Positions 1-64,000 of a DNA stretch of 64,000 bases are shown here, piece after piece. Origin of the DNA: Rhodanobacter glycinis. GTDB lineage: Bacteria; Pseudomonadota; Gammaproteobacteria; Xanthomonadales; Rhodanobacteraceae. How positions within the stretch are numbered: the stretch's first letter is position 1; each line of letters starts with the position of its first letter. The stretch spans positions 124,001-188,000 of the forward strand of contig NZ_FOSR01000008.1 in NCBI RefSeq assembly GCF_900114325.1, read 5' to 3'. Under the pieces are notes generated by a model. It had not been told where the DNA came from. It did no database searches and saw nothing but the letters and a program-made list of their open reading frames with translations. The position numbers were made by a program, and so were the translations under genes.

Positions 1-2668
1 CCACGATGAAGGAACGATCGATCTTCAGGGTCTGGATCGGGTACTGGTGCAGGTAGCTCAGCGAGGAATAGCCGGTGCCGAAATCGTCCAGCGCGATGCC
101 GGCGCCATGGGCGCGCAGGTTGGCGAGGATGCGTTTCACCTGCGCCGGGTTTTCCAGCAGGGTGTGCTCGGTGACTTCCACGCGCAAGCGGCTTGCCGGC
201 ACCTGGTAGGCCTGGAACAGGTCGAGCAGGCGCTGGTCGAGGTCGGGGGAACGGAAGTGCCGGGCGGAGACGTTGAAGCTGATGAAGCCGTGGTCGCCGA
301 TCAGTGAACGGGCTTGCGCGCAGACCTGTTCGAAAATCTGCCAGTCGATGTTTTCCGCGCTGCCGTTTTCCTCGGCCACGGCAAGGAAGTCGCCGGGCGA
401 GAGCAGGCCGCGTTCCGGATGGCGCCAGCGCAGCAGCGCTTCGTAACCCACGGTGCGACCGTCCTCCAGCGACACGATGGGCTGGTAGAACGGCACAAAC
501 TCGCGCCGGTTCAGCGCCCGGCGCAGGTCGCCTTCCATCTCCAATAGCGACAGTGCTTCATAGCGCAGGCGATCATCGAACACCGCCGTGCAGTGACGGC
601 CGGCGTCCTTGGCGCGATACATTGCCGAGTCGGCATCGCGCAGCAGTTCCTCGGGGCGCTGGTAGTGCGGGCCGGCGATGGTGACGCCGATGGAAGCGGA
701 GGTGAACACCTCCTTGGCACCCAAGCGGAATGGCACCTGCAGCTCGCCGATGATGCGTTCGGCAATCTGCACCGCGGTGGCCTGGCTTTCCACGTTGCCC
801 AGCAAGACCGCGAACTCGTCGCCGCCCAGTCGCGCCACGATGTCGCGCGTCTTCAGGCAGGCGCGGATGCGGCCACCCACCTGGAACAGCAGGTCATCGC
901 CGATCAGGTGGCCGACCGAGTCGTTGATCACCTTGAAGCGATCCAGGTCGATGAACAGCACGGCGAACAGCGTGGCGGGATCGTGCTGGTATTTCTGCAG
1001 CGAGTGTTCCAGCCGTTGCAACAGGAAGGTGCGGTTGGGCAGGCCGGTGAGCGAGTCGTGCAGGGTCTCGTATTTCAGCCGTCGTTCCACGCGTTCGCGC
1101 TCGGCGATCTGTTCACGCAGGTCGCGGTTGGCCAGCGCCAGCGCGCGGGTGCGTTCGGTGACCCGGCGTTCCAGGTTGGCGTAGGCGTGCTTCAGCGATT
1201 CGTTGCCGTGCTTGCGTTGCAGCGCATTGGACACGTGGTAGCTGACGAAGGTCAGCAGTTCCTGGTCGCGCGCGTCGTACATGTGCTCGGGCGAATAGCT
1301 CTGCACCACCAGCGCGCCCTTCACCTGGTTGTCCCAGCGCAGCGGCACGCCAAGCCAGCACACCGAGCGCGCGCCGGTTTGGGTGCATTCGCCCTGTTCG
1401 GCGAGACGGTCGAAGGCGGCACGATCCGCCAGCAGCGGCTGGCCATGGCGCAGCACGTATTCGGTGGCGCCGCAGCCGGGCTCGCGAGCAAGGCGCACGC
1501 CGTCGATTTCGTCCACCGAATAGGGGAAGCTGATGCGCTGACCCTGCTCCTCGAGCAGGGCAATGTAGAAGTTGCGCGCATACAACAGGCCACCGATCAC
1601 GCGATGCATGGCCGCGTAGAAATCATCGCTGCCTTCGGGGGCGCTGGCCAGTTCGGCGATGCGAAACAACGCCGTTTGCAGGCGTTCGCCACGCTGGCGT
1701 TCCAGCACCTGCTGGCGCAGTACGCGATTGGCGGCACGCAGCGCCGCGGTGCGGTCGGCCACGCGGTGTTCCAGTTCCGACTGCGCCTCGCGCCGTTCCA
1801 GTGCGGTCTGCACGTGCTGCGCCACGTAGCCGAGCAGTTCGCGGTCCTGCGTCGTGTAGTGCGTATCGGTGCGATAGCTCTGGATCACGATGCCGCCGAC
1901 CACGCGGCCATCGCGCAGCAGCGGCACGGCCAGGAAGTGTTCGCAGGCTGGTCCGACCAGTTCGAAATGACCTTCGAACTGCCGCATCAGCTCCGGCATC
2001 GAGCCCATGATCGGCTGGCTGCTCTTGAGCAGGTTCCAGGTCAGGCTGTGGTGGATGTCCTGCAGTGGAATGTCCTGCTCGGGCAACGGCGGCTGCGGAT
2101 CGGCCGTGTCCACGAAGTAGGGATAGCGCACGGTGCCGGTGCTGGCGTCGTACAGCACGATGAAGAAGTTCTCGGCGTACATCAGGCTGGCGACGATGGC
2201 GTGCAGCGAGCGCATCATCTCGGGCATGGAGTGCGTCGATCCGGCCTGCTCGGCGATGGCATACAGCGCGCGCTGCAGGCGTTCGGCCAGGGCCAGGCGT
2301 GAAATCGCTTCGTACAGGCGGCTGGTTTCGGCCTGCTGGCGCAAGCGGCTGGTCACCAGTCGGCCCAGCCAGGCCAGTTGATCGCGCAGGACCGGGTCGA
2401 GTGCGCCGGGGTCGTCCAGCACCAGCGTGCGCAATCCTTGCGCATCTCGCGCAAGATCCAGTGCCGTCGGGGCCGCGGGTTCACTGGTCGGGCGCCAGTG
2501 GACGTGGCCGCGGATGCCGAGCCGATGGATCGCCTCGGTACAGATGTTCAGCACGCTGGCGGCGTCGCTGGCGTCAGACAGCTGTTCCACGCTGTCGTAC
2601 AGCACCGCCTCGGCCGCCCCTTTGGGCCGAAGGGACAGGGCGGGACTGCTGTCGGGCACTGAACTCAT
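1..2668 (-). CDS. GAF-GAF-GGDEF-EAL cyclic-di-GMP signalling protein, 3' end beyond window
   Basis: The gene reads leftward from ATG at 2668 and is still open at the window edge, so 889 residues are visible and the C-terminus is missing. Two GAF-like sensor regions (about 125-290 and 325-490) are followed by short coiled segments, a GGDEF domain with an intact GGDEF signature at residues 615-619, and an EAL domain with EAL at 743-745 and DDFGTGYSSL at 861-870. GGDEF domains make cyclic-di-GMP and EAL domains degrade it; which activity dominates here cannot be told. The position of the usual RxxD inhibitory site, five residues before GGDEF, reads KTRD, so product inhibition may be weakened. 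No membrane segment or signal peptide is seen, so it is probably cytoplasmic. It stands alone, transcribed away from the outer-membrane protein gene at 2939. The family assignment is certain; the ligands of the GAF regions are unknown. Confidence 0.9.
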   Translation of the reverse strand, partial: MSSVPDSSPALSLRPKGAAEAVLYDSVEQLSDASDAASVLNICTEAIHRLGIRGHVHWRPTSEPAAPTALDLARDAQGLRTLVLDDPGALDPVLRDQLAWLGRLVTSRLRQQAETSRLYEAISRLALAERLQRALYAIAEQAGSTHSMPEMMRSLHAIVASLMYAENFFIVLYDASTGTVRYPYFVDTADPQPPLPEQDIPLQDIHHSLTWNLLKSSQPIMGSMPELMRQFEGHFELVGPACEHFLAVPLLRDGRVVGGIVIQSYRTDTHYTTQDRELLGYVAQHVQTALERREAQSELEHRVADRTAALRAANRVLRQQVLERQRGERLQTALFRIAELASAPEGSDDFYAAMHRVIGGLLYARNFYIALLEEQGQRISFPYSVDEIDGVRLAREPGCGATEYVLRHGQPLLADRAAFDRLAEQGECTQTGARSVCWLGVPLRWDNQVKGALVVQSYSPEHMYDARDQELLTFVSYHVSNALQRKHGNESLKHAYANLERRVTERTRALALANRDLREQIAERERVERRLKYETLHDSLTGLPNRTFLLQRLEHSLQKYQHDPATLFAVLFIDLDRFKVINDSVGHLIGDDLLFQVGGRIRACLKTRDIVARLGGDEFAVLLGNVESQATAVQIAERIIGELQVPFRLGAKEVFTSASIGVTIAGPHYQRPEELLRDADSAMYRAKDAGRHCTAVFDDRLRYEALSLLEMEGDLRRALNRREFVPFYQPIVSLEDGRTVGYEALLRWRHPERGLLSPGDFLAVAEENGSAENIDWQIFEQVCAQARSLIGDHGFISFNVSARHFRSPDLDQRLLDLFQAYQVPASRLRVEVTEHTLLENPAQVKRILANLRAHGAGIALDDFGTGYSSLSYLHQYPIQTLKIDRSFIV

Positions 2669-2845
2669 CGGAGGGTGTCGGGTCTATGCAGCTGGATGAC
2701 GCCGTGACTATATATCCGGATGGCGTGGCTTTGTCGTGAGCAATTGCGGCGATTCCCCGACCCGGACGCCTCTCGTAGCACGTTTTGTGCCGGTTTTCGG
2801 GCGAAAAAAGGATCATTTCGTGCCGCAAACCGCAAAAACAGGGTG

Positions 2846-2872
2846 TTAGAAAGAAGTAAAACGACGTATACT
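2846..2872 (+). promoter_or_regulatory. Possible sigma70-type promoter for the outer-membrane protein gene
   Basis: A good -10 box TATACT lies at 2867-2872 in a locally AT-richer stretch. A weak -35 candidate, TTAGAA, is at 2846-2851 with a short 15-base spacer. The box is about 65 bases upstream of the ATG at 2939. This rests on motif likeness only. Confidence 0.3.
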
Positions 2873-2938
2873 CGGTGCCGTGGAACTTCCTGTCTCCACA
2901 GGCTTTATCTGTTAAACGGGGGCTTTAGCCAGATCATC

Positions 2939-3853
2939 ATGCGCCGCTTGCTGCTTACATTGCCGCTGTTGCTGCTGCCGCTTGTCGCGGCAGGCCAGTC
3001 GCTGGGCGGCAGTTCATCGCAGACGATCGGAGACAGCCTGTTGCAGGCGCCTCCGGCACAGGCCGGTGTGCGCTCGACGGATGCCTCCGCCGTGCCGCTG
3101 TGGCGCGGCGCGAATGGCCATGTGCTGTCAGTGCAGTCGAGTGCCGTCGACGCAAGCGAAGCCGAGCAAGGCTCGCCGCTGTCGTTCCGCGGCGTGGATG
3201 CCGGCACGGTGGCTTCGAGCAGCCTGAACTATGGACTGGCGCCCCATCTGACCGCGCATGCCGGGGTCAGCGAGCACTCCTGGGCCAATCGTGCGCCACG
3301 CGTCGTGGGCAGCGAAGTGGGCGCCAGCTACAACGCGGGCCGCTACAGCGTGGGCCTGAGCGTGGGCACCAACGGTACGTCCAACAGCCCGACGCTGCCG
3401 CGGGTTCTGCCCGGTGCCACACCCAGCGTGAACGGGTTGAGCGACTTCGACAGCAGTACCCAGTTCAATGCCCGCGGTCGCATGTCCTTGGGCAGCGGCA
3501 GCGGTATCGACATTGGTGCCAGCGTGGGGCGCATCCGGTTGTTGCCGGGCAATGCGCTGGGCCTCAATACGCTGGACCAGAAGGCGCTGAGCTTCGGCGT
3601 CGACCACGGTTCGATCAGCGGCAACATCATCGGTCGCGTGATGCAACCGGAAGCCGGCGTGCCCGGTGCCCTGAGTGGCGACCACCGCTGGAGCAGCATC
3701 GATCTTGGCGTCACCTGGCACCTGCCGTGGCAGGGCTCGTTGAGCTTCGGCGCGCAGAACGTGTGGTCGTCCGGCAATGCGGCGAACACCCCGGTCGGCC
3801 CCGAGCCGGACCAGTCACGTACGCCATACGTGCAATACCACCAGGATCTCTGA
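2939..3853 (+). CDS. Probable outer-membrane beta-barrel protein (hypothetical)
   Basis: The product has 304 residues. I chose the ATG at 2939 because it opens with a clean signal peptide (MRRLLLT, then a Leu-rich core ending near AAGQS). The earlier in-frame start at 2720 would put a long charged stretch in front of it. The mature part is rich in Gly, Ser and Asn with alternating polar and apolar residues in short stretches, for example around GRYSVGLSVGTNG and SLSFGAQNVWSSG, as in outer-membrane beta-barrels. It does not end in the aromatic residue typical of BAM-recognised barrels. I do not recognise a named family and assign no substrate. It is monocistronic; the facing operon on the other strand ends at 3975. 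Confidence 0.6.
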   Translation: MRRLLLTLPLLLLPLVAAGQSLGGSSSQTIGDSLLQAPPAQAGVRSTDASAVPLWRGANGHVLSVQSSAVDASEAEQGSPLSFRGVDAGTVASSSLNYGLAPHLTAHAGVSEHSWANRAPRVVGSEVGASYNAGRYSVGLSVGTNGTSNSPTLPRVLPGATPSVNGLSDFDSSTQFNARGRMSLGSGSGIDIGASVGRIRLLPGNALGLNTLDQKALSFGVDHGSISGNIIGRVMQPEAGVPGALSGDHRWSSIDLGVTWHLPWQGSLSFGAQNVWSSGNAANTPVGPEPDQSRTPYVQYHQDL

Positions 3854-3974
3854 TCCCCGACGCGGTATCGGATCGGCGCGTTGCGGTCGCCGACGAATCC
3901 GTCTGACCCACTTGTCCCGATAACCTTCCGGCCATGCGGCTTCCCGTGTCGCGGGCCGTGCGCGTGGGCGGCGA

Positions 3975-4877
3975 TCAGCCCTGCTTGCGGATGCGCAGGT
4001 CGCCGCTGAAGGTTTCCACCTTGATCGTGCCGCGGCCGTCGCCGACGGTGGTGTCCAGCGCGCTGCCGGGGCCGTGCGCGGATGATGTCGGCGTGCCGAA
4101 ATCGCTGTGCAGGTCGCCGCTGAACGTGCTGGCGTGGATCGAGCCGGACAGGCCGGAGGGCAGGCGCAGATCGATGTCGCCACTCATGCTGTCAATGTTG
4201 ATCTGCCCGTTGGTGGCGAGGTTGCCGCTGATCGTTGCATCGCCGGAAACGGTACCGAGCTTGAAGTGCTTCCACGGGCCGCCGCTGACCTGGATATGGC
4301 CGGAGACCGTTTGCAGCCTCGCGTCGTCGCCCAGCGATGGCGCGAGGATATCGCCGCTGACGGTCTGCAGGTCGGCGCGATCGGCGTGGCCGGAAAACGC
4401 GATGCCGCCGCTGACACTGTCCACGTCCAGACTGGGGGTCTGTGCGTTGACGCGGACCCGGCCGCTGATGGAGTTGAGTTTCAGCGTGCCGCCGCGGGTG
4501 CCGTCGATGGCCAGCGGTGCGCTGACCACGTTCACATGCAAGGTGGCGCCGCGCGGTACGCGCACGTCGAGCGTGGTGGCGCCCATGTGGTTGCTGTCGC
4601 CCCAGTCGAACCAGCCGCCACCGCCCTGCGGCTGCACCTTGATCGACAGATTGTCGTCGCTGCCGGTAATGGCCAGCGGCTTGGCGCCATCGCCGAGTTG
4701 GCCGCCGACCTGCACCTCGTTGCGATCCCATGCGGTGACATGCACTTCGCCGGCGACGTTGCTGATGCTGATGCGGGCAGTGGACGTGGCGACGTGTTGC
4801 AACTGGATCGGCGTGTCGGCCAGTGCGTGGCCGAACGGGAGGCAGAGCAGCAGCGGGAGGTAGCGTGCGGTTTTCAT
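3975..4877 (-). CDS. DUF4097-type beta-helical surface/periplasmic protein
   Basis: The product has 300 residues and starts MKTARYLPLLLCLPFGHALAD, a classic signal peptide, which fixes the start at 4877. The body is a run of repeats carrying the motif (V/T)SG(D/H/R), spaced about 20 residues apart. This pattern is typical of the DUF4097 (putative adhesin) family and predicts a right-handed beta-helix. It lies 16 bases after the anti-sigma gene, so it is very probably the third gene of the sigma/anti-sigma operon. Genes of this family often sit beside ECF sigma factors and envelope-stress systems, but the biochemical role is not known. The export prediction is firm and the function is open. 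Confidence 0.8.
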   Translation of the reverse strand: MKTARYLPLLLCLPFGHALADTPIQLQHVATSTARISISNVAGEVHVTAWDRNEVQVGGQLGDGAKPLAITGSDDNLSIKVQPQGGGGWFDWGDSNHMGATTLDVRVPRGATLHVNVVSAPLAIDGTRGGTLKLNSISGRVRVNAQTPSLDVDSVSGGIAFSGHADRADLQTVSGDILAPSLGDDARLQTVSGHIQVSGGPWKHFKLGTVSGDATISGNLATNGQINIDSMSGDIDLRLPSGLSGSIHASTFSGDLHSDFGTPTSSAHGPGSALDTTVGDGRGTIKVETFSGDLRIRKQG

Positions 4878-4893
4878 GGGAATCCTCGTGGCC

Positions 4894-5316
4894 TCAGCCG
4901 GCCTGGTGTTCGAGCTGGCGCAGGCTGGCCTGCTGTCGTTCGGTGTTCGCCAGCAATTGTTGCAGGGCGGTTGAATTGGGCGCCTGTTGCAATGCCTGGC
5001 GCAGTTCGATCTGGGCAGCGGTGAGCTCGATCGCGGCGCCGGCCAGGCGCGGGTCGGCCGGTTTCCATGGTTGCGACGCGGATGCGACGGCCGGGGTCGG
5101 TTGCAGTTGCTGCTGCAGGCGGCCGCCGAACCAACCGGCAAGGACCAGCGCCGCGGCGATGCCGATGGCGGGCAGCCAATGCCACGGCCGGCGCACCGGT
5201 TTTGCCGCCGTCGTGGCGCTGTCCAGCGCGGCATCGATGCGGTTCCACAGCTCGTGCGGGGGCGCAAGCGGCTGGCGCAATTCGCGCATTTGTCGACGCC
5301 ATTCGAATTCGTTCAT
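4894..5316 (-). CDS. Small membrane-anchored anti-sigma factor-like protein
   Basis: This 140-residue protein has a short cytoplasmic N-terminus (MNEFEWRRQMRELRQPL), one membrane helix near residues 45-65 (WLPAIGIAAALVLAGWFGG) and a Gln-rich periplasmic tail likely to form a coiled coil. The start codon overlaps the stop of the upstream ECF sigma gene by four bases (ATGA), so the two are translationally coupled. Size, topology and coupling are those of anti-sigma factors. The zinc-binding Cys/His motif of the ZAS class is absent. The signal it responds to is not deducible. The DUF4097 protein downstream is a plausible periplasmic partner, which is inference. Confidence 0.65.
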   Translation of the reverse strand: MNEFEWRRQMRELRQPLAPPHELWNRIDAALDSATTAAKPVRRPWHWLPAIGIAAALVLAGWFGGRLQQQLQPTPAVASASQPWKPADPRLAGAAIELTAAQIELRQALQQAPNSTALQQLLANTERQQASLRQLEHQAG

Positions 5317-5861
5317 GAGTCTTCTCCGAGTGCCTTGCGCAACAGACCGCGGGCACGATGCAGTTGTGCCTTCGACGATCCCACCGCCATGCCCAGCTCC
5401 AGTCCGATGTCCTCGTGCCGCCAGCCTTCCACGTCGTGCAGCACCAGGACGGCGCGGGCGCGTGGCGGCAGGCGTCCGATCGCGTGTTCCAGCTCTTCGC
5501 GTTCGGCGGCGCAGAACGGCGTTTCGCAGTGATCGGGCAGGCTGTCCTCATCCATGAAGCCGACCGGATCGGCACCGCGCGCGCGGATGTCCATCAGCGC
5601 CACATTCACCGCCAGACGGTACAGCCAGGTGCCGAATGCGCTTTGTCCGCGAAAGCTGTCCAGTTTTTGCCAGGCACGCACGAAGGCTTCCTGGGTGAGA
5701 TCTTCGGCGCGTGCGTGGTCGTAGCCAGCCAAACGGTAGACCGCGCCGTGGACGCGACCCACGTGTCGCTGGTAGATCCGCTGGAACGCCGCCCGATCAC
5801 CGCGCACCGCCGCTTCCACGTCGACCGTGTCGGGGTGTCCCTCGGCAGGAGCAGGTGGCAT
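5313..5861 (-). CDS. ECF-type RNA polymerase sigma factor
   Basis: The product has 182 residues. Sigma region 2 carries the core-binding signature (YDHARAEDLTQEAFVRAWQ) in the first half. Region 4 is a helix-turn-helix (HEDIGLELGMAVGSSKAQLHRAR) near the C-terminus. I chose ATG 5861 because GGAAG sits five bases before it; an alternative ATG at 5891 adds ten residues but has a poor ribosome site. It overlaps the anti-sigma gene by four bases and heads the operon sigma / anti-sigma / DUF4097. The upstream region is shared with repeats and then an insertion sequence starting at 6141, so its promoter lies within about 280 bases. Confidence 0.9.
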   Translation of the reverse strand: MPPAPAEGHPDTVDVEAAVRGDRAAFQRIYQRHVGRVHGAVYRLAGYDHARAEDLTQEAFVRAWQKLDSFRGQSAFGTWLYRLAVNVALMDIRARGADPVGFMDEDSLPDHCETPFCAAEREELEHAIGRLPPRARAVLVLHDVEGWRHEDIGLELGMAVGSSKAQLHRARGLLRKALGEDS

Positions 5862-6012
5862 GGAACTTCCGGTGGTGCAGGCGGCGATCATCTTGCCAGC
5901 TTGGATGCACGCCCGGGCACAAGCGTTTAAGCGGATTGCCGCAATGTCTTGCTGCAGCCTCTCTTTCCGCGCACAGGGGAAGGGCCGCACGAATCGCAGC
6001 GCGGTAGCGACT

Positions 6013-6130
6013 CCGTATCCTCACCCCAAACTCCTCTCCCGGAGGGGTATGGGCTCAAAAGCGCCGCGAGGCAACGCGTGTGTTCCCTTCTCCCATCGGG
6101 AGAAGGTGCCGGCAGGCGGATGAGGGTTCA
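6013..6130. repeat. REP-like palindromic repeats upstream of the ECF operon
   Basis: Within the 5862-6140 gap, two short palindromes of the 'CTCTCCC-GGGAG' type are visible. One lies near 6030-6048 (CCTCTCCCGGAGGGG). The other lies near 6088-6106 (CCTTCTCCCATCGGGAGAAGG) and is followed by 'TGCCGGCAGGCGGATGAGGG'. Such units are scattered through related genomes. The rest of the gap shows no gene. Confidence 0.55.
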
Positions 6131-6140
6131 GGCTAGCTAG

Positions 6141-7613
6141 TTCTACTGTGTCAATAAAAACACGGCATGATCACGGCATCTTCTAGCAACCTGCGAGGAG
6201 GTGGGTCATGGGCATCGGTCTGGAAGCACGGTTTGAACAGTATGGCGAGGCGATGGTTGCCGCCATGGGACACGCGGACCGGGCATTGCCTACGCGCTGG
6301 TACCTGCAGGGTTTGATGCTGCCTGGCGGGCGCAAGAGCGTGGAGCCGATGGCAGCACGGGTGCGACCGCAAGACGTGCGCTCGACCCATCAGTCGATGC
6401 ATCACCTGGTGTCGACGTCGGCATGGAGCGACGACGCCTTGCTGGCCGCTGTGGCCGAGCAGGTGTTGCCTGTACTGACGCACGGCGGCACCGCACCGCG
6501 CTTCTGGATCATCGATGACACCGGCTTTCCGAAGAAGGGTAAGCACTCGGTGGGCGTAGCGCGCCAGTATTGCGGGGAGACCGGCAAGACCGACAACTGC
6601 CGGGTGGCGGTGAGCTTGTCGCTGGCGACGGACTCAAACAGTCTGCCGTTGGCGTATCAGCTGTACTTGCCGGCCGAATGGATCGACGACCCGCAGCGAT
6701 GCGCCACTGTTGGGGTGCCCGCTTCAGTCGGCTTTCTGACCAAGAACCAGATCGCTGCGGCACAGATCCGCGCCGCCGTTGCGGCGGGCGTGCCGCGAGG
6801 CGTCGTGTTGGGTGATGCCGCCTACGGCGATGACAGCACGCTTCGCGATGAGCTGAGCACGCAAGATCTGATCTACGCGCTGGGCGTCAGGCCGCTCACG
6901 GCGGTGTGGTGGGGTAAGCATCAACCGGCCACGCCACCACCACCTGCGACGGGGAGCGGACGTCCCCGCGTGCGGGTATGCCGCGATGCGGCGCACCGAC
7001 CGATCGGTGTGCGTGCGCTGGCGCAGGCGTTGCCGGCGCGAGCGTATCGCACCATCACCTGGCGGCAGGGTTCCGCCGAACCCTTGTCCGGCCGCTTCGC
7101 CCGCGTACGTGTGGTCGCCGCCCACGACGACCGTGATCGTGCGCCCGAATGGCTGGTCATCGAATGGCCTAGCGGCGACGCCGAACCGCTGCGCTACTGG
7201 CTTTCGACGTTGCCGGAAGCGACCCCCTTCAAGGCCCTTGTCGGCACCATCAAGGGCCGCTGGCGCATCGAGCGGGACTACCTGGAACTCAAGCAAGAAC
7301 TCGGCTTGGGTCACTACGAAGGGCGCAACTGGCGCGGCTTTCATCACCACGCCAGCCTGTGTATCGCGGCCTACGGCTTCCTGACGCTGGAGCGCTTGCG
7401 CGGCAGTAAAAAAAACCGTGCTCGATTCAAAGCACCTGCCGTACCCGAAGGCTTCCGCCCGCGTGGGGCTGGGACCGATGCAGCGCCATCAACCGCTCTC
7501 GATCGCAACCGTGCACTTTCGTCTCGCCCGCCTGATCGCGCGACAGTTGGCGCGATGTCCTTGCTGCGGCAGGGCGCATCCGAGTATTAGACGTATTTAT
7601 TGACACAGTAGAA
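6141..7613 (+). mobile_element. IS701-family-like insertion sequence, 1473 bp
   Basis: The element is bounded by perfect 18-bp terminal inverted repeats, TTCTACTGTGTCAATAAA at 6141-6158 and its complement at 7596-7613. A 4-bp direct repeat CTAG (6137-6140 and 7614-7617) flanks it and is the target duplication; four-base CTAG-like targets are typical of IS701-family elements. It holds one transposase gene reading rightward. It sits between the upstream region of the ECF operon at 5861 and the 3' end of pckG. The right CTAG is also the left end of a palindromic element at 7614-7751. Confidence 0.92.
6208..7590 (+). CDS. IS701-type DDE transposase, probably frameshifted near the C-terminus
   Basis: The 460-residue product starts at ATG 6208 behind a strong GGAGG. 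The catalytic triad of the family is visible: Asp in FWIIDDTGFPKKG, Asp in GVVLGDAAYGDD, and Glu in the GRWRIERDYLELKQELG region. After FKAPAVPEGFRPRG the reading frame gives an unconvincing low-complexity tail. The +1 frame from about 7465 reads SIATVHFRLARLIARQLAR followed by CPCCGR, the Cys-containing end expected for the family, and stops at 7603 inside the right inverted repeat. One extra G in the GGGG run at 7465-7468 would explain this. So the gene is either inactivated by a one-base insertion, misread, or frameshifted in translation. Confidence 0.85.
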   Translation: MGIGLEARFEQYGEAMVAAMGHADRALPTRWYLQGLMLPGGRKSVEPMAARVRPQDVRSTHQSMHHLVSTSAWSDDALLAAVAEQVLPVLTHGGTAPRFWIIDDTGFPKKGKHSVGVARQYCGETGKTDNCRVAVSLSLATDSNSLPLAYQLYLPAEWIDDPQRCATVGVPASVGFLTKNQIAAAQIRAAVAAGVPRGVVLGDAAYGDDSTLRDELSTQDLIYALGVRPLTAVWWGKHQPATPPPPATGSGRPRVRVCRDAAHRPIGVRALAQALPARAYRTITWRQGSAEPLSGRFARVRVVAAHDDRDRAPEWLVIEWPSGDAEPLRYWLSTLPEATPFKALVGTIKGRWRIERDYLELKQELGLGHYEGRNWRGFHHHASLCIAAYGFLTLERLRGSKKNRARFKAPAVPEGFRPRGAGTDAAPSTALDRNRALSSRPPDRATVGAMSLLRQGASEY

Positions 7614-7751
7614 CTAGGGAAGGTCTGATCAATCGGCTTCTTGCTCGTCATTCCTGCGGAAGCAGGAATCCAGTGCCTTTGCATTCGAAGACCTACAGGC
7701 ACTGGATCCCAGCTTTCGCTGGGATGACGAGCAAAATCAGACCTTCCCTAG
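7614..7751. repeat. Palindromic MITE-like element 1 (138 bp, CTAG ends)
   Basis: The element begins CTAGGGAAGGTCTGAT and ends with its exact complement. Beyond that the arms stay nearly complementary for about 60 bases each. Each arm contains a small inner hairpin of the GTCATTCC...GGAATCCAGTG (left) or CACTGGATCCC...GGGATGAC (right) type. There is no coding capacity. The left CTAG is the right target duplication of the IS and the right CTAG is shared with element 2. Confidence 0.8.
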
Positions 7752-7941
7752 GAGCGTGGGCGGCAGAAATCTTCCGGGCTGCAAAAGCGCCTGCGTGGTC
7801 CATATCTCCGTCGCTTCTTGGCCCATAGAACCACTATGGGCCGGCGAATCGTCGAAGCGCTTCATAACAGCGAAGCTGGTCAAATCTGTCCTCACGCAGC
7901 CACTTTTTCGCCTCGAAAGTTTCTACCGCCCACGCTCCTAG
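7748..7941. repeat. Palindromic MITE-like element 2 (194 bp, CTAG ends)
   Basis: The left end CTAGGAGCGTGGGCGG and the right end CCGCCCACGCTCCTAG are exact complements. An imperfect foldback continues inward to a central hairpin at about 7820-7845 (GGCCCATAG / CTATGGGCC). A 61-codon open frame across it follows the repeat and shows no protein-like features. The right end overlaps the last codons of pckG by four bases, so the element reaches the end of that gene. Confidence 0.75.
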
Positions 7942-9716
7942 GCCGTGGCGGTGCGGGGAGAGGTGGCGTCCGCATCCAGCGCATCGGCTACGCGCTGGCG
8001 CTCCTGGCGCAGGCGTTCGGGCAGGCGCGGGCTGAAGCTTTCCAGGTATTCGCCGATCGCTTCGATTTCAGTCTGCCAGCCGGCGTTGTCCACCGCGAGC
8101 AGCTCGTCGATCTGGCCGGGCTTGAGGGCCAGGCCGTCGAGCTTCAGCTCGTTGCGGGCGGGCAAGGTGCCGATCGGCGTCTGCACGCCGCGTGCGGTGC
8201 CCTTCACGCGCTCGATCATCCATTCCAGCACGCGCAGGTTCTCGCCAAAGCCGGGCCACAGGAACTTGCCGTCGGCGCCCTTGCGGAACCAGTTGACGTG
8301 GAAGATCTTCGGCAGCTTCGCGCCGGCCTTGTCCAGCGCCAGCCAATGCGCGAAGTAGTCGCCGTAGTGATAGCCGCAGAACGGCTTCATCGCCATCGAG
8401 TCGCGGCGCAGCACGCCGACCGCGCCGGTGGCGGCGGCAGTGGTTTCCGAACCCATCGCGGCGCCCATCAGCACGCCATGGGTCCAGTCACAGGCTTCCA
8501 TCACCAGCGGCAGCAGCGACGGCCGGCGCCCACCGAACACGATGGCGCTGATCGGCACGCCTTGCGGCGCCTCGGCCTTCTCCGACCAGGTCGGACATTG
8601 CTTTGCGCTGACCGTGAAGCGCGAGTTGGGATGCGCGGCCGGGCCGTTGGCGGGATCGTACGGGCGCCCCTGCCAGTCGGTGACCGGCTCGCCGGGCAGG
8701 CCGTCCCACCACGGCTGGTTGTCGGCTGTGACGGCGACGTTGGTGAAGATGGTGTCGTGCGAGACGCTCTTCAGCGCGTTCGGGTTGGTGCTGTTGCTGG
8801 TGCCCGGGGCCACGCCGAAGAAACCGGCCTCGGGATTGATCGCGTACAGGCGGCCATCCTTGCCCGGATGCATCCAGCAGATGTCGTCGCCGACCGTCCA
8901 CACCTTCCAGCCATCGCGGCGATAGCCTTCCGGCGGAATCAGCATGGCGAGGTTGGTCTTGCCGCAGGCGGACGGAAACGCGGCGGCGATGTAGTGGGTT
9001 TCGCCCTGCGGATTCTCGATGCCCACGATCAGCATGTGCTCGGCCAGCCAGCCTTCCTCGCGTGCCTGGTTGCTGGCGATGCGCAGGGCGTGGCACTTCT
9101 TGCCCAGCAGCGCATTGCCGCCGTAGCCGGAGCCGTAGGACTTGATCGATTTCTCGGCCGGGAAGTGCATGATCCAGCGCCGTTCGGGATCGAGCTCGCC
9201 GGTGGAGTGCAGGCCCTTCACGAAGGCCGCTTCCCGCTCGATGCGCGCCTGCGCGGCCGCGCCCATGCGGGTCATGATCTTCATGTTGGCGACCACGTAC
9301 GGGCTGTCGGTGATCTCCACGCCGCAGCGCGACAGCGGCGAGTCGATCGGCCCCATGCAATACGGGATCACGTACATGGTGCGCCCTTCCATGCAGCCGT
9401 CGAACAGCGCGTCGATCTTGGCGTGGGCGTCGGCCGGAGCCATCCAGTGGTTGTTCGGGCCAGCGTCTTCCTGCTCCGGGTGGCAGACCAGGGTGAGCTG
9501 CTCGACCCGGGCCACGTCGGACGGGTTCGAGCGATGCAGGTAGCAGCCCGGATGGGTCTGCTGGTTCAGCTCGATCAGGGTGCCATCGGCCAGCATTTGC
9601 CGTACCAGGGACTGGTATTCGGTGTCCGATCCGTCGCACCAGTGGATGTGGGCGGGACGGGTCAGGGCGGCCACGTCGTTGACCCAGTGTTGCAGCGCTT
9701 CCAGCTTGCTTGCCAT
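7938..9716 (-). CDS. pckG: Phosphoenolpyruvate carboxykinase (GTP)
   Basis: The product has 592 residues and converts oxaloacetate plus GTP to phosphoenolpyruvate, CO2 and GDP, the first committed step of gluconeogenesis. The GTP-class nucleotide loop [13 protein letters not shown] (about residues 270-285), the VGDDICWMH metal site and the HWMAP / YVIPYCMGP substrate regions are all present, and the length matches the family (about 600). I chose ATG 9716 because GGGAGA lies six bases upstream; an earlier ATG at 9740 lacks a site. A duplicated block of about 12 bases (AAGTTGGTCTTC / AAGTTTGGTCTTC) lies across and just upstream of the start. The stop codon touches palindromic element 2. The gene is monocistronic. 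Confidence 0.97.
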
Positions 9717-9811
9717 GGTTTCTCCCAAGTTGGTCTTCAAGTTTGGTCTTCAGCCAAATAAGAGCCAAAACACTATGTTGCGAAAACTGGCATTGCAAGG
9801 TCAGACGCAGC

Positions 9812-9835
9812 AAAAAGGGCGCCCCGAAGGCGCCC
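9812..9835 (-). terminator. Rho-independent terminator after the TetR gene
   Basis: Read on the minus strand, GGGCGCC, a TTCG loop, GGCGCCC and a run of T form a compact GC stem with a U tract. It lies 30 bases after the stop of the TetR gene at 9865. Confidence 0.8.
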
Positions 9836-9864
9836 GTGTGCTCGTGTTCAGGTTTTCGCCGGGA

Positions 9865-10443
9865 TCAGGCGGGGATCAGGGTCGCGATCATGTGTTCGAT
9901 GTAGGCATCGAACTCGTCGTGGCCCAGGCGCGGCAGGCCCAGCGTGAAGTTCAGCTGCAGGAAGCCGACGTAGGCGGCATAGGTCAGTCGCGCGCGGTTG
10001 ATGGCGTCTTCCGGCGGCAGCCCGGCTTCGCGATAGGCGGTGTTGAGGAAATCGGTACGGCGCTGCGACACGCGGGCCATCACCGGCACCACCAACGGGT
10101 GGTCCAGCGCCTTGAGCAGGGCGGCGTAGACCCGGTGCGGACGCAGTTCGTGGGCCACGCGGCGGAACAGTTCGGGCAGGCGTTCGCGCGGGTCGGCGAT
10201 GGTCTCGATCTGGCCCAGCACTTCACGCTCGCCGTACTGTTCCCAGCGCTCCAGCGCGGCCAGCAGCAAGGCCTCGCGGGTGCGGAAGTGCCAGTAGAAG
10301 CTGCCCTTGGTGACGCCAAGCTGGCGCGCCAGTGCTTCCACGGCCAGCGCGCCCACGCCCTGGTCGGCGATCAGGCCGAGCGCGGCCTCTTCCCAGTCCT
10401 CGGCGGAGAGGCGGGTACGTTCCGGTTTGCTGCTTGCATTCAT
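9865..10443 (-). CDS. TetR/AcrR-family transcriptional regulator
   Basis: The product has 192 residues. The N-terminal helix-turn-helix is typical of TetR repressors: LSAEDWEEAALGLIADQGVGALAVEAL, then ARQLGVTKGSFYWHF near residues 40-55. The C-terminal half is helical and is the probable ligand and dimer domain. The start at ATG 10443 removes a long upstream extension that lacks family character. It is divergent from the alpha/beta hydrolase at 10565 with 121 bases between, so that promoter (and possibly fadE behind it) is the natural target. The ligand is unknown; fatty acyl-CoA is a guess from the neighbours. Confidence 0.88.
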   Translation of the reverse strand: MNASSKPERTRLSAEDWEEAALGLIADQGVGALAVEALARQLGVTKGSFYWHFRTREALLLAALERWEQYGEREVLGQIETIADPRERLPELFRRVAHELRPHRVYAALLKALDHPLVVPVMARVSQRRTDFLNTAYREAGLPPEDAINRARLTYAAYVGFLQLNFTLGLPRLGHDEFDAYIEHMIATLIPA

Positions 10444-10527
10444 GGCCGTATGGTAGCCCAGACCGGGTAGCACAGGCAGTGGTGGCCCGGATGCACGGTG
10501 GGCGGTGAGATTGGCGAGTCTGGGAGG

Positions 10528-10557
10528 TTGACGGCACTGGGCGTGGCGATCCATACT
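10528..10557 (+). promoter_or_regulatory. Sigma70-type promoter implying a leaderless hydrolase mRNA
   Basis: TTGACG at 10528-10533 and CATACT at 10552-10557 are separated by 18 bases. Transcription would start about 7 bases downstream, essentially at the ATG at 10565, and no Shine-Dalgarno sequence precedes that ATG. Confidence 0.5.
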
Positions 10558-10564
10558 CAAGCGT

Positions 10565-11452
10565 ATGGAAAAGACCCGCCCTCAGGCAGAGCCCTTTCGG
10601 ACTGGCGACGGTATCGCGCTGGCCGTGGAGTCGTTGAATCCGGCCGGCTCGCCGACGTTGCTGTTCGCGCACGGCTTTGGCCAGACCCGTGGCGCCTGGG
10701 GCGGTTCGGCCGCAGCCTTGGCTCGACAAGGTTGCCATTGCGTCACGTTCGACACGCGCGGGCATGGCGAGAGCGAACGTTCGCCGGATGGCAGCTACCA
10801 CATGCAGCAGTTCGCTGAGGACCTGCTGCGACTGGCACGCGCGCAGTCCCAGCCGCCGATCCTGATCGGCGCCTCGATGGGCGGCCTGCTCGGTTTGGTG
10901 GTGGCCGGGGAAACCCGTCCGGCACCGTTTCGCGCAATGGTGCTGGTGGATATCACGCCACGCTGGGAGACGGCGGGGGTGGAGCGCATCCTGGCCTTCA
11001 TGCAGGCGCACCCCGATGGTTTTGCGGATTACGCCGAGGCCGCCACGCAGATCGCCACCTACCTGCCGCAGCGCAACGGTCGCAAGAGCGAGCAGCAGCT
11101 GCGCCCGTTGATGCGCGAAGCGGCCGATGGCCGGCTGCACTGGCACTGGGACCCGGCCTTGCTGGCGGGCGGGCTGGTGCAGGAGAGCGAACGCTACCAG
11201 CCGCGCCTGCTGTCCGCCGCCGCGAAGGTGGATGTGCCCGTATTGCTGCTCTCCGGTGAACGCAGCGACGTGGTTTCGCGCGACACCGTCGACGAATTCC
11301 TGCAGCTCGTGCCGCATGCCCGACACGTGGAGGTGGCGGGCGCCACGCACATGGTGGCCGGCGATGCGAACGATGCATTCACGCGCGAGATCGCAGGCTT
11401 CATCCATACCCTGGACGACGCGGACGCCCGGCGGGGCGTTCGGGTTTCATAG
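10565..11452 (+). CDS. Alpha/beta-hydrolase fold protein
   Basis: The product has 295 residues. The oxyanion region is FAHGFGQTRGAW, the nucleophile elbow is GASMGG (G-x-S-x-G, Ser near residue 100), an Asp follows the strand VPVLLLSGERSD, and the catalytic His is in GATHMVAGD near residue 265. The whole triad is therefore present. No signal peptide is seen, so it is cytoplasmic. Substrate class (ester, lactone, peroxide) cannot be read from the sequence. It is divergent from a TetR gene and lies 35 bases before fadE, so it may be co-transcribed with fatty-acid oxidation. Confidence 0.85.
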   Translation: MEKTRPQAEPFRTGDGIALAVESLNPAGSPTLLFAHGFGQTRGAWGGSAAALARQGCHCVTFDTRGHGESERSPDGSYHMQQFAEDLLRLARAQSQPPILIGASMGGLLGLVVAGETRPAPFRAMVLVDITPRWETAGVERILAFMQAHPDGFADYAEAATQIATYLPQRNGRKSEQQLRPLMREAADGRLHWHWDPALLAGGLVQESERYQPRLLSAAAKVDVPVLLLSGERSDVVSRDTVDEFLQLVPHARHVEVAGATHMVAGDANDAFTREIAGFIHTLDDADARRGVRVS

Positions 11453-11487
11453 TCACCACAAGTACGCACCGCAACGAGGAAGTCGAG

Positions 11488-13956
11488 ATGTCCGTGATAC
11501 TGACCCTGCTGGCGGCGCTCATCGCGACCGGCGCCTGCGCTTACCACCGCACGAGCCTGCGCACCTGGGCCATCGCCACGCTGATCACCACCATCGTGGT
11601 GGGCCTGCTGGTGCATGCACCCGTGACCACCGTCATCCTGGTCATCATCGAGCTGGCGATCGCCATCCCGCTGCTGTTGCCGACGTTCCGTCGCAAGCAG
11701 ATCAGCGCGCCGCTGCTGAAGATGTTCGCCAAGGTCACGCCGAAACTGTCCGCGACCGAGCAGACCGCGCTGGAAGCGGGCACCGTCGGCTTCGAAGGGG
11801 AGCTGTTTTCCGGCAAGCCGGAATGGAACGAACTGCTGCGTCAGCCGAAGCCGGAACTGAGCACCGAGGAGCAGGCCTTCCTCGATGGCCCGGTGGAAGA
11901 ACTCTGCGCGATGATCGACGATTGGCAGATCACCCACGAGCTGGCCGACCTGCCGCCGAACGTGTGGGAGTTCATCAAGAAGAACAAGTTCTTCGGCATG
12001 ATCATCCCGAAGCAGTACGGCGGCCTGCAGTTCTCCGCGCTGGCGCATTCGGCGGTGCTGCAGAAGCTGTCGACCATGTCGGCCACGGTGTCCTCCACCG
12101 TCGCGGTGCCGAACTCGCTGGGGCCGGCCGAATTGCTGCTGCATTACGGCAGCGAGGAGCAGAAGGACTACTACCTGCCGCGCCTGGCGGTGGGCGAGGA
12201 AATCCCCTGCTTCGCGCTGACCGGCCCGTATGCGGGCTCCGACGCCACCTCGATTCCGGACTACGGCATCGTCTGCAAGCAGATGGTGGACGGCGTGGAA
12301 ACGCTGGGCATCAAGCTCACTTTCGACAAGCGCTACATCACGTTGGCGCCGGTCGCCACCGTGGTCGGCCTCGCTTTCCGCATGTACGACCCGGAACACC
12401 TGCTGGGCGACAAGGACGACCTGGGCATCACCCTGGCGTTGCTGCCGCGCACGACGCCGGGGCTGCAGATCGGTCGCCGCCACTTCCCGCTCAACATTCC
12501 GTTCCAGAACGGCCCGATCCACGGCAAGGACGTGTTCGCGCCGTTGTCGGTGCTGATTGGTGGCCCGCAGATGGCCGGCCACGGCTGGCGCATGCTGGTG
12601 GAATGCCTGTCGGTGGGGCGCGCCATTTCACTGCCGTCGAACGCCACCGGCGCGATGCGGGCCTCGGCCGCGGCCACCGGCGCCTACTCGCGCATGCGCA
12701 AGCAGTTCGGCCTGGCGATCGCCCGCTTCGAGGGCGTGGAAGAGGCATTGGGCCGCATCGGCGGCCTGACCTATGCCACCACTGCGCTGTCGCGCGCCAC
12801 TGCGGCCGCGGTGGATCGTGGCGAGAAGCCGGCGGTGCCCTCGGCGATCGCCAAGTACCACGCCACCGAATGGGCCCGTACCGTGGCCGGCGACACCATG
12901 GACGTGCACGGCGGCAAGGCGGTGCAGCTCGGTCCGAAGAATTACGCCGGGCGTGGCTGGTCGTCCGTGCCGATCGCGATCACCGTGGAAGGCGCGAACA
13001 TCATGACGCGCAGCCTGATGATCTTCGGCCAGGGGGCCATCCGCTGCCATCCCTATGTGCTGAAGGAAATGCAGGCGTTGTCCATGGCCGATTACGGCGA
13101 GCGCCTGCGCACCTTCGACAAGGCACTGTTCGGCCATATCGGCTTCGGCATCTCCAATGCCGTGCGCAGCTTCGTGATGGGCTTGTCCGGCGGTCGCATG
13201 GGCGACGCGGCGGGTGATGCCTACACGCGCCGCTACTACCGCAAGCTCAACCGCTACTCCGCCGCGCTGGCCTTGTGCGCGGACGTGTTCATGGGCGTGC
13301 TGGGTGGCAAGCTGAAGTTCAAGGAGAAACTCTCCGCGCGGCTGGGCGACGTGCTCAGCTATCTGTATATCGCCAGCGCCATGCTCAAGCGCTACGAGGA
13401 TACCGGCCGGCCGGAAGCGGATCGCCCGTTCCTGGCCTGGGGTTTCCACGAGTGCATGTGGCTGATCCAGAACGCGCTGGACGGCGCCATTCGCAACTTC
13501 CCGGTGCGTCCGGTGGCGTGGCTGTTGCGCGTGCTGGTGTTTCCGTTCGGTCGTCGCGAAGTGCCGCCGTCGGATCGGCTGGGGCGTCGCGTGGCCGCGC
13601 TGCTCACCGCACCGAACGAGGCACGCGGGCGCCTGCTGGAATGGGTCTACCTGACGCCCAGCGCCAACAACACCGTGGGCCGCATGAACGCATTGCTGCC
13701 TGACGTGATCGCCGCCGAGCCGGTGGAGCGGAAGTTCCTGAAGGGGCTCAAGGCGGGCCAGTTCAAGGCGCACGACTACGACGGCCAGCTGGCCGAGGCG
13801 CTGGCGGCCAACGTGATCAGCCAGGCCGAGCACGATCTGCTCAAGCGCGTGCATGCGGCGGTGTTCGAGTTCATCTCGGTGGACGATTTCGATCCGTCCG
13901 AATTGCGTGCGGCCGTGACGCGCGCGGACGAGAAGAAGCTGACCCGCGTGGCTTGA
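11488..13956 (+). CDS. fadE: Acyl-CoA dehydrogenase, FadE type
   Basis: The product has 822 residues, the length of the large FadE class (E. coli FadE is about 814) rather than the 380-residue acyl-CoA dehydrogenases. It introduces the trans-2 double bond in the first step of fatty-acid beta-oxidation. Hydrophobic helices occupy residues 1-60, suggesting inner-membrane association. The flavin/acyl-CoA core follows (CFALTGPYAGSDA, then GGPQMAGHGW and KYHATEW), and a C-terminal extension specific to FadE begins near residue 520. The start at 11488 is preceded by AACGAGGAAG. It ends just before a palindromic terminator facing the convergent signalling operon. The TetR protein upstream is a candidate regulator (inference). 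Confidence 0.95.
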   Translation: MSVILTLLAALIATGACAYHRTSLRTWAIATLITTIVVGLLVHAPVTTVILVIIELAIAIPLLLPTFRRKQISAPLLKMFAKVTPKLSATEQTALEAGTVGFEGELFSGKPEWNELLRQPKPELSTEEQAFLDGPVEELCAMIDDWQITHELADLPPNVWEFIKKNKFFGMIIPKQYGGLQFSALAHSAVLQKLSTMSATVSSTVAVPNSLGPAELLLHYGSEEQKDYYLPRLAVGEEIPCFALTGPYAGSDATSIPDYGIVCKQMVDGVETLGIKLTFDKRYITLAPVATVVGLAFRMYDPEHLLGDKDDLGITLALLPRTTPGLQIGRRHFPLNIPFQNGPIHGKDVFAPLSVLIGGPQMAGHGWRMLVECLSVGRAISLPSNATGAMRASAAATGAYSRMRKQFGLAIARFEGVEEALGRIGGLTYATTALSRATAAAVDRGEKPAVPSAIAKYHATEWARTVAGDTMDVHGGKAVQLGPKNYAGRGWSSVPIAITVEGANIMTRSLMIFGQGAIRCHPYVLKEMQALSMADYGERLRTFDKALFGHIGFGISNAVRSFVMGLSGGRMGDAAGDAYTRRYYRKLNRYSAALALCADVFMGVLGGKLKFKEKLSARLGDVLSYLYIASAMLKRYEDTGRPEADRPFLAWGFHECMWLIQNALDGAIRNFPVRPVAWLLRVLVFPFGRREVPPSDRLGRRVAALLTAPNEARGRLLEWVYLTPSANNTVGRMNALLPDVIAAEPVERKFLKGLKAGQFKAHDYDGQLAEALAANVISQAEHDLLKRVHAAVFEFISVDDFDPSELRAAVTRADEKKLTRVA

Positions 13957-13973
13957 CCAACCCGTGAGTGACT

Positions 13974-14004
13974 GCGGCCCGGGTGTCGAATGCGCCCGGG
14001 CCGC
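13974..14004. terminator. Palindromic terminator between convergent fadE and the signalling operon
   Basis: GCGGCCCGGG at 13974-13983 pairs with CCCGGGCCGC at 13995-14004. There is no clear T run on either side, but the hairpin lies between two converging genes, 18 bases after the fadE stop and 5 before the next stop. Confidence 0.6.
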
Positions 14005-14008
14005 GCTG

Positions 14009-15013
14009 TCAGCTTTCCTGGCTGGACAGCACGCAGCGGTTCTTGCCGCTGCCCTTGGCTTCGTAGAGTGCACGGTCGGCGGCCTGGATCAGCGATTCCT
14101 CCGCATCCACGGCGCCGTTCCACAACGCGATGCCGATGCTGGCACTGACGGTGGCCACGAATTCACGCTGGCCGGTTTCCAGCGGATAAGGCAGCGCCAG
14201 CATGTCGCACAGATGCTGGCAGCGTTCCATCAGCAGCGGTACGTCGCCCACCTCTTCGAGGATCAGCGCGAATTCGTCGCCGCCGAGGCGCGCCACCGTA
14301 TCGTTCGCCCGCACATGACTGCCCAGCCGGGCGGCAATCGAGCGCAGCAGCGCATCGCCGGCCGGATGTCCCCAGGTATCGTTGACCGCCTTGAAGCCGT
14401 CGATGTCCAGCATCGCCAGTGCAAAGCCGCTGTCATGGCGCGCGCCGCGCTGCATGGCCGCTTGCAGGCGATCATGGAACAACGCCCGGTTCGGCAGGCC
14501 GGTCAGCATGTCGTGGGTGGCCTGGTGGCGCACCTTGGCCTCGGCGCGTTCGCGCTCGGCGATCTCGATGTTCAGTTGCGTATTGCGCTCGGCCAGCTCG
14601 TCCAGTGCTTGCTGCAATTGCATGCGCGCGGCGTACAACTCCAGGAATACGCGTACCTTCGATTGCAGGATGGCGTCGTTGATCGGCTTGGCGATGTAGT
14701 CCACCGCACCGGAACGATAGCCGTGCAGGCGATTGAGGTCGTCGGCGTAGGCGGCGGTGACGAAGATGATCGGCGTGCCCTTGAGCTGGTCGGTTTCGCC
14801 GAGCAGGGCCGCCACTTCGAAGCCGTCCATCCCGGGCATGTTGACGTCGAGCAGGATCAGCGCGAATTCGTGGTCGAGGCACAGCGCCAGTGCCTGGTTG
14901 CCGCTGTCTGCCTCGACCAGTTCGGCATCGAAGCCGGCCAGCAGTCGGCGCATCGCCACCAGGTTGGCGTGGGTATCGTCGACGACGAGGATCTTGGGGC
15001 GGCTTGGGTTCAT
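14009..15013 (-). CDS. Response regulator with GGDEF domain (diguanylate cyclase)
   Basis: The product has 334 residues. The N-terminal receiver domain carries the acidic pair VDD (11-13), the phospho-acceptor Asp56 in LLDVNMPGMDG and Lys in AKPIND. A coiled linker (about 130-165) leads to a GGDEF domain with an intact GGDEF motif and an RAND inhibitory site exactly five residues before it. It should therefore make cyclic-di-GMP when phosphorylated and be product-inhibited. The start at ATG 15013 overlaps the cheB stop by four bases. It is the last gene of an operon with a hybrid kinase, cheR and cheB, so the kinase is the likely phosphodonor (inference). No phosphodiesterase lies nearby in the operon. 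Confidence 0.93.
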   Translation of the reverse strand: MNPSRPKILVVDDTHANLVAMRRLLAGFDAELVEADSGNQALALCLDHEFALILLDVNMPGMDGFEVAALLGETDQLKGTPIIFVTAAYADDLNRLHGYRSGAVDYIAKPINDAILQSKVRVFLELYAARMQLQQALDELAERNTQLNIEIAERERAEAKVRHQATHDMLTGLPNRALFHDRLQAAMQRGARHDSGFALAMLDIDGFKAVNDTWGHPAGDALLRSIAARLGSHVRANDTVARLGGDEFALILEEVGDVPLLMERCQHLCDMLALPYPLETGQREFVATVSASIGIALWNGAVDAEESLIQAADRALYEAKGSGKNRCVLSSQES

Positions 15014-15576
15014 GCCAGGCACAGGCGGTTGAGCAGCGCCGGAATGGCCTCCAGCGGCACGCAGTGGTCGGCGCCCGCCAGGTCGAGGGCAGCCTGCGGC
15101 ATGGCCGGCGCCTGTGCGCTGGCGGGTGATTGCACGATGGCGATGCCACCGTAGCGGCGGATCAGGCGCAGGCCTTCGGCGCCATCGGTGTTGGCACCGG
15201 TGAGCACCACGCCGACGAGGCCGGCACGCCACGCCTGTGCGGCGGAGCAGAACAGCACATCGATCGACGGCCGTGCGTGTGACACGTGCGGGTCGACCGA
15301 GAGCGCAAAGCGATTGTCGCTTTCCATGAGCAAATGGTATCCCGGTGGCGCCAGATGCACCACGCCGCCGCGCGCCGGTTCGCGTTCCGCGGCCTCGACC
15401 ACCGGCAGCCGCGAGGAGCGGGCCAGCACCCCGGCCAGGTTGGCGGAATCGTCCGCACTGCGGTGGCAGCACACCACGAGGGCTTGCGCCAGGCGGGGAT
15501 CCAGTCCGCCGAGCAGGGTTTGCAGGGCCGTCACGCCGCCCGCCGAGCACCCCACCACGATGGCGGTCACCGTCAT
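15010..15576 (-). CDS. cheB: CheB-type methylesterase catalytic domain (no receiver)
   Basis: The product has 188 residues and comprises only the CheB catalytic domain. The triad is visible: Ser11 in GCSAGG, His38 in CCHRS and Asp131 in GANTDGAEG. In chemotaxis this enzyme removes methyl groups from receptor glutamates or deamidates glutamines. Here the N-terminal receiver domain of classical CheB is absent, so activity is not directly phosphorylation-gated. The start at 15576 overlaps cheR by four bases and its end overlaps the REC-GGDEF gene by four bases. There is no receptor, CheA or CheW in the window, so the protein substrate is unknown. Confidence 0.9.
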   Translation of the reverse strand: MTVTAIVVGCSAGGVTALQTLLGGLDPRLAQALVVCCHRSADDSANLAGVLARSSRLPVVEAAEREPARGGVVHLAPPGYHLLMESDNRFALSVDPHVSHARPSIDVLFCSAAQAWRAGLVGVVLTGANTDGAEGLRLIRRYGGIAIVQSPASAQAPAMPQAALDLAGADHCVPLEAIPALLNRLCLA

Positions 15577-16451
15577 GCCTTGCTTCCTGCGGCCGGATGA
15601 ATGGATCGCCGGTAGATGCGCTGTGGTTCGTCGAACGGGTCGAAATCCGCCGCGGTGGTGGCGAAGTCGGTGCTTTCGCGCAAGCCGAGGCACAGAAAGC
15701 CGCCACGCACCAGGCTGTCGCGGAACAAGGCCAGGGCGTGGCTTTGCAGTGGGTTGGAAAAATAGATCAGCACGTTACGGCACAGCACCAGGTGCGCCTC
15801 GCAGAACACCTTGTCGGAAACCAGGTTGTGCTGGGCGAAGGTGACATTCCGGCGCAGGCGCTTGTCGATCTTGAGCAGGTTGTAGCGCACGCTGTAGTAG
15901 TCGGCGAACGAGCGCGTGCCGCCGGTGGCGATGTAGTTGCGCGACCACTGCTGCGCCTCGCGTGCCGGGTAGATGCCTTCCTGCGCATGCTGCAGGGCGC
16001 GCGTGCTGAGGTCGGTGGCGAAGATGTGGCTGCGTTCATACAGCCCGGCTTCTTCCAGCAGGATGGCCAGCGAATAGACCTCTTCGCCATGCGCGCAGCC
16101 GGCCTGCCAGATGTCGATGCGCGGGTACGATGCCAGTATGGGCAAGACCTGCTCGCGCAGCGCGCGAAAGACGCGTGGGTCGCGGAACATGTCCGAGACC
16201 GGTACCGACAGTCCTTCCAGCACGCGGGGCAGCAGCTCCGGCTGGTGCAGGGTGCGGCTGGTCAGTCCGCTGATCGTGCCGCATTCGAGGCTGTTGGCCA
16301 GCTGGCGCACGCGGCGCAGCAACGAGGCCGGTGCGTACTGGCTGAAGTCGTAGCCGTGGCGGCGCTGCATCGCGCGCACGAACAGTTCCAGCTCGATGTC
16401 GGTGAGCGCAGCCTCGCCGATGTCGTCATGGCTTGGGGATTCCGGGTCCAT
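15573..16451 (-). CDS. cheR: CheR-type protein-glutamate methyltransferase
   Basis: The product has 292 residues, close to classical CheR. An N-terminal helical domain (about 15-85) is followed by an S-adenosylmethionine-binding domain with AGCAHGEEVYSLAI (about 115-130), the acidic ATDLS turn and the LVLCRNVLIYF strand. It transfers methyl groups from S-adenosylmethionine to glutamate side chains of a partner protein. It starts 7 bases after the stop of the hybrid kinase gene and overlaps cheB by four bases. With no chemoreceptor nearby, a plausible target is the kinase sensor part itself or a distant receptor, which is untested. Confidence 0.93.
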   Translation of the reverse strand: MDPESPSHDDIGEAALTDIELELFVRAMQRRHGYDFSQYAPASLLRRVRQLANSLECGTISGLTSRTLHQPELLPRVLEGLSVPVSDMFRDPRVFRALREQVLPILASYPRIDIWQAGCAHGEEVYSLAILLEEAGLYERSHIFATDLSTRALQHAQEGIYPAREAQQWSRNYIATGGTRSFADYYSVRYNLLKIDKRLRRNVTFAQHNLVSDKVFCEAHLVLCRNVLIYFSNPLQSHALALFRDSLVRGGFLCLGLRESTDFATTAADFDPFDEPQRIYRRSIHPAAGSKA

Positions 16452-16457
16452 GCGGGC

Positions 16458-19400
16458 TCAGCGGCGCAACCAGACGCGGATCATCGAGGCGAGCTTGTCG
16501 ATGTCGATCGGTTTGGACAGGTAATCGTTGGCGCCGGCTTCCAGGCATTTCTCGCGATCGCCGCGCATTGCCTTGGCGGTGAGCGCGATGACCGGCAACT
16601 GCGCGAAGCGGGGCTTGGCACGGAGGGTGCGGATCGCCTCGTAGCCGTCCATGCCCGGCATCATGATGTCCATCAGCACCAGTTCCAGTGCGTCGTTCTC
16701 GTCGAGCTGGGCCAGCGCCTTGGGTGCGTCTTGCGCCATGCTGACCTGGATGCCCCAGTCGCGCAGCACCTTCGCCAACGCGAACAGGTTGCGCATGTCG
16801 TCATCGACGACCAGCACGTGGCGGCCCTTCAGTTCGTCATCCGTGGCTGGACCGGTCGACGCGCCTTCGGGGGCGCGGTGGATGCTGTGCAGGAACAGGC
16901 TCACTTCGTCGAGCAGGCGTTCGGGCGAACGCACACCCTTGATCACGATGCTGTCGGTGTACTGGCGCAGTGCGAGGTTTTCCTCGCGGCTGAGCTCGCG
17001 CCCGGAGTACACCACCACGGGCGGCACGCTGCCTTCGCGCGCGAGCTGTTGCAGCAGCTCCAGGCCGGACATGCCGGGCAGGCCGAGGTCGAGCACGATG
17101 CAGTCATACCCGGTGGCGGCGATTTTCTGCAGGGCTTCCTCGGCCGAGCCGGCCTCGTCGATGCTGACGTCGTCCTGGCGCAGCAGGCTGCGCACGGCGC
17201 TGCGCGCATCGGCTTCGTCATCCACCACCAGCAGGCGGCGCGGGCGCCCTTCGGCGAAATGCAGCAGGCGCTCGAAGGCGCCGTCGAGTGCCTCGCGACT
17301 GACCGGCTTGGTCAGGAAGCCGACCGCGCCGAGCTCGCGGCTGCGCTCGGTCTCGTCGATGGCGGACAGGAAGTGCACGGGAATGTGCCGGGTGGCCGGC
17401 TCGGCCTTCAGCCGTTCGATCACGGTCCAGCCGTCCATGCCAGGCAACATCACGTCGAGCAGGATGCCGAGCGGGCGAAAGCGCCGCGCCAGCTCCAGCG
17501 CGCTCTCGCCGTCCGCGGCATGCAGCACGCGATAGTTCTTCTGCCGTGCCATGCCGGCGAGGATGCGCGCATAGGCCAGGTCGTCCTCCACCACCAGGAT
17601 GATGCTGTCGCCGGGCGCGATGTGTTCGCGATCGTCGCCGATGTTCTGTGCCGGCATCGCGGGGATGGCGACGGGGCGCCGCATGGCTGCAGGTTCCGGC
17701 GGTTTCGTCGCCGTGTTCGCGGGCGCGCGTTCGGGCAGCAGCAGGGTGAAGGTGCTGCCTGTGCCGATTTGGCTCTGCAACACCACGTCGCCGCCCAGCA
17801 GTTCGGCCATCTGCCGCGAGATCGACAAGCCCAGCCCGGTGCCACCGTAGTGGCGGCTGGTGCTGGCATCCACCTGTTCGAAGGCGTTGAAGATGCGCTG
17901 CTGCTTGTCTTCGGGAATGCCGATGCCGCTGTCCTGCACGCTGATGGCCAGCAAGGGCTGGCCGAGCAGTGCCGCAGGTACCGGCAGCTCGGCCGCGGGG
18001 CGACCGATGACGGCCCGGACCGTGCCGTGCGACGTGAACTTGAATGCGTTGGAAAGCAGGTTGTTGGCGATCTGTTCCAGTTTGCCCGGATCGGTGTGGA
18101 TCTGTTCCGGCAGGCCGGCTTGAAGCACGACCTCGTAGGCCACCTGCTTGTCGCGGGCCACGTGGTCGAAATTGCGGCGCAGGCTTTGCGCCAATTGTGC
18201 CAGCGGGTAATCGACGGTGGACAGTTCCATCTTGCCGGCCTCGATCTTGGACAGGTCGAGGATGTCGTTGATCAGTCGCAGCAGGCTGGTGCCGGCGTCG
18301 TTGATGATGCGTGCCGATTCCACCTGCTCGTCGTCCAGGTTGCCGTCGCGGTTGTCGGCCAGGCTGCGCGAGAGGATCAGCAGGCTGTTCAGCGGCGTGC
18401 GCAGTTCGTGCGACATGTTGGCGAGGAATTCGCTCTTGTACTGGCTTGCGCGCGCCAGTTCGGCGGCCTTTTCCTCGGTGTCGCGCTGCAGGGTTTGCAG
18501 GGTGCGCTTCTGCTCGCGGAGCGTGTCGGTCTTCAGCCGCAGTTCCTCGTTGGATGCCTGCAGCTCATCGGCCTGCACGCGCAGTTCCTCTTCCGAGGCG
18601 AGCAGTCGCTGCGACTGCTCTTCCAGCTCCATGGTCTTGCGCTGCAGCGACTCGTTGCTTTCGGTCAGCGCTTCCTGCTGCTGGCGCAGCGTGATGCCGG
18701 AGACGCGCAGGTCGTCGGCCTGCTCGCGGGTCTGCTCCAGCAGCTCCTGGGTGCTGACGGCCCGGTTGAGGTTTTCCAGGGTCAGCGCCATCAGCGGCAG
18801 CAGGGCATCCAGCAATTCTCGTTGCAGGCTGGTCAGTGGCGCGAAGCTGGCCAGTTCCAGCACGCCGATCAGTTGTTCGCGCAGCAGCACCGGCAGGATC
18901 GTGACGCAGTGCGGCAGCGCGGCTCCGCTGCCCGAGTCGATGCGCAGGTAGTCCTCGGGCACCTGGTCGAGCAGGATCGGCTGGTGGTCCAGCGCGCACT
19001 GGCCGACCAGGCCTTCGCCGGGGACGTAACGGACGCCGGCCTGGATATCCATGCGCAGGCCGTAACTGCCGAGCAGGTCCAGACGCTGGCGGTCAGCGTC
19101 GTAGCCATAGAAAAGGCTGATGCCGAGCTGCAGCAGGCGCGACAGTTCGGAGGTCAGCCGCTGGCCGAATTCGCGATGGGTCGTGGCTTCCTGCAGCTGC
19201 AGGGAGACCTCGCCGATGCGCCCCTTCAGCCAGTTCTGTTCGGCAGTCTCGATCGCCATCTGCTTGAACACCTGCAGCGCGCGGGCAATCTCGCCGATCT
19301 CGTCGCGCCGGTCGACGCTGCGGATCTCGATGCCGTAATCGTGCGCGGCCAGCCGGTTCATCTGGTTGGTGATGCGCCGCAACGGATGGGTGACCAGGCG

Positions 19401-20096
19401 CGAGGTCAGCGAGATCACCATCAGCCCGAGCGCCAGGCTGAGCAGGGCGAAGATGCCGCTCAGCAGCCGGTTGACCAGCAGCATGTGGTGCAGGTGCGTA
19501 CTGCGCTGGTCGAGCAGGGTCCGCTCGGTGGCATTCATCTGCGCCAGCACGTGGCTGATGTCCTGCATGCTCACGCTACGGTGCGCGAAGTAATCGTCCC
19601 CGATGATGTCGCTCTGTTCGGCGGCCTGTTTGGGGTCGACATTCGCCAGTTTGCCCAGCGGCAGGATGACCTTCTCCTCGGCTTCCTTGTGCCATTGCGC
19701 CAGCATCGACTCGAAGTGGTCGAGGCGGGATTGCTGCAAGGGGTTGTCGATAGTCAGCTGACGCAGCACGGGAACCTGCGCATCCAGTTGCTGCATGCCC
19801 GTGTTGAACTGATCCAGCTCGCTGGGCCGGAGCGAGAGCAGGTATCCGCGCAAGCCCAGTTGGCTGGATTGCAGGTTGCGCTGTTGCCGGGCGATGGCCA
19901 GTTGCACGTGATAGCCGTGATCGGTCCAGCGCCGGCTGGTTTCCTGCTGGTTCTGGGTATACAGCGTGATGGAACTGGCGATGAGGAACAGCCCGAGCAG
20001 CAGCACGATCCCGAGCAGGATTTTCCGGCTGATCGGCAAGTGGGCCAGCCAGGAGTATTTCCTCACGGATTGCCGGGGTGTCGGAGCGGCGGTCAT
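16458..20096 (-). CDS. Membrane hybrid sensor histidine kinase with three receiver domains
   Basis: The product has 1212 residues. Order: TM1 (about 25-45), a helical periplasmic sensor of CHASE3 type (about 50-200), TM2 (about 208-230), HAMP (about 230-285), GAF (about 300-440), a long coiled coil (445-550), HisKA with His563 in MSHELRTP, HATPase with N-box NNLLSNAF near 688 and GTGLGLS near 752, then three receivers with phospho-acceptor Asp at 881, 1003 and 1143. It would autophosphorylate and pass phosphate through its receivers or to the operon's REC-GGDEF protein. ATG 20096 was chosen; an upstream TTG at 20138 is possible. It heads the operon with cheR, cheB and the cyclase, all with minimal gaps. 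No Hpt domain is present. Confidence 0.95.
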   Translation of the reverse strand: MTAAPTPRQSVRKYSWLAHLPISRKILLGIVLLLGLFLIASSITLYTQNQQETSRRWTDHGYHVQLAIARQQRNLQSSQLGLRGYLLSLRPSELDQFNTGMQQLDAQVPVLRQLTIDNPLQQSRLDHFESMLAQWHKEAEEKVILPLGKLANVDPKQAAEQSDIIGDDYFAHRSVSMQDISHVLAQMNATERTLLDQRSTHLHHMLLVNRLLSGIFALLSLALGLMVISLTSRLVTHPLRRITNQMNRLAAHDYGIEIRSVDRRDEIGEIARALQVFKQMAIETAEQNWLKGRIGEVSLQLQEATTHREFGQRLTSELSRLLQLGISLFYGYDADRQRLDLLGSYGLRMDIQAGVRYVPGEGLVGQCALDHQPILLDQVPEDYLRIDSGSGAALPHCVTILPVLLREQLIGVLELASFAPLTSLQRELLDALLPLMALTLENLNRAVSTQELLEQTREQADDLRVSGITLRQQQEALTESNESLQRKTMELEEQSQRLLASEEELRVQADELQASNEELRLKTDTLREQKRTLQTLQRDTEEKAAELARASQYKSEFLANMSHELRTPLNSLLILSRSLADNRDGNLDDEQVESARIINDAGTSLLRLINDILDLSKIEAGKMELSTVDYPLAQLAQSLRRNFDHVARDKQVAYEVVLQAGLPEQIHTDPGKLEQIANNLLSNAFKFTSHGTVRAVIGRPAAELPVPAALLGQPLLAISVQDSGIGIPEDKQQRIFNAFEQVDASTSRHYGGTGLGLSISRQMAELLGGDVVLQSQIGTGSTFTLLLPERAPANTATKPPEPAAMRRPVAIPAMPAQNIGDDREHIAPGDSIILVVEDDLAYARILAGMARQKNYRVLHAADGESALELARRFRPLGILLDVMLPGMDGWTVIERLKAEPATRHIPVHFLSAIDETERSRELGAVGFLTKPVSREALDGAFERLLHFAEGRPRRLLVVDDEADARSAVRSLLRQDDVSIDEAGSAEEALQKIAATGYDCIVLDLGLPGMSGLELLQQLAREGSVPPVVVYSGRELSREENLALRQYTDSIVIKGVRSPERLLDEVSLFLHSIHRAPEGASTGPATDDELKGRHVLVVDDDMRNLFALAKVLRDWGIQVSMAQDAPKALAQLDENDALELVLMDIMMPGMDGYEAIRTLRAKPRFAQLPVIALTAKAMRGDREKCLEAGANDYLSKPIDIDKLASMIRVWLRR

Positions 20097-20235
20097 GCGG
20101 ATTCCAGTCGATAGGATCGGGCGCAGGCGGATGCGCAACGAGGCCAGATTAGCGAGCTGGATGTGATGGCGGTAGCTTGATCGTCATCTGCCGATGCCCT
20201 TGGCCCCGTGCCGCTGCGTCACGCTCCTGGGGCGC

Positions 20236-21138
20236 TCAGCGGCGTCGCCAGCACGGCGGCACGAACAGGCGCCGGCGCCACGCCACCACCAGCAGTGCCA
20301 CCGAGCAAAGCGAACACAGGGCCAGCGCCACCACGGAGGCTTCGGCGCCGAACGCGCCGCCACTCAGCCAGTCCGGGCCGCTGCGGCTGGAGACCAGCCA
20401 GCCATCAGCGTGGGTGCCGGACACCGGGATACCGTAGATCGTGCCCTGCGCGATATTCCAGGCTGCGTGCAGGCCGATGCAGGTCCACAGCGAGCGCGTG
20501 ACCAGATAGAGCAGGGCCAGCAGTATCCCGGCCTCGATCGCGATGGCCGCCGAACTCCACAGCGTGGCGCCGGGGTTGGCAATGTGCGCGGCACCGAAGA
20601 AAACGGCCGAGATCAGCAGGGCCCAGCCGCTGCCCAGACCTTCCTCGGCCACGCGGAACAGTACGCCGCGCGTGATGATTTCCTCGGCGATGCCGGCGCC
20701 GATGCCGGCCACCAGCACTTGCGGCAGCCAGTCGGCATGAGGGTTCGTGCCCAGTACGTGATAGCTGCCCAGCAGCCACAGCAGGCCGACCACCGCACTG
20801 AAAAGAATCAGCCCACCCGCGAAACCGCCCAGCCCGAACGTGGGAACATCGCGCAAGGCCAGTTCGCGAAGGCGTCGCCGCTCGATCGCCTTCACCAGAA
20901 TGGCGTAGGCAATCAGCGCGGGCAGCAATTCCACGGCAAGCAGGGCGAGTGCGAAGTGCAGGGGGCCGGCGGTCTTGGCCGTCCATCCCAACGATGCAAC
21001 GACGGCATGTGCGGCAAAGCCGAGGATCGCCATCGTGACGGCGAAGAACACGATGCGCGCACCCGGCGAGAACACCAGCCAGCGCTGCCAGCGCGGAGCG
21101 TCGGGTGGGGTGGAGAAGGCGATGGCGGCTGCGGACAT
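20236..21138 (-). CDS. CPBP-family intramembrane metalloprotease (CAAX/Abi type)
   Basis: The product has 300 residues and about eight hydrophobic segments. The family motifs are in place: EEIITRG (EExxxR) near residue 180, FFGAAH (FxxxH) near 215 and HAAWN near 255. These provide the metal-binding Glu and His residues of the active site in the membrane. ATG 21138 removes a non-conserved 53-residue extension. Related proteins process prenylated or bacteriocin-like peptides, but no such peptide gene is seen beside it. It is monocistronic, followed by the kinase operon start. Confidence 0.88.
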   Translation of the reverse strand: MSAAAIAFSTPPDAPRWQRWLVFSPGARIVFFAVTMAILGFAAHAVVASLGWTAKTAGPLHFALALLAVELLPALIAYAILVKAIERRRLRELALRDVPTFGLGGFAGGLILFSAVVGLLWLLGSYHVLGTNPHADWLPQVLVAGIGAGIAEEIITRGVLFRVAEEGLGSGWALLISAVFFGAAHIANPGATLWSSAAIAIEAGILLALLYLVTRSLWTCIGLHAAWNIAQGTIYGIPVSGTHADGWLVSSRSGPDWLSGGAFGAEASVVALALCSLCSVALLVVAWRRRLFVPPCWRRR

Positions 21139-21290
21139 GGCGGCGCTTCCGTGGAAAACCGGCAGATTATCAGCATGGCAGCCATCGCTCCCGCAGCAGG
21201 GTGCCGCCGGAAGAAGGGCGGACTGGTCGCGAGGCTGCTTTGGCCCCTTTCCGACCCGATGCTCCGGACTTTGGCGACACGGCCGAGAAC

Positions 21291-21368
21291 TCGTCATTCC
21301 AGCGAATGCCGGAATCCGGCGTCTTCGTGCATGTCAGCGCTCGGAGTCACTGGATCCCGGCATTCGCT
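21291..21368. repeat. REP-like palindromic repeat
   Basis: TCGTCATTCCAGCGAATGCC...GGAATCC at the left is answered by CACTGGATCCCGGCATTCGC at the right, the same family as the repeats at 7640, 21481 and 58410. The element seems interrupted: its expected outer complement (CGCCGGGATGACGA) reappears only at about 21645. Confidence 0.6.
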
Positions 21369-21638
21369 CACTGCTGTCCGGAATAATCCTGGGATGTCCT
21401 TCGAGAGTGAATACCCGCGCCGCTTGCGCGAGATGCAACAAGGGGGCGATTCCATTTCTGGCAGCGACCCCCTCTCCGGCTCGTCATCCCGGCGCAGGCC
21501 GGGATCCAGTAGCGATCACGCCTGTCCTAGCCATACGGCTACTGGATTCCGGCCTGCGCCGGAATGACGGGCAAAAACCGATTTCGGCATATGCCACCGC
21601 ACGACTGCAGGTATTCGAAATTATTCCGGACAGCAGTG
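21369..21638. repeat. 270-bp element bounded by 19-bp inverted repeats
   Basis: CACTGCTGTCCGGAATAAT at 21369-21387 and its exact complement at 21620-21638 bound a non-coding stretch that itself holds another palindromic repeat at 21481-21571. No transposase is present. It looks like a small non-autonomous mobile element inserted into a REP-like unit. Confidence 0.6.
21481..21571. repeat. REP-like palindromic repeat pair
   Basis: TCGTCATCCCGGCGCAGGCC...GGATCCAGTAGC pairs with GCTACTGGATTCCGGCC...GGAATGACGGG across a short centre. The whole 21139-21717 gap (579 bases) contains only such repeats and no convincing gene. Confidence 0.7.
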
Positions 21639-21687
21639 GGCAGTCGCCGGGATGACGATCCTGCAAGGTTCGGAGCAGGGTCTTCGG

Positions 21688-21710
21688 CCCTCCCCTGCGT
21701 GCAGGGAGGG
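21688..21710. terminator. Hairpin repeat acting as possible prfC terminator
   Basis: CCCTCCCCTGCG / TGCAGGGAGGG forms a short hairpin 8 bases beyond the prfC stop on the minus strand. The same repeat type occurs three times at 54484-54600, so it is a dispersed unit that may double as a terminator. Confidence 0.45.
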
Positions 21711-21717
21711 CCGGACA

Positions 21718-23319
21718 TCAAACCTCGATGGCCGCCGCGTGTTCGCGCGTGGCGGCGAAGCGCACCTGTGGCCAGCGCTCCTGCGCCAGTTGCAGGTTGA
21801 CCCGGGTCGGGGCGATGTAGACCAGTTCGCCGGCCGCATCCAGCGCCAGATTCATCGCGTTCTTCTCGCGGAATTCCTCCAGCTTCTTCTCGTCGTCGCA
21901 GTGCACCCAGCGCGCGGTGGTCACGCTGACCGGCTCGAACGTGGCGTCCACGCCGTATTCGTCCTTCAGCCGGTAGGCCACCACGTCGAACTGCAGCACG
22001 CCGACGGCGCCCAGGATCAGGTCGTTCGACATCAGCGGACGGAAGAACTGCGTGGCGCCTTCCTCGGACAGCTGGGCCAGACCCTTCTGCAACGCCTTCA
22101 TCTTCAGCGGGTCGCGCAGGCGTGCGCGACGGAACAGCTCGGGCGCGAAGTTGGGAATGCCGGTGAAGCTCACGGCTTCGCCTTCGGTGAAGGTGTCGCC
22201 GATGGAAATGGTGCCGTGGTTGTGCAGGCCGATCACGTCGCCCGGATAGGCGCTTTCCACGATCTCGCGATCAGACGCCATGAAGGTGAGCGCGTTGGCG
22301 ATGCGCACGTCCTTGCCGGTGCGGGTCTGGATCATCTTCATGCCGGCGGTATAGGTGCCCGAACACACGCGCATGAAGGCCACGCGGTCGCGGTGCGCGG
22401 GGTCCATGTTGGCCTGGATCTTGAACACGAAGCCGCTGAGCTTTTCCTCGTCCGGCTGCACTTCGCGCGAGGTGGTGGTGCGGGCGCGTGGCGCGGGGGC
22501 ATGCTCGACGAAGAAATCCAGCAGCAGCTGCACGCCGAAGTTGTTCACCGCCGAACCGAAGAACACCGGGGTGAGCTTGCCGGCCAGGTATTCGTCCTGG
22601 TCGAACGAGGGCGCGGCGCCCTGCACCAGCTCCAGTTCCTCGCGCAGCTCGGCCAGTGCCGCGGCGCCGACGGCCGCTTCCAGTCCCGGTGCATCCAGAC
22701 CCTTGAAGATGGTCGAATCCTGCCGGGTGAAATTCTTGCCCTGCTCGAACACGTGCACTTCGTCCAGCAGCAGGTGGTAGACGCCTTTCAGGCGCTTGCC
22801 CATGCCGATCGGCCAGGTCAGCGGCGCGCAGGCGATGCCGAGCACCGACTCCACTTCGTCCAGCAGTTCGATCGGCGAGCGGCCCTCGCGGTCGAGCTTG
22901 TTGATGAAGGTCATGATCGGCGTGTCACGCAGCCGGCAGACTTCCATCAGCTTGATCGTGCGTTCCTCCACGCCCTTGGCGCAGTCGATCACCATCAGCG
23001 CCGAATCGACCGCGGTCAGCACGCGGTAGGTGTCTTCGGAGAAGTCCGCGTGTCCCGGCGTGTCGAGCAGATTGACGATCTTGCCCTCGTACGGGAACTG
23101 CATCACCGACGAGGTGACCGAGATGCCGCGCTCCTTTTCCAGCGCCATCCAGTCGGACGTGGCGTGGCGTGCCGCCTTGCGCCCCTTCACGCTGCCGGCC
23201 ATCTGGATCGCGCCACCGAACAGCAGCAGCTTTTCGGTCAGCGTGGTCTTGCCCGCGTCGGGGTGGCTGACGATGGCGAAGGTGCGGCGGCGGCGGGTTT
23301 CTTGCAGATGGGAGGGCAT
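21718..23319 (-). CDS. prfC: Peptide chain release factor 3
   Basis: This 533-residue translational GTPase recycles RF1 and RF2 from the ribosome after termination. The GTPase motifs are SHPDAGKTT (18-26), DTPGH (86-90) and NKLD (140-143), followed by domain II and a C-terminal domain including [13 protein letters not shown]. It matches RF3 rather than EF-G: the N-terminus is [21 protein letters not shown] and the EF-G domains IV and V are absent. Length agrees with the family (about 530). It stands alone on the minus strand between repeats and an ECF sigma/anti-sigma pair. Confidence 0.96.
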
Positions 23320-23389
23320 GGGATACGGTCAGGCAGCGGTATGCGAACCGCTCATTCTACCGTGAATCGGGCCGTGGCCCTGTGTCGCG

Positions 23390-24166
23390 TCAAATGGCCG
23401 AGGGCCGCGATGCATCGCGGATGGCACGCATGTCGGAGGCGTCGTCGTGGCTGACCAGGGCGTAGTTGTAGCCGTTGCCGGACCAGTACGACGCGACCAG
23501 TTGCCCTTCGCGCCGCTGCCCGCGCCGCAGGGTGCCGGTGTTGGGCGATGGCGGCCGGATGTAGAAACTGATGGCATCGCCCTGGCGATCTTCGTACAGC
23601 ACCATCGCGGCGGGCCCGTTGTCGGTCGCCAGCAGGCGGCCGCCGACGGGGCGAAAGCCGGAGTCCGCCAGGTTGGGCAGTCGCGCCGCGTTGCGGAAGT
23701 GCTGGTCCAGCCAGCCTTGCAGCTCGCCGGCATGCTGCTGTGTCACATCGAGGTTGACGTGCCGGTTCAGCGCGAACATGCGGTAGGCCTGCAGTGCATC
23801 GGCCATGGGTGCCGCGGCCGTCGGCATCGTCATGCGCCGCGCCTGCCAGCCACTGATCGCGCCCACGCCCAGTGCCAGCACCAGCATCGCGGCCATGGCA
23901 AGGCGCGCACGCACGCGGTGTCGGCGTCGTGCCCGGATCGTCGCCGGGTCGAGGGCGGCCTGCCCGGTCGAAGCGGGCAGGCCGCCCAGCATGGCGCGCA
24001 ACTGCTGGGCATCCTGCTGCCACCCGCGAATCTCTTTGGCGCGTGCCGGGTTGCGCTCCAGCCACGCCTCCATGCGGGCGCTGTCGGCTTCGTCCAGGCG
24101 GCCGTCGATGTACGCGTGGATGTCGGCTTCGCCGGGAAACGGGGTTGTCTCGTTCATGTCGTTCAC
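23390..24166 (-). CDS. Membrane-anchored anti-sigma factor
   Basis: The product has 258 residues. The cytoplasmic N-terminal domain (DIHAYIDGRLDEADSARMEAWLERNP) is the RsiW-like anti-sigma fold. One membrane helix at about 88-108 (RLAMAAMLVLALGVGAISGW) leads to a periplasmic domain of about 150 residues. The start overlaps the sigma gene stop by four bases, so sigma and anti-sigma are made together. A second Met four residues in is a possible start. The periplasmic domain contains no Cys pair, so any signal would not be a simple disulfide switch. Its partner is the ECF protein encoded immediately upstream. Confidence 0.85.
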   Translation of the reverse strand: MNDMNETTPFPGEADIHAYIDGRLDEADSARMEAWLERNPARAKEIRGWQQDAQQLRAMLGGLPASTGQAALDPATIRARRRHRVRARLAMAAMLVLALGVGAISGWQARRMTMPTAAAPMADALQAYRMFALNRHVNLDVTQQHAGELQGWLDQHFRNAARLPNLADSGFRPVGGRLLATDNGPAAMVLYEDRQGDAISFYIRPPSPNTGTLRRGQRREGQLVASYWSGNGYNYALVSHDDASDMRAIRDASRPSAI

Positions 24167-24681
24167 TTGAGTAACCGCAGGGCGGGTGTCTTCAATGTTT
24201 CGCCATCGCTCAGTCGGTGCAACGCCGCCCGAGCTCGTGACAGGCGCGACATCACGGTGCCCATGGGCACGTCCAGAAGCTGGGCCACTTCACGGTAGCT
24301 GAGGCCTTCCACCGAAACCCACAGCAGCAGGTGCCGCTGTTCGTCGGGCAGGCGTTCCAGCGCCTGCAATGCCGACTGCGCCATCACCTCGCGTTCCACC
24401 GACGGCTGTTCGCCTTCGCTGCCATGGTGCAGGAACCTGAGCATGCTGGCGTAGCGCTGCGCGCGGCGTTTGCCATCCAGGAACAGGCGATACGCGATGG
24501 TGAACAGCCACGCCCGCAGCGCGGTGTCGTCACGCCGGCTTTCCCAGCGTGAAAGCGCCCGCTCCAGGGTCGACTGGACCAGATCGTCGGCATTGTTGAC
24601 GTCGCGCGTCAACCAGCGCGCAAAGCGGCGCAGGCGCGGCAACAACTCGCGCAATTGATCGTCGATGTCGTGTTCGAGCAT
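24163..24681 (-). CDS. ECF-type RNA polymerase sigma factor
   Basis: The product has 172 residues. Region 2 (FARWLTRDVNNADDLVQSTLERAL) and region 4 (LSYREVAQLLDVPMGTVMSRLSRAR) are clear. It overlaps the anti-sigma gene by four bases. Upstream, at 24720-24746 on the minus strand, is GGGAATAA-N14-CGTCT. The same motif in the opposite direction faces the YVTN gene and a third copy precedes the binding-protein gene, so the factor probably controls itself and both neighbouring units. The activating signal is not visible in the sequence. Confidence 0.92.
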   Translation of the reverse strand: MLEHDIDDQLRELLPRLRRFARWLTRDVNNADDLVQSTLERALSRWESRRDDTALRAWLFTIAYRLFLDGKRRAQRYASMLRFLHHGSEGEQPSVEREVMAQSALQALERLPDEQRHLLLWVSVEGLSYREVAQLLDVPMGTVMSRLSRARAALHRLSDGETLKTPALRLLK

Positions 24682-24719
24682 GGCCGGAGAGGCCTCCCGC
24701 GGCGTGGCAGATGCAGGGC

Positions 24720-24746
24720 AGACGCTATCGCGCGGGAATTATTCCC
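24720..24746 (-). promoter_or_regulatory. ECF-type promoter of the sigma/anti-sigma operon
   Basis: Read on the minus strand: GGGAATAA (24746-24739), 14 bases, CGTCT (24724-24720), with the sigma ATG at 24681 about 40 bases downstream. The motif and spacing equal those of the divergent copy at 24754-24780, which implies autoregulation. Confidence 0.7.
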
Positions 24747-24753
24747 GGTGCCG

Positions 24754-24780
24754 GGGAATAAATGTCGACGCGGGGCGTCT
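24754..24780 (+). promoter_or_regulatory. ECF-type promoter of the YVTN-HiPIP unit
   Basis: GGGAATAA at 24754-24761, 14 bases, CGTCT at 24776-24780. It lies back-to-back with the minus-strand copy and about 105 bases upstream of the ATG at 24887. Confidence 0.7.
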
Positions 24781-24886
24781 GCCTTGTGCAACCCGGACCG
24801 TCGAAGGCCCGGGTACGGTTCACGGCGAACATCCATGACCGCCGCGAACGAATGCAAACAGATCCTCCCACATGACAGGAATTGGC

Positions 24887-25888
24887 ATGAGTTTGAGCAA
24901 TAACCTTACGACAGGCGGCCTGCGCCGCACGCTGGCCTGCTGCGCCGTGACGCTGGTGCTTGGCGGCGGTATCGCTGGCGCCCGTGCGGCCGAACCGGAA
25001 AGCCTGTTTCCCGCACCGGTCTACGTGACCTTGCAGGCGGGCAACGCCGTCGAGAACATGCCGTCGGGCAAGACGTGGGGCGACGTGGCCAGTGCCCACT
25101 ACGACGCCATCAGCCGGGATGGCAAATATCTGCTGGCCAGCAGCAAGGATCGCCCGGAAGCCTATATGCTGGACGCGCACAGCGGCAAGAAGCTGGCCAC
25201 TTACGACATCGGTCCGACGCCGCAAGGTGTGGCGATCAGCCCGGATGGACGCTGGGGCATGGCAGTCAGCGCGGGTAATGGCACGGTGGCGGTCATCGAC
25301 ATGGCGACTCGCAAACTGGTCAAGTCGATTGCGGTCGGCAAGGTGCCGCACAACATCCGCTTCATCGCGGACAGCAAGCTCGCCTACGTGACCCTGCAAG
25401 GCGGCACCGGCGTGGCCGTGGTGGACATGCAGTCGCTGAAGAAGATCGACGAAATCCCGGTGCCGGGCATCCACGGTCCGCACAACCTCGATCTTTCCGC
25501 CGACGAAAAGACCCTGTGGGTACGCGACCTGGTCGGCAAGGTCGCCGTCGTCGACATTCCGTCGCGCAAGGAGCTGGCAGTGATCCCGGTGGGTCTGGGC
25601 CACGCCGGCATCGACGTCATTCCCGGTGGCCGCTACGTGTTCACCGGGGCGATTGCCGACCACGTGGTGGACGTGATCGACCCGACCACGTTCAAGGTGG
25701 TCAAGCGCATCGATGTCGGCCAGGGGCCGCATGGCGTGCGCGCCAGCCGCGATGGCCGCTGGGTCTACGTGGGCGTCACCGGCACCGACAAGGTAGCGGT
25801 GATCGATTCCCGCAGCCTCGATGTGGTGAAGCAGATATCCACCGATGGCAAGTTGCCGTTCTGGCTCACCGTCGTCGGCAACGACTGA
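24887..25888 (+). CDS. Periplasmic YVTN-type beta-propeller protein
   Basis: The product has 333 residues. I chose ATG 24887 because CAGGAA precedes it; an ATG at 24872 has no ribosome site. A signal peptide (LACCAVTLVLGGGIAGARA) is followed by about seven repeats built on 'D..(T/S)xK(V/L)xxxIxVGxxPxGV', for example VIDMATRKLVKSIAVGKVPHN and VIDPTTFKVVKRIDVGQGPHG. This is the seven-bladed propeller class related to the YncE and cytochrome cd1 propeller families. No haem-binding CxxCH is present. It is the first gene of an ECF-controlled unit followed by HiPIP, which suggests a role in envelope redox or stress biology. The exact activity is unknown. Confidence 0.85.
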   Translation: MSLSNNLTTGGLRRTLACCAVTLVLGGGIAGARAAEPESLFPAPVYVTLQAGNAVENMPSGKTWGDVASAHYDAISRDGKYLLASSKDRPEAYMLDAHSGKKLATYDIGPTPQGVAISPDGRWGMAVSAGNGTVAVIDMATRKLVKSIAVGKVPHNIRFIADSKLAYVTLQGGTGVAVVDMQSLKKIDEIPVPGIHGPHNLDLSADEKTLWVRDLVGKVAVVDIPSRKELAVIPVGLGHAGIDVIPGGRYVFTGAIADHVVDVIDPTTFKVVKRIDVGQGPHGVRASRDGRWVYVGVTGTDKVAVIDSRSLDVVKQISTDGKLPFWLTVVGND

Positions 25889-25974
25889 GCCGAGCCGGTT
25901 TCCATGGCGCAGGCAGCCGGCTTCGCGCGGGCTGCCGCGCCCATCACTTTTCCATGAACACGAGAACCCAGGTC

Positions 25975-26286
25975 ATGACCGACTCATTCAACCCCGTCAT
26001 TTCGCGCCGCCTGATGCTGCGGCACATCGCGGTGGCCGCAGGTGCGGTCGCCAGCTTGCCGCTGCTCGCCCGACCCGCCCTGGCGCGTGCGGACGCGGCT
26101 CCCGCCTCCGGCACGGCGGCCAAATCGGCGTTGCAATACCAGGATCACCCGAAGGGCACGTCGGCGTGTGCGAACTGCGCCAACTACATCCCGGGCAAGG
26201 ACCCCAAGGCCGACGGTCGCTGCATCATCGTGGCCGGCGATATCAGTCCGAAGGGCTGGTGTCTGGCCTACGCCGGCAACGGTTGA
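25975..26286 (+). CDS. High-potential iron-sulfur protein (HiPIP), Tat-exported
   Basis: The product has 103 residues. A twin-arginine signal (SRRLMLRHIAVAAGAVASLPLL) precedes a short mature domain with the four HiPIP cysteines Cys65, Cys68, Cys83 and Cys96 in CANC, GRC and GWC contexts, holding one 4Fe-4S cluster. HiPIPs are soluble periplasmic one-electron carriers. Tat export fits a cluster inserted in the cytoplasm. The ATG at 25975 follows CCAGG; one at 25954 would add seven residues. It lies 86 bases after the YVTN gene without its own copy of the ECF motif, so it is probably co-transcribed. The redox partner is unidentified. Confidence 0.92.
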   Translation: MTDSFNPVISRRLMLRHIAVAAGAVASLPLLARPALARADAAPASGTAAKSALQYQDHPKGTSACANCANYIPGKDPKADGRCIIVAGDISPKGWCLAYAGNG

Positions 26287-26339
26287 GGCCGCCGTTGCCC
26301 TGGCTTCGGCGCGGCGGAACAGGGAAAGCCCGTCGCCGC

Positions 26340-26367
26340 GGGAATAAACCGGATGGCCCGGGCGTCT
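26340..26367 (+). promoter_or_regulatory. ECF-type promoter of the binding-protein gene
   Basis: GGGAATAA at 26340-26347, 15 bases, CGTCT at 26363-26367, about 80 bases before the ATG at 26446. It is the third copy of the motif found on both sides of 24750. Confidence 0.65.
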
Positions 26368-26445
26368 CTCTCCTGACCACGCGGCCATGCGATGGCCGCT
26401 GAAAAGCCCCGCAAGGGATACCCGTACCCGGATCAGGACACGCTG

Positions 26446-27249
26446 ATGAAACCCGTCATTCCCGCTTTGCTTGCCGCCGTGCTGCCGTGGGCACTCTGCC
26501 TTTCGGCAACGGCGCACGAGATACCCGACCCGACGATCGTGCACAACGCCAGGGACGGCGTGGTGCGGTTGTACGGCGCCGGCGGACCCGACACGGCTTT
26601 CCGCAAGGTGGCCGCGGCATACCAGAAGAAAACCGGCGTGCAGGTGGTCATCACCGCCGGCCCCGAACCCACCTGGACGAAGAACGCCCAGGCCAACGCC
26701 GACATCCTCTGGGGCACCGCCGAGCAGGACATCACGGCTTTTCTGGAAACCTACAAGACGTTTTCTTCCCGCGATGTCATGCCGATCTATATCCGTCCCG
26801 CGATCATCGCGGTGCAGAAGGGCAACCCCAAAGGCATCCGCGGCTTCGACGACCTGCTGAAGAATGGCATGAAGATCGTCGTCACCGAAGGTTCCGGCGT
26901 GGCGAATACGTCCGGGACAGGCGTGTGGGAAGACGTCGCCGGCCGCCTGGGCAGCCTCGATGACGTCAAGCGCTTCCGCACGAATATCGTTGCCTTCGGC
27001 AAGGGCAGCGGTGCGTCCTACAAGGCCTTCGTCAGCATGCATGCCGATGCCTGGATCACCTGGCCGGACTGGCCGATCACCCATCCGGAGCAGGCGGACC
27101 TAGTGCCGCTGTCCAAGGCGCGAACCATCTGGCGCGACGTCAATGTCGTGCTGGCTCCGGATGCCGACCCCGAGGCCCGGAAGTTCGTGGGTTTCCTGAC
27201 CAGTGAAGAGGGCGCCCGCATCATGAAAACCGAGGGCTGGGTGCGCTGA
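26446..27249 (+). CDS. Periplasmic substrate-binding protein, ModA/SBP type II-like
   Basis: The product has 267 residues. The start at 26446 follows AGGACACG and opens with a signal peptide (MKPVIPALLAAVLPWALCLSATA). The mature part has the type II periplasmic-binding fold: VVRLYGAGGPDTAFRKVAAAYQKKTG, then ILWGTAEQDITAFLE, VTEGSGVANTSGTGVWED and a C-terminal FLTSEEGARIMK. These resemble molybdate or anion binding proteins. No ABC permease or ATPase gene follows; a terminator does. It is therefore an orphan binder that may sense or scavenge a ligand. An upstream ECF-type promoter links it to the sigma factor at 24163. The ligand cannot be named. Confidence 0.82.
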   Translation: MKPVIPALLAAVLPWALCLSATAHEIPDPTIVHNARDGVVRLYGAGGPDTAFRKVAAAYQKKTGVQVVITAGPEPTWTKNAQANADILWGTAEQDITAFLETYKTFSSRDVMPIYIRPAIIAVQKGNPKGIRGFDDLLKNGMKIVVTEGSGVANTSGTGVWEDVAGRLGSLDDVKRFRTNIVAFGKGSGASYKAFVSMHADAWITWPDWPITHPEQADLVPLSKARTIWRDVNVVLAPDADPEARKFVGFLTSEEGARIMKTEGWVR

Positions 27250-27345
27250 TCCGACAACCCTCGTGGTCGTGGCACATGCGGCACGTCCCTATGGCTCTGG
27301 GGGCGAGTGTGTCATCGGCCCTTCGGCCCCGATGAATGGGTGCCT

Positions 27346-27388
27346 CGCCCTGCAGTGCCATCTGGCGTGCACTGCAGGGCGACTTTTT
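27346..27388 (+). terminator. Rho-independent terminator
   Basis: CGCCCTGCAGTGC at 27346-27358 pairs perfectly with GCACTGCAGGGCG at 27369-27381, followed by ACTTTTT. It ends the binding-protein unit and also lies just beyond the EF-G gene read from the other side. Confidence 0.85.
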
Positions 27389-27440
27389 GCCTGCTTCATC
27401 CCGCCGGCACCGCGTGCCATCGCGGATGAAGGAACACGAC

Positions 27441-29582
<2,142 letters not shown>

Positions 29583-29692
29583 GAGCGGGGTTCCGGGTAG
29601 AGACGGAGTGTGTGGGACAGGACTGTCACATGCCGTTGGGCAGGCGGTTTTTCAACGGTGCCGCGGTGGTCGTGGCCCGACCGGGGCCAGCG

Positions 29693-30355
29693 TCACGCTT
29701 CGAGCAGGTCTTCGTAGAATGCGCCGAATGGCTCGCTGGGATGCGCAATCTGGATTTCCAGCACCCACAGCCCGCTGGACGGGGTGTGCTCAAGATCACC
29801 CAGGTTGCCGCCCTTGTGCACCGAATGCGGGAAGTCGCCGAGGCGGTGACCCTTGATCGCGTGGTTGAAGCGCCAGCCCATGGCCTGTGCGCGCTGTTCG
29901 GCGAATGCGTACAAGGCTTCGCCGCTCAGTCCCTGCGTACGCCAGGCATCGGCGACGTCATGGAACAGCGTGCGGGCGGCGTCGGCGCAAGCCTGTCGTT
30001 CCGGCGCCTCACCGACCACGAAAGTGTCGCCGACATCGCCCTCGTGACTGTCGAAGACCAGGCCGAGGTCGATGAAGCAGATGTCGTTCTCACCCAGTCG
30101 CACGCCCGGGTCAGAGCGCTGGCGATAGGTTTTGGTGGTGTTCGGTCCGAAGCGGATGTACGGCGGATGCCACAGCCGTTCGACGCCCAGTTCGCGAAAC
30201 ACTTCGGCGGCGGCGACCTGCGCCTCGTCTTCGCTGATGCCGGGATGGATGCGTGCCTGGATGCCGCGCAGTGCCAGCCAGGTCTGCTCGCGGGCGCGCC
30301 GCATCAGGGTCGGGTCGAAGCGGGTGCCCACGGCTTCGCGTGATATGGGTGACAT
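29693..30355 (-). CDS. M24-family metallopeptidase-like protein (Xaa-Pro peptidase fold)
   Basis: The product has 220 residues and only the pita-bread catalytic fold. Candidate metal ligands are the two Asp in FIDLGLVFDSHEGDVGDTF, His in IKGHRLGDFPHS, Glu in VLEIQIAHP and the terminal Glu of FGAFYEDLLE. ATG 30355 was chosen over 30388. The N-terminal domain of aminopeptidase P is missing, so it resembles small M24 members. Peptide specificity is unknown. It lies 46 bases from the next gene upstream and may belong to the same minus-strand unit. Confidence 0.82.
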   Translation of the reverse strand: MSPISREAVGTRFDPTLMRRAREQTWLALRGIQARIHPGISEDEAQVAAAEVFRELGVERLWHPPYIRFGPNTTKTYRQRSDPGVRLGENDICFIDLGLVFDSHEGDVGDTFVVGEAPERQACADAARTLFHDVADAWRTQGLSGEALYAFAEQRAQAMGWRFNHAIKGHRLGDFPHSVHKGGNLGDLEHTPSSGLWVLEIQIAHPSEPFGAFYEDLLEA

Positions 30356-30401
30356 GGATTTTATCGATTCCGTTGCTGCCGACTGCATATCGGTAAAGCG
30401 G

Positions 30402-30761
30402 TTAAAAAACGAGAAGCAGGCATCGCACGCCGCAAAGCGTGATGAGTCCTATGATCAGCCAATAGGTTTTCGGATTCTTGTCCCGAGTCATCACCACATT
30501 GGTGATGCCTACGATGGCGCGCCTGTTGTAGACATATTCGCCAGCGACCGAGAAGCACCAAAGCGCGCCGAACGCCAACTCAGCACCCGAGATTCTTTGT
30601 GAGTGATCGTGCCCGATAATCAACCACACCACCAAGCCAGCCGATAAAATTCCATTGGCGATGAGCCATAGCTTGGACTTCGGGGTCTGTACCGTGGTTT
30701 GGTTTCTTTCGGAGCCCGGCTTGTAGGGTTCGACTACTTGCTGGTCTGAATGGTCGGTCAT
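30402..30761 (-). CDS. Small two-helix membrane protein (hypothetical)
   Basis: The product has 119 residues: a polar N-terminus (MTDHSDQQVVEPYKPG), then hydrophobic helices near 33-52 (LWLIANGILSAGLVVWLIIG) and 60-80, and a last one near 100-119 (YWLIIGLITLCGVRCLLLVF). Base composition is noticeably less GC-rich than the neighbours, hinting at recent acquisition or weak constraint. I recognise no family. The gene lies between an M24 peptidase and a DUF1304 gene on the same strand. Confidence 0.55.
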   Translation of the reverse strand: MTDHSDQQVVEPYKPGSERNQTTVQTPKSKLWLIANGILSAGLVVWLIIGHDHSQRISGAELAFGALWCFSVAGEYVYNRRAIVGITNVVMTRDKNPKTYWLIIGLITLCGVRCLLLVF

Positions 30762-30787
30762 GGGGCGCTCCCTGAATCCATTGGAGA

Positions 30788-31141
30788 CTACGCCAACAGC
30801 AGCACCAGGCCGATCGCGGCCGGCAGCGCCTGGATCCACAGCACCCGGCGCGAGGTGGTGAGGCCGCCGTAGAGGCCGGCGATCAGCACGCAGCCCAGGA
30901 AGAACAGTTTCACCGGCAGCCCGGCGTGGCCGAGGCTCAAGCCCCAGATCAGGCCGGCGGCGAGGAAGCCGTTGTACAGGCCCATGTTGGCGGCGAGCGC
31001 CTTGGACTGGGTGGCGAAGGCCTGCGTGATGCCGAACGCGCGCAGGCCGGTGGGCTTGTCCCACAGGAACATTTCCAGCACCAGGAACCACGCGTGCAGC
31101 AGCGCGATGATCGCGATGACGATGTCGGCGGTGAGTGCCAT
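30788..31141 (-). CDS. DUF1304-family membrane protein
   Basis: The product has 117 residues and four hydrophobic helices. The motif ANMGLYNGFLAAGL in the middle is diagnostic of the DUF1304 family of small integral membrane proteins; function is unknown. It begins 28 bases after the PfkB kinase stop and is likely co-transcribed with it. Confidence 0.85.
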   Translation of the reverse strand: MALTADIVIAIIALLHAWFLVLEMFLWDKPTGLRAFGITQAFATQSKALAANMGLYNGFLAAGLIWGLSLGHAGLPVKLFFLGCVLIAGLYGGLTTSRRVLWIQALPAAIGLVLLLA

Positions 31142-31169
31142 GCAGAGATTTCCGGCGAGTGGGTGCGGC

Positions 31170-32105
31170 TCAGCCCAGCGCGTGGCCGAACTGCTCTTGA
31201 TACTCGGCAGCGAACTGCGCGTAGTCGAAGTGCTGGTTCTGCGTGCCGGGGTGTTCCACTTTCAGTGCGCCCATCAGCGAGGCCATGCGGCCCACGGTGG
31301 GCCAGTCGTAGCCGCGCATGATGCCGAAGATCAGGCCGGCGCGGTAGGCGTCGCCGCAACCGGTGGGGTCGATGATCTCGCGTTCGCGCGCCGGCGGAAT
31401 GTCGTAGACGGTGCCATCAGCATGGATGCACGAGCCGCGCGGCCCCAGCGTGACGATGTAGGCCGTCACGTGCGAGGCGATCTCGTCCGCGCTCCAGCCG
31501 GTGCGGGCCTGCAGCAGCTGCGACTCGTAGTCGTTGACGATGACATAGGTGGACTTTTCGATCATCGCGCGGAATTCGTCACCGCTGAACAGCGGCATCG
31601 CCTGGCCCGGATCGAAGATGAACGGCACGCCGCGCGCGGCGAACTCGTCCACGTGCTGCAGCATCGCTTCGCGGCCATCCGGCGCCACGATCGCGAAATC
31701 GATCTGCGGGATGTCGCGCACGTGGTTTTCCTGCGCGCTGGACATGGCCCCGGGGTGGAAGGCGGTGATCTGGTTGTTGTCCAGGTCGGTGGTGATGAAG
31801 CACTGCGGGGTGAACTGCTCGTCGAACACGCGCACGCCGTCGAGCCGGATGCCGCACTTTTCCATGTGCGCGCGGTAGGGCGCGAAATCCTGGCCCACGG
31901 CCGCCACCGGCAACGGGTCACCGCCCAGCAGCTTGAGGTTGTAGGCGATGTTGCCGGCGCAGCCACCGAATTCGCGACGCATCCGCGGCACCAGGAACGA
32001 CACATTCAGGATGTGCATCTGGTCGGGCAGGATGTGGTTCTTGAACTGGTCCTGGAACACCATGATGGTGTCGTAGGCAAGCGATCCGCAGATGACGGCA
32101 GACAT
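31170..32105 (-). CDS. PfkB/ribokinase-family carbohydrate or nucleoside kinase
   Basis: The product has 311 residues. The N-terminal substrate region FGGCAGNIAYNLKLLGGD and the C-terminal catalytic/anion-hole motif DPTGCGDAYRAGLIFG (Asp base) identify the PfkB family of ATP-dependent kinases for sugars and adenosine-like substrates. Related proteins are often annotated adenosine kinase or sugar kinase; I cannot decide. ATG 32105 removes a spurious long extension. It is divergent from mreB. Confidence 0.88.
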   Translation of the reverse strand: MSAVICGSLAYDTIMVFQDQFKNHILPDQMHILNVSFLVPRMRREFGGCAGNIAYNLKLLGGDPLPVAAVGQDFAPYRAHMEKCGIRLDGVRVFDEQFTPQCFITTDLDNNQITAFHPGAMSSAQENHVRDIPQIDFAIVAPDGREAMLQHVDEFAARGVPFIFDPGQAMPLFSGDEFRAMIEKSTYVIVNDYESQLLQARTGWSADEIASHVTAYIVTLGPRGSCIHADGTVYDIPPAREREIIDPTGCGDAYRAGLIFGIMRGYDWPTVGRMASLMGALKVEHPGTQNQHFDYAQFAAEYQEQFGHALG

Positions 32106-32372
32106 GATGGTGACGTGGCCCCGGTGTTGGTGTGATGGCTGCGCGGACTGGACTGGACGCAGCCGGGCGGTCGGCCCGCACCTTGCGCGGGTTCCGCCCA
32201 AAGTACGCCATCGTACCGTCATCGCGGCGTGCTGGCGACTTTCTGCCCATCGCTGAAGTTCGCCGTGGATGACAGGAAACGTGCATATCATCCTGCCGCG
32301 CAAGGATTTCTTAACGTTGGCGTCCTTGCGGATCGGGTCGGCGCTGACTAGACTGGCGCGCTTACTTTTTAG

Positions 32373-33443
<1,071 letters not shown>

Positions 33444-33470
33444 AGCGCGCCCGCAAGGGCACAGTATCTC

Positions 33471-33491
33471 CCTCTCCCCGGCGGGGAGAGG
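33471..33491. repeat. REP-like hairpin between mreB and mreC
   Basis: CCTCTCCCC and GGGGAGAGG form a perfect short hairpin followed by GTTGGGGTGAGGGG. It is the same repeat kind as at 6030 and could attenuate read-through between mreB and mreC. Confidence 0.6.
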
Positions 33492-33651
33492 GTTGGGGTG
33501 AGGGGCGGGTGCTCGCGATAGCGCCGATCGAAACGCGCTTTTCCCTGCCTCTTCCCGACAAGGTGAGGCAAACGCGCGGCGTCACTCGGACCCGCATCGT
33601 TATGCATCCGGGTACTCTTGGCTGTCGCCGTCTTCTTTCTGGGTTTGCTTG

Positions 33652-34602
33652 ATGGGTCCGGAGTCGTCTTCACCCCTGTTCACCGGCTCCGTTGCCGGTA
33701 CGCTGCGGCTGATCTTCTATCTCGCGCTGGCCATGGTGCTGATGGTGCTCGACCATCGCAACGGCTGGCTGTGGCGCGTGCGTTACAACGCGGCGGTGGT
33801 GGTGGAGCCGTTGTACAAGCTGGCCGGCATGCCGTCGGCAGGCATGCACGCGCTGGGCGTGGCCTTCGCCGATCGCAAGCTGCTCACCGAGCAGAACCAG
33901 CATCTGCGCGAAGACCTGCTGCTGGCCAATGCCAAGCTCAACCGCATGGCTGCCGTGGCCGAACAGAACCAGCGCCTGAAGGAATTGCTCGATACCCGCC
34001 ACAACCTCACGCTCAAGGTGCAACTGGCGCGGGTGGTCGGGGTCGACCTGGGGGCCTATCGGCACCGCCTGATGCTTGACGCGGGCGCGCGCCAGGGCGT
34101 GAAGACCGGGCAGCCGGTCATCGATGCGCATGGCGTGATGGGCCAGATCGTGCATGTGTTGCCGTCCACCTCGGAGATGATGCTGGTCACCGACCCGGAC
34201 AGCGCGATCCCGGTGGTGATCGAGCGTACCGGCCTGCGCACCGTGGCCTACGGTTCGCGCGAGGGCGACCAATTGACCCTGCCGACGATTCCCCGCGCCG
34301 CCGACGTGAAAGCGGGCGACCACCTGCTTACGTCCGGCATCGGCGGACGATTCCCGCCGGGCTTCCCGGTGGGCGAGGTGGTGTCGGTGGCGCCTGCGGC
34401 GACCGGAACCTTCCTGGAAGCCCACGCCGAGCCCAGCGCGGACCTCGACCGCAGCCAGGACGTGTTGCTGCTGCATGACCTGGCCGCGCCGGCCGGACCG
34501 CCCGCGCCGGCGCCCGAGGCCGGGCCGCCGGCATCGCTGGCGCCGGCCGTCTCGTCGGCCGCGCCGGCGCCCGCCACGCCCGCCACGGGAGCTGCCCGAT
34601 GA
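33652..34602 (+). CDS. mreC: Rod shape-determining protein MreC
   Basis: The product has 316 residues. The single N-terminal membrane helix (LIFYLALAMVLMVLDH), a coiled coil (residues 80-110, ADRKLLTEQNQHLREDLLL) and two periplasmic beta domains (QPVIDAHGVMGQI, LTSGIGGRFPPGFPVGEV) are the MreC architecture. It links MreB filaments to PBP2. I used ATG 33652; a TTG lies one codon earlier. The C-terminal 45 residues are a Pro/Ala-rich tail not conserved in the family. It overlaps mreD by four bases. Confidence 0.95.
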   Translation: MGPESSSPLFTGSVAGTLRLIFYLALAMVLMVLDHRNGWLWRVRYNAAVVVEPLYKLAGMPSAGMHALGVAFADRKLLTEQNQHLREDLLLANAKLNRMAAVAEQNQRLKELLDTRHNLTLKVQLARVVGVDLGAYRHRLMLDAGARQGVKTGQPVIDAHGVMGQIVHVLPSTSEMMLVTDPDSAIPVVIERTGLRTVAYGSREGDQLTLPTIPRAADVKAGDHLLTSGIGGRFPPGFPVGEVVSVAPAATGTFLEAHAEPSADLDRSQDVLLLHDLAAPAGPPAPAPEAGPPASLAPAVSSAAPAPATPATGAAR

Positions 34603-35084
34603 ATCGCACCCGCCTGGCCCGCTGGTGGTTTGCCGGTACTTTGCTGGTCTCGCTGCTGGCGATGCTGCTGCCGTTGCCGACCGTGCTGGAACCGTTCAAG
34701 CCGTACTGGCCGGCGCTGGTGCTGTTGTACTGGACGCTGGAAGCGGGCGACCGGATGACCCTGGGGATGGCGTTCGCGCTGGGGTTGGGTGCCGATCTGC
34801 TCGACGGGGTATTGCTCGGCGAACAGGCGTTGCGCCTGACCGCGCTGGTCTTCATCGCCTTGCGCTTCCGCTCGCGGCTGCGCTTCTTCCCGATGTGGCA
34901 GCAGACCCTGGCGGTGCTGGCGTTGCTGGTCAACGATCGCATCCTGCTGCTGATCGTGCGCGCGTTCGCCGGCGAGGCACTGCCGCCGCTGGCGTGGTGG
35001 GTTTCACCGTTCGTCGGCGCGGCGTTGTGGCCGTTCCTGTTCCTGCTGATGGACGACCTGCGCATGCGCTTGCGCATCCAATGA
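34599..35084 (+). CDS. mreD: Rod shape-determining protein MreD
   Basis: The product has 161 residues and five to six membrane helices. LYWTLEAGDRMTLGMAFALGLGADLLDGVLLGEQAL is the typical MreD segment. It is part of the elongasome, between mreC (4-base overlap) and mrdA (46-base gap). Length matches the family. Confidence 0.93.
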   Translation: MNRTRLARWWFAGTLLVSLLAMLLPLPTVLEPFKPYWPALVLLYWTLEAGDRMTLGMAFALGLGADLLDGVLLGEQALRLTALVFIALRFRSRLRFFPMWQQTLAVLALLVNDRILLLIVRAFAGEALPPLAWWVSPFVGAALWPFLFLLMDDLRMRLRIQ

Positions 35085-35130
35085 GCCGGCGCGGGAGCAT
35101 GATGATGGCCGACATGCGCGAGGCGGGCTG

Positions 35131-37074
35131 ATGCAGCAGCGGCGTTCGATCAAGGACCACCGCAGCGAGGGCGCGCTGTTCCGGCGGCGTGCGCTGGTCG
35201 GGTTTGCGCTGATCCTGCTGGGGCTGTGTGCGCTGGTCTCGCGTTACGTTTATCTGCAGGTGGCGCGACATGACGAGTTCGTCACCCGCTCGGTGAACAA
35301 CCGGGTCAAGCCGCGCGTGCTGCCGCCGCCGCGCGGGCTCATCTACGACCGCAACGGCGTGCTGCTGGCGGACAACGTGCCCGCGTTCCGGCTCGAGGTG
35401 GTGCCCGAGCAGGTCAAGGACATGAAGGCGATGCTGGCGCAGCTCGGCATGGTGGTGCCGCTGAGCCAGGACGACATCGACAGCTTCCTCAAGCAGGTCA
35501 AGCAAAGCCGTCGTTTCGACAGCGTGCCGTTGAAACTGCACTTGACCGAGGACGAGATCGACCGTTTCGCGGTGAACCGCTGGCGTTTCCCCGGCGTGGA
35601 CGTGGTGCCGTACCTCACGCGCAACTACCCGCTGGGCAGCCTGTTCGCGCATGTGGTGGGGTACGTGGGCCGGATCGACGCCGACGACATGAAAAAGCTG
35701 GACGAGGCCAGTTACAAGGGCACCACCCATGTCGGCCGCATCGGCATCGAGCGTTCCTACGAAAGCGTGCTGCACGGCACGCCGGGCTATGAGCTGGACG
35801 AGGTGAACGCCAACGGTCGCGTGCAGCGCGTGCTGGAAACCCATCCGCCGTCGCCCGGCAAGAATCTTTACCTGAGCATCGATGCGCGCATCCAGAAGGC
35901 CGCCGAAAAGGCCTTCGACGGGCGCCCCGGCGCGGCGGTGGCGATCGACCCGCGCAACGGCCAGGTGCTGGCGATGGTCAGCGTGCCCACCTTCGATCCG
36001 AACCTGTTCGTCGACGGCATCAGTGCGGCCGATTACCACGCCTTGCTGTACGGGCCGGACAAGCCGTTGTTCAACCGCGCGATCAGCGGCGTGTACCCGC
36101 CCGGTTCCACGGTGAAGCCGCTGCTGGCGCTGGGCGGGCTGGAGCTGGGCCTGCGCACGCCCGAGGACACCGTGCTCTCCACCGGCGTGTTCTATATCCC
36201 GGGGCAGAAGCGCGGCTACCGCGACGACCGCCGCGGCGGCTTCGGCACGGTGAACATGAAGCTGGCGATCATGTGGTCGGTGAACACCTACTTCTACAAG
36301 CTGGCACTGGACATGGGCATCGACCGCTTCAGCAAGTGGATGGGCCGGTTCGGTTTCGGCAAGCCCACCGGCATCGACCTGGACAACGAGGCCGCCGGCG
36401 TGCTGCCGTCGCGGGCGTGGAAATCGAAGCACTTCCGCCAGCCGTGGTATCCGGGCGAAACCGTGATCGCCGGCATCGGCCAGGGCTACTGGGCGGTGAC
36501 GCCGTTGCAACTGGCGCATGCCATCGCCACCCTGGCCGGGCACGGCGTGCCGTATGCGCCGCGACTGGTGATGTCCGAGCAGAGCGGCGAGAACAACCCG
36601 CCCGTGCCATTGGTCAATCCGCCGACCGGGCCGTCGCTGGTGACCAGTGAGGCAAACTGGAACACGGTGGAGCAGGGCATGCAGATGGTGGTGAACGATC
36701 CGCGCGGCACCGGCTACGGCCTGGGCAAGGGTTTTCCCTATACCGTCGCCGGCAAGAGCGGCACCGCCGAGCGCTACTCGCGCACCACCGACGCCTACAA
36801 CACCAACAAGAGCACCGCCTACCTGGCCAGCCGCCATCGCGCCTGGTTCGAGATGTTCGCGCCGGCGGAGCATCCGCGCATCGCCGTGGCGGTGGTGCTG
36901 GAATCCGGAGCCTGGGGCGCGGCGGATGCGGGCCCGATCGCACGCAAGATCCTCGACGCCTGGCTGTCCACGCAGAAAGACCCACCGCCGGACACGCCGC
37001 TGCCGGAGTCGCGCACCAAGGCACCGCCGCCGTCGACTGCACCGGCACCGGCGCCGACGGGAGCGACGCCATGA
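35131..37074 (+). CDS. mrdA: Penicillin-binding protein 2 (transpeptidase)
   Basis: The product has 647 residues. An N-terminal membrane anchor (ALVGFALILLGLCALVSRYVYL) is followed by the dimerisation domain and the transpeptidase domain with active Ser in GSTVKP, SVNTYFYKLA (SxN) and AGKSGTAE (KSG). It cross-links peptidoglycan along the side wall and works with RodA. The C-terminal tail after LDAWLSTQ is Pro-rich. The stop overlaps mrdB by four bases. Confidence 0.97.
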   Translation: MQQRRSIKDHRSEGALFRRRALVGFALILLGLCALVSRYVYLQVARHDEFVTRSVNNRVKPRVLPPPRGLIYDRNGVLLADNVPAFRLEVVPEQVKDMKAMLAQLGMVVPLSQDDIDSFLKQVKQSRRFDSVPLKLHLTEDEIDRFAVNRWRFPGVDVVPYLTRNYPLGSLFAHVVGYVGRIDADDMKKLDEASYKGTTHVGRIGIERSYESVLHGTPGYELDEVNANGRVQRVLETHPPSPGKNLYLSIDARIQKAAEKAFDGRPGAAVAIDPRNGQVLAMVSVPTFDPNLFVDGISAADYHALLYGPDKPLFNRAISGVYPPGSTVKPLLALGGLELGLRTPEDTVLSTGVFYIPGQKRGYRDDRRGGFGTVNMKLAIMWSVNTYFYKLALDMGIDRFSKWMGRFGFGKPTGIDLDNEAAGVLPSRAWKSKHFRQPWYPGETVIAGIGQGYWAVTPLQLAHAIATLAGHGVPYAPRLVMSEQSGENNPPVPLVNPPTGPSLVTSEANWNTVEQGMQMVVNDPRGTGYGLGKGFPYTVAGKSGTAERYSRTTDAYNTNKSTAYLASRHRAWFEMFAPAEHPRIAVAVVLESGAWGAADAGPIARKILDAWLSTQKDPPPDTPLPESRTKAPPPSTAPAPAPTGATP

Positions 37075-38186
37075 TCGAACTGATGCGAGTACGCATGAAC
37101 CGCTTCCTGCGCCGGATCCTGACCCGGCCGCGAATCGATCTGCCGTTGGCTGCAGGTCTGTTCCTGCTCGGTGCGGTGGGTCTGGCCACGCTGTACAGCG
37201 CCGACGGCGGCAACATGTCGATGGTCGGCGGCCAGGCCGCTCGTTTCGTGCTGGGCGGCGTGCTGTTGTTGCTGGTCTCACGCATTCCGCCGGCAACGTT
37301 GCGCACCTGGACGCCTTGGCTTTACATCGGCAGTACGGCCTTGCTGGTGGTGGTGGCGGTCCTGGGTGAAGGCCGCGGCGCGGATCGCTGGCTCGATCTT
37401 GGCGTGATGCGCTTCCAGCCGTCCGAACTGCTCAAGCTGACCATGCCGATGATGGTGGCGTGGTATCTGCACGCGCGGCCACTGCCCCCGAGCTGGAAGG
37501 ACATGGCCGTGGTCGGCTTGCTGATCGTGGTGCCTGCCGCATTGATCGCCAAGCAGCCAGACCTCGGCACCGCGCTGCTGGTGACCGCCGCCGGCGCGTT
37601 CGCGCTGTTCCTCGCCGGCATGGGCTGGTGGCGCATCGTGGCCTTGCTGGCGGCGGTGGTCGGCATGATTCCGGTGGCTTGGCATTTCCTGCATCAGTAC
37701 CAGCGCGATCGCGTGCTGACCATGCTGAACCCCGAATCCGATCCGCTCGGCAACGGCTGGCACATCATCCAGTCGCAGATCGCGGTGGGTTCCGGCGGCA
37801 TCTTCGGCAAGGGCTTCGGACACAGCTCGCAGTCGCGGCTGGATTTCCTGCCCGAGCACACTACCGATTTCATCTTCGCGGTGTTCTCCGAGGAATTCGG
37901 CCTGATCGGCGTGTGCCTGCTGCTGGCGCTGTACGCCTTCATCATCGGCCGCTGCCTGTGGATCGCGATGCAGGCGCGCGACACCTATTCGCGGCTGCTC
38001 GCCGGGGCAATCGGCATGAGCTTCTTCGTCTACGTGTTCGTCAACGGCGGCATGGTTGCCGGCATGCTGCCGGTGGTCGGCGTGCCGATGCCGATGATCA
38101 GCTATGGCGGCACCTCGGCGGTGTCGCTGCTGGTGGGTTTCGGCGTGCTGATGTCGATCCACGCGCATCGCAAGATGCACGACTGA
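37071..38186 (+). CDS. mrdB: RodA peptidoglycan glycosyltransferase (SEDS family)
   Basis: This 371-residue protein has about ten membrane helices. It carries SEDS hallmarks: GRGADRWLDLG, FQPSELLKL, KQPDLGTALL and the periplasmic motif LPEHTTDFIFAVFSEEFG. It polymerises lipid II during elongation, in complex with PBP2 encoded just upstream. The ATG overlaps the mrdA stop. A later Met at residue 7 is possible. Confidence 0.97.
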   Translation: MIELMRVRMNRFLRRILTRPRIDLPLAAGLFLLGAVGLATLYSADGGNMSMVGGQAARFVLGGVLLLLVSRIPPATLRTWTPWLYIGSTALLVVVAVLGEGRGADRWLDLGVMRFQPSELLKLTMPMMVAWYLHARPLPPSWKDMAVVGLLIVVPAALIAKQPDLGTALLVTAAGAFALFLAGMGWWRIVALLAAVVGMIPVAWHFLHQYQRDRVLTMLNPESDPLGNGWHIIQSQIAVGSGGIFGKGFGHSSQSRLDFLPEHTTDFIFAVFSEEFGLIGVCLLLALYAFIIGRCLWIAMQARDTYSRLLAGAIGMSFFVYVFVNGGMVAGMLPVVGVPMPMISYGGTSAVSLLVGFGVLMSIHAHRKMHD

Positions 38187-38280
38187 ACGCCTGCCATGCG
38201 AATGCCTGCAAGCCGCCGCGGATTGCGCCGGGGTGCATGTTAGGCTTGCCGTGATGCCATTCACGAAAGCAAGGCCGTCC

Positions 38281-39306
38281 ATGCCATCGAGCTTCATGCC
38301 GCGTCGCCGGCTGACTTCCCTGTTCGTCCTGACCCTGGTCGCGATCGGCGCACTGCCGACGATGGCCCTCGCCGGCACGCATCCCGGCCAGGCCGAACTG
38401 GTGCGCGAAGTGGCACGCGATACCGGACAGAGCCCCGCTGCGCTGAATGCCTTGCTGGACAAGGCGCACAAGCAGCAGAGCATCCTCGATGCGATCAGCC
38501 GCCCGGCCGAGAGCAAGCCGTGGAGCGCGTACCGGCCGATCTTCCTCACCGGCAAGCGCATCGATGCCGGCGTGGCGTTCTACCGCGAACACCGGGCCAT
38601 GCTGGAACGCGTGGCGAAGCAGTACGGCGTGTCGCCCGAAATCATCGTGGCGATCCTTGGCGTGGAGACGTCCTACGGTGGCAACACCGGGCATTACAAG
38701 GTGCTCGACGCGCTGGTCACGCTGGGCCTGTACTACCCGCCGCGCGCGAAATTCTTCCGTTCCGAGCTGAAGACCTTGCTGGAATTGCCGTCGAACAAGC
38801 TGGCAGGTCCGATCGACACGCTTACCGGCTCCTATGCCGGGGCACAGGGCTGGGGCCAGTTCATGCCCGACAGCATCCGCGACTACGCGGTGGATGCCGA
38901 TGGGGACGGTCGCATCGACCTGCACGATTCGTTGCCGGACATCCTCGCCAGCGTGGCCAACTATTTCGCCAAACATGGCTGGGTGCGCGGCGGCCCGGTG
39001 GCCGCGCAGGCGCAGCCGGACGCGGCGGCGAAGAAGCTCGACTGGCAGGCCGCGCCGCAGTGGTCGCTGGAGCAACTGGAAGCCTGGGGCTATGCGCCGC
39101 TGCAACGGCTCAATCCGGGCCAGTCGACCAGCCTGCTGACCCTGGATGGCGCGCGCGGCCCCGAATACTGGTTCACTTTCCAGAATTTCCAGGTAATCAC
39201 CCGCTACAACCGCAGCCCGCTGTACGCGATGGCGGTGTACCAGTTGTCGCAGGCGATTGCCGCGGGCGTGCACGCTGACGACATGGCCGGGACCGCCACG
39301 CGATGA
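38281..39306 (+). CDS. mltB: Lytic murein transglycosylase B-like (GH103)
   Basis: The product has 341 residues. After a signal peptide (LTSLFVLTLVAIGALPTMALA) comes the GH103 domain with catalytic Glu in ILGVETSYGGNTG, the AQGWGQFMPDSI motif and DLHDSLPDILASVANYF. It cleaves peptidoglycan with 1,6-anhydro product formation. No lipobox Cys follows the signal, so it may be soluble, unlike the outer-membrane lipoprotein MltB of E. coli. ATG 38281 was preferred to 38233. It overlaps rlpA by four bases. Confidence 0.93.
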   Translation: MPSSFMPRRRLTSLFVLTLVAIGALPTMALAGTHPGQAELVREVARDTGQSPAALNALLDKAHKQQSILDAISRPAESKPWSAYRPIFLTGKRIDAGVAFYREHRAMLERVAKQYGVSPEIIVAILGVETSYGGNTGHYKVLDALVTLGLYYPPRAKFFRSELKTLLELPSNKLAGPIDTLTGSYAGAQGWGQFMPDSIRDYAVDADGDGRIDLHDSLPDILASVANYFAKHGWVRGGPVAAQAQPDAAAKKLDWQAAPQWSLEQLEAWGYAPLQRLNPGQSTSLLTLDGARGPEYWFTFQNFQVITRYNRSPLYAMAVYQLSQAIAAGVHADDMAGTATR

Positions 39307-40220
39307 GGGCGGCGTGGCGCTGGCCGGGACTGCTGGCGATCATGCTGGTGCTGGCCGCCTGCGGTGGCCGGCATGCGACCCGGCCGTCTGCCGGCGGGGC
39401 GGCTGGCAAGGCACACCACGGCTGGTTCCATCACGACGGCGTGAGCGACGACACCAGCCTGCCGCAAAGCCGTCGTTACCGCGACAACGACGACAGCACG
39501 CCGGCCGGTGCGCCACCGGCCTTCATCGCCACACTGCCCGAGCCGGTGCCGAAGGTGGAGCCGCGTGCGCTGTACGGCAACAAGTCGCCGTACTCGGTGC
39601 GCGGGCAGAGTTATCGCGTGCTGCCCAGCGCGCGTGGCTACGACGAGCGCGGCATCGCCTCGTACTACGGCAACAAGTTCAACGGCTACAAGACATCGAG
39701 CCTGGAGAACTACGACATGTACAAGTTCTCCGCCGCCAGCAAGGTGTTGCCGCTGCCCAGTTACGCGCGGGTGACCAACCTGGCCAACGGCAAGAGCGTG
39801 ATCGTGCGGGTCAACGACCGCGGTCCGTTCCACGAGAACCGCATCATCGACCTGTCCTACGCCGCGGCGGTACGCATCGGCATCTGGCCCAAGGGCACCG
39901 GACTGGTGGAAGTGCAGGGCATCGATCCTTCGACGCCGGCTCGGGAACTGCCGCCGCCGCCCGTGGTCACAGGCGGGTCCGCGCACCCCGGCATCTACCT
40001 GCAGGTGGGCGCGTTCGCCGATCCGGCCAACGCCGACCGTGTGGCTCAGCGCTTGCGCCAGGCCAGGCTGGCGCCGGTGCAGGTGGTCGATGCGATAGTC
40101 GGTGGCCGGCACGTGCGCCGCGTGCGGCTGGGACCACTGGCCGACGCGGATGCCGCCGACCGGGTCAGCGACCAGATCGTGCGCATGGGGCTGCCGCACC
40201 CCGAGGTCGCGGTAGACTGA
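39303..40220 (+). CDS. rlpA: RlpA-like septal-ring lipoprotein with SPOR domain
   Basis: The product has 305 residues. The lipobox LAAC near residue 20 makes it an outer-membrane lipoprotein. A double-psi beta-barrel (about 115-195, GIASYYGNKFNGYKTSS and VRVNDRGPFHENRIIDLS) is followed by a C-terminal SPOR domain (about 225-305) that binds denuded glycan. Known RlpA enzymes are lytic transglycosylases. In this protein the usual 'FHG' reads FNG and the usual 'TAAH' reads SAAS. Glu in SLENYDM and Asp in NDRGPF are kept. Activity may therefore be altered. It lies between mltB and a carboxypeptidase gene. Confidence 0.9.
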   Translation: MRAAWRWPGLLAIMLVLAACGGRHATRPSAGGAAGKAHHGWFHHDGVSDDTSLPQSRRYRDNDDSTPAGAPPAFIATLPEPVPKVEPRALYGNKSPYSVRGQSYRVLPSARGYDERGIASYYGNKFNGYKTSSLENYDMYKFSAASKVLPLPSYARVTNLANGKSVIVRVNDRGPFHENRIIDLSYAAAVRIGIWPKGTGLVEVQGIDPSTPARELPPPPVVTGGSAHPGIYLQVGAFADPANADRVAQRLRQARLAPVQVVDAIVGGRHVRRVRLGPLADADAADRVSDQIVRMGLPHPEVAVD

Positions 40221-40284
40221 CGTTTTCCACAGATCGTGACGGCGCCCAGGCGTCGATGATTCATAGACCGGATAGATAATCGTG

Positions 40285-41544
40285 ATGAGCCTGTTTCGCC
40301 GTTCCCTCACCGCTTTTGCCGCCCTTGCATTGACGGTGGGTGCCGCCTCTGCCCAGCAGATGCCACCCCGCCCCGCGGCAATTCCCAAGCCGACCGTGCC
40401 GCAGGTGCCGGTGCCGCCGCCGCCGGATGTGGATGCGCAGAGCTACGTGTTGATGGATTACGCCACCGGCCAGATCCTGGCTTCGCGCAATCCGGACGAG
40501 CGCCGCGAGCCGGCCTCGCTGACCAAGGTGATGACCGAATACGTGGTGTCCGCCGAAATCGCGGCCGGCCGCATCCATCTCACCGACCCGGTCACCATCA
40601 GCGAACACGCATGGAAGGCCGGCGGCGCCGGCACCGACGGTTCCACCAGCTTCCTCAAGCTGGGCAGCACGGTGAAGCTGGAGGATCTGCTGCGCGGCAT
40701 GATCATCCAGTCCGGCAACGATTCGGCCATCGCACTGGCCGAGCACACCGCCGGCTCCGAAGATGCCTTCGTGGGCCTGATGAACGCCTACGCCAAGCAG
40801 TTGGGCATGACCGGCACGCATTTCTCCGACGCCTCCGGCTATCCGGTGGCCGACCATTACTCCACCGCCCGCGACATCGCGATCCTGTCGCGCGCACTGA
40901 TCCACAACTTCCCCGACGACTACGCGATCTCCAAGATCAAGGAGTTCGAGTGGAACGGCATCAAGCAGCAGAACCGCAACGAATTGCTGTGGCGTGACCC
41001 GGCCGTGGACGGCATCAAGACCGGCCATACCGCCGCCGCCGGCTTCTGCCTGGATGCGTCGGCCAAGCATGGCGACGAGCGCATGATCGCGGTGGTGATG
41101 GGTGCCAGCACCAATCGCGCCCGTGCCGACTCGGCGATGGCCCTGCTCAACTACGGCTTCCGCTTCTACGAGACCCACAAGCTGTACGAGAGTGGCAAGC
41201 CGCTGGCTACGCCGAAATTGTGGAAGGGCGAGGCCGACCAGTTGCCGCTGGGCGTGGCGCATGACGTGCTGGTGACCGTGAAGACGGGCGAGTACGACAA
41301 GCTCAAGGCCAGCATGGACATCCCCTCCACCCTGATCGCGCCGTTCAAGAAGGGCCAGCAGGTGGGCACGCTGAACGTCACGCTGGACGGCAAGCCGCTG
41401 CAGAGCGTGCCGTTGATCGCGCTGGACGATGCGCCGCAGGGCGGTTTCTTCAAGCGCCTGTGGGATTCGATCCTGCTGTGGTTCCACCACGACGACAAGA
41501 AGCCCGACGCCGCCCCGGCGGCCAAGGCTGCGGACGCCAAGTGA
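40285..41544 (+). CDS. dacC: D-alanyl-D-alanine carboxypeptidase (PBP5/6 type)
   Basis: The product has 419 residues. Signal peptide to about residue 24, then the penicillin-binding fold with Ser78-x-x-Lys81 in PASLTKVM, SGN in QSGNDSAIALAE and KTG in DGIKTGHTAAAGFC. The PBP5 C-terminal domain follows (about 295-380), and the end carries an amphipathic helix (GGFFKRLWDSILLWFHHDD) that anchors it to the inner membrane. It trims the terminal D-Ala of stem peptides. dacA and dacC cannot be distinguished. A GTG one codon earlier is an alternative start. The stop overlaps the next ATG. Confidence 0.94.
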   Translation: MSLFRRSLTAFAALALTVGAASAQQMPPRPAAIPKPTVPQVPVPPPPDVDAQSYVLMDYATGQILASRNPDERREPASLTKVMTEYVVSAEIAAGRIHLTDPVTISEHAWKAGGAGTDGSTSFLKLGSTVKLEDLLRGMIIQSGNDSAIALAEHTAGSEDAFVGLMNAYAKQLGMTGTHFSDASGYPVADHYSTARDIAILSRALIHNFPDDYAISKIKEFEWNGIKQQNRNELLWRDPAVDGIKTGHTAAAGFCLDASAKHGDERMIAVVMGASTNRARADSAMALLNYGFRFYETHKLYESGKPLATPKLWKGEADQLPLGVAHDVLVTVKTGEYDKLKASMDIPSTLIAPFKKGQQVGTLNVTLDGKPLQSVPLIALDDAPQGGFFKRLWDSILLWFHHDDKKPDAAPAAKAADAK

Positions 41545-41834
41545 TGCAGGAGATCGACTTCAGCCAGGCCAGGCGGGAGGGCAAGGGCTTTGTCTTTCCC
41601 GGTGAATTCGAGGTCACTGCGATGGGTGATGCCCAGGCCGACCTGAAGGCCCGGGTACCGCAGATCCTGGCGGATCTGGGCCTGCAGGTGCTGCACGAAA
41701 CGGTGCGGCACAAGCATTCGCGCGAAGGCAAGTTTCTTTCCGTGACGGTGAGCTTCCGCTGCGATACCCGGGAGCAATACGACGCCGCGCATGCGGCGTT
41801 GCGTGCTGATCCGGATATCCGCTTCACGCTGTAA
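41544..41834 (+). CDS. ybeD: DUF493 (YbeD-like) protein
   Basis: The product has 96 residues and a ferredoxin-like fold with [17 protein letters not shown] and [12 protein letters not shown], the YbeD/DUF493 family. It sits between dacA and lipB in many gammaproteobacteria, as here. A role in regulating lipoate or in binding is proposed but unproven. The ATG overlaps the TGA of the carboxypeptidase gene by one base. Confidence 0.9.
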
Positions 41835-41968
41835 ATCCATGGCAGGTGGTGGCCGGAGGCGTATCCTTGGCCACCGGCGAGTGTCCCGGTAGCCGCTTTC
41901 GCTGCCATGGCCTTGCATCGGCGTCATCCGGCTCCAGATTTCCCCCTTTCCCCGAGGTTGTTCCAGTC

Positions 41969-42637
41969 ATGTCCCTGCCACTCAAGATTCGCCGCCTGGG
42001 TCGTCAGCCTTACGACGTGACCTGGAAGGCGATGAGTGCGTTCACCGACAACCGCTCCGCCGACACGGCCGATGAATTCTGGCTGTTGGAGCACGATCCG
42101 GTGTTTACCCTGGGCCAGGCCGGCAAGATGGAGCACGTGCTGGCGCCCGGCGACATTCCGGTAATCCCGGTGGATCGCGGGGGGCAGGTGACCTACCACG
42201 GCCCGGGCCAGATCGTCGGCTACCCGATGATCGACCTGCGCCGCGCCGAGGTGGGCGTACGCGAGATGGTCAACAAGATCGAGCAGTCGCTGATCGATAC
42301 GCTGGCGCACTGGGACATCCACGCTGAACGTCGCGAAGGCGCGCCTGGCGTATACGTGGGCGGCGCCAAGGTGGCCGCCCTTGGCCTGCGCGTGCGGCGT
42401 GGTTGCAGTTTCCACGGATTGGCCTTCAACGTGAACATGAACATGGAACCCTTCCACCGCATCAATCCTTGCGGCTACAAGGGTTTGGAGGTCACTCAGG
42501 TGCTAGACTTGGGTGGTCCGTCGCGGTTGGCGGACGTGGAAGACGCGCTGGTGGAAGAGTTCTGCCGCCAGTTCGGTTTCACGGCCGAACCGGCTGCCCC
42601 CATCATCCCCGAACTCCCCGCTCGTGTAGCGGTTTGA
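41969..42637 (+). CDS. lipB: Lipoyl(octanoyl) transferase
   Basis: The product has 222 residues. It moves octanoyl from acyl carrier protein to lipoyl domains of 2-oxoacid dehydrogenases and Gcv[20 protein letters not shown], the catalytic Lys in [20 protein letters not shown] and the catalytic Cys in INPCGYKG are present. I start at ATG 41969; upstream frame to 41846 lacks family similarity. It lies 10 bases before lipA. Confidence 0.96.
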
Positions 42638-42647
42638 GCAGGCCTGC

Positions 42648-43658
42648 ATGAGTGACGTTTCCCCTTCCGTTTCCAAGACCATTCCGATCAGCGTCGTCGC
42701 CGGAGCCCCGGCCGTCGACAAGCAGCTGGGCAACGACAAGATCGGGCTGAACCGCGCCGGCTTCGACACCGCCGTGCCGACGTTGCGCAAACCCAGCTGG
42801 ATCCGCGTGCGGTTGCCGCAGGGCAATGCCGTGCAACAGCTCAAGGCACGCCTGCGCGACAACTCGCTGGTGACGGTGTGCGAAGAGGCCAGTTGCCCGA
42901 ACATCCACGAGTGCTTCAGCAAGGGCACCGCCACCTTCATGATCCTCGGCGAGGTATGTACGCGGCGCTGCTCGTTCTGCGATGTGGCGCATGGCCGTCC
43001 GCAGCCGCCCGATCCGCTGGAGCCGGCACGCCTGGCCGAAACCATCGCCGACATGCGGCTGAAGTACGTGGTGATCACCTCGGTCGATCGCGACGACCTG
43101 CGTGATGGCGGCGCCGAGCATTTCGCCAGCTGCATCCGCGCGGTGCGCCACGCCAGCCCGAACATCAAGATCGAGATCCTCACCCCCGATTTCCGCGGCA
43201 AGGGCCGCATGGAGCGGGCGCTGGAAGTGCTGAAGGACTTCCCGCCGGACGTGTTCAACCACAACCTGGAAACCGTGCCGCACCTCTACCGCGAAGTGCG
43301 TCCGGGCGCCGATTACCAGTGGTCGCTGGACCTGCTGAAGCGTTTCAAGGCGCAGCACCCGGAGGTGCCGACCAAGTCCGGCATCATGCTGGGCCTGGGC
43401 GAGACCCATGAGCAGGTGCTCGAGACGTTGCGCGATTTACGCGCCCATGACGTCGAGATGATCACCATTGGCCAGTACCTGCAGCCCACGCCGCACCATC
43501 ATCCGGTGGTGCGGTACTGGACTCCCGAAGAATTCGACGTGCTGCGCAGGGAAGGCGAGGCGATGGGTTTCCATCACGTCGCTTCCGGCCCGCTGGTGCG
43601 ATCGTCCTACCACGCCGACCTGCAGGCCCATGCAGCCGGTGTCACCGAGCAAGTCTGA
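42648..43658 (+). CDS. lipA: Lipoyl synthase (radical SAM)
   Basis: The product has 336 residues. It inserts sulfur at C6 and C8 of protein-bound octanoyl. The auxiliary 4Fe-4S cluster Cys motif [12 protein letters not shown] and the radical-SAM motif CTRRCSFC are both complete, and the C-terminal cluster-ligand region RSSYHAD is present. It follows lipB in the same operon. Confidence 0.98.
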
Positions 43659-43669
43659 CCGAGACCTCC

Positions 43670-45931
43670 ATGACCTTTCGTCCCGCGCTCGCCCTGCTGT
43701 TCGCCTTCATCGTTGTCGCTCCCGTCTGCGCCGCCCAATCGGCCGCCGACCTGGGTGCCGGCGCCAAGCCGCGCAAAGAGTCCACCCTGCCGCTCAAGCC
43801 GACGGCTGACGAAGCCCAGGCCGCGCAGCTTTCCGCGCGCTTCCTGACCCGCTTCCACTATGACGCGTTGCCGCTCGACGACGCGATGTCGGCGAAGATC
43901 TACAAGGCCTACTTCAAGCTGCTGGACAGCGAGAAGGTGTTCTTCACCCAGCAGGACATGGCGAAGTTCGCCAAGTACAAGGACCAGCTCGACGATGCGA
44001 TCTGGAACGAGGACCTGTCCGCGCCGTTCGACATCTTCAACCAGTACGTGATGAGCGCGGTCGCCCGCATGGAGTACGCGCGCAGCCTGCTGAAGAAGGG
44101 TTTCGACTTCAACACCAACGAGACCTACGACTTCGACCGCAAGCATGCCGACTGGCCGAAGGACGAGGCGGCGCTGAACGACTTGTGGCGCAAGCGCACC
44201 ATGAACGACTGGTTGCGCCTGAAGCTGGCCGGCAAGAGCGACGACGAGATCCGCAAGATGCTGGACAAGCGCTACAGCGGCTACATCGACCGCGTGAAGC
44301 AGCTTGATGGCGAGGACGCGTTCCAGACCTTCATGACCGCCTATGCCGAGTCCACCGACCCGCATACCGACTACCTCGGCCCACGCGAGGCGCAGAACTT
44401 CGACATCGCGATGAAGCTCTCGCTGGAAGGCATCGGCGCGGTGTTGCAGGCGCGCGACGACTACACCCAGATCCGCGAACTGGTGCCGGCCGGCCCGGCC
44501 GCCAAGTCCGGCAAGATCCACGTGGGCGATCGCATCGTCGGCGTGGGCCAGGGCGAGAAAGGCCCCATCGTCGACGTGATCGGCTGGCGCCTGGACGACG
44601 TGGTGAACCTGATCCGCGGCAAGAAGGACACCGTGGTGCGGCTGGAGATCCTGCCGGCCAGCACCGGCCTGGACGGCAAGCACCAGCTGGTCACGCTGGT
44701 GCGCAAGAAAGTCACCATTGCCGAGCAGGCGGCCAAGAAGAAAGTCGTCACGATCACCGACGGCGGCGTTACGCGCAAGATCGGCGTGATCGAGCTGCCC
44801 ACCTTCTACTCCGACTTCGGTGCGCGTCGCGAAGGCGACAAGAACTTCAAGAGCGCCACCCGCGACGTGGCCAAGCTGCTCGGCGAGCTGAAGGCCGAGG
44901 GCGTGCAGGGTGTCATCGTCGATCTGCGCAACAACGGCGGCGGCTCGCTGTACGAGGCGAACGAGCTCACCGGCCTGTTCATCGACAAGGGTCCGGTGGT
45001 GCAGGTGCGCGATGCGCGTGGCCAGGTGGAGGTGCAGGGTTCTGACGAGCCGAAGATGACATGGAGCGGCCCGCTGGCGGTGTTGGTCAACCGTGGTACG
45101 GCGTCGGCTTCGGAAATCTTCTCCGCCGCGATCCAGGATTACGGCCGCGGTCTGATCATCGGTACGCCGACCTTCGGCAAGGGCACCGTGCAGAACCTGG
45201 TCGACCTGGATCGTTTCGGCAGCGCGGACGGCAAGAGCAAGCCGCAGTTCGGCGAGCTGAAGATGACCATCGCCGAGTTCTTCCGCATCAATGGCGGTTC
45301 CACCCAACTGAAGGGCGTGACGCCGGACATCGAGTACCCGCAGAACGGCGACGACAAGGACTTCGGCGAGTCGACCTACGACAACGCGCTGCCGTGGACG
45401 CACATCGCGCCGGCCGACTACAAGCCGGTGGCCAACATGAAGGCGTGGTTGCCGCAGCTCAGGCAGATGCATGACGAGCGCGTGGCCAAGTCTCCGGCCT
45501 GGAAACTGATGCTCGACGAACTGGCGCAGTACAAGAAGATGCGTGCCCGCACCACGGTGTCGCTGAACTTCGCCAACCGCGAGGCCGAGCGCAAGGAGCT
45601 CGACGCCGTGCAGACCGGCTTCCGCAACCGGCACAAGGCGATCGACGGCAGCGATGCCGCGCTGGTCGACGAACAGTCCAGCCTCGATGACGGCCTCACC
45701 CCGGGCGAGCGTAGCCTGAAGCAGGAGCTGAAGGAAGAGAAGGACGCCAAGAAAGCGCCGGATCCCGTGCTGGACGAGACCGCGCACGTCCTGTTCGACG
45801 CCGTCGGCCTGATCAAGGCCGAGCCGAAGCTCGCCGTCGAGGTGGAGCCCTATGGCGGCAAGCTGGATACCGCCGTGGTCAGCGCCCAGCCCGCGACGGC
45901 AACTCCCGAGGCGTTGCCAAAGCAGCATTGA
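43670..45931 (+). CDS. prc: Carboxy-terminal processing protease (tail-specific, S41)
   Basis: The product has 753 residues, longer than E. coli Prc (about 680). Signal peptide MTFRPALALLFAFIVVAPVCAA, helical N-domain, PDZ (about 235-330), then S41 core with catalytic Ser in NRGTASASEIFSAA and Lys in FGKGTVQN, and the C-terminal DUF3340 helical domain (ARTTVSLNFANREAERKEL). It degrades periplasmic proteins by their C-terminus and trims peptidoglycan hydrolases, which fits the upstream wall genes. It starts 11 bases after lipA. Confidence 0.96.
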   Translation: MTFRPALALLFAFIVVAPVCAAQSAADLGAGAKPRKESTLPLKPTADEAQAAQLSARFLTRFHYDALPLDDAMSAKIYKAYFKLLDSEKVFFTQQDMAKFAKYKDQLDDAIWNEDLSAPFDIFNQYVMSAVARMEYARSLLKKGFDFNTNETYDFDRKHADWPKDEAALNDLWRKRTMNDWLRLKLAGKSDDEIRKMLDKRYSGYIDRVKQLDGEDAFQTFMTAYAESTDPHTDYLGPREAQNFDIAMKLSLEGIGAVLQARDDYTQIRELVPAGPAAKSGKIHVGDRIVGVGQGEKGPIVDVIGWRLDDVVNLIRGKKDTVVRLEILPASTGLDGKHQLVTLVRKKVTIAEQAAKKKVVTITDGGVTRKIGVIELPTFYSDFGARREGDKNFKSATRDVAKLLGELKAEGVQGVIVDLRNNGGGSLYEANELTGLFIDKGPVVQVRDARGQVEVQGSDEPKMTWSGPLAVLVNRGTASASEIFSAAIQDYGRGLIIGTPTFGKGTVQNLVDLDRFGSADGKSKPQFGELKMTIAEFFRINGGSTQLKGVTPDIEYPQNGDDKDFGESTYDNALPWTHIAPADYKPVANMKAWLPQLRQMHDERVAKSPAWKLMLDELAQYKKMRARTTVSLNFANREAERKELDAVQTGFRNRHKAIDGSDAALVDEQSSLDDGLTPGERSLKQELKEEKDAKKAPDPVLDETAHVLFDAVGLIKAEPKLAVEVEPYGGKLDTAVVSAQPATATPEALPKQH

Positions 45932-45944
45932 GCTGTTCGTGCCC

Positions 45945-45973
45945 GGAAAGGTGGCGATCCACGCCGCCTTTCC
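45945..45973. terminator. Palindromic terminator between prc and the sulfotransferase gene
   Basis: GGAAAGGTGGCG and CGCCGCCTTTCC form a near-perfect stem 13 bases after the prc stop and 14 bases before the stop of the convergent gene. It has no long T run. Confidence 0.6.
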
Positions 45974-45986
45974 AGCACGCGGATTC

Positions 45987-47849
45987 TTACAGCGGGTAGC
46001 CGAGGCGTTCGATCCACGGCTTCAACACCGGCAGCACCGGTTCGAACTGCTTCCGGTAGTTCTGCCAACGGCCGACCGCCTGGCGATGAACGCCTTCGGT
46101 GACTTGCGCGTAGCTCGGCGTGCTGATGTAGCGCTTGCGTCTGGCGTGCTCGGCGAAGCGCGTCAGGGGGGATGCATCCGCGATGTCGAGAAACTGCCCC
46201 AGCCGTGCCACTTGTTGGTCGAACTGGTCGACCACGGACTCGTAGCGCCACGCCAGCACATGCGGCGCCAGCGCCTCGATATCGTGATGCCATTGCGTGA
46301 AGGCATGCACATAGCCCCGTGCCAATCGCTCCAGCGACGAACACAGCACCATGAAGGCCGGTGAGCGAAACGGCTGCATGCTGCAGCTGAGCAGCACGTC
46401 GCACGGATGGCGCAGGCACAGGATGATGCGCGCTTGCGGGAACAGCCGCATGATCATCGGCAGGCACAGCATGTTGAGCGGATTCTTGTCGACCAGGCGT
46501 CGGCCGGCCAGGTCAGGCAGTACGTGTTCGACCTGGCGCCAGTAGATGGCACGCAGTTGGTCGGCGTCGCGCTGCGTCAGGTCGGTCAGGGCTGCGGGAT
46601 AGCGCTGGCCCGCCAATGCCATGGCTTCGATCAGGTCATGGATGTAGGAACGCTCGTCCATGGAGCGGAAATCCGGGTGGGCATCCAGCATCTGCTCCAG
46701 CAAGGTGGTGCCGGAACGGGGGAAGCCGACCACGAAAACCGGGCTGTGCCGGCTGTCGGGCGAGTGCAGCGGTTTCCAGTGGGTACGGGCATCGCGTTCG
46801 ATGACGTCCGGCGCCACCTGCAATGGCTGGCTGTCGGGTGCCAGCAGCTCAGGGACGATATTCCCGGCTGTCTCCAGTTGCGTCGCATGCGCCGTGAGCA
46901 ACGCCTGCCAAGCCTGCGCAGGCCGTCCCTGGCGGTCGCGTGCCGAAGCCAGCCCGAACGCGGCGCTGGCCCGGCTTTCGTGGTCGTCGGCAAAGTCGAG
47001 CGCCCGCTGGTATGCCGCCTCGGCGGCATCGCAGTCACCCGTGCGCAGCGCCAACACCGCATGCGCGCGCCAGCCGTCGGCCCGGGCATGTCGTGCGTGC
47101 GCCGGCAGCGCGTCGAGCACGGTCGGCGGAAGCTGCCGCAGTTCGCATTGTGCCGCGTCGAGCCGATTGTTCCTTTCGTACAGCAGGGTTCGCAGCGCGG
47201 CGATGCGCACACGCATGATTCCGGCGGCGGGTTCGGCGGGCAGTCGGGCCTGGTCCAGCGTGTGCAGCGCGGCGTCCAGGTCGCCCTGGACCGATAGCAT
47301 GGCGGCGAGGACCAGCGCCTGTTCGGCCGGCTGCGGCGGCCAGTCGATGGCTCCGCACAGCATGGCTTGCTGGCCGGTATTGTCGCCGCAGACATGGCAG
47401 GCCCATGCCGCCTGCAGGCGAGCCTCGATGAACGCGGGAGCCCGTTGCGTTGCGTCCAGCAAGCTTTGCCGGGCCAGTAGCCAGCGTTGTTGCTGGATGT
47501 AGAGCAGGCCGAGGTTGTAGTGCACCTCGGCGTCGTCCGGGGCCAGCGCGAGTGCCGTGTGCAATGCCTGTTCGCCGGCCGGCAGGTCGCCGGCCTGTCG
47601 ACAGGCCAGCGCGAGGTTGTTCCAGTAGGCCGACACGCCGGGATGCCGTTGCGCCAATCGGCGGAATGTCGACACGGATTGTGGATGCTGACCGGCAGCC
47701 TGCTGTGCCAGTCCGAGGAACATCAAAACCCCTTCGTTTTCCATGTCGGTTGGCGTGGCGTGCTCGGCGAGTGCGATGACCTGGTCCGCTTCGCCGGCGT
47801 TCCAGGCCATGGCCATCGCTCTGGCCAGGTCCATGGTGGGAATGGGCAT
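45987..47849 (-). CDS. TPR-repeat sulfotransferase family protein
   Basis: The product has 620 residues. Residues 1-330 are tetratricopeptide repeats (YWNNLALACRQAGDLPAGEQAL, VHYNLGLLYIQQQRWLLARQSL). Residues 370-600 are a sulfotransferase domain with the PAPS 5'-phosphosulfate loop FPRSGTTLLEQML (376-388) and a 3'-phosphate region IILCLRHPCDVLLS. Such proteins transfer sulfate from PAPS to a protein or glycan; tyrosine sulfation is one known activity of the fold. No signal peptide is seen, so it is cytoplasmic. It is followed in the minus-strand direction by the convergent prc. The upstream neighbour is a TonB-dependent receptor, and a TPR hydroxylase lies beyond that, suggesting a shared modification theme (inference). 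Confidence 0.88.
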   Translation of the reverse strand: MPIPTMDLARAMAMAWNAGEADQVIALAEHATPTDMENEGVLMFLGLAQQAAGQHPQSVSTFRRLAQRHPGVSAYWNNLALACRQAGDLPAGEQALHTALALAPDDAEVHYNLGLLYIQQQRWLLARQSLLDATQRAPAFIEARLQAAWACHVCGDNTGQQAMLCGAIDWPPQPAEQALVLAAMLSVQGDLDAALHTLDQARLPAEPAAGIMRVRIAALRTLLYERNNRLDAAQCELRQLPPTVLDALPAHARHARADGWRAHAVLALRTGDCDAAEAAYQRALDFADDHESRASAAFGLASARDRQGRPAQAWQALLTAHATQLETAGNIVPELLAPDSQPLQVAPDVIERDARTHWKPLHSPDSRHSPVFVVGFPRSGTTLLEQMLDAHPDFRSMDERSYIHDLIEAMALAGQRYPAALTDLTQRDADQLRAIYWRQVEHVLPDLAGRRLVDKNPLNMLCLPMIMRLFPQARIILCLRHPCDVLLSCSMQPFRSPAFMVLCSSLERLARGYVHAFTQWHHDIEALAPHVLAWRYESVVDQFDQQVARLGQFLDIADASPLTRFAEHARRKRYISTPSYAQVTEGVHRQAVGRWQNYRKQFEPVLPVLKPWIERLGYPL

Positions 47850-47886
47850 GCCTTGCTCCGGCAGTCGTCTTTCGAATGACCATTAT

Positions 47887-47922
47887 GCAAGAGGGTCGCG
47901 AACGCGTTCGCGACCCTCTTGC
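47887..47922. terminator. 36-bp perfect palindrome, TonB-receptor terminator
   Basis: GCAAGAGGGTCGCGAACG at 47887-47904 is exactly complementary to the following 18 bases through 47922. It lies 40 bases after the TonB-receptor stop and 37 bases upstream of the sulfotransferase ATG. A transcriptional terminator is likely; an operator is possible. Confidence 0.65.
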
Positions 47923-47962
47923 CGGCTCCGGAATGTCCGGAGATTGCGGGTGGATCAGTACC

Positions 47963-50842
47963 TCAGAACTTGACCGTGGCACGGGCCCAGTAATAACGCC
48001 CGAGCACGTCGTAGGTCGCGGTATCCACGTTGTAGTTCGCGCCGTTCTGGTAGATCAGCGGCGGCAGTTTGTTGCTGAGGTTGTCCACGCCGACATCGAA
48101 CCGGGTGTGGATCGATGGCACGGCGTAGCCAAGCTGCAGCGAGTGGTAGGTCACCGATGCCATCGGGATGTTCACCCCGGAGATGGCTGCATCGGCATTC
48201 AGGGCGGTCAGCTTGTTGATGTAACGCGACTGCCATTGGGCGTTCCAGTTGCCCTTGTTCCAGTTCAGCGTGACCGTGCCGCGCCAGCGCGAGATGTTGC
48301 CGAATTGCTGGCTGTAGGTGCCGGCGTAGTTGATCGTCCTGGCGCCGGGCTCGCCCGGTGTCGCGCTGTTCTTGTAGGTGGAGGTGTAACTGCTGCTGAG
48401 GCTGGCCTTGAAGTTGCCCGGATCCATGTCGCCCAGGTTGAAGTGCGGGATCTTGTAGCGCAGCGTGTAGTCGATGCCGGTGGTGCTGAGGTTGCCCAGG
48501 TTCACCACCGGCGTGTTGATCAGGAACACCTGGCCGGGCTGGCGGCTGGTGTTGTCCTGGCGGTGGATGAACGAGCAATACGGACTGGCGTTGTTGTTGT
48601 AGCAGGAGCTGACCACCGTATCGCCCTGGATCGCGGTCAGCGTGTCGCTCAGATAGATGTGCCAGAAGTCGACGCTGGTGGACAGGCCGGGCAACCAGCT
48701 TGGGTCATAGACCAGGCCGATGTCGATCGATTTGCCTTTTTCGGGCTTCAACTTCGCGTCCACCGTGGCGGCACCGGAATAGAACGTGTTGACCTGCGCC
48801 GGCGAGTTGCCGGCCCAGTTCGGTGGCACGTACTGGCAGGCGGCCGGGTGTTGCGCGAGCTGGGCCGCGCTGAGATGGGCGCAGGGATCGTTCAGTGTCG
48901 GTTGCACCAGCGTGCGCCCGTCGTAAAGCTCATCGAGGTTGGGCGCGCGGAATACCTGGGACACGGTGCCACGGACCAGCAGGTCGGCGATCGGCCGCCA
49001 CTCGATGGCGATCTTGCCGTTGGTGGTGGTGCCGGTGGTGCTGTAGTTGGAGGTGCGCACGCCAAGATCGAGGTTCAACGAGTACGCCAGCGGTTGTTCG
49101 GAAAGCAGCGGGATCAGCGTCTCGGCAAACACTTCCTTGACGTTGAAGCTGCCGCTGCCGGGCGAGCCGCAGGCTTCCTGCAGGATCTGGCAGGTGGTGG
49201 TCACCGGATCGAGCACGGCAAAGGAGCTCACCGTGTATTTCATGGACTGCTTGCGGTACAGCGCGCCGGCGGACAGCTGGATGGTGCCGGCGGGCAGGTC
49301 CCACAGTTCGCCACTGGTATCGAACTGCACCTGCTTGGTGGCCTGGGTGAACACGTATTCCGGCGTATCCACGCCTTTCTTCAGCAATGCGCTGACAGAG
49401 GGATCGGCCTGGTCGAAGATGTTCGCGCCGGCGTCGACGGCGGCCTGCAACGCCGGGATGTCGATTTCGTTGGTGTCGCGCTGGTCGCGTTTGGTATGGC
49501 TGTAGTTGATCGTGGCATCCCAGGTCCAGCTGCTTTCCTGGCCGAACCGGCCGCGCAAGCCCGTGTTGATCTGCCCGGTGTCGGTGGTGTAGCTGTGCAC
49601 GCGCGTGCCGCCGCCGGTCAGCCGGGTCTGGAAGTTGTAGCCGCTGTTCGGATCGCCCGCGATCGGATTCTGGCTGAAGGTGACGCCGAACGGGTTGATC
49701 GGATTGCTGGCGGGAATGATCAGGCCGTCGCCGGTACCCACTGGCGATGGCGCATCCTGCCCGCTGGACACCGTGTGGTTGTAGAACGCATCGACGAACA
49801 CGCTCAGGTTGTCGCTGAAGTCGTAGCTGCCCAGCACGAAGGCGTTGGTACGCTTCTGTGCGGTCTGGATGTAGTTGAGCGCGGCGTAGTTGTACGTATC
49901 GGAAGGCAGGCGGCAGCGATAGTCGCTTTGCGATGACCCGTTGCCCTGCGCCAGCGTCACGTTGGCGGTGCCGCTGGAGTTGATGTCGCAGCCGTACTGG
50001 CTGGCGATCGAGCCAGGCAACTGGATTCTGCCGGTGGGAATCGAACTGGAGCCCGCCGCCACCACCGAACCGCTGGACAGGTACAACTGCTGTTTGGAGA
50101 ACTTGCGCCGGACGCCGAGCACCGGGTCGTACTTGTTGTAGTCGATGCCGCCGGTGATGCTGTAGTTCTGACCGGTCTGGCCGGCGGTGAGGTTGAAGCC
50201 GCGGCGTTGCCCATCGCCATGGCTGGAAATGCCGTCATTGAGGCTGAACTGCACGCCCTTGAAGTCCTTGCGCAGGATGAAATTGACCACGCCGCCGATG
50301 GCATCGGAGCCGTATACGGTGGAGGCGCCTTCGGCCAGCACGTCGACGCGTTCGATCATGTCCGGCGGAATCAGGTTGATGTCCGCGTTGGCCATGCGCT
50401 GGCCGTTGACCAGCACCAGCGTGCGGTTGATGCCCAGGCCGCGCAGCGAAACGCGCGAGGCGCCATCGCCGCCTTCCAGCAGCGGGCTGGCGACACCGCC
50501 GCCATTGCTGTTGTTCTGCGGATTGGTGGCATTGCCGGAGATGGCGGGCATCTGCTGCAGCACGTCGCCGAGGACGGGTTTGCCGGAGTTGTTGATGGTC
50601 GAGCGGTCCAGTGTCACCACCGGGCTGGCCGTCTCGACGTCCACGCGCCGGATCAGCGAACCGGTGACGGTGACGGCTTTCAGGGTCTTGGCATCATTCT
50701 TTGACGGAGGTTTGGCCTGGTCCGTCGAAGGCGGATTGTCCGCTTGCGCTGTTTGTGCCTGGGCAATGCCCGCCATCGCGAAAATACCGGCGGTCAGGCC
50801 AAGACGTATGGCCAGTGACAAGCGATTCATGTCGTGCTTCAT
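47963..50842 (-). CDS. TonB-dependent outer-membrane receptor
   Basis: The product has 959 residues. ATG 50842 is preceded by GGGGAGA. After a signal peptide (LAIRLGLTAGIFAMAGIAQA) comes the plug domain with VTVTGSLIRRVDVETASPVVTLD, VSLRGLGINRTLVLVNGQRM and the VYGSDAIGGVVNFILR segment. A large 22-strand barrel follows, ending in the terminal Phe (ATVKF) typical of BAM substrates. It imports a ligand with energy from TonB. The ligand is not deducible; the plug type (RTLVLVNGQR) occurs in receptors for peptides and carbohydrates as well as siderophores. A hairpin terminator stands on each side, so it is probably a single-gene unit between two TPR enzymes. Confidence 0.93.
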   Translation of the reverse strand: MKHDMNRLSLAIRLGLTAGIFAMAGIAQAQTAQADNPPSTDQAKPPSKNDAKTLKAVTVTGSLIRRVDVETASPVVTLDRSTINNSGKPVLGDVLQQMPAISGNATNPQNNSNGGGVASPLLEGGDGASRVSLRGLGINRTLVLVNGQRMANADINLIPPDMIERVDVLAEGASTVYGSDAIGGVVNFILRKDFKGVQFSLNDGISSHGDGQRRGFNLTAGQTGQNYSITGGIDYNKYDPVLGVRRKFSKQQLYLSSGSVVAAGSSSIPTGRIQLPGSIASQYGCDINSSGTANVTLAQGNGSSQSDYRCRLPSDTYNYAALNYIQTAQKRTNAFVLGSYDFSDNLSVFVDAFYNHTVSSGQDAPSPVGTGDGLIIPASNPINPFGVTFSQNPIAGDPNSGYNFQTRLTGGGTRVHSYTTDTGQINTGLRGRFGQESSWTWDATINYSHTKRDQRDTNEIDIPALQAAVDAGANIFDQADPSVSALLKKGVDTPEYVFTQATKQVQFDTSGELWDLPAGTIQLSAGALYRKQSMKYTVSSFAVLDPVTTTCQILQEACGSPGSGSFNVKEVFAETLIPLLSEQPLAYSLNLDLGVRTSNYSTTGTTTNGKIAIEWRPIADLLVRGTVSQVFRAPNLDELYDGRTLVQPTLNDPCAHLSAAQLAQHPAACQYVPPNWAGNSPAQVNTFYSGAATVDAKLKPEKGKSIDIGLVYDPSWLPGLSTSVDFWHIYLSDTLTAIQGDTVVSSCYNNNASPYCSFIHRQDNTSRQPGQVFLINTPVVNLGNLSTTGIDYTLRYKIPHFNLGDMDPGNFKASLSSSYTSTYKNSATPGEPGARTINYAGTYSQQFGNISRWRGTVTLNWNKGNWNAQWQSRYINKLTALNADAAISGVNIPMASVTYHSLQLGYAVPSIHTRFDVGVDNLSNKLPPLIYQNGANYNVDTATYDVLGRYYWARATVKF

Positions 50843-50948
50843 GGTGTCTCCCCAATGCATGTTGGTTCCCTTCCCCCTGCTTTGCCGAACTGACCACGCG
50901 CCTCCTGGCACGTCGGGTCACACTGCAACAACTGTCCTGCTGCCCAAC

Positions 50949-50982
50949 GACAAGGGGTTATCGAAGTGGATAACCCCTTGTC
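50949..50982 (-). terminator. Hairpin terminator before the TonB receptor
   Basis: GACAAGGGGTTAT at 50949-50961 pairs with ATAACCCCTTGTC at 50970-50982 with an eight-base loop. It follows the beta-hydroxylase gene (stop 51070) on the minus strand and precedes the TonB-receptor gene. Confidence 0.6.
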
Positions 50983-51069
50983 TGCATGTGTTTCCGCTTG
51001 CTGAGAAAAACCTCCCGTTCGTCGATTTCGTTTCTGGGTGCAACGTCGCATCCGTGCTGGGTTCCCGGG

Positions 51070-52413
51070 TCATGCGGGCTCTCCGGTCCGTGCCGATGCC
51101 GAATTTTCGCTGCACCGGTTGAAGTCGCCGATCGCCGCGACCAGGTCGGCGACGGCGGCTTGTTCCACTTCGCTCAGGTCGGGGTTCCAGCTGTCCATGA
51201 TCAGCACCACGCGATCGCGGTCGCTGTGGTTCCATGCCTCGTGTTCGAAGGTGTCGTCGAAGGTGACACAACGACCCTCCTGCCACGCGTGGGTTTCGCC
51301 ACCCACGCGCAAGGCGCAGTCCGGCGGCACGACCAGCGGCAGGTGGGTGACCAGGCGGGTATTGGTCACGCCACGGTGCGGCAGGATATGCGTGCCCGGG
51401 CGCAGTATCGAGAACAACGCTTCCGGTGCGTGGTCGCGAATGCGCACGAGGGCCATCGAGTCCAGCCATGTGCTGGTGCGGGGACAGCGCACGCATTCGC
51501 TGTCGTGGCGCACGCCATGGCGATGGAAGAAAAACGCGTCCCATGCGGGAGGTTGTGTGCCGGAAGATCCAAGCAATCCAGCCGCCGCGGCCTCACCCGC
51601 CGGGGCACCCAGAAAGGGCACGAGTTCGTCGCGTGCCTGCGCCAGCACGGCGTGCAGCTCCTCGCGTATCGCCTCGGTGGCAGCCTCGAGCCGGGCGTGG
51701 GCGGGAAAGCGTTCGCGCGGGTAGAAGGGGCGGCTGGGCAGGTCAGGGAAATAAAGGAATGTGGGGCGTTGCCGTGGATCGGGCGATGCGGTGATCCGCT
51801 CGCCGAGATAGATGGCCAGGCACGCATCGACGCGGGTCAGTTCGGCGCGACCGTAGCGTTGCCGCAACGGTTCCATCGCCGCATCGAACACGGCGCGTCG
51901 ATGCGCGGCTACGTAACGCGTGGCATGCTTCACCGCTTCGCGCAGGCCCGCTGCCGTGGTCGCGTCGCTGAGCCAGCGCCCCTGCGCCTGCGCCGCGTCG
52001 ATTGCGTTGAGGTAAGCCAGCATGGCAGCGTGCGATTGCTGCAGTTGTTCGAGCACGACGCCGAGGCGAAGGCGCGCCACGAACATGCCCGGTGCCAGTG
52101 CCAACCCCGCACGCAGGCTTTCCGCGGCGCCCTGCAGGTCGCCAGCCAGCATCTGCATCTCGCCAAGCTGGTGCAGGGTGGCGGGGTCACGCGGGTCTGA
52201 TCGCCGGGCCTGCTGCAGCTGTTCGATCGCGCCGGCCGTATTGCCGCGGGCATGTTCGCGGGCAGCGAGGAATCGCCATGCCTCCGCGTCGCCGGGCCGT
52301 GCCTCCAGCTGGTGCCGGAACGCCTGTTCCGCCGATGCCACGTCGCCGCGTTCCAGGGCGGCAAGCGCCTGCCCATGGAACGTTGCAGCCATGACATCGG
52401 TTGGCTTGTTCAT
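51070..52413 (-). CDS. TPR protein with aspartyl/asparaginyl beta-hydroxylase domain
   Basis: The product has 447 residues. TPR repeats fill about 1-150 (ALAALERGDVASAEQAFRHQL, ATLHQLGEMQMLAGDLQGAA). The C-terminal Fe(II)/2-oxoglutarate dioxygenase domain has the family signature HRGVTNTRLVTHLPLVVP, an Arg-containing strand CALRVGGETHAW and FDDTFEHEAWNHS with the second metal His. The family hydroxylates Asp/Asn in proteins or non-ribosomal peptides. A start at 52428 (MVPRP) is an alternative; neither has a strong ribosome site. It is on the same strand as the TonB receptor and TPR-sulfotransferase; its substrate is unknown. Confidence 0.85.
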   Translation of the reverse strand: MNKPTDVMAATFHGQALAALERGDVASAEQAFRHQLEARPGDAEAWRFLAAREHARGNTAGAIEQLQQARRSDPRDPATLHQLGEMQMLAGDLQGAAESLRAGLALAPGMFVARLRLGVVLEQLQQSHAAMLAYLNAIDAAQAQGRWLSDATTAAGLREAVKHATRYVAAHRRAVFDAAMEPLRQRYGRAELTRVDACLAIYLGERITASPDPRQRPTFLYFPDLPSRPFYPRERFPAHARLEAATEAIREELHAVLAQARDELVPFLGAPAGEAAAAGLLGSSGTQPPAWDAFFFHRHGVRHDSECVRCPRTSTWLDSMALVRIRDHAPEALFSILRPGTHILPHRGVTNTRLVTHLPLVVPPDCALRVGGETHAWQEGRCVTFDDTFEHEAWNHSDRDRVVLIMDSWNPDLSEVEQAAVADLVAAIGDFNRCSENSASARTGEPA

Positions 52414-52659
52414 CGGACGGGGCACCATTGAACGCGCCCGATGAATATGAGCATGCGAACGGTGGGCAGGCAACCGTCGAGTGCCGGAGGTGTGCGCTAC
52501 GTTGCCTCTGGCCCGGGGTTCGCCTCGGGCAGGAGTGCCAGCGGGGATGTTCCGTTGGACCGGCGCATCACGTCGCGTAACGGCTTTTGCGATGACGATC
52601 GACGTGCTGGCCCCTCCATGGGCAGCACGTCCAGTCACGCAGCGCGCAAGCGCGAGGGA

Positions 52660-54390
52660 TTACTTCCGTGCGACGTGCTTCGCCCGTTGCTGGTCCCGCC
52701 ACTGCAGGAATTCGGTGATCCGCGGTTCATCGCGCAGCAGCACCGAGTGCGGGTCGATGGTCACCAGTGCATCGGCAGGTACTGCGAGGCTGCCGTGGCC
52801 GTCGGTCATCTGCACGGTGTGCAAGGTGTTGCCGACCTGCACGTCCACCGGCATCGGGAACGGCAGGTGGTGCGGCACCTGCCAGCGCAGGTCCAGCGTG
52901 TCGCCGTGGCGCTGGACGTCCAGCTTCGGCAGCGCCGCCTGGTACAGGTAGACCTTGAAGAACCAGTCGAGCTTCTTGCCGGTGACCTGGTCCACGATGC
53001 GCATGTAGTCGGCGGTGGTGCGGTACTGCGGCACGAAGTTGCCGGGTTTCGGGTCCGGACGGCCGTAGATCAGCAGGCGGATGCTGTCGTAGAACGCCTG
53101 GTCGCCGATCAGGTGATGCAGTGTCTGCAGCATCAGCGCGCCCTTGTTGTAGATGTCCTGGCCCGGGCCGCTTGGGTCGTAGACCTGCTCTTCGGTCTTG
53201 CTTGTTCCAGAGACCACCGGGGCGTGGTTGCGAATCAGAAAGCGCAGGTGGTGCAGCCAACCGTAGTACTCGGCATCGCCGTCCAGATAACGCGCGTACA
53301 GCGGCTGCATCAGGGTGGCGAAGCCCTCGTGCAGCCACATGTCGTCCCAGTTCGCGTTGGTCATCTGGTTGCCGAACCACTCGTGCGAAAACTCGTGCTG
53401 CATCAGCCAGTCGAAGCCGCTGCCATCCTTCGCGTAATGGTTGCCGTAGGCATTGATGGTCTGGTGCTCCATGCCCAGGTAGGGTGTTTCCACCACGCCC
53501 ATCTTCTCGTCGCCCCACGGATAGGGTCCGATCTTCGCCTCGAAGAAACGCAGCATGCGCGGGAACTCGGCGAACAGCGCCTTGGCCTGGGTGTCCTCGC
53601 CGGGCAGGTACCAGTAGTACAGCGGAATCGTGTTGCCGAAGCGGCTGTGGTATTCGCCGTGCAGTTCCTTGTACGGGCCGACGTTGATCGATACGGCGTA
53701 GGTGGTGGGGTGCTTGGCGCGCCAGTGATAAGTACGCTGATTGCCGTCGTCGGTGACGCCGATCAGCACGCCGTTGCCCGGCGCCACCAGCGGTTTGGGC
53801 ACGGTCACGTACAGGTCGACCAGGTCGGGCTTGCCGTCGGGCTGGTCGATGCACGGCCAGAACAGGTCGCAGCCTTCGCCTTCCACCGCGCTGCCCACCC
53901 ACGGCTGGCCATCCTTGGTGTGGCTCCAGACGAAGCCGCCGTCCCACGGCGCCCTCTTCGCCACGTGTGGCTTGCCGCCGTAGGTGATGGTGGTGGTGAC
54001 CTTGTCGCCAGCGGCGAGCGCGTGCGGCAGCTTGATCTTCAGACGGCCATCCGGATTGCTCCAGTCGCTGGCGGCGAGTGGTTTGCCGTCGACGGCCACG
54101 GCACTGATCGGCAGGTTGCGGTCCAGATCCAGCAGCAGCACGTCGGTGGCGGCCGTCGCGCTGAAGGTGAGCGTGGCGCTGGCGGCAATGCTTTGCGTGG
54201 CCGGCTGCACCGTGATGTGCAGTGCGGCGTGGTCGAAATGCACGCGCTTCTGCGCGGCAGGCATCGGCGTGCCGGAATCCTTGGTCAGCGCGGTAAGCGG
54301 TGGCTGGGTCGGCGTCGTGGTGGCCGCATGGGCGAAGGCGGTACCGCCCAGGCCGAGTGCGAGGCCGAGTGCGAGCAGGGTAGGGCGCAT
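52660..54390 (-). CDS. M1-family metallopeptidase (aminopeptidase N-like), exported
   Basis: The product has 576 residues. Signal peptide MRPTLLALGLALGLGGTAFAHA, then the beta-sandwich N-domain and the gluzincin catalytic domain with zinc motif HEFSHEWFGNQ and third ligand Glu in WLHEGFATL. The exopeptidase signature appears as the MEHQT variant (GMEHQTIN) of GAMEN. It lacks the long C-terminal helical domain of PepN (about 870 residues), so it is the short M1 type. It is probably periplasmic or secreted. It lies 222 bases after the M17 gene, separated by repeats. Confidence 0.9.
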   Translation of the reverse strand: MRPTLLALGLALGLGGTAFAHAATTTPTQPPLTALTKDSGTPMPAAQKRVHFDHAALHITVQPATQSIAASATLTFSATAATDVLLLDLDRNLPISAVAVDGKPLAASDWSNPDGRLKIKLPHALAAGDKVTTTITYGGKPHVAKRAPWDGGFVWSHTKDGQPWVGSAVEGEGCDLFWPCIDQPDGKPDLVDLYVTVPKPLVAPGNGVLIGVTDDGNQRTYHWRAKHPTTYAVSINVGPYKELHGEYHSRFGNTIPLYYWYLPGEDTQAKALFAEFPRMLRFFEAKIGPYPWGDEKMGVVETPYLGMEHQTINAYGNHYAKDGSGFDWLMQHEFSHEWFGNQMTNANWDDMWLHEGFATLMQPLYARYLDGDAEYYGWLHHLRFLIRNHAPVVSGTSKTEEQVYDPSGPGQDIYNKGALMLQTLHHLIGDQAFYDSIRLLIYGRPDPKPGNFVPQYRTTADYMRIVDQVTGKKLDWFFKVYLYQAALPKLDVQRHGDTLDLRWQVPHHLPFPMPVDVQVGNTLHTVQMTDGHGSLAVPADALVTIDPHSVLLRDEPRITEFLQWRDQQRAKHVARK

Positions 54391-54483
54391 GGGCAATATC
54401 TCCGCGGGGATCCAACCTCGCACCATGCCACTTTGCACGCCGGTGCGATATCGCCGGAAGTCATGCAAAGCACCCCACCCCAA

Positions 54484-54600
54484 CCCTCCCCTGCGCGCAG
54501 GGGAGGGGGTCCGCACGCTGCGAGGTTTCGCTCTTCCTGCGTGCAGGGAGGGAGTCTGTGCGTTGCGAGATTTTGCTCCTCCCCCTGCGTGCAGGGGGAG
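54484..54600. repeat. Three tandem 'CCCTGCGTGCAGGG' hairpins
   Basis: Hairpins at 54484-54507 (CCCTCCCC/GGGGAGGG arms), about 54534-54552 and 54576-54600 (CTCCCCCTGC/GCAGGGGGAG) occupy the gap between two peptidase genes. They are spaced by similar spacers containing TGCGAGxTTTxGCTC. They match the single copy at 21688-21710. Confidence 0.75.
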
Positions 54601-54612
54601 GCTGGGAGGGGG

Positions 54613-55995
54613 TCAGCTCTTGCGGTAACGCTGCTCAAGCATCGCGAACACCGCGCGCAGCCCCATGGCCTCGCCGCCACGCGGGCGGCCGGGGCGGTCG
54701 GCGTCGTTCCAGGCGTAGGTGTCCAGATGCATCCAGCGCTGGGCGTCGGGGACGAAGCGTTCCAGGTACAGCGCGGCGGTGATCGCACCGGCGTGGCGTG
54801 ACGGCCCCGCGTTGGCAAAATCGGCCAGGTAAGAGTCCAGCATCTTGAAGTAGGGACGCCACAACGGCAGCCGCCACAGTGGATCGTTGTTTGCGCGGCC
54901 GGCGGCGAGCGTGGCCTCGGCCAGCGCGTCATCGTTGCTGAAGAGTGCGGGCAGGTCGGGGCCCAGCGCGACGCGGGCGGCGCCGGTGAGGGTGGCGAAA
55001 TCCACCATCAGGTCCGGCTTCTGCTCGGCGCCGTAGGCCAGCGCGTCGCACAGGATCAGGCGACCTTCGGCATCGGTGTTGTCGATCTCCACGCTGTGGC
55101 CGGCGCGGGTGACGATGACTTCGCCTGGGCGCATGGCATTGCCGGCGACCGAATTTTCCACTGCGGGCACCAGCAGGGTCAGTCGTACCGGCAGCCTGGC
55201 CTGCATCACCAGGCCGGCCAGCGCGATCGCATGGGCGGAGCCGCCCATGTCCTTCTTCATCCAGCGCATGCCGTCGGCGGACTTGAGGTCGAGACCGCCG
55301 GTGTCGAAGCACACGCCCTTGCCGACCAGCACCAGTTTCGGATCGTCGAGCTTGCCCCAGCTCAGCTCGATCAGGCGCGGCTCGCGATGGCTGGCGCGGC
55401 CAACGGCGTGGATGGTGGGGAAGTTGGCTTTCAGCAGTTCGTCGCCGACCCAGTCGCGCACCTTGGCCTTGTGCGTCTTGCCCAGCGTCTTGATGGCGTC
55501 GCCGATCTGCTCGGGGCCCATGTCTTCGGTGGGCGTGTTGACCAGGTCGCGCACCAGCGCGGTGGCGTCGACCAGCGGCTGCACGGCGGCGAACACGGCG
55601 GCGTCGACGCTCAGCGTGGCCGGCTCGCGCTTGGCCTTGCGATAGCGGGTGAACTGGTAGGCGCCCAGCGCCCAGCCCAGTGCAGCCTGTTGCGCATCGA
55701 GTGCAACGCCATCTTCGGCAAGTTGGTAGGTGCCTTCGGGCAGCGTCGCCGGAAGTGCGGCCAGCGCGGCGAGTGGCTGCGTGGCGTCCACGCCGACCAG
55801 CACCCGCTCCAGCTTGCCATTCGCATCGGGCAGCAGCAGCGTGCTGCCGGGCTTGGCATCGAAGCCTTGCGTGGTCAGCCAGCGGCGCTGCGTGGCACTG
55901 AGACGCTTGCGCGTGGCGGCGAGGTGGGAAGTGTCGGTGGCCTCGACGGCAATGCGTTGGCGCGGGGCGGATGAACGTTCGATCAGGGCGGGCAT
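54613..55995 (-). CDS. M17-family leucyl aminopeptidase
   Basis: The product has 460 residues. The family signature NTDAEGRLIL, the metal/active-site Lys in VGKGVCFDTGGLDLKSADGM and the Arg of the same NTDAEGR motif are present. It removes N-terminal residues using two metal ions, in the cytoplasm. Compared with PepA (about 500 residues) the N-terminal domain is shorter, as in PepB-like members. ATG 55995 follows AGAGGAG. Next upstream is a HAD hydrolase with an 81-base gap. Confidence 0.93.
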   Translation of the reverse strand: MPALIERSSAPRQRIAVEATDTSHLAATRKRLSATQRRWLTTQGFDAKPGSTLLLPDANGKLERVLVGVDATQPLAALAALPATLPEGTYQLAEDGVALDAQQAALGWALGAYQFTRYRKAKREPATLSVDAAVFAAVQPLVDATALVRDLVNTPTEDMGPEQIGDAIKTLGKTHKAKVRDWVGDELLKANFPTIHAVGRASHREPRLIELSWGKLDDPKLVLVGKGVCFDTGGLDLKSADGMRWMKKDMGGSAHAIALAGLVMQARLPVRLTLLVPAVENSVAGNAMRPGEVIVTRAGHSVEIDNTDAEGRLILCDALAYGAEQKPDLMVDFATLTGAARVALGPDLPALFSNDDALAEATLAAGRANNDPLWRLPLWRPYFKMLDSYLADFANAGPSRHAGAITAALYLERFVPDAQRWMHLDTYAWNDADRPGRPRGGEAMGLRAVFAMLEQRYRKS

Positions 55996-56076
55996 GCGGA
56001 CTCCTCTTGGCGCGTTGCGACGCGTCTTCATTCGGTTATGCCAGCCGCACATGATGCGCGCATTCGCTGGCGCTGC

Positions 56077-56793
56077 CTATGCGGATGGGCCATGTGCCGG
56101 TTGCGCATCGAGCCAGTCCGCCAGGGCGCCGAGGTCGCGCAGATCCAGCTCGGGCGCGGGGCCAAGCGCCGCGGGCCAGGGTTCGCCGGTGCGATTGATC
56201 CATGCCGCGTGCAGGCCGGCATCGCGCGCGCCGGCCACGTCCATCACCGGGTCGTCGCCCACGTGCAGGATCTCGTCCGGTGCCACGCCCAGGCGTTCGG
56301 CCGCTGCGTGGAAGATGCGCGGATCGGGCTTGGCGACGCCGGCGTCACGTGCGCACACGCGTGCGGCGAAATGCCCGTGCAGGCCGATGCGCTCGAGATC
56401 GGCATTGCCGTTGGTCAGGCTGGCCAGCGGCAGGCGTGCGGCCAGGCGTTCCAGCGCGGGCAGGGCGTCGGGATACAGCTCGACACGATTGCGCGCGCTG
56501 AAGTAGACCTCCCACAGCGCTTCCAGCGGTGCCTCGTCGATGCCGCAGGCGGCGAACGCGCGCTGCATGGTCAGGTGGCGCTGGGTAGTGAAATCATGCG
56601 CCAGGTCGAGCCGTTCGGCGGCGACCTGCGCGCGCAGTTCGCGCATGGCCGGGATCGGCCACGCGCGGGCGACGTCGGGGTGATTCGCCTGCAGCCACGC
56701 ATCCAGTTCGCGGTCGGCGGACTCCAGGGCCGGCAGCACCGGCCACAAGGTGTCATCCAGATCCAGCGTGATGGCGCGGATGCGCACGCTCAA
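56077..56793 (-). CDS. HAD-superfamily hydrolase (YjjG/phosphatase-like)
   Basis: The product has 238 residues. HAD motif I is LDLDDTLWPV near the start, motif II is the Ser/Thr of LASLTNGNADL (about 130), and motif IV is HVGDDPVMDVAGARDAG (about 185). A helical cap lies between motifs I and II. It is likely a small-molecule phosphatase; the substrate is not deducible. Its start overlaps the stop of the LysM protein gene by four bases, so the two are co-translated. Confidence 0.88.
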   Translation of the reverse strand: MSVRIRAITLDLDDTLWPVLPALESADRELDAWLQANHPDVARAWPIPAMRELRAQVAAERLDLAHDFTTQRHLTMQRAFAACGIDEAPLEALWEVYFSARNRVELYPDALPALERLAARLPLASLTNGNADLERIGLHGHFAARVCARDAGVAKPDPRIFHAAAERLGVAPDEILHVGDDPVMDVAGARDAGLHAAWINRTGEPWPAALGPAPELDLRDLGALADWLDAQPAHGPSA

Positions 56794-58226
56794 CGCGCGC
56801 TGAGGCGCAACACTTGTCCCGCATGCACGGTGTTGCCGGCCAGGTGGTTCCAGTCGCGGATCTGCGCCACGTCCAGGTGGTGCTTGTGCGCGATGGAGTA
56901 GAGCGTTTCGCCCGGGGCCACCTTGTGGGTCGGGACGTGGACGGAAGCAGTCGCCCGCTCGTGCGTGCGGGTGTGTGTGCTGGTGGGACGGTCGCGGCTC
57001 ACGTAGCTGTCCGAGCGCACGCGGGCGAAATCGCTGCCGCGGCTGCCGGTGTCCGCCACGGTGACGGCATCGCTGCGCACGCCCTTGAGGCCGCTCGGCT
57101 CCGGCGCGGCGACCACACTGCTGTGCACATCGGCAAGCTTGGGCGTGCTGGCTGTCTTGCTGGCTGTCTTGGCCGCTGCCGCGGTTGCCAATGCATCGCG
57201 ACGCGCGTTGCGTTCGGCCAGAGCCTCACGCGCGGCGAGCGTGCGCTGGGACGTCGGCGCAGACGCCACGCGCGAAGCGTAGGTGGCACCCGGTGCGGAA
57301 ATCGGCGTGGTCGACTGGCTCGGTGCCGTCGGCACCCGACGCGCGCCCACTTCGGCAAGGATGCGCGAGCGGCGCGCGCTGTCCATCGAGGCCAGCACGG
57401 TGCCGTCCTGGTACGGCAGCAGGTGATGCTTGCGCAGTACGGCCTGGCCCTTGGCGCTTTCGGTGAAATCGATGAACGATTTCGCCTGGGCGGCATTCGG
57501 GCTGTCGGCATGGGTGACCAGGTAGATCGGCGTGTACAGCGGGTAGCGACCGCTGGCGACATTGGCCACGGTCGGGGTACTGCCATCGATGTGCAGCATC
57601 TTCACCTTGCGGTTGCCCTCGACGCTGGACAGCGTGGTGGCGCCCAGCGAATGCGGATCGAGCGCAATGCCCTGTTCCAGCGAGGTGGTGGTGAGGTACA
57701 GGCGCGGCGCGGCGACCGGCTGGTTGCCCCGACCGAACAGCAGCTTGCGCAGGCTGAATTCCACGCCATCGCCGGGGCTGGCCACGGCATACACGTTGAT
57801 CGGTGCGTTCGGGCCGCCCACTTCGCTCCAGTTGTGGATCTTGCCGTAGTAGATGTCGTGCAACTGCTTCAGCGTGAGGCTGTCGACCGGGTTGTTGGCG
57901 CTGGTGATCATCACCAGGCCATCCCATGCCACCGGCGTGAAGGTGAGGCCGCGATCTTCGGCGCTGCCGTCGCTGCCGCGCACGCTGCCGGCGAGGTCGG
58001 CCGAGCCGTTGTTCACCGCGTCGATGCCGGCGGCGGTATTGAACGGATGCCCGACCAGCTTGCCGTGGCCGGACTGTTGCCAGGCCTTGGCCATGCCTTC
58101 GACCACGCCGTGCGCCGTGACGATGTCGCCGCTCCACGTAAGGGTTTGACTGGCCGCGAAGGCGGTGGTGGCGATGCAGGCGCAAAGCAGCGCGGCGGGA
58201 AGCAGGCGCGTGGAACGGACGGACAT
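56790..58226 (-). CDS. PstS-like periplasmic binding protein fused to C-terminal LysM
   Basis: The product has 478 residues. Signal peptide (STRLLPAALLCACIATTAFAAS), then a PstS-type phosphate-binding fold to about residue 290 (GIDAVNNGSADLAGSVR, DIYYGKIHNWSEVGGP, FSLRKLLFGRG, SFIDFTESAKGQAVL). A low-complexity Ala/Ser/Thr linker spans about 300-430, and a LysM domain at about 433-478 (HKVAPGETLYSIAHKHHL, WNHLAGNTVHAGQVL) should bind peptidoglycan. LysM would tether the binder to the cell wall. No pst transporter genes are adjacent. Whether the ligand is phosphate is uncertain. Confidence 0.85.
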   Translation of the reverse strand: MSVRSTRLLPAALLCACIATTAFAASQTLTWSGDIVTAHGVVEGMAKAWQQSGHGKLVGHPFNTAAGIDAVNNGSADLAGSVRGSDGSAEDRGLTFTPVAWDGLVMITSANNPVDSLTLKQLHDIYYGKIHNWSEVGGPNAPINVYAVASPGDGVEFSLRKLLFGRGNQPVAAPRLYLTTTSLEQGIALDPHSLGATTLSSVEGNRKVKMLHIDGSTPTVANVASGRYPLYTPIYLVTHADSPNAAQAKSFIDFTESAKGQAVLRKHHLLPYQDGTVLASMDSARRSRILAEVGARRVPTAPSQSTTPISAPGATYASRVASAPTSQRTLAAREALAERNARRDALATAAAAKTASKTASTPKLADVHSSVVAAPEPSGLKGVRSDAVTVADTGSRGSDFARVRSDSYVSRDRPTSTHTRTHERATASVHVPTHKVAPGETLYSIAHKHHLDVAQIRDWNHLAGNTVHAGQVLRLSAR

Positions 58227-58410
58227 GATGATGGATAACCCCGGTAATGAAGAGGGCAAAGGGTGCCGCCAGTGGGGCGGTGCTGCAGTGACGCAATCGC
58301 GGTATTTCAGCCGTCGGCGGCAAAAACATCAAGCATGGTCATGTGCTTGCGTTAAGTATTGCCGCCACGGAAGGCGAACTGGCTAGTTCAGTAAAAGGGG
58401 GTAAATGTTC

Positions 58411-58492
58411 GTCATTCCAGCGGAGGCTGGAATCCGGTGCCTCTGCCGTGTGGCGAAAATCATGTGATCCCGGCTTACGCCGGGATCACATG
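58411..58492. repeat. REP-like repeat pair downstream of the DegP-type gene
   Basis: TTCCAGC/GCTGGAA at 58415-58432 and the long hairpin CATGTGATCCCGGC/GCCGGGATCACATG at 58461-58492 belong to the CGTCATTCC family. The 58227-58519 gap holds nothing else that I can support. Confidence 0.7.
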
Positions 58493-58519
58493 CATCGGAG
58501 GTCGATGGCGCCGTGAGCG

Positions 58520-59902
58520 TCATGGAATCTGTACGTAATGCAGGTTGCCGTGGCTGGCGACCACCAGCGTCAGCACGCGTGGCTGCATGCCGGCCAGGCG
58601 CTGCATGTCGCGCACGCTGGTGACGCGATAGTTGCCCACGCCGACCACGATGTCGCCGGTGGCCAGACCTGCCTGCGCGGCATCGCTGCCCGCGCGCACC
58701 GACACCACGGCGACGCCGGCCACGCCCTGGCTGCGCTGGTTCTCGCCCAGTTCGCTGAATTCCACGCCGGCCAGGCGCGGATCAAGCGCGCGACCGTCCA
58801 GCGTGGCGAGTTTCTCCGGCGTCAGCGTGGCGCTCACTGTCCGCTCGGCGCCGTTGCGGCGGATGGTCATGTTTACCACGCTGCCGACCGGCTCCAGTCC
58901 TTCGGTGTTGTGCAATTGCTGGCTGTCGTGCAGCGGCTTGCCGTCCACCGCCGTGATCACGTCGCCGACGGCGAGCCCGGCCTTGTCGGCCGACGAGCCG
59001 CGCACCACGTTCGTCACCACCACGCCGTTGCTGTTGGACAAGCCCAGCATGCGCGCGATGCGTGGCGTGATGTCCTGCGTCTGCAGGCCCAGCGTGCCGC
59101 GGCTGACCTTGCCGTGCGCGATCAACTGGCGCATCACCTCGCCGATCAGGTCGGACGGAATCGCGAAGCCGATGCCCGCGCTGGCGCCGGAAGGCGAGTA
59201 GATCATCGAGTTGATGCCGACCAGTTCGCCGCGCAGGTTCACCAGTGCGCCGCCGGAGTTGCCGGGGTTGATCGAGGCGTCGGTCTGGATGAAGTTCTGG
59301 TAGCCCGAGCCACCCAGGCCCGAGCGACCCAGTGCCGAGACGATGCCGGAGGTGACCGTCTCGCTGAGTCCGAACGGTTCACCCACCGCCACCACGAAGT
59401 CGCCCACGCGCAGCTTCGACGAATCGGCCAGCGGCAGTGCCTGCAGATGATCGGCCTTGATCTTCACCACCGCCACGTCGGTGGCCGGATCGGTGCCGAC
59501 CAGGGTGCCCTTGAAGCTGCGCCCATCCTGCAGCGTCACCGTGATGTCGTCGGCGCCGCCCACCACGTGGTTGTTGGTGATGATGTAACCCTTGGCCGCA
59601 TCCACGATCACGCCCGAACCCAGGCTTTGTTCCACCCGTTCGCGTGGCGTGTTCGGCAGGCCGAAGAACTGGCGGAAGATCGGATCGCTGAAGTACGGGT
59701 CGCGCACGGCCACGCGGGTCTTGGTGGAAATGTTCACCACCGCCGGCGTCACGTGCGCCAGCATCGGTGCCAGCGACGGCATCGGCTGGCCATCCACCGA
59801 CGGTGGAATGCCGGCGTGTCCGGGCAACGAAAGCGCACCGCCGAGCACGGCGACAAAAGCGGCGGCAAGCCAGCGCGAAGCGCGGGAACGATGATGCGGC
59901 AT
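58520..59902 (-). CDS. DegP/DegQ-type periplasmic serine protease
   Basis: The product has 460 residues. Signal peptide, then a trypsin-like domain with His in TNNHVVGGADDITV, Asp in DPATDVAVVKI and Ser in NPGNSGGALVN, followed by two PDZ domains (about 265-355 and 385-455). It is a quality-control protease or chaperone of the periplasm. A short Q-linker and overall length are closer to DegQ than DegP. ATG 59902 is preceded by AGGAGGAACCC. It is the last gene of the minus-strand group before nrdJ. Confidence 0.93.
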   Translation of the reverse strand: MPHHRSRASRWLAAAFVAVLGGALSLPGHAGIPPSVDGQPMPSLAPMLAHVTPAVVNISTKTRVAVRDPYFSDPIFRQFFGLPNTPRERVEQSLGSGVIVDAAKGYIITNNHVVGGADDITVTLQDGRSFKGTLVGTDPATDVAVVKIKADHLQALPLADSSKLRVGDFVVAVGEPFGLSETVTSGIVSALGRSGLGGSGYQNFIQTDASINPGNSGGALVNLRGELVGINSMIYSPSGASAGIGFAIPSDLIGEVMRQLIAHGKVSRGTLGLQTQDITPRIARMLGLSNSNGVVVTNVVRGSSADKAGLAVGDVITAVDGKPLHDSQQLHNTEGLEPVGSVVNMTIRRNGAERTVSATLTPEKLATLDGRALDPRLAGVEFSELGENQRSQGVAGVAVVSVRAGSDAAQAGLATGDIVVGVGNYRVTSVRDMQRLAGMQPRVLTLVVASHGNLHYVQIP

Positions 59903-60045
59903 GGGTTCCTCCTGCATGCACGGTTAAGCGGTGCTGGTTCGACTCGCGCCGGCGGCTGCGGTTCCTTTGAACGGGCATCGGCGAATATGGTCGCGGGTAC
60001 TTTACAACCACCGGCCCCGGGTTTACTTTGCCAACTCACCAGCAA

Positions 60046-60061
60046 CCACAACATCTTGTGT
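60046..60061. promoter_or_regulatory. Candidate NrdR box upstream of nrdJ
   Basis: CCACAACATCTTGTGT contains the palindrome CACAA-N4-TTGTG, close to the NrdR consensus (ACACwATATwTwGTGT). It lies about 110 bases before the ATG of the reductase gene. Only one copy is seen, whereas NrdR sites usually come in pairs. No cobalamin riboswitch is visible in the 265-base gap 59903-60167. Confidence 0.4.
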
Positions 60062-60167
60062 GTTCGTGAGGACGGGGAGCCCAGATGCAGGTGATGATCA
60101 CCAGGTCGTCGTGGGCTTCGAATGAGGATCCAGCGGGGCGCCTGGCCGCCCGGGAGATCGGCAAACA

Positions 60168-62315
60168 ATGACTACCGTGCGCGCTCCAGCCGCTCAACCC
60201 GACGTTGCGGAGATTCCCCTGCAGCCGGCCTCCCAGGACATCTGGGACAAGAAGTACCGCCTGCGCACCAAATCGGGTGAACCGGTCGACGCCGATGTCG
60301 ATGGCACCTGGCAGCGCGTGGCCCGTGCACTGGCCGACGTGGAAGCCACTCCGGAGCTGCGCACGCACTGGAACGAGCGTTTTCTGTGGGCGCTGCGCCA
60401 TGGCGCGATCCCGGCCGGCCGCATCACCTCCAATGCCGGCGCGCTGGCGCACAAGCCGGCCACCTCCACGATCAACTGCACCGTCTCCGGCACCATCCGC
60501 GATTCGATGGACAACATCCTGGAGAAGGTGCACGAAGCCGGGCTTACGTTGAAGGCCGGTTGCGGCATCGGCTACGAATTTTCCACGCTGCGTCCGCGCG
60601 GTGCGTACGTGTCCGGCGCCGGCGCGTACACCAGCGGCCCGCTGTCGTTCATGGATATCTACGACAAGATGTGCTTCACCGTGTCGTCCGCCGGCGGCCG
60701 CCGAGGCGCGCAGATGGGCACGTTCGACGTCAGCCATCCCGACGTGAAGGAATTCATCAAGGCCAAGCGCGAGGACGGCCGCCTGCGCCAGTTCAATCTC
60801 TCGCTGCTGGTCACCGACGGCTTCATGCAGGCGGTGGAGCACGACCAGGACTGGCCGCTGGTGTTCCCGGTGCACGTGAAGGAACGCGACGAGGTCAACC
60901 TGGACGATCCGGCCCAGGTGGTCTGGCGCGAATGGCCCACCCACGAGAACTACGTCGACCGCGAGGATGGCCTGGTCGCCTGCAAGATCTACGGCCACAT
61001 CCGCGCGCGGCACCTGTGGGACATGATCATGGTTTCGACGTACGACTACGCCGAGCCCGGGTTCATCCTGATCGACAAGGTCAACGAGATGAACAACAAC
61101 TGGTGGTGCGAACATATCCGCGCGACCAACCCTTGCGGCGAACAGCCCTTGCCGCCCTACGGCTCGTGCCTGCTCGGTTCGGTGAATCTCACCAAGTTCG
61201 TGCGCGATCCGTTCGGGCCGAAGGCGCGTTTCGACTGGGACGAGTACCGCGAGGTGGTGAAGGTATTCACCCGCATGCTCGACAACGTGGTCGAGATCAA
61301 CGGCCTGCCGCTGGAGCAGCAGCGCAACGAGATCATGGGCAAGCGCCGCCATGGTATGGGCTTCCTCGGCCTGGGCAGCACGCTGGCCATGCTGAAGATG
61401 CGCTACGGCGGGACCGAAGGCGTGGCCTTCACTGAGGACGTCTCGCGCGAGATGGCGGTGGCCGGTTGGGAAGTGGCACTGGACCTGGCCAGGGAGAAGG
61501 GCGCCGCGCCGATCCTGTTGCAGGACTTCACCGTCACCGGCGACATGCTGCGCAAGCGCCCGGAAATGGCGCGCGACGGCTACAAGGTCGGCGACAGCAT
61601 TCCCGGTCGCGTGCTGCACGCCAGGTACAGCCGCTACATGCAGCGCGTGGCGGAAGTGGCGCCCAACCTGGTCGAGCAACTGGCCGAGACCGGCGCGCGT
61701 TTCACCCACCACACCTCGATCGCGCCCACCGGCACCATTTCCCTGTCGCTGGCCAACAACGCCAGCAACGGCATCGAGCCGAGTTTCGCCCACCACTATT
61801 CGCGCAACGTGATTCGCGAAGGCAAGAAGTCGAAAGAGAAGGTCGAGGTCTTCAGTTTCGAGCTGCTTGCCTACCGCGCGCTCATCAACGCCGGCGCCAT
61901 GCCGCTTTCCGAAGACCCGGCGACCAAGCTGCCGGACTATTTCGTCGCCGCCGACGACATCGGTCCCAAGCAGCACGTGGACATCCAGGCCGCCTCGCAG
62001 AAATGGATCGACTCATCCATTTCCAAGACCGCGAACGTGCCTACAGACTACCCCTACGAAGACTTCAAGGACATCTATTTCTACGCCTACAAACAGGGCC
62101 TGAAAGGATGCACCACCTTCCGTTTCAACCCTGCCGCATTCCAGGGCGTACTGGTCAAGGATGCCGACCTTGCAAATACCCTCTACCACTTCGAACTGGA
62201 AGACGGTAGCGTTATCGAACTGAGAGGCAATGAAGAGGTGGAATACGACGGTGAGATGCATACCGCCGCCAACCTTTTCGATGCCTTGAAGGAAGGGTAT
62301 TACGGCAAGTTCTAG
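60168..62315 (+). CDS. nrdJ: B12-dependent class II ribonucleotide reductase, catalytic subunit (NrdJa)
   Basis: The product has 715 residues. It reduces ribonucleotides to deoxyribonucleotides using adenosylcobalamin to generate a thiyl radical, independent of oxygen. Key residues: Cys104 in TINCTVSG and Cys334 (redox pair), radical Cys323 in NPCGEQPLPP, Asn321 and Glu325. The C-terminal redox Cys tail and the TSCPD domain of single-chain NrdJ are absent; they are encoded separately at 63098. This is the split form known as NrdJa/NrdJb in Pseudomonas. ATG 60168 follows GGGAGATC. A histone-like gene lies between the two subunit genes. Confidence 0.94.
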   Translation: MTTVRAPAAQPDVAEIPLQPASQDIWDKKYRLRTKSGEPVDADVDGTWQRVARALADVEATPELRTHWNERFLWALRHGAIPAGRITSNAGALAHKPATSTINCTVSGTIRDSMDNILEKVHEAGLTLKAGCGIGYEFSTLRPRGAYVSGAGAYTSGPLSFMDIYDKMCFTVSSAGGRRGAQMGTFDVSHPDVKEFIKAKREDGRLRQFNLSLLVTDGFMQAVEHDQDWPLVFPVHVKERDEVNLDDPAQVVWREWPTHENYVDREDGLVACKIYGHIRARHLWDMIMVSTYDYAEPGFILIDKVNEMNNNWWCEHIRATNPCGEQPLPPYGSCLLGSVNLTKFVRDPFGPKARFDWDEYREVVKVFTRMLDNVVEINGLPLEQQRNEIMGKRRHGMGFLGLGSTLAMLKMRYGGTEGVAFTEDVSREMAVAGWEVALDLAREKGAAPILLQDFTVTGDMLRKRPEMARDGYKVGDSIPGRVLHARYSRYMQRVAEVAPNLVEQLAETGARFTHHTSIAPTGTISLSLANNASNGIEPSFAHHYSRNVIREGKKSKEKVEVFSFELLAYRALINAGAMPLSEDPATKLPDYFVAADDIGPKQHVDIQAASQKWIDSSISKTANVPTDYPYEDFKDIYFYAYKQGLKGCTTFRFNPAAFQGVLVKDADLANTLYHFELEDGSVIELRGNEEVEYDGEMHTAANLFDALKEGYYGKF

Positions 62316-62368
62316 TTGTAGTTCCAACCCACGAGAAGTACATACAACCGTCCGAGGGGATCACCTGC

Positions 62369-63010
62369 ATGTCCATCGATAACGAGATCGAAGCGCAAGA
62401 CAGCGCCGCACCGGCCGCTCCGGCGGTTGAGGCTCCTGCCGCTCCCGCTGCTGCACCCGTCAAGAAAGCACCGGCCCGCAAGAAGCCTGCTGCCAAGAAG
62501 GCTGCGGCGAAGAAGCCGGTTGCGAAGAAGGCCGCCAAGAAAGCTGCACCCGCCAAGAAGGCAGCGGCCAAGAAGGCCGTGAAGAAGGCGGCCACCAAGA
62601 AAGTAGCCAAGAAGGCTGCGGCCAAGAAGACGGCGAAGAAGGCTCCGGCCAAGAAAGTCGCCGCCAAGAAGGCCGTGAAGAAAGCCGCCAAGAAGGTGGC
62701 CAAGAAAGCCACGGTCGCCAAGAAGTCGGTGAAGAAGGTTGCCAAGAAGGCAGCCGGCAAGGCGAAGAAAGTGGCCAGCAAGCCGGCGAAGAAAGTCGCC
62801 GCGAAGAAGGCCGGCAAGAAGGTCGCCGTCAAGAAAGTAGCCAAGAAGGCCGGCGTCAAGAAGGCCTCCGTGAAGAAGGCGGCGCCGAAAAAGGCCGCCG
62901 GCAAGAAAACCGTCGCCAAGGCGTCGGTGAAGAGGTCCACTGCCAGCAAGAAGGTGAGCGTGAAGGCGGCCAGCAAGCCTGCCGCCAAGAAGGCCACCCG
63001 CAAGAAGTAA
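62369..63010 (+). CDS. Histone H1-like Lys/Ala-rich protein
   Basis: The product has 213 residues. After an acidic/Ala-Pro start ([15 protein letters not shown]) nearly the whole chain is repeats of (A/V)AKKA(A/V) with some PAKK variants, as in eukaryotic H1 tails and AlgP-like proteins. It is expected to bind DNA nonspecifically and to be unfolded when free. It starts 53 bases after nrdJa with AGGGGAT upstream and is closed by a strong terminator, so it is probably co-transcribed with nrdJa. Its function near a reductase is not known. Codon repetition of AAG/GCC makes the DNA internally repetitive. Confidence 0.88.
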
Positions 63011-63019
63011 GTCCCGACA

Positions 63020-63058
63020 CGCCCGGTCCGGCCGCGTGCCGGACCGGGCGCGTTTTTT
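63020..63058 (+). terminator. Strong rho-independent terminator
   Basis: GCCCGGTCCGGC at 63021-63032 pairs with GCCGGACCGGGC at 63038-63049, followed by GCG and TTTTTT. It closes the nrdJa/histone-like unit and separates it from the small reductase subunit gene 40 bases further on. Confidence 0.9.
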
Positions 63059-63097
63059 CCGCGCCGCGCGCCGCCATCCATCCAGGAAGAACACACC

Positions 63098-63886
63098 ATG
63101 GCGATCAAGATCGAAAAGAAGATCACGGGCTACAACGTCGTCAAGCCCGAAGACAAGGCCGCGCCGGCCGCCGCTTCCGCCTCGCCCCAGGTCGTCGCCA
63201 AGCCCGCCGAGCCCAAGCAGGCCGAAGTCATCCAGATGCACGAGAGCCTGGAGCGTCCCGAGACGCTGGTCGGCTCCACCTTCAAGATCAAGTCGCCGCT
63301 GTTCGAGCACGCGTTGTACGTCACCATCAACGACATCGTGCTCAACGCCGGCACCAGACACGAACAGCGCCGCCCCTTCGAGATCTTCATCAACTCGAAG
63401 AACATGGACCACTTCCAGTGGATCGTGGCGCTCACCCGCATCCTCTCCGCCGTGTTCCGCAAGGGCGGCGACGTCACCTTCATCGTGGAAGAGCTCAAGG
63501 CCGTATTCGACCCGCGCGGCGGCTACTTCAAGTCCGGTGGCATCTACATGCCCAGCATCGTGGCCGAGATCGGCGCGGTGCTGGAGCAGCACATGAAGAA
63601 CATCGGCCTGATCCACGACCCGGAAATGAGCGACAGCCAACGCGCACTGATCGCCGAAAAGCGCGCCGCTTACGAGGCCGCCAGCGCAAAAAAAAACTCT
63701 GACACCAGCTCTGTAGGAGCGCACCCTGTGCGCGAAGCTTCCGCCACAACTGAGTCCGAAACCGAATCCGAAACCTCCAGCTTCCCGCCCGGCGCCACGT
63801 TGTGCCACAAGTGCAACACCCAGGCGCTAGTGCTGATGGACGGCTGCCAGACCTGTCTCAACTGCGGATATTCGAAATGCGGTTGA
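63098..63886 (+). CDS. nrdJb: Class II ribonucleotide reductase small subunit (NrdJb: TSCPD domain and redox Cys tail)
   Basis: The product has 262 residues. A disordered Ala/Pro N-terminus precedes a TSCPD-like domain at about 52-170 (FEHALYVTINDIVLNAGT, FRKGGDVTFIVEELK, GGYFKSGGIYMPSIVAEIG). An acidic Ser/Thr linker (about 200-230) follows, then a C-terminal zinc-ribbon-like tail with CHKC, CQTC and a final CGYSKCG. The terminal Cys pair is the shuttle that re-reduces the active site of NrdJa. It follows a terminator, so it needs its own promoter or read-through. Part of the linker is encoded by a REP-like palindrome at 63712-63737. ATG follows AGGAAG. Confidence 0.85.
   Translation: MAIKIEKKITGYNVVKPEDKAAPAAASASPQVVAKPAEPKQAEVIQMHESLERPETLVGSTFKIKSPLFEHALYVTINDIVLNAGTRHEQRRPFEIFINSKNMDHFQWIVALTRILSAVFRKGGDVTFIVEELKAVFDPRGGYFKSGGIYMPSIVAEIGAVLEQHMKNIGLIHDPEMSDSQRALIAEKRAAYEAASAKKNSDTSSVGAHPVREASATTESETESETSSFPPGATLCHKCNTQALVLMDGCQTCLNCGYSKCG
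63712..63737. repeat. REP-like palindrome inside nrdJb
   Basis: TGTAGGAGCGCACC and the following CTGTGCGCGA make the inner palindrome GCGCAC/GTGCGC, the widespread 'GTAGGAGCGCACCCTGTGCGCGA' repeat. It lies in frame within the coding region, encoding part of the linker SVGAHPVREAS. Confidence 0.7.
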
Positions 63887-64000
63887 TGTGACCATCGGCG
63901 TCGCTTGGATAGGGGCGGGACTCTTTTTTAGCGACCCTCGATCCCGGCGTTGCCATCTGGCAATGGTTGGACCATGGCCATCGCCAGCATCCAAGGATGT

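Follow-up and report, generated by a model that had tools for sequence, protein, structure and literature searches.

The window, meaning the whole 64,000-nucleotide stretch of Rhodanobacter glycinis DNA analyzed here, contains a gene for an ECF-type sigma factor and a probable anti-sigma gene on the minus strand. Facing away from them on the plus strand are a two-gene unit for a YVTN-type propeller and a high-potential iron-sulfur protein (HiPIP) and then a gene for a PEB3/AcfC-like periplasmic binding protein. Each of the three units is preceded by the same two-part sequence. The features are listed below; bit scores come from a matrix built on relatives, and the predicted transcription starts were estimated from mapped Sinorhizobium meliloti promoters.

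23390..24166, minus strand: probable anti-sigma factor, overlapping the sigma gene (weak NCBIfam anti-sigma matches; position beside the sigma gene)
24163..24681, minus strand: ECF-type sigma factor, 172 aa (Sigma70_r2 and Sigma70_r4_2 above Pfam cut-offs)
near 24711-24712, minus strand: predicted start from promoter 1
24720..24746, minus strand: putative promoter 1, GGGAATAA-N14-CGTCT, facing the sigma/anti-sigma operon; 23.3 bits
24754..24780, plus strand: putative promoter 2, GGGAATAA-N14-CGTCT, facing the YVTN-HiPIP unit; 26.9 bits
near 24788-24789, plus strand: predicted start from promoter 2
24887..25888, plus strand: secreted YVTN-type seven-bladed propeller, 333 aa (TIGR02276 repeats; AlphaFold model)
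25975..26286, plus strand: HiPIP with a twin-arginine-like leader, 103 aa (PF01355, 27.8 bits, cut-off 22)
26340..26367, plus strand: putative promoter 3, GGGAATAA-N15-CGTCT, facing the binding-protein gene; 29.0 bits, the top score in the window
near 26375-26376, plus strand: predicted start from promoter 3
26446..27249, plus strand: PEB3/AcfC-like periplasmic binding protein, 267 aa (solved PEB3/AcfC; SBP_bac_11)
27345..27389, plus strand: probable terminator after the binding-protein gene (hairpin at 27345-27382, then five T)

Proteins encoded at the locus

The 172-aa protein has regions 2 and 4 as its only sigma regions and lies next to an anti-sigma-like gene (itself with weak model matches), which identifies it as an ECF sigma factor. 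When the genome was searched with it, a single protein was found at E<=1e-15, so the cell appears to have no close paralogue. The anti-sigma candidate starts at GTG 24166 or ATG 24157, contains a single hydrophobic segment resembling a membrane helix, and matches an NCBIfam model at E 2.6e-8 (34.2 bits, where the cut-off is 100); partners 42-73% identical to it adjoin orthologous sigma factors.

The first protein of the divergent unit, for which an upstream start at 24872 is possible, combines YVTN repeats with a propeller fold and is thus a YVTN propeller; its AlphaFold model has a mean pLDDT of 87.7, and the nearest solved fold is the YVTN propeller 1l0q. Six histidines (positions 71, 155, 199, 239, 259, and 282) are invariant in 9 orthologues, and four of these (155, 199, 239, and 282), spaced about one blade apart, are kept in more distant homologues too; judging from this pattern, the histidines may form a metal site. 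There was also a below-cut-off match to lactonase-type nitrous-oxide reductase. One distant homologue (L282, 943-3046) has an N-terminal extension that is a cytochrome c domain, with a different ECF sigma gene directly after it, and the extension of another (L284, 55-1293) reads like cytochrome c. The second protein of the unit is classed as a HiPIP on its PF01355 match above cut-off and four visible, spaced cysteines, and it matches solved HiPIPs at E 5.5e-9. The binding protein matches solved PEB3 and AcfC over residues 37-265 at E about 5e-60, which places it in that family. The hairpin downstream of its gene has a folding energy of -29.3 kcal/mol (z -5.59), and a simple terminator scan did not list 27345-27389.

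Occurrence and conservation of the promoter motif

The original prediction had placed the motif at 24746-24720 on the minus strand and 24754-24780 on the plus strand, with an N15 copy at 26340-26367, and these positions and spacers were all confirmed. It had also noticed no further copy in the window, and this holds: GGGAATAA-N12..17-CGTCT matches three times in the 64 kb, compared to none in 100 shuffles. The genome-wide search that it proposed was run on 3,865,941 bases in 29 contigs (3.87 Mb) and returned exactly these three matches with N14 or N15; even with the spacer opened to N12-17 there were three, all here, compared to none for a reversed-pattern control. From base composition, about 0.085 exact N14/N15 matches would be expected per genome, compared to three found, all within 1.65 kb. 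In 398 genomes drawn from the order, the exact N14/15 pattern occurred in 28; three copies were seen in the genome studied here only, and two copies in two other genomes. The three window sites share core letters only, and there was no sigma-70-like promoter in 23300-27500.

Looser searches added little. The relaxed core GGAATAA-N14/15-CGTC gave a fourth genome match, at C14:325345, which was rejected as a promoter because it is antisense inside an open reading frame that reads like a TonB-dependent receptor; a one-mismatch N15 match at C9:53194 was rejected because it overlaps the start of an open reading frame that reads like mraZ. With up to 2 mismatches, the genome had 23 (N14) and 25 (N15) sites compared to 18 and 15 for the reversed control, and since these counts are so close, the looser matches are mostly noise.

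Sigma orthologues at E<=1e-40 were found in 39 of 233 family genomes, including the genome studied here. Within the genus, 14 other genomes gave no such orthologue, which makes the distribution of the locus patchy. One locus per genome was compared, each picked by protein, five of the stretches having first been fetched via the motif. GGAATA-N15/16-CGTC faces the sigma gene in 37 of the 39 loci (the exceptions are G161 and G072, the latter with a contig that ends on that side; another G072 contig, L123, has a site at the sigma start). On the divergent side the site is likewise present in 37 loci, being absent in G072 and G147, and both sites together occur in 36 of 39, whatever genes stand opposite. 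Elsewhere in these loci there were only 4 sites in 324,533 bases, one of them the third site of the window. When the window was scored with a matrix built on 72 sites, taken from 37 other genomes, the three sites came out on top (29.0, 26.9, and 23.3 bits; next, 6.9 bits), although the 72 were gathered with the core GGAATA...CGTC, so that the core itself lacks an independent test. The spacer between GGAATA and CGTC was N15 in 68 of the 72 sites and N16 in the other 4. The core pattern was present in 41 of 42 whole genomes (39 with the sigma gene and 3 chosen for a YVTN gene); a lone distant match to it means little, because the reversed control also matches in many of these genomes.

In the window, the GGAATA elements of promoters 1 and 2 lie back to back with a gap of 9 bp. 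The corresponding gap in 35 paired relatives was 8 bp in 21 cases and 7-10 bp in 27. At such spacing, two polymerases would hardly fit at once, and mutual exclusion is possible. The sigma-facing -35 element also sits in a near-palindrome, GGGAATAATTCCC, at 24733-24746.

The window sites, with a -35 GGAATA and a -10 GT/CGTC, are of the ECF26 promoter type as described in PMC6527743 and PMC6180224. The former gives GGAAT and CGTC, set apart by a distance that can change by 1 bp from one promoter to the next; the window sites show this too. In the latter, the mapped S. meliloti rpoE4 promoter is GGAATAA-N15-CGTCT, and the seven ECF26-group promoters that we measured from its printed sequences have N14 or N15 spacers. 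The last printed base, taken as the start, lies 7-11 nt past the -10 pentamer, mostly 8; the starts found by both methods lie at 9 (sorT) and 8 (SMa0142) nt (PMC6180224). The originally predicted distance of 5-8 bases past CGTCT was corrected to this range. The window sigma factor itself is 43% identical to an S. meliloti pSymA sigma factor, which we take to be RpoE6, since its gene has the published SMa0142 and ecfR6 promoter sequences next to it. This identity, together with a long-branched tree, is suggestive of a position near group ECF26.

Genes near the promoter motif at other loci

The genes opposite the sigma gene change from locus to locus. In 31 of the 39 loci they encode a catalase-family protein and cytochrome b561. 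A YVTN gene is divergent in G062, G063, G066 (with a HiPIP gene), and G072, and a binding-protein gene in G239; G147, G111, and G135 have no catalase-type, YVTN, or binding-protein gene beside the sigma gene. Among the loci examined, only the window has both the YVTN and the binding-protein genes. The link between motif and YVTN gene is well illustrated by G147: its YVTN-HiPIP operon still has the motif, with the sigma gene about 162 kb away. The link is weakened by L122, L125, and L126, in which the YVTN gene has neither the motif nor an adjoining orthologous sigma gene, and by L123, in which the YVTN side has a looser site only. Of 9 loci with a YVTN gene, the window among them, 3 were seen to have a HiPIP gene next to it.

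Several further arrangements were seen. Copper-resistance genes adjoin the YVTN gene in L121 (7587-9904) and L125 (5252-7479), with CopA in both, CopB in L125, and a weak CopL match in L121. An extra motif copy lies beyond the sigma/anti-sigma genes in G111 and G135 (L139, 5825-5850; L188), the one in L139 preceding a histidine-kinase-like open reading frame. G024 has another, more distant sigma/anti-sigma locus (L036, 2782-6176), where three successive N15 copies on one strand precede the sigma gene and two large open reading frames downstream.

Relatives of the binding protein were surveyed in other bacteria through the best 80 of 249 related loci. GGAATA-N14..16-CGT occurs within about 350 nt upstream in 19 of these 80, compared to about 0.8 expected from a background of 32 sites in 1.22 Mb. 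All 19 fall among the 28 loci that show a sigma homologue, compared to 0 of the 52 that show none; this split is a hand count of rows, with some loci clipped by contig ends, and the loci are not independent events, since several positives are near-identical Aureimonas and L201 is the same contig as G239. In G239, the sigma gene and a binding-protein gene 84% identical to that of the window stand directly opposite each other, separated by the promoter pair. Apart from G239/L201, the sigma factors near these genes are 37-46% identical to the window's, and none of the best 80 of 249 loci had a YVTN or HiPIP match at E<=1e-6. Among the neighbors were a molybdenum oxidoreductase with a dimerization domain (L247), another molybdopterin oxidoreductase (L211), and a SLAC1-type channel (L229), all of which would presumably suit sulfite metabolism. 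L232, from S. meliloti 4H41, encodes a binding protein 62% identical to the window's; the DNA before its gene lacks the strict motif and, by eye, resembles the printed promoter of SMc02156. SMc02156 has a periplasmic binding fold and is induced by RpoE1 and RpoE4, and its mapped promoter is looser, without GGAATA (PMC6180224).

A sigma tree was built from 39 sequences, of which 23 belonged to the set of 39 family sigmas and 16 did not. In it, the sigmas of G000, G239, G062, G063, and G072 form one clade (96/85) among the catalase-type sigmas, with weak forks just outside it and long branches elsewhere. The clade fits a single change of the controlled genes followed by losses. The promoter pair might then act as a slot in which the controlled genes are swapped while the regulator and promoters are kept, a catalase-type protein and b561 giving way to a His-rich YVTN propeller (with a HiPIP in the window and G066) and/or a PEB3/AcfC-type protein, the trio serving as a periplasmic redox and oxyanion or metal detoxification system. 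This is speculative, and we consider it rather unlikely as a whole. The set of genes in the window, which encode proteins predicted to lie outside the cytoplasm, is an unusual one for such a circuit.

Proposed circuit and comparison with known systems

Taken together, the sites are best read as promoters of the ECF26-like sigma factor at 24163-24681, which would drive its own operon, the YVTN-HiPIP unit, and the binding-protein gene; based on the sequence comparisons, we give this a probability of about 0.87. Such a circuit had been proposed originally. Its claim for the sigma operon and the divergent unit gains support from the promoter pair in 36 of 39 loci. Its claim for the binding-protein unit is backed by the arrangement in G239, by the 19 of 28 compared to 0 of 52 loci (best 80 of 249), and by the reported induction of SMc02156 by RpoE1. 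In the proposed mechanism, a signal outside the cytoplasm would release the sigma factor from the anti-sigma protein in the membrane, and the freed factor would then recognize all three promoters, its own included. The outcome would be a small regulon with positive autoregulation. Of this mechanism, the signal is the least secure part. It could be an oxidant or a sulfur oxyanion, for example peroxide or sulfite, but the odds are somewhat against it. Peroxide is suggested by the catalase neighbors and by analogy with the Burkholderia cenocepacia catalase/sigma pair BCAL3477 and BCAL3478, reported as induced by H2O2 and not by NaOCl (PMC2830190). The S. meliloti relatives point to sulfite: compounds that generate it are reported to activate RpoE1 and RpoE4, and seemingly not rpoE3 and rpoE6 (PMC3511301). 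Copper is suggested by the copper-resistance genes in two YVTN neighborhoods.

Other explanations of the sites were weighed. They could be true ECF promoters that serve mainly, or in addition, a different ECF sigma factor of the same cell, as cross-activation among RpoE1, RpoE4, and RpoE6 is described in S. meliloti (PMC3511301, PMC6180224); however, the sites occur only around the window sigma gene and are conserved alongside it, and the single protein found at E<=1e-15 leaves no close paralogue to read them, which makes this improbable. Much less probable still is that the sites are operators for a DNA-binding regulator and not promoter elements. The near-palindrome around the sigma-facing -35 element would suit an operator, whereas the remaining two sites have no such symmetry, and the bipartite layout, with its N15 spacer in 68 of 72 sites (N16 in 4), fits a promoter. 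The idea that the repeated sequence is a small repeat or a coincidence with no promoter function has the least probability, close to negligible. It can draw on the G+C-rich region and on the sharing of core letters only, against which stand three sites in 1.65 kb where 0.085 would be expected per genome and the pair in 36 of 39 loci. A chance origin was rejected on the shuffles, the genome-wide count, the matrix ranking, and the 0.085 expectation.

The promoter type and the autoregulated layout are known already and belong to a common kind of bacterial stress circuit. The open-access literature searched, which is only part of the literature, yielded no report of a propeller, a HiPIP, and a binding protein under one ECF factor, of HiPIP, YVTN, and sigma factor together, of AcfC with a sigma factor and sulfite, or of GGGAATAA with an ECF sigma factor. 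The reading of the sites as promoters of the local sigma factor predicts a sharply defined three-transcript regulon for an ECF26-like regulator outside the rhizobia and would connect a stress sigma factor with a YVTN propeller and a HiPIP. A regulator and promoter pair retained as the controlled genes change would also make it easier to predict from sequence which genes other ECF loci control.

The closest described systems are those of S. meliloti RpoE1, RpoE4, and RpoE6, which share with the window a sigma gene followed by a membrane anti-sigma gene, GGAAT(A)-N-CGT promoters, and small local regulons (PMC3511301, PMC6180224). The rpoE1 and rpoE4 operons are self-controlled, and SMc02156 is a target with a periplasmic binding fold. 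Self-control is not universal in ECF26, because the rpoE3 and rpoE6 promoters resemble the RpoD/RpoH type (PMC6180224). Compared with S. meliloti as described in these papers, the window differs in its divergent YVTN-HiPIP unit, in the binding-protein gene beside the sigma gene, and in having no sulfite dehydrogenase in the local regulon. PEB3/AcfC genes beside ECF sigma genes, for example in Aureimonas and Thiobacillus, resemble the window in the upstream GGAATA-N-CGT site and the related sigma factor nearby; they differ in the sequence divergence of that sigma factor (only 37-46% identity, G239/L201 apart) and in the lack of a YVTN/HiPIP match (best 80 of 249). Finally, the catalase/cytochrome b561 loci (31 of 39, and also Gluconobacter and Pantoea plasmids) have an orthologous or related sigma factor and anti-sigma factor. 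The GGAATA-N-CGTC pair is present in all 31 family loci except for the sigma-facing site of G161, and with N16 on the Gluconobacter plasmid, and on the Pantoea plasmid the four genes are co-oriented and a site precedes the catalase gene. What differs from the window in these loci is the genes that are controlled.
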